DNA from: a virus
DNA length: 24,839 bases
Strand: one strand, 5' to 3'
Virus record (IMG/VR): IMGVR_UViG_3300010150_000155
Location: 1 to 24,839 of that record
This document shows positions 1-24,839 of this stretch, piece by piece (position 1 is the stretch's first letter; each line of letters starts with the position of its first letter). Both the position numbers and the translations under genes were made by a program. The notes beneath the pieces were generated by a model. That model saw only the letters and a program-made list of their open reading frames with translations. It did not search any database and was not told the origin of the DNA.

Positions 1-1025
1 AGAGAGGTTCTATTTAAAATAGTTCTACCGTCTTCAATAACAGTATTGACTGGATAGATACCATTATTTTTTCCTGTATCTAGAGTCTCATATACTTTAA
101 ACGTAAAATCTGATGTTGTATAGTCACCAGACTCATCAAAAGTTCTTCTTGCAAGATTTTTTTCTAATTCATTATATACAGTTGTTTCCACAATTTCTTG
201 TAGAGTGCCATCCTGCAATCTCAATAATTCAATAAAATCTGAATTATCCGAGAATGTGATAATATCTTTAGAAAGTTTTGCCGAAATTTTTAATCTATCA
301 GCACCAGGCGCAGCAAAATTGGTAGATCCATTTGCATTATCAAATAAAGTATCGTCTTCATTAGAAGATACGATTTCTTCGGTAATAGTTAAACCAATTT
401 TATATGTTGGTTTATTAGAATATTGATCTAGGATTACAAAAGAATCTTCTACTTGTACAAAATATCCTCTGATGTAATACACACCTTCAGTTAAATATGC
501 AATACTACCAGTGTAAGTAGATGCATTTAAAAGCGAAGTAACAGCAAGTGCAGTAGTTTGACCTTTTTCTACAAGAACTTCATTGTTCTTGAATTTAGTC
601 AGTTGGGCACCAGATTGAATGATACCACTTTTAGTGTACTTTACATATAAAGTAAGAGAATCTTTCTCGGAATCTGCGACACTGAGAGTATTTACTACGA
701 TACCTTCTACACCCGATTCAGAACCAACTAAAGTTCTGCCAACTAAGGTTGTTCTATAAGATTCTACTTCTATACCATTAACAAGGTTTTGAACAAGAAC
801 TGCTGGATATTCTAAGTCATATCCAATTTGACCTGGAATTACTACAGATCCATCTTTGAAAGTATGGTTACCAAATTGTTCAATTTGATTTTGTAACTGC
901 GTTTGCAGCTGCGTTAATTCTCTAGTCTGGACTGGTAATCCAGGCTTGAAAAGAATCTTCTGGTAATTTTTCGACTTATCAAAGTCGTCAAAATATGGTG
1001 CCAGTTTAAGGTTGGTCTTTTGCAT
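1..1025 (-). CDS. DUF4815-type baseplate/tail structural protein, N-terminal part (cut by left edge)
   Basis: Open frame running from an ATG at 1023-1025 off the left edge; 341 codons are visible. The N-terminus reads MQKTNLKLAPYFDDFDKSKN followed by an NYQKILFKPGLPVQTRELTQ stretch and a Gln-rich helix (LQTQLQNQIEQFGNHTF), which is what I know from the DUF4815 family of cyanophage virion proteins encoded just after gp8. In T4 this position is held by gp9/gp10 (tail-fibre socket and short-fibre attachment), so a role at the baseplate rim is inferred, not shown. The gene lies 39 nt after the gp8 stop. An AAGGA ribosome site (1039-1043) is 13 nt from the ATG, somewhat far, and a T4-type late promoter lies just upstream. 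Residues after about 200 are beta-rich without a motif I can name. Confidence 0.75.
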   Translation of the reverse strand, partial: MQKTNLKLAPYFDDFDKSKNYQKILFKPGLPVQTRELTQLQTQLQNQIEQFGNHTFKDGSVVIPGQIGYDLEYPAVLVQNLVNGIEVESYRTTLVGRTLVGSESGVEGIVVNTLSVADSEKDSLTLYVKYTKSGIIQSGAQLTKFKNNEVLVEKGQTTALAVTSLLNASTYTGSIAYLTEGVYYIRGYFVQVEDSFVILDQYSNKPTYKIGLTITEEIVSSNEDDTLFDNANGSTNFAAPGADRLKISAKLSKDIITFSDNSDFIELLRLQDGTLQEIVETTVYNELEKNLARRTFDESGDYTTSDFTFKVYETLDTGKNNGIYPVNTVIEDGRTILNRTS

Positions 1026-1049
1026 TGCCGAACTAAGGTCCTTTCTTTT

Positions 1050-1057
1050 TATTTATA
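1050..1057 (-). promoter_or_regulatory. T4-type late promoter (TATAAATA) for the DUF4815 gene
   Basis: On the minus strand this reads TATAAATA exactly, the -10 element used by the T4-type late sigma factor gp55. It sits in the 39-nt gap after gp8 and 24 nt before the ATG of the downstream gene. The start of transcription would fall about at 1044, giving a leader of only some 20 nt that just includes the AAGGA site. Confidence 0.8.
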
Positions 1058-1064
1058 GGTATAA

Positions 1065-2630
1065 TCAGAACTCAATAACGAGCTTAATATCTTCAATTTG
1101 ATCATCAGATCTGATAATTGTTTTTCTGTTTTCAATATACAGAATTTCACCACTAAACTTCTGTACTTCAGACGGGGCATAACCAGAAGTAAATGAAGTT
1201 CCTGCAACAGTAACACTACCAGATGCGGCTGTATCAGGTGTTACCGCCGATGAAGAAACAGCACCAGTAATTTCGTTAGCACCAGAAAAATCAACTTGTG
1301 TATATTGTTGATTACCAGTCTGACCAGCAGAAAGATACTCGTTTTGATAATATCTGATAATTTTGTTTACCGAGTCCCAGTGAATAACTCTTCCCTTTGC
1401 ATTTGTATTATCTTGAGTAATTTCTTCACCAATAGTGAAGTTTACAGATGTTGATACAGGAAATTTGATTGCCTTACATACAGAAGCTGTATTATCAAGT
1501 AAATCAGAATTACCAGGAGTTTGTGGATCTGAAATCAAACCAAATCGTCTGAATTGCATGTCAACAGGAACATCACCTGAACCATCAAGGAATTCTACTG
1601 CTTTGTTGATCATAACTCGATATGCACCGAGTTCTCTTACAACATTAAATCCGTGTCCACCAGGAGGAGAAATAATCGCTTCGATAGAAGCAGATCCTGC
1701 AGTTAAATTAGCTGGAGTACTACTTCTAGCTTGTGCTAAAGCAAGAGTAGTGTAACATTCCGCAAAGTTTACAGTTCCAAAAGTATATCCACTACCAACT
1801 GTAGAAAGAGCAACACTACTTGGATCAATTTGACCAGATGTAGGAGCGGTAGAAGAAACTGTAAAAGTTAAAACTGCACCCGAACCATCACCTAAAATGG
1901 GTGAGAAATATGTACCTGGACTAATACCACTACCAACATTATTTACAACTGCTTGTTCAATTGTTCCATTTACAGCAGCTGCAATTACAGTAGAGTCCGA
2001 CTTAACGGGCATGAAATCGCTGGAAACAAATTTAACAAAGTCATTGATTCCTAACGTATACATATACTTCCACTTATAAGTGTCAGCAGTAGTAAAGATA
2101 GAAGTAGATTGACCTACTGGTTCTACTGTCGAAATAACGCCGTTTGCATTTGTTGGTGTCTCGCCATTGTAAATGCACTTATATACATCAAAGTTACTAT
2201 TCATTACATAGAACTGAGAGTCATATAATTTGTTAGCACCAGTGGCAGACTGATTCGAGATAGAATAATTGTGCTTGTACATGTCATAACGAGTATTGAC
2301 ACTCCAAGTCCGTTTTCTTACTACTTGAGTAACATCACCACGAGTGATGCGTTTCATAGCAATCATGTCGTCATAAATTTCACTCAACTCATCAAAAGAG
2401 TCGGTAGGTGAAGGAATGTTGTCAATATCATTGAAACTCTGACCAGAATATCTTTCAGAGTTCCAGGTTTGAGATCGACCGATGAAGATATAAATCTTAC
2501 TTCTATCTCTTAAAGCCTCTGTAGTAGAATCACTAAGAGCATTACCAGCAGCATCTAGAGGTTCCTCTAGAGACTCCATAAACTGCTCAGCAGCAAACAC
2601 CCTAAAATTGTCAGACACGAGTGATGGCAT
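1065..2630 (-). CDS. 8: Baseplate wedge subunit gp8
   Basis: 521 aa. Residues 43-60 (KIYIFIGRSQTWNSE), the following KRITRGDVTQVV...RTWSVNTRYDMY stretch (about 93-118), LYDSQFYVMNSNFDVYKCI (135-153) and YKWKYMYTL...KFVSSDFMPV (185-209) are the core I recognise from T4-like gp8, a homodimeric wedge protein that binds gp7 and gp6 in the baseplate. T4 gp8 is 334 aa; the extra length here is mostly an insertion from about 215 to 330 containing two GSG(Y/I)-type beta-modules like those in the preceding giant protein, and a C-terminal beta-rich extension. The start ATG has GGGAAG (2635-2640) 4 nt upstream. Its own late promoter lies between it and the preceding gene, so it can be made at a different level from gp25-gp6-giant protein. 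Confidence 0.88.
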   Translation of the reverse strand: MPSLVSDNFRVFAAEQFMESLEEPLDAAGNALSDSTTEALRDRSKIYIFIGRSQTWNSERYSGQSFNDIDNIPSPTDSFDELSEIYDDMIAMKRITRGDVTQVVRKRTWSVNTRYDMYKHNYSISNQSATGANKLYDSQFYVMNSNFDVYKCIYNGETPTNANGVISTVEPVGQSTSIFTTADTYKWKYMYTLGINDFVKFVSSDFMPVKSDSTVIAAAVNGTIEQAVVNNVGSGISPGTYFSPILGDGSGAVLTFTVSSTAPTSGQIDPSSVALSTVGSGYTFGTVNFAECYTTLALAQARSSTPANLTAGSASIEAIISPPGGHGFNVVRELGAYRVMINKAVEFLDGSGDVPVDMQFRRFGLISDPQTPGNSDLLDNTASVCKAIKFPVSTSVNFTIGEEITQDNTNAKGRVIHWDSVNKIIRYYQNEYLSAGQTGNQQYTQVDFSGANEITGAVSSSAVTPDTAASGSVTVAGTSFTSGYAPSEVQKFSGEILYIENRKTIIRSDDQIEDIKLVIEF

Positions 2631-2661
2631 TATACTTCCCGATAGTATTATTGTTTATTGT

Positions 2662-2669
2662 TATTTATA
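2662..2669 (-). promoter_or_regulatory. T4-type late promoter (TATAAATA) for gp8
   Basis: Exact TATAAATA on the minus strand in the 45-nt gap between the stop of the giant gene (2676) and the gp8 start (2630), 31 nt before the ATG. The predicted leader is AT-rich and carries the GGGAAG ribosome site. No hairpin with a U-run separates the giant gene from this promoter, so read-through from upstream is likely as well. Confidence 0.8.
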
Positions 2670-2675
2670 CTGTTG

Positions 2676-5600
2676 TCAACCAGCAAAGATGACTTTGGTG
2701 TCAGTAGTAGCTGTTGCAGCAGTTGTGCCGGCAATTCCTCTTGTAACACCTTTAAGATTTGTGGAATCATGATTGGTGTATTCAATTGCTTCATTGTTAA
2801 TGAATGCTTTATAGGAATCGTATCCAACACCACCATTGATAACATCAACTGCAGTGATTACACCAGATACATCCAAAGTAACTTCTAATACAGCACCTTG
2901 TCCACCACCATTAGTAGTGACTAATACGGAATCAGTGTCCTCATATCCAGAACCACCAACTTCGATATCAACACTAACAATTTTTCCACCAAGGACAAAT
3001 GGTTGTAAAACTGCATTATTACCAGATGAAGAAGTAATAGTAACAGAAACGGTACTTTCTGGTGCCATTACAGTACCAGCAACAGGAATTGTAGTTGAAG
3101 TGGTTGTAATATCAGATGTCAATTTAGTTCCGAAATGAACATCACTAGAACTTAGAACAGTGTCTCTTACAACATATGCTTCATATGTAGGAACTAATGT
3201 TGTATTTGCGAGATTGTGTCCTTTATAATCAATGACTACTGTGTTTTTAATTTCACCGCCCTTGATTGGGTCGATGAAAGAATTTGCAGACGCACTATTA
3301 CCAATTCCATATGTACGGAACTTCATCTTTCTTGGGTATCCAGTACCACCAGCAGTGACATTGACACTAGTAAGGTTACCACCAGAAACTGTAGATGTTG
3401 CAGTTAATCCAGATGGAGATGTAATACCTGTAGGTGTATTGAGTTCCATTACAGTTGGAGAATGAACAGCTGTAACTTGTCTTCTATCAGACTCACCAGG
3501 GATGAAGATAGAATCACCGACTTCTACCTGTTGACTGTATGATTCAACTGCGATATCAGATGCTTTACTCATATAATCGTAAAGTTTGATACTGTCAGAT
3601 GCTGTTGGTGCAGTCGTAAATCTTACTACATTATCATGTACATAATAATCGCGAAGAGGATCTAAAACAAGACCATTCTTAACGGCGACGATTTGATTCT
3701 CAAACTCTCTTGGTCTACCAATCAAAGCATTTGGATAATATGCACTAGAAGAATCTGTAAGGTTGTAACTAGTCACACCACTACCAGTAATAGTATCCAA
3801 TTGTTTTACTAGACCATGAGTCTTGATAAAGATAATATCACCAGGTGCTGGAGCACTTGTAAAGATAATTCTAGAATCAATTGTACCCGTTACATTGTAG
3901 TCTACAACTGGTGTTAAAACTGAACCATTCTTAGTTACGAATATATTTCTTGGATCTACTACAGCGTCATTATCAAAAGAACCATTGGGAATAAAGTTTT
4001 CCTCTTCTAGGAAAAGGTTGAATTGTGTTCTTGAACTATCATAAGGTGTGTGAATATAATCAAGAACTTTACCAGTGGTTGTCAAGATAGCAAATGGAGT
4101 ACTAGTTGTGGTTGTAGTATCAAAGTTCATTTGAGTTGTAGAAGTAAATTCTGCACCTCTTCCAAGACCATACTTTGTATGATTGTTCTGAACGAAGATA
4201 ATAGACTCTTGTTCTGCAGCACTAAGGGCCCTACTAGTATTATAAACCTGTGAAGTAACTGGAGTTAGTGTGATAAGTTCATTATCATACATACCAACCA
4301 TCCAGATATCATCACCAGGGACAGGAGCAACTGTAAATGTAATACATCCAAGAAGACTAATACCTCCCTGATTCAAGAGAGTATAGTCAACTCCTGGATG
4401 AAGGATAACATTGTTCTTGGAGATAATAATATCTTCAAAAGCGGTGTAATTAGTATACTTGATTCCATCCAACAAGAGTCTGAATTTAGTTCTAGATCCA
4501 TCATAAACTTGATTGATCTCATCAACGGATCTTTGTCTACCAGTAGATGCACCAAACTCAACAATGTCAATAGCTGCAAGATACCCAACTCCCATTGGAA
4601 TTGATATTGCAGAGTATTTTTCACCGTTTCCAATACCAGTAGAAGATGCTGTCCCAGAACCACTGTGGTCATAAGCAACTCCTGGTTCCTGAATAACCCC
4701 ATCAAAAGCAACAAATGTATTTGATGGATCATCGTACATAACCAGAGTATTTAAATTCAAGTTAGTAATGCGATAATGGTTAGTGCCAATTGTGAGAGTA
4801 CTACTTCTTTGTACAATATTGACTACATCAGTACCACTGATTGTAGTTGACCCACTTCTCTGAGTTACCGTAAATGTATTATTTACAGTTGGTACAAGAA
4901 CTTCATTGTGATTGTCTCTTTGAAGAACAACCAGATTGGCATTCAAAATATCACCATAGACATTTTGTGGTCTAAGTTCCCCAAGTTTTGCATGGAACTC
5001 GACTTGATCAGTTGCGAGTGTAGGTAGATTAGTACCAGTGAAAGTTAATGTACTTGCAGCATTGTCCCATGTATAGGAATTTTGATCTTGATAAACACCA
5101 TCAACATAAACAAATGGAACTTTTGTTGATGCATTGGTAATATTGCCAGTATAAGAAAGAACAGTAGAACTTGTCTGAGACAATCCATCTGTCAGATCAT
5201 GGAAATTATTTGCATCATTCACATGGAACATGATGAATACATCTTCAGTCGGTCTTGGTGGATCAACAAACTGAATTCTATATGATCCGCTACCAGTATT
5301 GATATTATGTGGATCTACAGGAGTGATCAAATCATAATCTGTAGTTGGATATTGATAAACACCATTTCTAACAACAACTAAACTCTCAACTCCTGGATCT
5401 TCATTAACCAAATCATCACATTCAGCATCATAACTATGAAGTAGAGTGAAAGTAGTTCTAACGCTATCAAAATGTTCGTTTCTATCAAGAACCCAATTTC
5501 TGTGGTTGTTTGGAACTAACTGTCTGTTGAAAGACATAAGTTTAACAACATCAGAACTAACAGGAACATCTGTATAAGTTACCTTGTTTGCAGCTGCAAC

Positions 5601-8600
5601 TTGTAATTGTACATTAGGTCTTGAATCGACAGCATTAAGATGAACATCTGGGCGGAGAAGAACATTATTCTTGACTGTAAAGAGATCCGTACCATTGGAG
5701 ACTGTCTCAGGGACACCATTGTCGGATAAATTAAATCTCGTTCTAGTACCATTGAATACATTAAACTGATCTAACTCAGCACCACGTTTTGTATTATCAT
5801 TTGCAACATAGGATCCAACAAAATCTCTAATTGCACATGTAACTCCAACTACAGGAGCAATACTAAATGTAATTTGACTACCACTTACAGAATATTCATT
5901 TTCTGGAACAATAATACCATTAACTGTAACCATTAAAGAGTTTTCACCATCAACAGGAACATAAGGATCTGTTGCATTGATGGTAAGATCAAATGTGGTT
6001 GTGGAACCATTAAACTGACTGGTGATGTCGTTAATAACCTCTACATGACTTGTCGAATACTCTGGATTAGAATACTTAAATCTAGAACCAAAACCATGTG
6101 CTGTAGTTCCATCGAGATATAAAGTGCCGTCAATAGTTTCTTTTTCCAATTCAAAGAAACCATTTGGTTTCTTAACATTATCTGATTGAATTTTAAGAGT
6201 TACATTTTTTGCTTCATTACAAATTAAGTTTTTACCCTTAACTTGTTTTGAAATAATGTTACTAACATTTAATTTTTCACATTCAACTGTCTCGTCAATT
6301 TGCCACCCAAAAATTTCAGATGGATTAACACTTTGAGGGAAAGTAATTGTAGAACCAGATACAGTAAAGTCTGTTAAATGGTGTGATTGATTAATACCTT
6401 CAAAGAAAATTAGAAGTTTACAGTTATCGGAAGGAGTAAATCCAAGATCAAAAGTAGTTCCAACAGAACCAGTAAATGTAATTGCAGCCAGTTGTGGGTG
6501 ATAAAGAGCAAAGGTTGGTTTATCGGTAATATTAGTATTAAACTGTAAAGTGCTGTTATTCACTATACTGTAATTTGTATTTCTCTGAATAACGCCATTC
6601 ATTGAAACAATTAATTTATCAGAATCAGTAACGACATATGGAATTTCATTAACTGTCAAATTAATTTGTTTGTTTGAATTAACACCTGATAAATCTATAC
6701 TAGTATATGGTGTTGTTAATCTATATGATACAAGTTCGTCTCCTGGATAAATTGTAAAATTGGGAACAATATTTAAACCTTTTACATCATAACTAAGATC
6801 TGGAGTCTGTACAATACCATTAACACTAAAAATAGTTTTAAGCAGTGTACTATTAGCACCCATTGGTACTAATCTAGTTACATTAATGACAAATTCATTA
6901 ATTTCAAATTCGCCATCTCTAAGAGCAACTATAAGATAATTTGGACCAACTTCAATAATAAGACCAAGTTCTTCAGATTGCGTTCCAAAAAGTATATCAT
7001 AAACTTTATATTGATTTGGATCTGCATTGATGTAAAGAATTTGTTTTTTACATCCAGGCGCGCCTACATTTAAATCAAGCAAACTAGATATAGTTGCTTT
7101 AAATGTTACAGCACTTCTTACAATATTTTGTGATCTTCCTAGAATAGATTTTCTACTATGAATTCTAGATTTACCAAACAATCTAAATCCAGATGGATGA
7201 GTATTTTCAAGAATTTCAGATCTCCAATCTTTAGTATTTTTTTCATTTGAAATACTATAAGACCAATCTTGATAATAAATATTATCTTGCATTCTTTGGA
7301 AATCGTCACTAATGTGTCCAGCACTTCCAGCAAATTTTGCTGAAATATTTCCATATGCACTTGATTGTGTATATGCTCTTGCATCATTTATATCTGTGAT
7401 GACACCATAATTTTTTCCATCGGAACTCAAAATTGTGTCGTCAACTTTAAATTCACCAGAACTTACAAGAAGTTCTAATGTAGAAGACTTTGTATCAACA
7501 CTTAAAATTTTCGCAACAGCCCCTGAAGCAACACTAACTGTGTCACCCACATTTAAATTTTTCCTACCAATACTTACATTAAATGTTGCACCTGAACCAC
7601 CATTTTGACTGAAGAGTTCAATTGTTGGTTTATCATCAAAACCACTACCACCATCAATGACAGTGGCATTCATAACTTCGCCGACACTAAATTTAAACTC
7701 TATATTGGTATTACCAGATAATCCATTTACTTTATGAAAAGGGTTCAGAAGATAATTTTGTCCTCTATTTACAACTTCAACATCAGTGATCTCGAAATTA
7801 GATTTTACTTTAACTGTAACTGGTAAATTCAAATAGTTTCTAACATTTCTAGAACCATAGAACTGATCACCATAAGAAACATATTCAATATTTTTAAGTG
7901 ATCCAATTGTATTAGAATTTGCAGAAAGAATTGCCCCTGTACCAGTATCCGAAGTAACTGTAGTTACCTCAGGCAGAGATCTATATCCTGCGCCACCATT
8001 TACAATATTAATAGATTTAATAGGACCTGTAGCACCTTTAGATCTGATACTAAAATCTAGAGAACTAATAGTAACACTATTGATAGTATCTTTTAATGGT
8101 AAAGTAAATTTGTTTACATCAGATTCTTTGACAATATATCTACCAACTAGAGGAGATGTTACTACACTCAACTCAAAAATTGAATTATCGGTGTGAACAA
8201 ATATTTTAGATGGAATATTTGATGGGTCAACATCAAAATAAGTAGAGTTTAGTTCAATTCCTTTTTGATGATATGGATTGAAATTTAAGCTATCAAATGA
8301 TAAATTGTAACTTCTAGAAGTCGCAAACTTAATTCTATATTTTTTATTTCTTTCAAGAATTACAGAATATAGTTGTTTTGAACCAATATACTCAACAATA
8401 TCGGAAAGTAAGTCTAAATTAATTTCGGTAGTTGTAGTTTCTTTAAATAAGTCGATAAAGATAACATCATTTTTGATGATGTTGTGAGGTCCACTAAAAG
8501 TAAACTCAATTTCTTTTTTATCATTATTAACTACAGCATCTGTTACTGGAGGAGATTCAACAGAACTTACATATGCAAGTGCCCCGTTTCCAGCAGTTCC

Positions 8601-11600
8601 ATCATTATTGAATAATAGATAATCACCAGTTCTATAATTTTTACCTTTCTTTTCAATATAAACAGAATCTACTGAACCTGTAGAAGTATATGCAGTCCGT
8701 AAGAGAGTTTTGTTGAGATTTTTAATTTCCGTTGGGAAATGATCATTTGAAGCATCATTCTTCCTAATCAACCTTTTAGGAATTTGATCATTAGTTCTAT
8801 TTTGTACTATGTTATAAAAATCTGGATCCGAGAAAAACTGGGTGCCGATTACATGTGGATATTCATCTACCATGAAATAGCAATACGCACCATTTGGAAA
8901 TTCTGGTGTTACACAAAATCTGCCATTAAATTGATCTAAGGTTCCATGTCCATTGATATATTCATAATCTTCGATAAATGAACCAAGCGGGTAATTTTCA
9001 ATAGTAGGTCCATTTTTTCTATTACCAGAAAGTTTATACGAAGAAGTTTGTTCAGAAATACCAGAAGTATTATCTAATGCAGATGTATATCCATATTTAC
9101 AGTAAATTGGATGACCATCATAAGACCACCCAACAATTTTGGAATGCTGAGAAGAAGTAATATTATACTGAGTTTCAAATTTTGATGTATTGATTAATTG
9201 TAAATATTGAAACTTGAGTCTAGATTCTGGGAAAGAAGACGAAAGAACTTCTGAAACACTTAAATCACCTCGTACTCTATCATCACCTTGAGAAATAGTA
9301 ACTTTTTTACCTACTAATAAGAAAGCTTTTTGAGGTGTAATTTCAGATTTGGATAGTAATACAATTTTGTTAGCTACATCAACACCAGCAACAAAAGTTC
9401 CTGGACTGAAAAGTGGATTGGAAACTTCCATACCAACAATAATGTCGGTCGATGTAAAAGCTTCTTTTAGTTTGATCGAACTACTACTACCAGTCGGTAC
9501 TTCTTCAATTTCATAATTATCACCAGTAGACTCATCGAAAACGTAACCACCGAATTCATCAACCCCAGTAATAAATCTTTCTGCGATATTAAATGTCCAT
9601 TTTTTCAATTCTGCAGAAATTGATCCAGTTTTAGAGTTGTTAGCAATCGAAACTGCTGGAGGGATGGAATATCCACTACCAGAATTAATAACGGAAATAT
9701 CTACGATTTTTCCACCAGAAATTTCTGGTCTAAGAACTGCACCAGAACCAGAATCTTTTGAAATTACTGTTAAAATTGGTTCTACAAAGAAATTTTTACC
9801 GCCATCTAAAATTTGAACTGTTACAACTTTACCATTAGAAACAACTAATGAAATTCTAGCTTGAGATCCATCATCGATAGTAACTGTTGGGTTGGATGTA
9901 AATTTACTACCAAGTTCATTAGTTAATACAATTTTATCAGAAGAACTAGATCCAGAAATAATAGGACCAGTAAATACAAAAATTAAATCTTCATTACTAC
10001 TGTTTTTTAAAGGAACATCGTAAGTGGTAAATTTACCACCACCAGAAATTCTGATTGTTGGTGCTTCGGTATAACCATATCCACCATCAATAATCAAAAT
10101 ATTATCAATAGTACCTTCAGCAAAACCAACATCTAATACAGCATCTTTAAATCCAGCTGGATTTTGTCTAATACCATTTACAAGTGGATTATTATTAATA
10201 ACTTCAATTTTTGGTTTTGCTGAGAAACCAGTAAAGTTTGGAAGAATAGAAGATTCAATAAGTTGAAAATTTACCTTCTGGATAGAAGCTGCAATATCAA
10301 TCGTACCATTTGGAACAGTAATATCTGCAGATTCATCACCATTTTTAAGTAGAGTTAAAGTAGGTAAACCAGACTTATCAAAATTGCCGTTTGCATCATA
10401 TGCAACTTGATAGTCACCAGCATTACCAATGGTCAAAGATTTGACAGCACCATAGTATGCAAAATTACCTTTTACCGAGTTATATTGAATACCATCAATA
10501 GTAATACCAACGGCTGCACTAGTATCTGTAGGAGATAGGGATTTAGATTTTCTAACAATATTATTGTTAATAATACTAGACGGGAATGGAATTCTCTTGA
10601 CTAGTTTTTGTAACTTATAATTATTTCTATCAAGATTTATTCCAGATAAAGTAGAAAGAGATTCTGTAGTTAAACCAGAACCACAATCAATAACTGTTAG
10701 TTGTGCGCCGCTATTTTCTTTTGCAATAGTAATTGTAGAACCACTAATAGTATATGAAGTAGTTGGTTGTTGTATAACACCATTAATTGCAACAATTACA
10801 CTATCAGTAGTTGCAGTTGTATAATTACTGCCACTATTTTGTAAAGTATATGATAATGATGATGTAGTAGTAATTGGATCTAAAATATCAGCACTATCAA
10901 TAGTATAAACTAAAATATCATCTGTACCTACAGTTACTACGTCGTTGAGGAATGAAGCAGTTTTGTTAGAATCAGTATAAGAAAATGCAGAACCAACTTG
11001 CAATACACCATTAACAAAGATGAAAATTTCATCTCTGGTTAAAGTATCTGATGTATTTAAAACAATATCGAAAAATGTTCCACCTTGAGTAACAGATATT
11101 TTACTAACTTGACTGGGATTGGTAAAATATCTAGTGTACACATTTTCGGAAGAAAGTGGTACTGTATTAAAGTTAATTACATCATTGACCAAGAAATAAT
11201 TAGTATTAAGTTCTTGAAGTACAGCATTTCTGAATACCAGTAAACTTTCTGGTACAAGTGGATTAATTCCAGTTACAAATGCATTAGTGTAACCATCAAA
11301 CACCTGTGTGAATGTTCTATTTTTGCCAGATGTATATGGAGGAATTGCAGACGAAGATGTATAAACGTGTCCTGTACCCTGTTCAGTAAAATCGTATATA
11401 CCAGTAACACCAATATAATCATTATCAGTATCTAAATTGTGATCACTATTAATGTTCCATGAGGAATATTCAATTCCTTCAAAATCTTGATGATCACTCC
11501 CATCAAATTCATAAATTTGTTCGCTGAATAAAGCACCACTCTTTTCAATAGTAACTGTATCTACTACAGCAATAATTCGAGCAACAGCCTGTGAAACAAT

Positions 11601-13679
11601 TGCCGATCCATCTACTTTAGAAGTATTGGGTAGGGAGAGAGTTACTTTCTTACCAGATATTGCTCTAATTTTTGCATTATCAGCAATTTTGGGTCCAACA
11701 ATAGTTTGACCAATACTTAAATTTCTTGCACTATCAACAACAATTTCAAGTTCACCCTTATCACCAGTTGCCTGAATTTCTGGTGTTCCGACAAAAACCG
11801 TACAGAAATAATCTATTTTACTATCACCAATATATTCCCACTCAATTCTACCAATTCTCTTAATACCAAAAATATGAGTTGGAGATGCCGAACTATCTGT
11901 AGTTCCCGTAGTTTTTGATATGTATAGATTATCACCAAGATATCTTTCTTGACCTTCTTCTACATATTCGTTATTTGCATACTGTTTTCTAGTTTTGTAT
12001 CTACCAAAAGCAACAACTTCAGTTCCAATAATCTTTGAACCATTATCAGAAGTAGTGCAATTGAAAAATTGATTTGCAGATCTCTCAGAATATTCTACTT
12101 TAAAACCATCAATATAAACAATACCATTAGTTACTGGAAATCCAGAAGCATCGTCAACTGTAATTACAGTGTCAGTATGATCAAATTGATGTGTGAGTTG
12201 TGTAGATGACGGTAAATAGATATCATTGAAATCATCATTGATATCAATATCAATTTCATATACAGGTTTACCAATGCTATCAATTTTAGAAATAAAACTA
12301 GCTTCGGTGGAGTTTGATTTTACACCAAAAATTTCATCTTCTTTCTGCAATAAAGTTACATAATCTGGAGGTAAAATTTTATCATTATTAATTGTTTCTA
12401 ATGAACCTTCAATAATTTCAATTCTAGCAACTTTTTTACCAAGATAAGTAGATTCTGAAGATCTAAACAGATAATCTTTTGGAAATTCTATATCTGGATC
12501 TTGAGAAATAAACTCAAAACTTTTTACAAATCCTCTAGCTAATTCACCAGAATCTGAAATTAATTCATCAGTATTTGTAAAGAAACCAATAATGTTTGTG
12601 AGTGTAAGTTCTCCAGTATTGAAATCCCAGCTCTCAACAATACCTGTACCATTACCAGAAATAGAAGTTACAGTTTCTTCTTCACCAAAATCCCTTTCTC
12701 TGACAAATGCAGTAATAGGACCAACATAATTAGATCCTGCATCATCAATTGTGATACCAGTATAATTTGGGTCAATTGTAGAACCTTCTACAATGCCTCC
12801 ATTGCTATCAATATTAGCTACCGAAAGAACAGCAGTATTATTTGCAATATTAACACCCTGACCACTACCAAAAATTTCAATAACAGGTGTATTGATTAAT
12901 ACACCACCACTTGTTCTATTATCATATCCAGAACCACCTTCAGTTACCTGTGCATTACCAATACTACCATCAAAGTTAACAATTTTGATTGTAGCATTAA
13001 TTCCTCTATTTTTCAGTCTAAATCTAATTTTCTTATCATTAAACAGAATTCTGAACAAAATTCGGTGAGAATTTAAGCTACCTTTGGCAGAATAAAATGA
13101 TCTAATTTGAGATAAGAAATTAGATAATTCCAATTCCTCTACAAGATTTTCTGGGATACCTACTGCAATCTCAGATTTAATTCTTCTAAGAAATTCATTG
13201 GTGTATGCAAAAGCAATATTGATTACTTCATCCAGTGCAAAATGATCATCTGCAATAGAAGTTGTTAAAACAACTTCAGAAAGCGGAATACTAGTAAGAA
13301 TTAATGCAGATGTACCTCTTACACAGTTTTGAAATTGTGTATCAGTTTTAGATCCGTAGTAAACAATTTCTTTACCAATTTGAATGTAACCTTTATCAGG
13401 AAAACCAGTTGTATCAGATACATCAATAGTAGTTACATTAGTATTAATATCTGTTGATAATTTAGTTTTCTCTACAAGTTCACTTTTTCTAAAATAAGAT
13501 ACATTATAGTACTCAAGTAAATTTTCAGCAATATCTAATGGCTGATTTTTTAATTCTTGAGATTCATAGTATGATTTTAAAAATGTAATGAACGTAGAAC
13601 TATCTTCCCTGACAAATTGAGGGAATTGATTTTCAATGAGATGTGAAAGATCTACAGTTTTATCTACTAAGAATTTCAT
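2676..13679 (-). CDS. Giant modular baseplate/fibre protein in the gp7 position (YHYH domain, NGVxQ and GGSGY beta-repeats)
   Basis: 3667 aa from the ATG at 13679. That ATG overlaps the gp6 stop as ATGA and has AGGTG (13683-13687) 3 nt upstream; the alternative GTG at 13685 lies inside this ribosome site, so I reject it. Residues 1-60 are helical (LSHLIENQFPQFVREDSSTF) and 190-222 read IRSFYSAKGSLNSHRILFRI, a pattern I associate with cyanophage wedge proteins at the gp7 position; T4 gp7 is 1032 aa. Then come beta-modules: about 11 GG(S/A)GY-type units (near 249, 1205, 1294, 1334, 1898, 1973, 2014, 3447, 3575, 3618), a YHYH-type domain (about 1495-1605; GWSYDGHPIYCKYGY and NGRFCVTPEFPNGAYCYFMV), and about 14 NGVxQ units, three near 820-980 and the rest 2290-3345. 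Three DxSGFP-type units lie near 76-125, 495-548 and 3522-3660. Inferred role: baseplate wedge base plus a long fibre-like extension. Homology to T4 gp7 itself is not proven. Confidence 0.7.
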   Translation of the reverse strand: MKFLVDKTVDLSHLIENQFPQFVREDSSTFITFLKSYYESQELKNQPLDIAENLLEYYNVSYFRKSELVEKTKLSTDINTNVTTIDVSDTTGFPDKGYIQIGKEIVYYGSKTDTQFQNCVRGTSALILTSIPLSEVVLTTSIADDHFALDEVINIAFAYTNEFLRRIKSEIAVGIPENLVEELELSNFLSQIRSFYSAKGSLNSHRILFRILFNDKKIRFRLKNRGINATIKIVNFDGSIGNAQVTEGGSGYDNRTSGGVLINTPVIEIFGSGQGVNIANNTAVLSVANIDSNGGIVEGSTIDPNYTGITIDDAGSNYVGPITAFVRERDFGEEETVTSISGNGTGIVESWDFNTGELTLTNIIGFFTNTDELISDSGELARGFVKSFEFISQDPDIEFPKDYLFRSSESTYLGKKVARIEIIEGSLETINNDKILPPDYVTLLQKEDEIFGVKSNSTEASFISKIDSIGKPVYEIDIDINDDFNDIYLPSSTQLTHQFDHTDTVITVDDASGFPVTNGIVYIDGFKVEYSERSANQFFNCTTSDNGSKIIGTEVVAFGRYKTRKQYANNEYVEEGQERYLGDNLYISKTTGTTDSSASPTHIFGIKRIGRIEWEYIGDSKIDYFCTVFVGTPEIQATGDKGELEIVVDSARNLSIGQTIVGPKIADNAKIRAISGKKVTLSLPNTSKVDGSAIVSQAVARIIAVVDTVTIEKSGALFSEQIYEFDGSDHQDFEGIEYSSWNINSDHNLDTDNDYIGVTGIYDFTEQGTGHVYTSSSAIPPYTSGKNRTFTQVFDGYTNAFVTGINPLVPESLLVFRNAVLQELNTNYFLVNDVINFNTVPLSSENVYTRYFTNPSQVSKISVTQGGTFFDIVLNTSDTLTRDEIFIFVNGVLQVGSAFSYTDSNKTASFLNDVVTVGTDDILVYTIDSADILDPITTTSSLSYTLQNSGSNYTTATTDSVIVAINGVIQQPTTSYTISGSTITIAKENSGAQLTVIDCGSGLTTESLSTLSGINLDRNNYKLQKLVKRIPFPSSIINNNIVRKSKSLSPTDTSAAVGITIDGIQYNSVKGNFAYYGAVKSLTIGNAGDYQVAYDANGNFDKSGLPTLTLLKNGDESADITVPNGTIDIAASIQKVNFQLIESSILPNFTGFSAKPKIEVINNNPLVNGIRQNPAGFKDAVLDVGFAEGTIDNILIIDGGYGYTEAPTIRISGGGKFTTYDVPLKNSSNEDLIFVFTGPIISGSSSSDKIVLTNELGSKFTSNPTVTIDDGSQARISLVVSNGKVVTVQILDGGKNFFVEPILTVISKDSGSGAVLRPEISGGKIVDISVINSGSGYSIPPAVSIANNSKTGSISAELKKWTFNIAERFITGVDEFGGYVFDESTGDNYEIEEVPTGSSSSIKLKEAFTSTDIIVGMEVSNPLFSPGTFVAGVDVANKIVLLSKSEITPQKAFLLVGKKVTISQGDDRVRGDLSVSEVLSSSFPESRLKFQYLQLINTSKFETQYNITSSQHSKIVGWSYDGHPIYCKYGYTSALDNTSGISEQTSSYKLSGNRKNGPTIENYPLGSFIEDYEYINGHGTLDQFNGRFCVTPEFPNGAYCYFMVDEYPHVIGTQFFSDPDFYNIVQNRTNDQIPKRLIRKNDASNDHFPTEIKNLNKTLLRTAYTSTGSVDSVYIEKKGKNYRTGDYLLFNNDGTAGNGALAYVSSVESPPVTDAVVNNDKKEIEFTFSGPHNIIKNDVIFIDLFKETTTTEINLDLLSDIVEYIGSKQLYSVILERNKKYRIKFATSRSYNLSFDSLNFNPYHQKGIELNSTYFDVDPSNIPSKIFVHTDNSIFELSVVTSPLVGRYIVKESDVNKFTLPLKDTINSVTISSLDFSIRSKGATGPIKSINIVNGGAGYRSLPEVTTVTSDTGTGAILSANSNTIGSLKNIEYVSYGDQFYGSRNVRNYLNLPVTVKVKSNFEITDVEVVNRGQNYLLNPFHKVNGLSGNTNIEFKFSVGEVMNATVIDGGSGFDDKPTIELFSQNGGSGATFNVSIGRKNLNVGDTVSVASGAVAKILSVDTKSSTLELLVSSGEFKVDDTILSSDGKNYGVITDINDARAYTQSSAYGNISAKFAGSAGHISDDFQRMQDNIYYQDWSYSISNEKNTKDWRSEILENTHPSGFRLFGKSRIHSRKSILGRSQNIVRSAVTFKATISSLLDLNVGAPGCKKQILYINADPNQYKVYDILFGTQSEELGLIIEVGPNYLIVALRDGEFEINEFVINVTRLVPMGANSTLLKTIFSVNGIVQTPDLSYDVKGLNIVPNFTIYPGDELVSYRLTTPYTSIDLSGVNSNKQINLTVNEIPYVVTDSDKLIVSMNGVIQRNTNYSIVNNSTLQFNTNITDKPTFALYHPQLAAITFTGSVGTTFDLGFTPSDNCKLLIFFEGINQSHHLTDFTVSGSTITFPQSVNPSEIFGWQIDETVECEKLNVSNIISKQVKGKNLICNEAKNVTLKIQSDNVKKPNGFFELEKETIDGTLYLDGTTAHGFGSRFKYSNPEYSTSHVEVINDITSQFNGSTTTFDLTINATDPYVPVDGENSLMVTVNGIIVPENEYSVSGSQITFSIAPVVGVTCAIRDFVGSYVANDNTKRGAELDQFNVFNGTRTRFNLSDNGVPETVSNGTDLFTVKNNVLLRPDVHLNAVDSRPNVQLQVAAANKVTYTDVPVSSDVVKLMSFNRQLVPNNHRNWVLDRNEHFDSVRTTFTLLHSYDAECDDLVNEDPGVESLVVVRNGVYQYPTTDYDLITPVDPHNINTGSGSYRIQFVDPPRPTEDVFIMFHVNDANNFHDLTDGLSQTSSTVLSYTGNITNASTKVPFVYVDGVYQDQNSYTWDNAASTLTFTGTNLPTLATDQVEFHAKLGELRPQNVYGDILNANLVVLQRDNHNEVLVPTVNNTFTVTQRSGSTTISGTDVVNIVQRSSTLTIGTNHYRITNLNLNTLVMYDDPSNTFVAFDGVIQEPGVAYDHSGSGTASSTGIGNGEKYSAISIPMGVGYLAAIDIVEFGASTGRQRSVDEINQVYDGSRTKFRLLLDGIKYTNYTAFEDIIISKNNVILHPGVDYTLLNQGGISLLGCITFTVAPVPGDDIWMVGMYDNELITLTPVTSQVYNTSRALSAAEQESIIFVQNNHTKYGLGRGAEFTSTTQMNFDTTTTTSTPFAILTTTGKVLDYIHTPYDSSRTQFNLFLEEENFIPNGSFDNDAVVDPRNIFVTKNGSVLTPVVDYNVTGTIDSRIIFTSAPAPGDIIFIKTHGLVKQLDTITGSGVTSYNLTDSSSAYYPNALIGRPREFENQIVAVKNGLVLDPLRDYYVHDNVVRFTTAPTASDSIKLYDYMSKASDIAVESYSQQVEVGDSIFIPGESDRRQVTAVHSPTVMELNTPTGITSPSGLTATSTVSGGNLTSVNVTAGGTGYPRKMKFRTYGIGNSASANSFIDPIKGGEIKNTVVIDYKGHNLANTTLVPTYEAYVVRDTVLSSSDVHFGTKLTSDITTTSTTIPVAGTVMAPESTVSVTITSSSGNNAVLQPFVLGGKIVSVDIEVGGSGYEDTDSVLVTTNGGGQGAVLEVTLDVSGVITAVDVINGGVGYDSYKAFINNEAIEYTNHDSTNLKGVTRGIAGTTAATATTDTKVIFAG

Positions 13680-15682
13680 GAGCACCTATTCGGATCTTGT
13701 TCTGGTGTGAGGTTGTCGATTGTATCAATATTGTTAGGATCATCAATTTCACCATCAATAGTACTACCGTCGTCTGAAGGTAAATTTGGATCCCCTGTAA
13801 CACCGTCAGATGATGGTACAGGCAATTCTGTAAATGGTTCTAGATCTGTAGGAGTTACGTCTAGAGGATTATCAATAATAACAATATCACCAATTTCAAT
13901 ATCGGGATATGTTTCGCCGTCAACATCCAAGTTTGGTGTTGTTGGCACCGCACAAATATTTATTGTGGCATCATCACAGGATGCCACAGAGAAAGAAAAT
14001 TCACCAGTTTCAAAATCAATTGAACCAACACTTCTCAAGAAATTTCCTTTATCGTCAACCAAGTAAATATTTTCATCAATAACACAATTTCCAGCACCAA
14101 AAGACTTTATACAAAGTCTAACTGGATTAGCTATACCTGGACTACAGAAAAATGTAGATGTAACAGCACAATGACTATCTAATTTACTTTCTACCGAAGT
14201 AAAGAACGAACCATTATATTTTGTCTCAATATTATTATTTTTTTCTAATCTTGTAACTACACAAGTTTTAACTTTAATATTACTAAATGTAATTGAATCA
14301 TCTAAATTTTGAATTTCAGAAAGAATATTTGACTGTGAATATACACCGCCAAAATTCTTGAATGCATCAGAATTTTCAAAATCTACAATTAAATCAGTAA
14401 TTAGTTTATTAAATTCAGTAGGTGTTTTTCTAGTCTTATTTTGATCATATACAACAAATGGATTTAAATTGATTGTATATCTCTTGGGATCTCTGATTTC
14501 TGGCGTAATAGATCCTACAACAAAACTCTTTAAATCAGTAAGGATTCTAGATTTTTCAGAATTACTAACAACTTCACCCACTTTTGGTTTGATTGTAATA
14601 AAAACTTTGCCATATTCGGGTGGATTTAATGTTTCACCACCAACTACTTTAACGAGATCAGCATTTCCATATAATTGCATAATTAGTGATTCATAATCAC
14701 TAGTAGTTACTGCTCTACCTTGAGATGCATAATATCTAGGTGCTCTATACTTAATAGATGCAATACTTTCAAATTCAGAACCACCATCAGTAAATTCTGT
14801 ATTTAATTGAAAATTGATGTTACTTAAAGGAATTTTTTGAATTACTCCACTAGAGATATAATCAATACCGCCAACGAATGTAAAAGCAGATTCCTTCACA
14901 TTGTTTAATGCACCACCAGCGGTTGAAATATATTCAATATTTACAATTTCTCCATTCTGTAATTTTCTACCAATTACATCATCACCAAAAATAACCTCAT
15001 ATTGTTGATCTTGTATTTCTTCGACAAAAAATACTGTATCAGATTGTGATACATTTACAATAGTATTTTTCTTAGTATACCTAATAGAAGATGATGATGT
15101 AGCATCATCTTTTACCGATACTTTAATACTTTCAGAATCAATAAAGTTATTGGGAATAATAAAACGTTGATGTTCATTTGAAGTATCTACTGTATATGAA
15201 ATGTTGAAAGAAGTACCTTCAAACAAATCAACATCCCTAAAAACTACCTCATCAGAACCAGCTGGTACTGACAAATTAATAGGTTCTCTTGAAATAAACG
15301 TATAATTTTTCTTTTCAAATTTTGTGGAAAGAACAGCACCAGATTTTAAAGAAATCTTGTCAATATTTAAACTACTCAGTCCATCTACTGTAATATCAAC
15401 CGTTGCTTTTGCAGAAGTAAATGATCCTGCAGTATATCCTAATTTTTTAGCTTGCGAAACAATATTATCTCTCAATACAGCAGTATCAAGATTTAATTCG
15501 TTTGACGCCATATTGACGTTGTATGTTGTATACAACGTATTATATGCTAGGATATCAACTAGCATCGACAAGTTTGATCCGTCAAAGTCATAATCAGTAA
15601 ATTCTGACTTTGTTTTGATGTAATTTTTAATCGATGCTCTGAGTTGATTAAACTCAAGCGCTGATACTGTTGGTAATTCCAT
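13676..15682 (-). CDS. 6: Baseplate wedge subunit gp6
   Basis: 668 aa, against 660 for T4 gp6. The start MELPTVSALEFNQLRASIKN, then SEFTDYDFDGSNLSMLVDIL and AYNTLYTTYNVNMASNELNL (about 25-65), and the central RAPRYYASQGRAVTTSDYES (about 310-328) are characteristic of gp6, the wedge protein that dimerises into the continuous ring around the baseplate hub and is related to P2-type gpJ. The start ATG follows the gp25 stop with no gap, and the end overlaps the next gene as ATGA, so all three are likely translated in step. Unusual: the last 150 residues hold eight cysteines and then an acidic, Pro-rich, probably disordered tail (about 590-668), which I do not recall from T4 gp6. Confidence 0.9.
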   Translation of the reverse strand: MELPTVSALEFNQLRASIKNYIKTKSEFTDYDFDGSNLSMLVDILAYNTLYTTYNVNMASNELNLDTAVLRDNIVSQAKKLGYTAGSFTSAKATVDITVDGLSSLNIDKISLKSGAVLSTKFEKKNYTFISREPINLSVPAGSDEVVFRDVDLFEGTSFNISYTVDTSNEHQRFIIPNNFIDSESIKVSVKDDATSSSSIRYTKKNTIVNVSQSDTVFFVEEIQDQQYEVIFGDDVIGRKLQNGEIVNIEYISTAGGALNNVKESAFTFVGGIDYISSGVIQKIPLSNINFQLNTEFTDGGSEFESIASIKYRAPRYYASQGRAVTTSDYESLIMQLYGNADLVKVVGGETLNPPEYGKVFITIKPKVGEVVSNSEKSRILTDLKSFVVGSITPEIRDPKRYTINLNPFVVYDQNKTRKTPTEFNKLITDLIVDFENSDAFKNFGGVYSQSNILSEIQNLDDSITFSNIKVKTCVVTRLEKNNNIETKYNGSFFTSVESKLDSHCAVTSTFFCSPGIANPVRLCIKSFGAGNCVIDENIYLVDDKGNFLRSVGSIDFETGEFSFSVASCDDATINICAVPTTPNLDVDGETYPDIEIGDIVIIDNPLDVTPTDLEPFTELPVPSSDGVTGDPNLPSDDGSTIDGEIDDPNNIDTIDNLTPEQDPNRCS

Positions 15683-16132
15683 TTAACTTTCTCTAACTAA
15701 AATGAAGTCTACAATTTGTACTGCTTCAGGAATGCCGACTATAAAGTATTCAACGAAACACTCATATCTATTCATGTCTGTATTAGAATCTACACTAATG
15801 TTTGATAACAAGATCCTTGGTTCATTTTCTTTTAGAACCGTTTCAATCTCTTCAATTAGTGCATTTTCTGAAAATCCAGTGGAGAGTTCAAATAGATATG
15901 ATGATGTTGAAGTCCCAAGGTTAGGTTGAAAGAAACGTTCACCGATTTGCGTCAATACAAGGTTTTTTACAGCCTGTTTGATGGCTTCTTCATTTTTTAG
16001 AGTTACGATATCTTTCGTAATTGGATTCTTGGAGAAATTAAAGCTTATATCTTTAAAAGCTCTAGAAGTTTTACCCAAATAGGTATCAACCATTTGGGTA
16101 GGTGCTGTGGACCTGGATGCGCTAAAAGACAA
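15683..16132 (-). CDS. 25: Baseplate wedge subunit gp25
   Basis: 149 aa from a TTG start. The body (TYLGKTSRAFKDISFNF, ITKDIVTLKNEEAIKQAVKN, LTQIGERFFQPNLGTS, ENEPRILLSNISV) is the gp25/gpW-like lysozyme-fold family that nucleates sheath assembly and joins the wedge to gp6; T4 gp25 is 132 aa. The family's EPR motif is present near residue 108. The start is uncertain: the TTG at 16132 has no clear ribosome site, and the first ATG (16093, residue 14) has none either; an in-frame TAG at 16148-16150 limits extension. A weak late-promoter-like TATATAGT (16155-16162) lies 22 nt upstream. The gene adjoins gp6 directly, the usual T4-like order. Confidence 0.88.
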   Translation of the reverse strand: MSFSASRSTAPTQMVDTYLGKTSRAFKDISFNFSKNPITKDIVTLKNEEAIKQAVKNLVLTQIGERFFQPNLGTSTSSYLFELSTGFSENALIEEIETVLKENEPRILLSNISVDSNTDMNRYECFVEYFIVGIPEAVQIVDFILVRES

Positions 16133-16164
16133 GGCACTAAACAGTATCTATCGTACTATATATG

Positions 16165-16299
16165 CTAGCTTTTAGGTTCTTTCTTATCTACGTTTTTCTT
16201 TTGTATTTTTTTCATATATTTTTCAGAATCTATTTGGGTAATCAGAGTCATTCCTGATTTAATAAATTCTTGACTTTTATCTGTTGGTGAAATACCCAT
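16165..16299 (-). CDS. Small lysine-rich protein of unknown function (44 aa)
   Basis: Short frame starting MGISPTDKSQEFIKSGMTLI and ending in a Lys-rich tail (KKIQKKNVDKKEPKS). An AAGGA site lies about 9-10 nt before the ATG, overlapping the end of the 211-aa gene upstream, which supports real translation. It is charged, with no membrane segment or cysteine. It is the last gene of the small-gene cassette and ends 32 nt before gp25. Function unknown. Confidence 0.65.
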   Translation of the reverse strand: MGISPTDKSQEFIKSGMTLITQIDSEKYMKKIQKKNVDKKEPKS

Positions 16300-16310
16300 G
16301 TTTTTTTTCC

Positions 16311-16946
16311 TTATTTACTATCTAGGTTTTTTACTTCGTACATATAGTGATCCGAAGTCTCCATTCTTCTTTTATTTTCTACGCTATACACTGTAGTATC
16401 AATCTCAAATCCAGGATTCTCTGTAATACGATTAAATGTCCATGCATTATCGTACCAAATAATACGATTATTAGGATATGCATAATAATTACCAGTCTCT
16501 ACCTTAAACAGGTGAGCACACTTATGTTCTGGTGTTTCTGAGTAATTTAGATCGGGAACACCCTTGTTTTCCCACGACCAATCCAACGTGAACATATAAT
16601 CACCCAATGCTTTTTTACCATCAGGTCGAATTAGTTGAGCTTGCAAACCACCAAGTCTCTGTCTCCTCTGTACGTCAACATAAGGACTAAAACAGTCCCA
16701 GTACATAATGTCTTCCAATGGTTCAATAACCGCATCTGGTTTCCAACAGAACGCATGTAAAGGTCGTCTTGTCCAGTTAACACCATTCTCTAAAAATGCT
16801 TCAAACAATGGAACACGTTTTTCCATGCTAGCAACACTATGGACATCTGCTTTGGTAACTTCACCATGTCCTTTTTTATGATTGTAAAGGAACTCATTAC
16901 GGATGTAACAAGACCAGTCAGGTAAACTGTGATTTAAGTAAGCCAA
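16311..16946 (-). CDS. Conserved-looking protein of unknown function (211 aa), TTG start
   Basis: Starts MAYLNHSLPDWSCYIRNEFL. It is rich in Trp and Tyr (for example NWTRRPLHAFCWKP, MYWDCFSPYVDV, FTLDWSWENKG, NNRIIWYDNAWTFNRITEN), which suggests a compact folded globular protein without membrane segments. I do not recognise a named domain or catalytic motif. The TTG start is well supported by AGGAG 7 nt upstream and no ATG nearby fits. It overlaps the SET-domain gene by 13 nt and is followed 11 nt later by the 44-aa gene, so it belongs to the same transcript. A structural or host-takeover role is equally possible. Confidence 0.75.
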   Translation of the reverse strand: MAYLNHSLPDWSCYIRNEFLYNHKKGHGEVTKADVHSVASMEKRVPLFEAFLENGVNWTRRPLHAFCWKPDAVIEPLEDIMYWDCFSPYVDVQRRQRLGGLQAQLIRPDGKKALGDYMFTLDWSWENKGVPDLNYSETPEHKCAHLFKVETGNYYAYPNNRIIWYDNAWTFNRITENPGFEIDTTVYSVENKRRMETSDHYMYEVKNLDSK

Positions 16947-17338
16947 TCTCTTTCTCCTAAAAAATAGTAATCAGTAAGTTCTATACCTTCAGGAATATCC
17001 TTAATAGCGTATAGTTTGCCCGTGTCTTTATTATATGCGACATTTGGGTCATGTGAGTGATTGATATAGTATTGAGTACTTAATTTGTCCAAATCACTAT
17101 CAATCCAGAACCCTTCTTCATCGCAATAAGTCAGAGTTTCAAGTCTAGATCTTAAACGATCATCAACATCAGTCCATAGTACATATTCCTGTTTTGCAGG
17201 AGTGAATATACATGTATCCTTAGGAATGTTTATTAAAGAGAAAACACCCACTCCTTCACAGACTTTACTGGGGGCAAGGTAAGTGTATAAAATTAAAGAA
17301 TATAATCTATGGACTGGGGAGTTCATAATCGGGTTCAT
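16934..17338 (-). CDS. SET-domain protein, putative protein-lysine methyltransferase (134 aa)
   Basis: SET-domain landmarks are visible in order: VCEGVGVFSLINIPKDTCIF (26-45), the GxG-type strand and turn that begins the fold; YYINHSHDPNV (90-100), the NHSxxPN motif that helps form the S-adenosylmethionine pocket and pseudoknot; and AIKDIPEGIELTDYYFLGE (111-129), corresponding to the usual 'AxRDIxxGEELTxxY' with the catalytic Tyr. The length matches a minimal SET domain with no pre- or post-SET zinc modules. The expected chemistry is methyl transfer from AdoMet to a lysine; the substrate is unknown. Start may be Met1 (17338) or Met5 (17326); neither has a strong ribosome site, and the gene overlaps the 71-aa gene by 20-32 nt, so coupled translation is likely. 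Confidence 0.75.
   Translation of the reverse strand: MNPIMNSPVHRLYSLILYTYLAPSKVCEGVGVFSLINIPKDTCIFTPAKQEYVLWTDVDDRLRSRLETLTYCDEEGFWIDSDLDKLSTQYYINHSHDPNVAYNKDTGKLYAIKDIPEGIELTDYYFLGERDWLT
16954..16958 (-). promoter_or_regulatory. Ribosome binding site AGGAG fixing the TTG start of the 211-aa gene
   Basis: The minus strand reads AGGAG followed by 7 nt and then TTG-GCT. The site is inside the last codons of the SET gene. It decides for the unusual TTG start over internal ATGs. Confidence 0.7.
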
Positions 17339-17522
17339 TATATTTCAAAAATTCCCAAAAAGTGAGTTTCATCTCTTTTTGAGTCATACCACAGTTTGCT
17401 GCTGCAGCGGGAAGAGTCATTTTTGCACGAAAAAGTGCTTCATTGGACTCTTTAACGTTTTCAGGTGTTGTTTTAACTTTTGATTCAACTATTTTTTTAG
17501 ATCTATTGTTAGATAATCTCAT
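17307..17522 (-). CDS. Small helical protein, possibly helix-turn-helix (71 aa)
   Basis: Basic N-terminus (MRLSNNRSKKIVESKVKTTP) followed by a helical segment, residues 33-58: AKMTLPAAAANCGMTQKEMK then LTFWEFL. The pattern of a helix, a Gly turn (NCGMT) and a second helix resembles a helix-turn-helix of the kind seen in small DNA-binding or sigma-like domains, but this is only suggestive. The ATG overlaps the stop of the 56-aa gene as ATGA. No other function is visible. Confidence 0.7.
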   Translation of the reverse strand: MRLSNNRSKKIVESKVKTTPENVKESNEALFRAKMTLPAAAANCGMTQKEMKLTFWEFLKYNEPDYELPSP

Positions 17523-17689
17523 TCAAGTGCAGATGCAAGACCTTCTGTAAGACGATTTACGTTGTAAGCCATGTATCGATACCCAGTACCAATATACAGT
17601 TGTCCTAGGACCACTGAGACGGTGGCTAGACCCCAAAAAATGTAGTAGAACCTAGACTTGACTTGATATTTTAATTTTTTGTTTTTCAC
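17519..17689 (-). CDS. Small single-span membrane protein (56 aa), GTG start
   Basis: Frame from a GTG at 17687-17689: a Lys-rich N-terminus (MKNKKLKYQVKSRFYY), a hydrophobic segment (about 16-34, IFWGLATVSVVLGQLYIG) and a short C-terminal part (YMAYNVNRLTEGLASALE). The charge pattern predicts one membrane helix with the positive N-terminus inside. GGAG lies about 7 nt before the GTG, the gene overlaps the 67-aa gene by 38 nt and ends in ATGA with the 71-aa gene, so start and end both fit an operon. Function unknown; small phage membrane proteins of this sort could act on the host envelope or on photosynthetic membranes. Confidence 0.72.
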   Translation of the reverse strand: MKNKKLKYQVKSRFYYIFWGLATVSVVLGQLYIGTGYRYMAYNVNRLTEGLASALE

Positions 17690-17855
17690 CAGAATACTCC
17701 GTATTTAATATATGTTCAACTGTAGTAGCTACATCATTCATTGCATCTCTCAATACAGGTCTTTGTCCTGATTCTTGAATACAATCGTTTATATCATCTG
17801 TCAGAGACCATCTCCACAAACTTAAATCTGTAGAATACCACAGTTGTATTTTCAT
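17652..17855 (-). CDS. Small protein of unknown function (67 aa)
   Basis: Starts MKIQLWYSTDLSLWRWSLTD and continues with INDCIQESGQRPVLRDAMND, then VATTVEHILNTEY and a basic end. It looks like a short beta-strand pair (KIQLWYS, WRWSL) followed by amphipathic helices. AAGG lies 6 nt before the ATG. The ATG overlaps the TAA of the basic 47-aa gene by 1 nt (TAATG). No domain recognised. Confidence 0.72.
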   Translation of the reverse strand: MKIQLWYSTDLSLWRWSLTDDINDCIQESGQRPVLRDAMNDVATTVEHILNTEYSGEKQKIKISSQV

Positions 17856-17998
17856 TACTTACCTTGACCCCTATAACGTTTTTTAGCATCGTTTCGTGAA
17901 GTTGAACCATACTTAGTATGCTTTCCACGACCCTGACGAGATTTTTTAGGTTTAGACTCGATATGAGTACCACCAGTTAAAGAAGACCCACGTGCCAT
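17855..17998 (-). CDS. Small highly basic protein (47 aa), first gene of the cassette
   Basis: Reads MARGSSLTGGTHIESKPKKS, then RQGRGKHTKYGSTSRNDAKK and RYRGQGK: almost free of hydrophobic residues and very rich in Lys, Arg, Gly and Ser, so probably disordered and nucleic-acid binding. I recall proteins of this type in cyanomyovirus genomes, always without known function. The ATG lies about 20 nt after the predicted start of the strong leftward sigma-70 promoter (18027-18055), and ACGGA is a modest ribosome site. As a lysine-rich product encoded with a SET-domain enzyme it is one conceivable substrate (speculation). Confidence 0.78.
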   Translation of the reverse strand: MARGSSLTGGTHIESKPKKSRQGRGKHTKYGSTSRNDAKKRYRGQGK

Positions 17999-18026
17999 AA
18001 TGATCCGTACCGTAAATTACTCAATA

Positions 18027-18055
18027 ATTATACCACAGGCTTGACAGCATGTCAA
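18027..18055 (-). promoter_or_regulatory. Perfect sigma-70 promoter (leftward) for the small-gene cassette
   Basis: Minus strand: TTGACA (18050-18055), 17 nt, TATAAT (18027-18032), with TGG directly before the -10 (extended -10). All twelve consensus bases match. Predicted start near 18020, about 22 nt before the ATG of the 47-aa gene. This is a host-polymerase promoter, so expression is expected early. Confidence 0.85.
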
Positions 18056-18069
18056 AATTTCTCTATAAT
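18041..18069 (+). promoter_or_regulatory. Perfect sigma-70 promoter (rightward), interleaved with the leftward one
   Basis: Plus strand: TTGACA (18041-18046), 17 nt, TATAAT (18064-18069), again twelve of twelve. The two -35 boxes make the palindrome TTGACAGCATGTCAA (18041-18055). A transcript from here would start near 18076 and run antisense to the PAAR and 1359-aa genes; no convincing plus-strand gene follows. The palindrome could instead be an operator, which would make one of the promoters coincidental. Confidence 0.65.
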
Positions 18070-18092
18070 AACTCTGTCAGGGTTCAGACAAA

Positions 18093-18422
18093 TCAGGCAT
18101 ATAGAATCTTAGGGGTTGGAGTTGCTATATTTAGTCTTGGCACTGATGGTGGATTGGGATCTCCAATATGAGATGACATACGACCACAAATGAACACCTT
18201 ACTGATTCCCAGAGCGACTCTAGGACAGACACAAGGACTACAACCCTTACCACAACAGTCAATCCCTGGAGCAGGTACTAGAACCTGTCCTGTGGTCAAT
18301 TCAGGCAATCCACATAGAAGTTCTTTTTGTACTACTGGTGTGACGACAAAAGGAAAACATTTACAACAACCTAATACTGAAGGTCCATCACCTCCACCTA
18401 ATGCTTGTACTGGTCTTACCAT
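18093..18422 (-). CDS. PAAR-like baseplate spike-tip protein, Cys-rich (109 aa)
   Basis: Pro/Gly/Cys-rich sequence of about the PAAR length (T4 gp5.4 is 97 aa). Short beta-repeats are visible: SVLGCCKCFPFVVTPVVQ, LTTGQVLVPAPGIDCCGKG, CSPCVCPRVALGISKVFICG and RMSSHIGDPNPPSVPRLNIA. Such repeats fold into a sharp cone with a metal near the tip that caps the spike (gp5) trimer. Ten cysteines and one His (SHIGD) are present, so the metal site may use cysteines rather than the usual His set. GGGAG (18430-18434) lies 7 nt before the ATG, which follows the stop of the 1359-aa gene by 3 nt. A position before gp25 fits a baseplate hub component. No exact Pro-Ala-Ala-Arg motif is seen, so the call rests on pattern and context. 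Confidence 0.6.
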   Translation of the reverse strand: MVRPVQALGGGDGPSVLGCCKCFPFVVTPVVQKELLCGLPELTTGQVLVPAPGIDCCGKGCSPCVCPRVALGISKVFICGRMSSHIGDPNPPSVPRLNIATPTPKILYA

Positions 18423-18425
18423 TTG

Positions 18426-21400
18426 TTAACTCCCGTAATTGGTATTTGATGAAGTAGATCCGTTAGATTGCGAATCTTGAGTTGAATCTGTACTATAAGC
18501 CCAATATTGTTGGACAGAATAACCTTTTTGATAACTATTTACCATACCACCATTATTTTTAAATGGTTCTAGTGAAGTTTCAAAAACATATGATGTATCA
18601 AACTGTGATCTTACGATTCCTGTAAAACTAGTTGCAGTTTTTCCAGAATAGTAGATAATTTCTTCACCATCATAAAAATAATGTTCTCGTTCATTAACTA
18701 GTTCATTTGGATCGCCTGGTTTACCCATTTGTAAATAAATTTCAGTTTTACGAATCCATTTTGGAACTATAAGGTAACCAGATGACAAAAATAGAGATGT
18801 ATCTTCAACTAAAATACTATTTGATGTCGGATTTAAGTCTTCAGTCATTTTTGTGGTAACTGGAGAAAGCTGAATTGGATTTCCTTTAGAAAATGCAGAT
18901 TTTGCAATATTTTCAGAAGTTGTTACAAGATCAAAATCATATTCTTTAACATAAGATGACTGGAATTCATAATTAGCACCTTTCCAACTCTTAGATGGAT
19001 ATACTTCACCTTGACTACTTAAATTGATTTCTTGAATATACTGAACACTAGTTTGAGGATCTGTGTAGAATACAGGTATTTGAGTTACGCTATTCGATCC
19101 AATAGAAACTCCAGTGATACCTGAAGGACTTTCGTTTAATCTTATTGTATTAGCAAATGTTAAAAATCTTCCACTTCCTGTAGTGTCTGATAAACTACTG
19201 CCAGCGGGCATATTAACAAGATAGAATCTATCAGCTCCAGTTCTATATGCGGTATATGATACTCCAGTTGAGAGAGGTGATGGAGCAGTTGATCCAAAAG
19301 AAACTTGGAAATATGTTCCATATGAAGTAAGATCCGCACCATTAATCCTAAATTCTCCTCTTCTTTTATCAACAACGTCAATTGTTACTCCAGCACTTGG
19401 AATTACTGATGTATTGTATAAAGTTCCCCCATTATTCACAGCAACAATGTATGATGGTGATCCAGCAGAGTTTTCACCCTTCAAAACATCAAAAGTTGCA
19501 CCAGATCCACTTGCATTGTCAGTATTTGCGCCACCAACAGATGTATAGAGAGTTTCTGGAGTACCAGTAATAGTGAAATTAGTCAATCCACCTGATCTAT
19601 CGATTTCAGTAACTGTAATTAATAAATCATTTGTACCATTTACACCACCCAAATTAGATCCTTGTACAGTAATTACATCATTCAACTGATATCCCACTCC
19701 AGATGTACTTTCATCAGCAACGGTAACAACATAAACGTCATCTGATGTGGTCTGAGTATCTGACCATTCAATATTAATTTTAAAACCTGCGGCAGTGTTT
19801 AATGGAGTTTGACCAGAATAAACTGTAGAATCTGCAGATACACCAGAACTATCAACAGTAGTAATATTACCACTACCATCAACTGCGGTAACAGTTACAA
19901 TTAAATCATTAGTTCCGTTAACTCCACCTAAAGTAGAACCAAGGAAAGTAAAGTCTTGACCAACTATAAACCCACTTGAACCACTATTTGCTAATGCTGT
20001 CGTATAAGATCCACCAGATCCGCCCCCAGTAATGTTAAAAGTAGGTCTAGTTTGCGTAGTTGTGAGACTACCAGTCGATGAATATGACATTAATGGTGCA
20101 GAACCGCCAAAAATCTCAAATCCGCTAGATTTAACCGCACCTGTATTGTTTTCTACGTCCTTCACAAGGACATAAAGGTCATTAGCAGGGGATGTTCCAC
20201 CTAATGAAGTACCCAAAATGCGGATTTCTGTCTCGCCAGCGTTCTCTGACTCGACTGTTGGTGATCCATAGATCCATCTTGGAGTAACTTCTATGTTAAT
20301 TGTCTCTCTGAGTGAATTTTTTCCGTAATCTTGGAAGGATGAGTCATCATCAAGTGAAACATCGTCCGCAATAAACGTAATATTGTCTTGTGGAACTGGC
20401 AAATCGCGATAAGCGTTCTTAATTAAGAGTGTAGAAGACTCATTTTGACCATCAATTGTTGAAATTGACGCAACTCCATCAATACTTTGGACAGTATCGG
20501 GTAAATCTGGTAACAAAGTGCTCAAATCATCAGGAGTTTCATTAAATTTACTCAAAATGTTGTTAATTAATTGAACAGATGCAGTATCTTGTCTCAATTC
20601 AAGGTTAATATCATCAGTAGATCCATTATTTCCAATGTTTTTTCTTAATTTGTTGGATGCAATTTCATTAGATGCTTCGAGTTGCGTTATAGTTTGATCA
20701 GTAATGACTGTATTTTCTTTAGCAATGACATCAGAGATGTCAGAAATGCTTTTTCCTTCTGATACTAGTTGATCAAGTCTATTTTCAATGGTTTCTAAAG
20801 CAGATTGAGATGCACTAGAAGAGAATTTTGTACCATTTGGTGCATCACCAGTGTTTTCTGGTACATCAATTTGTGGTTTGAGGAACTTATCACACTCATC
20901 AGTTACAAATTGATTCTCTAACTTACTATCTTGTAATGTCTTAAGGTCATTGATGCCAGGAAAATTTGATTTTAGATCACTAAGTCCTTCTGGGATGATA
21001 GGTGTAAACTTATTAAAGATAGGTTCATATGCAATATCTTTATGACTGCTTACAATAATACCAACCATTGCTGCACGATCAATGATTCCATAACCAGCAA
21101 GAGCAGTAACTACTGCACCACTTAAATTACCAGTGTAATTTGCATTCTTTGTGAAATTATTACCAGTAACTACAGTTGGTCCTACATCTTCAGTAATTTT
21201 GAAGGTAATCTTAACTTTTCCTCTGCCGCCATTAAAAGTTTTTTGGAATGATGTACCAGTTGCAGGTAAAGTACCAGTAAATGATTCAATATACCACTTA
21301 GAGTCGAATTCACCACCATCATTGATGGGTTCTGCTTTCATGACAAGTGATCCACCATTGAAATTTACATTGATGGTTCGAGTGCCAGTACTATCAAAAA

Positions 21401-22505
21401 CTGCATTCCCGCCTTCATCATCAATTTTAACGTTTGCCCATGACCCAGAACCCGTTGTAGTAGTCCTAAACTCATTAAAATGCATACCAGGTCCTTCTAC
21501 CTTGAATGCAATGTTCTTAGAAGAACTAGTCGCATTACTAAATTCTGCATAACAGAAATTTGTATCGGGTACTTGGTTTATATTTGCATCTGAAATGATA
21601 ATATTTTTAATGAGTTTTGTATTTGTAGCATCAAGACCAATGACACCTGCAGGGAAATTTAATTTAATTGTTCTTGCACTTGTATTAATACTTTTAACAG
21701 TTGTGCCAACAGGAATTCTTGTATTACCAAATCCAATAATATTATCACCTACATTAATATTTTTAATACTGCTTATTTTTAAAATACTATCACCAATCAC
21801 TCTATGGACTTGTCTTCTTTCAGCTTTTGTATCAATGAAATTTGCTACTTTAGTTACAGTATGTCCATTCAATAAATCTCCTACTTGTAATACAGTACGA
21901 GTATCTGATGCATATGTAAAAATTAAACTTGCTTTATGTGTTGCAGTCCAATAAACATATGATGTCTCAGTTGCATTTGGTACTCCACTTACATTGATAT
22001 CAATTTTACCTAATGTAAAATTATTTGTTACCATAACTCTACGAACACATGCACCAGCAGTCGCTGCAACTGATGCCGCTGATGCTAATGAAACATCAGT
22101 CGTGGGTTCACCTGTGGCAGTTTCGTAAATTGGTGTGTACTTAACTAAAACTTCTTTCGTAGATGTATGTGATGTTGGATATTCCCATAGATTATAAAAA
22201 TACCCTTCATCAGTTCCTTTATCTAACCTACAATAATTCTCGAAGATTGGTTGTCCATTCTCAATATTATATTGTTGAAACCTAGGATCATTACTATTAT
22301 CCCACGCTTCCCTTAATGTACCATTGGTTAATGTAGGTATTACTTCATTATACTGTGTCTCAATATAATCATACGATTCACTATTAAAGCTGGACTCATA
22401 TCCACCTTCATCCTGCAAAGACGCGCTGGGACACTCGATCTCAACGGTCTTCTTGACTTCCTCATACCTGGGTTGACAACTAAACCCTGAATTGACAGTT
22501 CCCAT
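18426..22505 (-). CDS. Large virion structural protein with beta-repeats (1359 aa), probable baseplate component
   Basis: No signal peptide or enzyme motif. Order of parts: N-terminal globular region (1-150, ends in an Ala-rich stretch ASAASVAATAGACVRR), beta-rich region (150-500), helical, coiled-coil-like region (about 560-660; ALETIENRLDQLVSEGKSIS, ITQLEASNEIASNKLRKN), then three LGG...NDLxVxV repeats (about 760-790, 851-880, 943-973) and a C-terminal module (1225-1300; SNSILVEDTSLFLSSGYLIV ... GEEIIYYSGKTATSFTGIVR) that resembles modules of the giant protein. The last 20 residues are Ser/Asn-rich. It is co-transcribed with the PAAR-like gene 3 nt downstream, which suggests hub, spike or baseplate attachment. 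I cannot match it to a numbered T4 gene. Confidence 0.72.
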   Translation of the reverse strand: MGTVNSGFSCQPRYEEVKKTVEIECPSASLQDEGGYESSFNSESYDYIETQYNEVIPTLTNGTLREAWDNSNDPRFQQYNIENGQPIFENYCRLDKGTDEGYFYNLWEYPTSHTSTKEVLVKYTPIYETATGEPTTDVSLASAASVAATAGACVRRVMVTNNFTLGKIDINVSGVPNATETSYVYWTATHKASLIFTYASDTRTVLQVGDLLNGHTVTKVANFIDTKAERRQVHRVIGDSILKISSIKNINVGDNIIGFGNTRIPVGTTVKSINTSARTIKLNFPAGVIGLDATNTKLIKNIIISDANINQVPDTNFCYAEFSNATSSSKNIAFKVEGPGMHFNEFRTTTTGSGSWANVKIDDEGGNAVFDSTGTRTINVNFNGGSLVMKAEPINDGGEFDSKWYIESFTGTLPATGTSFQKTFNGGRGKVKITFKITEDVGPTVVTGNNFTKNANYTGNLSGAVVTALAGYGIIDRAAMVGIIVSSHKDIAYEPIFNKFTPIIPEGLSDLKSNFPGINDLKTLQDSKLENQFVTDECDKFLKPQIDVPENTGDAPNGTKFSSSASQSALETIENRLDQLVSEGKSISDISDVIAKENTVITDQTITQLEASNEIASNKLRKNIGNNGSTDDINLELRQDTASVQLINNILSKFNETPDDLSTLLPDLPDTVQSIDGVASISTIDGQNESSTLLIKNAYRDLPVPQDNITFIADDVSLDDDSSFQDYGKNSLRETINIEVTPRWIYGSPTVESENAGETEIRILGTSLGGTSPANDLYVLVKDVENNTGAVKSSGFEIFGGSAPLMSYSSTGSLTTTQTRPTFNITGGGSGGSYTTALANSGSSGFIVGQDFTFLGSTLGGVNGTNDLIVTVTAVDGSGNITTVDSSGVSADSTVYSGQTPLNTAAGFKINIEWSDTQTTSDDVYVVTVADESTSGVGYQLNDVITVQGSNLGGVNGTNDLLITVTEIDRSGGLTNFTITGTPETLYTSVGGANTDNASGSGATFDVLKGENSAGSPSYIVAVNNGGTLYNTSVIPSAGVTIDVVDKRRGEFRINGADLTSYGTYFQVSFGSTAPSPLSTGVSYTAYRTGADRFYLVNMPAGSSLSDTTGSGRFLTFANTIRLNESPSGITGVSIGSNSVTQIPVFYTDPQTSVQYIQEINLSSQGEVYPSKSWKGANYEFQSSYVKEYDFDLVTTSENIAKSAFSKGNPIQLSPVTTKMTEDLNPTSNSILVEDTSLFLSSGYLIVPKWIRKTEIYLQMGKPGDPNELVNEREHYFYDGEEIIYYSGKTATSFTGIVRSQFDTSYVFETSLEPFKNNGGMVNSYQKGYSVQQYWAYSTDSTQDSQSNGSTSSNTNYGS

Positions 22506-22529
22506 ACTCTATCTGAAAAACGCTACGGT

Positions 22530-22537
22530 GCTTTATA
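22530..22537 (-). promoter_or_regulatory. Possible late promoter (TATAAAGC) for the 1359-aa gene
   Basis: Minus strand TATAAAGC, two bases off TATAAATA but 24 nt before the ATG, the same distance as the exact late promoter of the DUF4815 gene. A second near match, TATAAAAA (22560-22567), lies 30 nt further up. Either could serve. Confidence 0.35.
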
Positions 22538-22583
22538 CCTGAAAAATACTGAGAAATTTTTTTTATATGCCTGAGAGTTAACC

Positions 22584-22766
22584 TCAGTCTTTCCCTACCT
22601 TATGTAGGCGAAGGCCTGGAAGTCCGTTATAATCATGATACTCCCATTCCAGTACATCGCCCTCCTTCCAATCTAACTCCTCAAGGATATGTTCTGGAAT
22701 TGTTACCATGTATTCTTCGTCTACTTCATCATAAAGTACTTCGGTGGATGTTTCAAAATTTGACAT
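22584..22766 (-). CDS. AbrB/MazE/SpoVT-like small protein (60 aa)
   Basis: Residues 16-58 (DEEYMVTIPEHILEELDWKE, GDVLEWE..., LRLHKV) fit the swapped-hairpin AbrB/MazE barrel: a strand ending in the (M/V)TIP turn, a short helix ILEELDW, a GDxLEW strand and a final strand. Members are DNA-binding transition regulators or antitoxins. No toxin-like gene lies beside it, so a regulator of phage or host genes is more likely than a toxin-antitoxin pair. The protein is quite acidic for a DNA binder, which leaves room for another role. It is followed, on the same strand, by the 1359-aa gene after about 78 nt. No strong ribosome site. Confidence 0.7.
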   Translation of the reverse strand: MSNFETSTEVLYDEVDEEYMVTIPEHILEELDWKEGDVLEWEYHDYNGLPGLRLHKVGKD

Positions 22767-22948
22767 TAGATTGTAAATGTGTTATTTTTTATATATGTCT
22801 CGGATAATCTCAACGAGGGCCTTGGTGGTTTTCTATGGCAAAAAATTTTTTGAAACCTCGGAATATCTCTCTCGCTAATTGGGTACGTTATAGATTAGGG
22901 TAGTTAGGGGTTTTCGCCCCCTATGGACTGGCCCCTAGGGCCCTCTTG
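22767..22948. other. Intergenic stretch at the composition boundary
   Basis: No gene seen on either strand in this 182-nt stretch. It contains the perfect palindrome CAAAAAATTTTTTG (22839-22852), a GC hairpin (22905-22923) and the palindrome CCCTAGGG (22933-22940). It separates the high-GC small-gene region from the AT-rich structural region. TATAAAAA (22786-22793) is a one-mismatch late-promoter match before the AbrB-like gene. Confidence 0.5.
22905..22923 (-). terminator. Possible transcription-ending or RNA-stabilising hairpin
   Basis: TAGGGG, 7-nt loop, CCCCTA: a perfect 6-bp GC-rich stem 26 nt after the stop of the 79-aa gene. No U-run follows on the minus strand, so it is not a classic factor-independent terminator. 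Confidence 0.3.
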
Positions 22949-23188
22949 TTACATCTCTAGGTCGGCACCATAGAGCAGGTCGCTGATCTGTTGGATCGGA
23001 TCATCGTCTGCCGAGTCAGGTCCTAGGTCAACAGCGAGATTCGGCAGTTTATCTGCCCCTGCCCTGTCTGCTTCCATCTCTTGGATAGCGATAGCATCGG
23101 AGGGTGTCTCTGCCCAAGCGAAGGGTTCATCAGTGCCCCAACGGGTGACAGTGTAGCAGTCGAGGTCGGAAACGTAGCGGATTGACAT
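22949..23188 (-). CDS. Small acidic protein of unknown function (79 aa)
   Basis: Starts MSIRYVSDLDCYTVTRWGTD and ends in an acidic part (VDLGPDSADDDPIQQISDLL, YGADLEM). The N-terminal YVSDLDCYTVTRW...FAWAETPSDAIAI could form a short beta hairpin and helix. A competing minus-strand frame (23023-23268) is Pro/Ser-rich, lacks ribosome-site or context support and is rejected. The ATG has no clear ribosome site; it lies 36 nt after the preceding gene, so it may depend on its translation. High GC, unlike the structural genes. Confidence 0.6.
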   Translation of the reverse strand: MSIRYVSDLDCYTVTRWGTDEPFAWAETPSDAIAIQEMEADRAGADKLPNLAVDLGPDSADDDPIQQISDLLYGADLEM

Positions 23189-23224
23189 AGCAGCAGGATA
23201 TGGTAGGATGGATGAGCGACTGAA

Positions 23225-23464
23225 TCAGCCGGAGGTTTTGAAGTATGATCCAACGTTGCCAGAAACAACAGAACGAGTCGCCCTGACAGCAGATGGTGCT
23301 GTCTGTCCTCGGCGGTTGGTATTGGAGCGACTGCCCTTCGTCATGCTCATGGGGGTCTCACCCTTACGTGGTCCACGAGTCTTGAGCACTGTGATCTTGA
23401 CGGTCTTGCCGTTTGCTTGCAGAGCAGCAGTGATGTCGAGCAGGTTCTGGGTGGCGGTCGTCAT
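23225..23464 (-). CDS. Small basic protein of unknown function (79 aa)
   Basis: Starts MTTATQNLLDITAALQANGK; residues 22-28 (VKITVLK) look like a strand, then a basic, Ser/Thr/Arg-rich, probably disordered tail (TRGPRKGETPMSMTKGSRS, NTNRRGQTAPSAVRATRS). It could bind nucleic acid, but no domain is recognised. The 43 nt before the ATG hold a GGTACAATAGC element shared with other genes here. The plus-strand frame over the same DNA (23208-23498) runs against the direction of all other genes and is taken as a shadow. Confidence 0.62.
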   Translation of the reverse strand: MTTATQNLLDITAALQANGKTVKITVLKTRGPRKGETPMSMTKGSRSNTNRRGQTAPSAVRATRSVVSGNVGSYFKTSG

Positions 23465-23476
23465 GTCGTTGGTTGG

Positions 23477-23493
23477 TTGTTTAGCTATTGTAC
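23477..23493 (-). repeat. Leader element, shortened copy
   Basis: Minus strand GTACAATAGCTAAACAA: the same as the 27-nt leader at 23745 and 24040 except for a 7-base deletion and one base change. TACAAT, preceded by TGG, could be an extended -10 element for the basic 79-aa gene. Confidence 0.5.
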
Positions 23494-23498
23494 CATAG

Positions 23499-23514
23499 AA
23501 GGGGCGGACCCCTT
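23499..23514 (-). terminator. GC hairpin at the end of the 73-aa gene
   Basis: AAGGGG, 4-nt loop, CCCCTT; a perfect 6-bp stem overlapping the TAA stop (23513-23515). It lacks a U-run and sits just before the TACAAT element of the next gene, so it may end or pause the upstream transcript or protect its 3' end. Confidence 0.35.
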
Positions 23515-23734
23515 ACAGTTCAGCGAGCATCTCATCCATCTCGTCGGTGTCGATGTCATCGTGCAACCAGGCAACCCCGTCCCCTGTGATGTACTCACCG
23601 AACTCATCGATGTAGCGTTTTGCCCACTTGCGGTAGCCGAGGTTCTTGTTCTCCTTAGCATGGAGATAGATCGTCTCGTCGTTGTTGATCCAGAGGGCAG
23701 CGTTCCAAGTCTCGTAGGTTGACCAGCCGTTCAT
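23513..23734 (-). CDS. NGWxTYETWNxALWI-family small protein (73 aa)
   Basis: Starts MNGWSTYETWNAALWINNDE, a signature I recognise from a family of small proteins of unknown function in phages and bacteria. It continues with a helical, Lys/Tyr-rich part (YRKWAKRYIDEFGEYI) and an acidic end (HDDIDTDEMDEMLAEL). The family usually keeps the W..YETWN and ALW residues, all present here. GGAG lies 5 nt before the ATG, downstream of the 27-nt leader repeat. High GC. No enzymatic or membrane features are visible. Confidence 0.78.
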   Translation of the reverse strand: MNGWSTYETWNAALWINNDETIYLHAKENKNLGYRKWAKRYIDEFGEYITGDGVAWLHDDIDTDEMDEMLAEL

Positions 23735-23744
23735 TTGTTCTCCG

Positions 23745-23771
23745 TTGTTTGGTATGTGGCTATTGTACAGG
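23745..23771 (-). repeat. 27-nt leader repeat, copy 1
   Basis: Identical over 27 nt to 24040-24066; minus strand begins CCTGTACAATAGCCACATAC. It lies 10 nt before the ATG of the 73-aa gene, with the ribosome site right after it. TACAAT could be a -10 element; no -35 box is shared between copies. Confidence 0.75.
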
Positions 23772-23786
23772 CGGGCAGTCCCGATA

Positions 23787-24029
23787 TCAGACCAGGTGTG
23801 CCAGGTCCTCAGTCGTCACACTATCAACCGACTCGTCCTGATAGACCCGAACCCAGCGGATCGGTTCGCCACCTGGTGTCACACGCCAGATCATCATGTC
23901 GCCAGGGTGGATCTGTTGCCAGACTGAGCAGATCTTGTAAGCGTGTGAGATGTTGATCGCCCAATCGCATCCCCAAGAATCGAACTTATCCCAGAAAGCA
24001 GGTTGGACGGCGAAAGTGGGTTCAGTCAT
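23787..24029 (-). CDS. Small protein of unknown function (80 aa)
   Basis: Starts MTEPTFAVQPAFWDKFDSWG and continues CDWAINISHAYKICSVWQQI, HPGDMMIWRVTPGGEPIRWV, ending acidic. Trp-rich and compact, with a probable beta-hairpin (MMIWRV...IRWVRVYQ). I place the start at the ATG at 24029, directly after the 27-nt leader repeat. A longer version from 24077 would have the leader inside the coding region and is less likely. No recognised domain. Confidence 0.65.
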   Translation of the reverse strand: MTEPTFAVQPAFWDKFDSWGCDWAINISHAYKICSVWQQIHPGDMMIWRVTPGGEPIRWVRVYQDESVDSVTTEDLAHLV

Positions 24030-24039
24030 TTGATCTTGT

Positions 24040-24066
24040 TTGTTTGGTATGTGGCTATTGTACAGG
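24040..24066 (-). repeat. 27-nt leader repeat, copy 2
   Basis: Exact copy of 23745-23771, ending 10 nt before the ATG of the 80-aa gene and beginning just after the stop of the 41-aa gene (24068-24070). The conserved position relative to starts suggests a promoter with its 5' leader rather than a random duplication. Confidence 0.75.
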
Positions 24067-24067
24067 G

Positions 24068-24193
24068 TCACTGCCAACCTGTATCCTCATCAGGGTCAGT
24101 TTGGCGATCGTCCTCATCCTCCCAGCGGGGTTCCTCCTGCAGGAACACGTCGGCGCAGTCCAGATAGCAAATAGCGTTTAGTTCGTCGTTCAT
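24068..24193 (-). CDS. Small acidic protein (41 aa), coupled to the 24-aa gene
   Basis: Reads MNDELNAICYLDCADVFLQE, then EPRWEDEDDRQTDPDEDTGW and Q. About a third of the residues are acidic, with two cysteines near the N-terminus (CYLDC). The ATG overlaps the stop of the 24-aa gene as ATGA, which argues for coupled translation since no separate ribosome site is seen. Function unknown. Confidence 0.6.
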   Translation of the reverse strand: MNDELNAICYLDCADVFLQEEPRWEDEDDRQTDPDEDTGWQ

Positions 24194-24264
24194 TTTAAAC
24201 CGAAAGATTGGAGGAATGCCTTGCCAATTGCGGCAAGGGCGATGATCACTAGTAGTTCAAACAT
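24190..24264 (-). CDS. Hydrophobic micro-protein (24 aa)
   Basis: Reads MFELLVIIALAAIGKAFLQS then FGLK: one short hydrophobic segment with a central Gly-Lys, plausible as a small membrane peptide. It is too short for routine gene calling, but its ATG overlaps the stop of the 110-aa gene (TGATG) and its own stop overlaps the next start (ATGA). This double coupling is the main evidence that it is translated. Confidence 0.55.
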   Translation of the reverse strand: MFELLVIIALAAIGKAFLQSFGLK

Positions 24265-24596
24265 CAACCGAGACGCATTGAGGAGAAGAAAGGAACAGTC
24301 GAAAGACCTTGAGCAGTGTTCATACGAACGAACCAATTAAAGTTCTTTTGAAACACACAATCACCTGATTCTCCATGTTCTGAGAGAATCGCGTTTAAAC
24401 GACTCTTAGTCGTAACAGATTGCCAACCACCATCAAATAGTCGAATGAAAGTGTCACCCACTTCGGCAATCTTGTTACCGTGGAGGAACACTGAAGAGAT
24501 GGAAGATTCTTCGTCGAAAGTAACAGCGGTGTTAGCAGACTGCCAGTTAGCATTGTTCTGGATGGCAGTGTTCATCTGGGTTTCGATCTTTCTCAA
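24264..24596 (-). CDS. Protein of unknown function (110 aa), cyanophage/cyanobacterial type
   Basis: The middle reads SVFLHGNKIAEVGDTFIRLF then DGGWQSVTTKSRLNAILSEH, a small beta-rich pattern I have seen in cyanophage and cyanobacterial hypothetical proteins; the end has DCVFQKNFNWFV. The start is either TTG at 24596, with GGAG (24604-24607) 7 nt upstream, or ATG at 24575 with weaker signals; I chose TTG. One coding line here has 37% G+C, lower than its neighbours, so it may have a different origin. It heads a coupled chain with the 24- and 41-aa genes. Confidence 0.7.
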   Translation of the reverse strand: MRKIETQMNTAIQNNANWQSANTAVTFDEESSISSVFLHGNKIAEVGDTFIRLFDGGWQSVTTKSRLNAILSEHGESGDCVFQKNFNWFVRMNTAQGLSTVPFFSSMRLG

Positions 24597-24607
24597 AATT
24601 GGTCTCC

Positions 24608-24635
24608 GTTTGGTTGATGTAGCTACAATACACGG
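24608..24635 (-). repeat. Diverged copy of the leader repeat
   Basis: Minus strand starts CCGTGTATTGTAGCTACATC and ends CCAAAC before CGGAGA, matching the order of the 27-nt leader (TGTA, TAGC, ACAT, CCAAAC) with the CAA changed to TTG. It lies before the 110-aa gene. Confidence 0.5.
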
Positions 24636-24661
24636 TTTTCAGGTCTGTGACGAAACCGTGT
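24630..24661. repeat. 9-bp perfect inverted repeat
   Basis: ACACGGTTT (24630-24638), 14-nt spacer, AAACCGTGT (24653-24661), in the 81-nt gap between the right-edge gene and the 110-aa gene. An alternative pairing CTGTGAC/GTCACAG (24645-24651 with 24677-24683) overlaps it. No U-run follows on the minus strand; it could be an operator, an RNA switch or a terminator-like structure. Confidence 0.6.
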
Positions 24662-24677
24662 GACACTTAGTTGATCG

Positions 24678-24839
24678 TCACAGTCCGTTCAGGTAGTCAG
24701 CAAGCGCTTCATCGTAGTCTGCCTTCGTCTCGAAGGTGCGACCGTGGATGGTTCGGGGGTAAGATGCATCCCGACCTGCTTGAGCGACCATCTCGCAGTC
24801 GGCACGATCGTATCCCATCTCAACCAGGTTGTTGACGTA
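24678..24839 (-). CDS. C-terminal part of a small conserved cyanophage protein (cut by right edge)
   Basis: 53 codons are visible before the TGA at 24678-24680: YVNNLVEMGYDRADCEMVAQ, AGRDASYPRTIHGRTFETKA, DYDEALADYLNGL. The PRTIHGRxFxTKxxYxEALADxLNG ending is a pattern I recognise from small cyanomyovirus proteins with no known role. The start lies beyond the window. High GC, like the other small genes to its left. Confidence 0.68.
   Translation of the reverse strand, partial: YVNNLVEMGYDRADCEMVAQAGRDASYPRTIHGRTFETKADYDEALADYLNGL

Follow-up and report, generated by a model that had tools for sequence, protein, structure and literature searches.

In phage lambda, the OOP RNA made from the pO promoter is a short RNA that ends at a terminator, and in cyanophage S-PM2 CfrI is associated with psbA and with a homing endonuclease. 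For the T4-like cyanophages, the Syn9 transcriptome of Doron et al. 2016 reportedly contains a novel element, conserved within this group, that controls early genes. CfrI itself is the name given to an antisense RNA of S-PM2 (PMC9964418). In bacteria, Warman, Grainger and colleagues have described bidirectional promoters, in which near-symmetric sigma70 elements yield RNA from both strands and the polymerases exclude each other; the -10 elements overlap reciprocally, the divergent starts lie 7-25 bp apart and the additional RNA is in many cases a non-coding antisense transcript (PMC12825309, PMC10268837). The E. coli examples tested show low basal activity (PMC12825309, PMC10268837), and competition matters only if the promoters are strong (PMC12825309).

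Here, we analysed a 24,839-nt fragment of a T4-like cyanophage (the window, i.e. the whole stretch of DNA studied), which carries gp25, gp6 and gp8-like baseplate genes and for which similar DNA is found almost entirely in Synechococcus or Prochlorococcus phages. Like the bacterial bidirectional promoters, its promoter pair at 18027-18069 has sigma70 elements on both strands, and from the geometry two polymerases are predicted to exclude each other. Unlike in those promoters, which share the -10, the -35 regions are interleaved and the -10 boxes are separate, lying 31 bp apart with predicted starts about 56 bp apart. Moreover, in contrast to the weakly active E. coli examples, both promoters have the full consensus and should compete strongly. 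As with lambda OOP, a promoter stands just past a gene 3' end, beside replication genes, with an RNA that would be antisense to that end; here, however, no strong terminator was found and the partner is an interleaved divergent promoter. With CfrI the locus would have in common a cyanophage antisense RNA, which is predicted here, but CfrI is not linked to this element. The element of Doron et al. 2016 may be the one described below, of which Syn9 has exactly two copies. If so, the element would be less new, but the interleaved antisense arrangement would not.

Results and Discussion

The segment 18027-18069 reads ATTATA-N8-TTGACA-N3-TGTCAA-N8-TATAAT and is symmetric around a 3-nt loop, with 8 nt on either side. 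The leftward promoter (18027-18055, minus strand) has its TTGACA at 18055-18050 and its TATAAT at 18032-18027, with a TG before the -10, whereas the rightward promoter (18041-18069, plus strand), the core of the conserved cyanomyovirus element, has TTGACA at 18041-18046 and TATAAT at 18064-18069. A spacer of 17 nt separates the boxes in both, within the 16-18 nt of sigma70/SigA-type promoters, and both look host-type. The 12/12 agreement with TTGACA-N17-TATAAT on both strands and the shared -35 palindrome, which a sequence-only reading of this DNA had pointed out, are thus confirmed. The palindrome, TTGACA-GCA-TGTCAA (18041-18055), is built from both -35 boxes; TTGACA-N3-TGTCAA occurs once in the window and in none of 100 shuffles, and its loop varies in relatives. 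Predicted starts lie near 18020 (minus) and 18076 (plus), each 7 nt past its own -10. Exact promoters number two, against 0.07 expected per window from shuffling, and no shuffle contained two. Between 8000 and 24839 the pair provides the sole 12/12 promoters, while weaker matches amount to 63 against 69 expected, i.e. chance level; hence, the pair alone stands out.

The minus-strand promoter lies directly upstream of a small-gene cassette, and it is the predicted driver of these genes, in line with the sequence-only reading. All are on the minus strand: first a 47-aa gene (phrog_516; 17855-17998) with a homolog at Syn9 57795-57929, then genes of 67 aa (phrog_2818; 17652-17855; present in at least 80 viral contigs), 56 aa (phrog_2000; 17519-17689) and 71 aa (phrog_1920; 17307-17522). 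On the other side, a cysteine-rich 109-aa gene (18093-18422, minus strand), which is conserved in contigs L003-L011, turns its 3' end toward the rightward promoter, followed by a 1359-aa gene (phrog_26996; 18426-22505, minus strand) as the next antisense target. The PAAR label given earlier to the 109-aa gene could not be reproduced, as neither Pfam nor PHROG returned a match. Relatives of this gene are encoded by only nine environmental loci and by none of the phage records, and its structure model is uninformative (pLDDT 31.5). As side observations, a 134-aa SET-domain gene (PF00856, E = 1.9e-10; 16934-17338, minus strand), unusual for a phage, has similar DNA in Synechococcus phage Sf-CH1b. 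T4-type late promoter sites (TATAAATA) occur only twice in the window, at 1050-1057 and 2662-2669 (minus strand) upstream of the left-end baseplate genes, and none adjoins the 109-aa or 1359-aa genes.

To what extent the pair is constrained can be seen in L003-L008, contigs whose version of the adjoining 109-aa gene is 92-100% identical and which retain both promoters. An alignment of five related sequences shows no change in any of the 24 hexamer columns, whereas 11 of the 19 spacer and loop columns are invariant (Fisher p = 5e-4); the latter comprise none of the three in the loop, three of eight in the right flank and the entire left flank. The plus-strand -10, whose fate in close relatives had been singled out beforehand as the point to check, is not lost in L003-L008, and both promoters are under constraint. 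The downstream motif described below has decayed in L006 and L007. More distant relatives of the 109-aa gene (L009-L011, 72-74%) lack the rightward promoter and have a single leftward promoter in a different intergenic region; the rightward promoter is thus not universal. Overall, the overlapping signals are probably a conserved, real source of antisense RNA and not a chance palindrome. That AT-rich intergenic DNA merely mimics promoters would agree with the chance frequency of the weaker promoter-like sites, but the expectation of 0.07 exact promoters per window, the conservation across families, which already refutes chance at the sequence level, and the spacing compensation discussed below make this reading extremely improbable.

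The rightward promoter belongs to a discrete element. Among the matches listed in a search of viral contigs for the palindromic promoter, many loci carry AACWCTGTNAGGGTTCAGA after the rightward -10, which defines a conserved element of about 49 bp: TTGACA-N17-TAnAAT followed directly by AACWCTGTNAGGGTTCAGA, as in the window copy. The conserved discriminator and initial transcribed segment, AACTCTGTCAGGGTTCAGA (18070-18088, plus strand), covers approximately positions -6 to +13 relative to the predicted rightward start. Across IMG/VR and phage loci the motif stands directly 3' of a -10 in 107 of 109 matches, and only in L205 and L012 does it occur without a promoter. With a 49-bp weight matrix (PSSM), for which the defining copies score 49-67 bits, the window copy reaches 60.0 bits at 18070 and the next best site in the window -7.6. 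Syn9 contains exactly two elements (57.1 and 44.9 bits; next best 4.5). On the minus strand of Syn9, the place equivalent to the rightward start is at about 123,698, close to a 12/12 plus-strand promoter of g55 at 123,718, and another predicted start lies at about 52,776 on the plus strand. These large score gaps argue for a discrete element and not the tail of promoter-like noise. All 17 records searched, including Syn9, P-SSM2 and S-CREM1, hold one to three copies (S-PM2 two, S-CAM1 one). Syn9 also has further 12/12 sigma70 promoters that lack the downstream motif, at 18628, 19075, 129672, 162446, 163318 and 58902 (L255-L258); the one at 58902 (minus strand) is antisense within gp6.

A search of 84,980 genomes for host copies gave seven motif matches, about as many as the estimate for chance (roughly seven); the pattern required GGGTTCA, so that diverged forms could escape. 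Only one match, L262, has the full promoter, and it seems to be a contig of phage origin within a MAG; others are inverted repeats in MAGs. Within the reach of this pattern, the element is limited to cyanophages and absent from hosts. A host origin of the motif was rejected, since the matches are near chance and one is a cyanophage-like contig. In the literature, the motif letters were matched only by primer-type sequences. A T-arm-like resemblance of GGGTTCAGA was also considered and dropped, as the A58-equivalent is a G in most cases and there is no CCC partner after it.

The commonest site of the element lies between a methylamine-type (methylamine utilization, MethU) gene and g55, the gene of the late sigma factor, with uvsY-uvsW-MethU and g55 adjoining it and the neighbouring methylamine gene and g55 on one strand. 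The element opposes these genes, with the 3' end of the methylamine gene first in its path and uvsW next, and the adjacent leftward promoter serves g55-g47-g46. The window follows the same plan with other genes: the 109-aa and 1359-aa genes lie in the path of its element, and its leftward promoter would serve the small-gene cassette. Among 92 distinct copies, which represent fewer independent lineages, 66 are antisense to the adjoining gene, 17 are sense and 9 are unclear. The antisense copies face MethU-uvsW, phrog_358 (a 2056-aa family), the virion structural protein phrog_692 and small genes of unknown kind, whereas the sense copies precede RusA-like resolvase, GIY-YIG, CpeT and 2OG/ferrochelatase-type genes. 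In L143, L148 and L166, solo copies face the 3' end of a phrog_358 gene (about 2056-aa family) in the antisense direction. The proposal that rightward firing would make an antisense RNA is hence strengthened at the sequence level: the promoter class is widespread, conserved and usually antisense.

The leftward partner is likewise conserved. Thirty distinct copies were chosen solely by right promoter, palindrome and downstream motif, and 28 of them have a perfect leftward TATAAT, compared to a background of 0.27%. Of 64 g55 loci, 61 have a leftward promoter that matches at 10 or more of the 12 positions, whereas about 4% of random 120-nt stretches contain one. The gap between the -35 boxes is 3 or 4 nt and the flank compensates (a gap of 4 goes with a flank of 7, a gap of 3 with one of 8), such that promoter spacers stay at 16-17 nt across copies and the rightward spacer is constant at 17. 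Thus, promoter spacing is held, and not the spacing of a palindrome or operator. This bears on the idea that the palindrome serves a dimeric regulator as its operator, with the promoter matches being secondary. A perfect 6+6 inverted repeat at the -35 position is what such an operator would look like, but its arm spacing changes between 3 and 4 while promoter spacers hold, solo copies of the rightward promoter lack a second arm, and the coincident and back-to-back classes have no palindrome. We regard the operator as very improbable, and the spacing compensation led us to reject it.

In relatives, the same promoter pair is interleaved, coincident or non-overlapping, and a tree of 93 g55 proteins requires at least five changes between interleaved, coincident and back-to-back geometry on supported branches. 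The interleaved form is seen at 62 of 93 distinct g55 loci, a sample enriched for that class by the search patterns, from which class frequencies cannot be read while the repeated change of geometry holds. Since the geometry was altered repeatedly and the pair retained, mutual exclusivity is not a conserved property. The conserved feature is the nearby divergent pair and not the shared -35, and the palindrome at the -35 boxes has the look of close packing. The sequence-only reading had instead proposed a mutually exclusive switch; in a true switch, the shared -35 palindrome would be selected so that one direction silences the other, separating early from late. Simultaneous occupancy is indeed ruled out by the overlap, competition between polymerases lets strong overlapping promoters repress each other (PMC12825309), and the interleaved geometry is common in the enriched g55 sample. 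However, the pair was kept through at least five geometry changes, the loop is free to vary, and both promoters are host-type in look, hence there is no known regulator choosing between them. A dedicated switch is therefore not supported as stated and appears clearly unlikely. With full-consensus promoters, competition is likely, and it would yield alternation and not a latch or stable choice.

The RNA made from the rightward promoter is most likely non-coding. A 79-aa plus-strand ORF opposite the 109-aa gene has lost its start in L006 and L008 and contains a stop in L008; since this frame is broken, a protein-coding rightward transcript was rejected. No RNA family in Rfam matched above chance, and no strong rightward terminator follows the promoter in the window. 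Cyanobacteria are not known to have Rho, which makes a long antisense RNA plausible.

The short extent of the conservation, in turn, could point elsewhere. Past the -10 only about 19 nt are conserved, which are intergenic in the window, and the RNA body is not. In T4, oriF lies near uvsY and uses an origin-type primer transcript. By analogy, the rightward promoter and its first bases might serve a purpose other than antisense, either as a replication-origin-type primer or in support of the leftward promoter, where a short RNA or a signal for polymerase pausing would open the DNA. The commonest site next to uvsY-uvsW-MethU and g55, the exclusion of the RNA body from conservation and the presence of a strong terminator in just 4 of 92 copies would fit such a role. 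Against it, additional copies precede ordinary sense genes and the first transcribed bases contain no conserved hairpin (a CTG/CAG stem pairs in 53 of 92 copies, and the commonest variants break it). The cumulative GC skew of Syn9 rises near-monotonically, without a turning point at the element, and as a test of an origin there it says little. We consider a role of this kind in place of antisense transcription rather unlikely. The conserved first bases may nonetheless take part in replication priming or promoter escape.

Conclusion

The explanation that we favor, with a probability of roughly 0.55, is a divergent pair of early, host-type promoters, of which the rightward arm is a conserved antisense promoter and the overlap a matter of packing. 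According to this explanation, the T4-like cyanophage would use a compact divergent pair of strong sigma70/SigA early promoters. Leftward firing would transcribe the small-gene cassette, which is located between late baseplate genes, and rightward firing would yield a non-coding transcript opposite the 109-aa gene that, if unstopped, also becomes antisense to the 1359-aa gene. Because two polymerases cannot share the -35 region at once, the promoters would be in competition and fire alternately. Their overlap would be a packing solution and not a regulatory principle; the conserved principle would be an early antisense promoter at the 3' end of the adjoining gene. In T4, uvsW is a late gene, which would fit an early antisense RNA that holds late functions down.

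A broader view, which we offer as a tentative and rather doubtful extension, is that T4-like cyanophages possess a dedicated class of early antisense promoters, marked by the conserved bases from -6 to +13 and sitting where genes of the late type have their 3' ends (the uvsW/MethU cluster, large virion genes), often back-to-back with an early promoter. These would keep the late programme silent until gp55 takes charge, and the window would hold a relocated copy guarding a structural gene.

In a passage of PMC5780444 that cites Doron et al., T4-like cyanophages are described as lacking T4-type middle promoters and motA and/or asiA. Should rightward transcription occur, the -35-sharing geometry would join the -10-sharing bidirectional promoters known from bacteria, and T4-like cyanophages would have a conserved cis-antisense layer right beside the gene of their late sigma factor. 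If this is true, the exact sequence and the coordinates in Syn9, S-PM2, P-SSM2 and S-CREM1 would allow the separation of early and late expression to be examined in RNA-seq.
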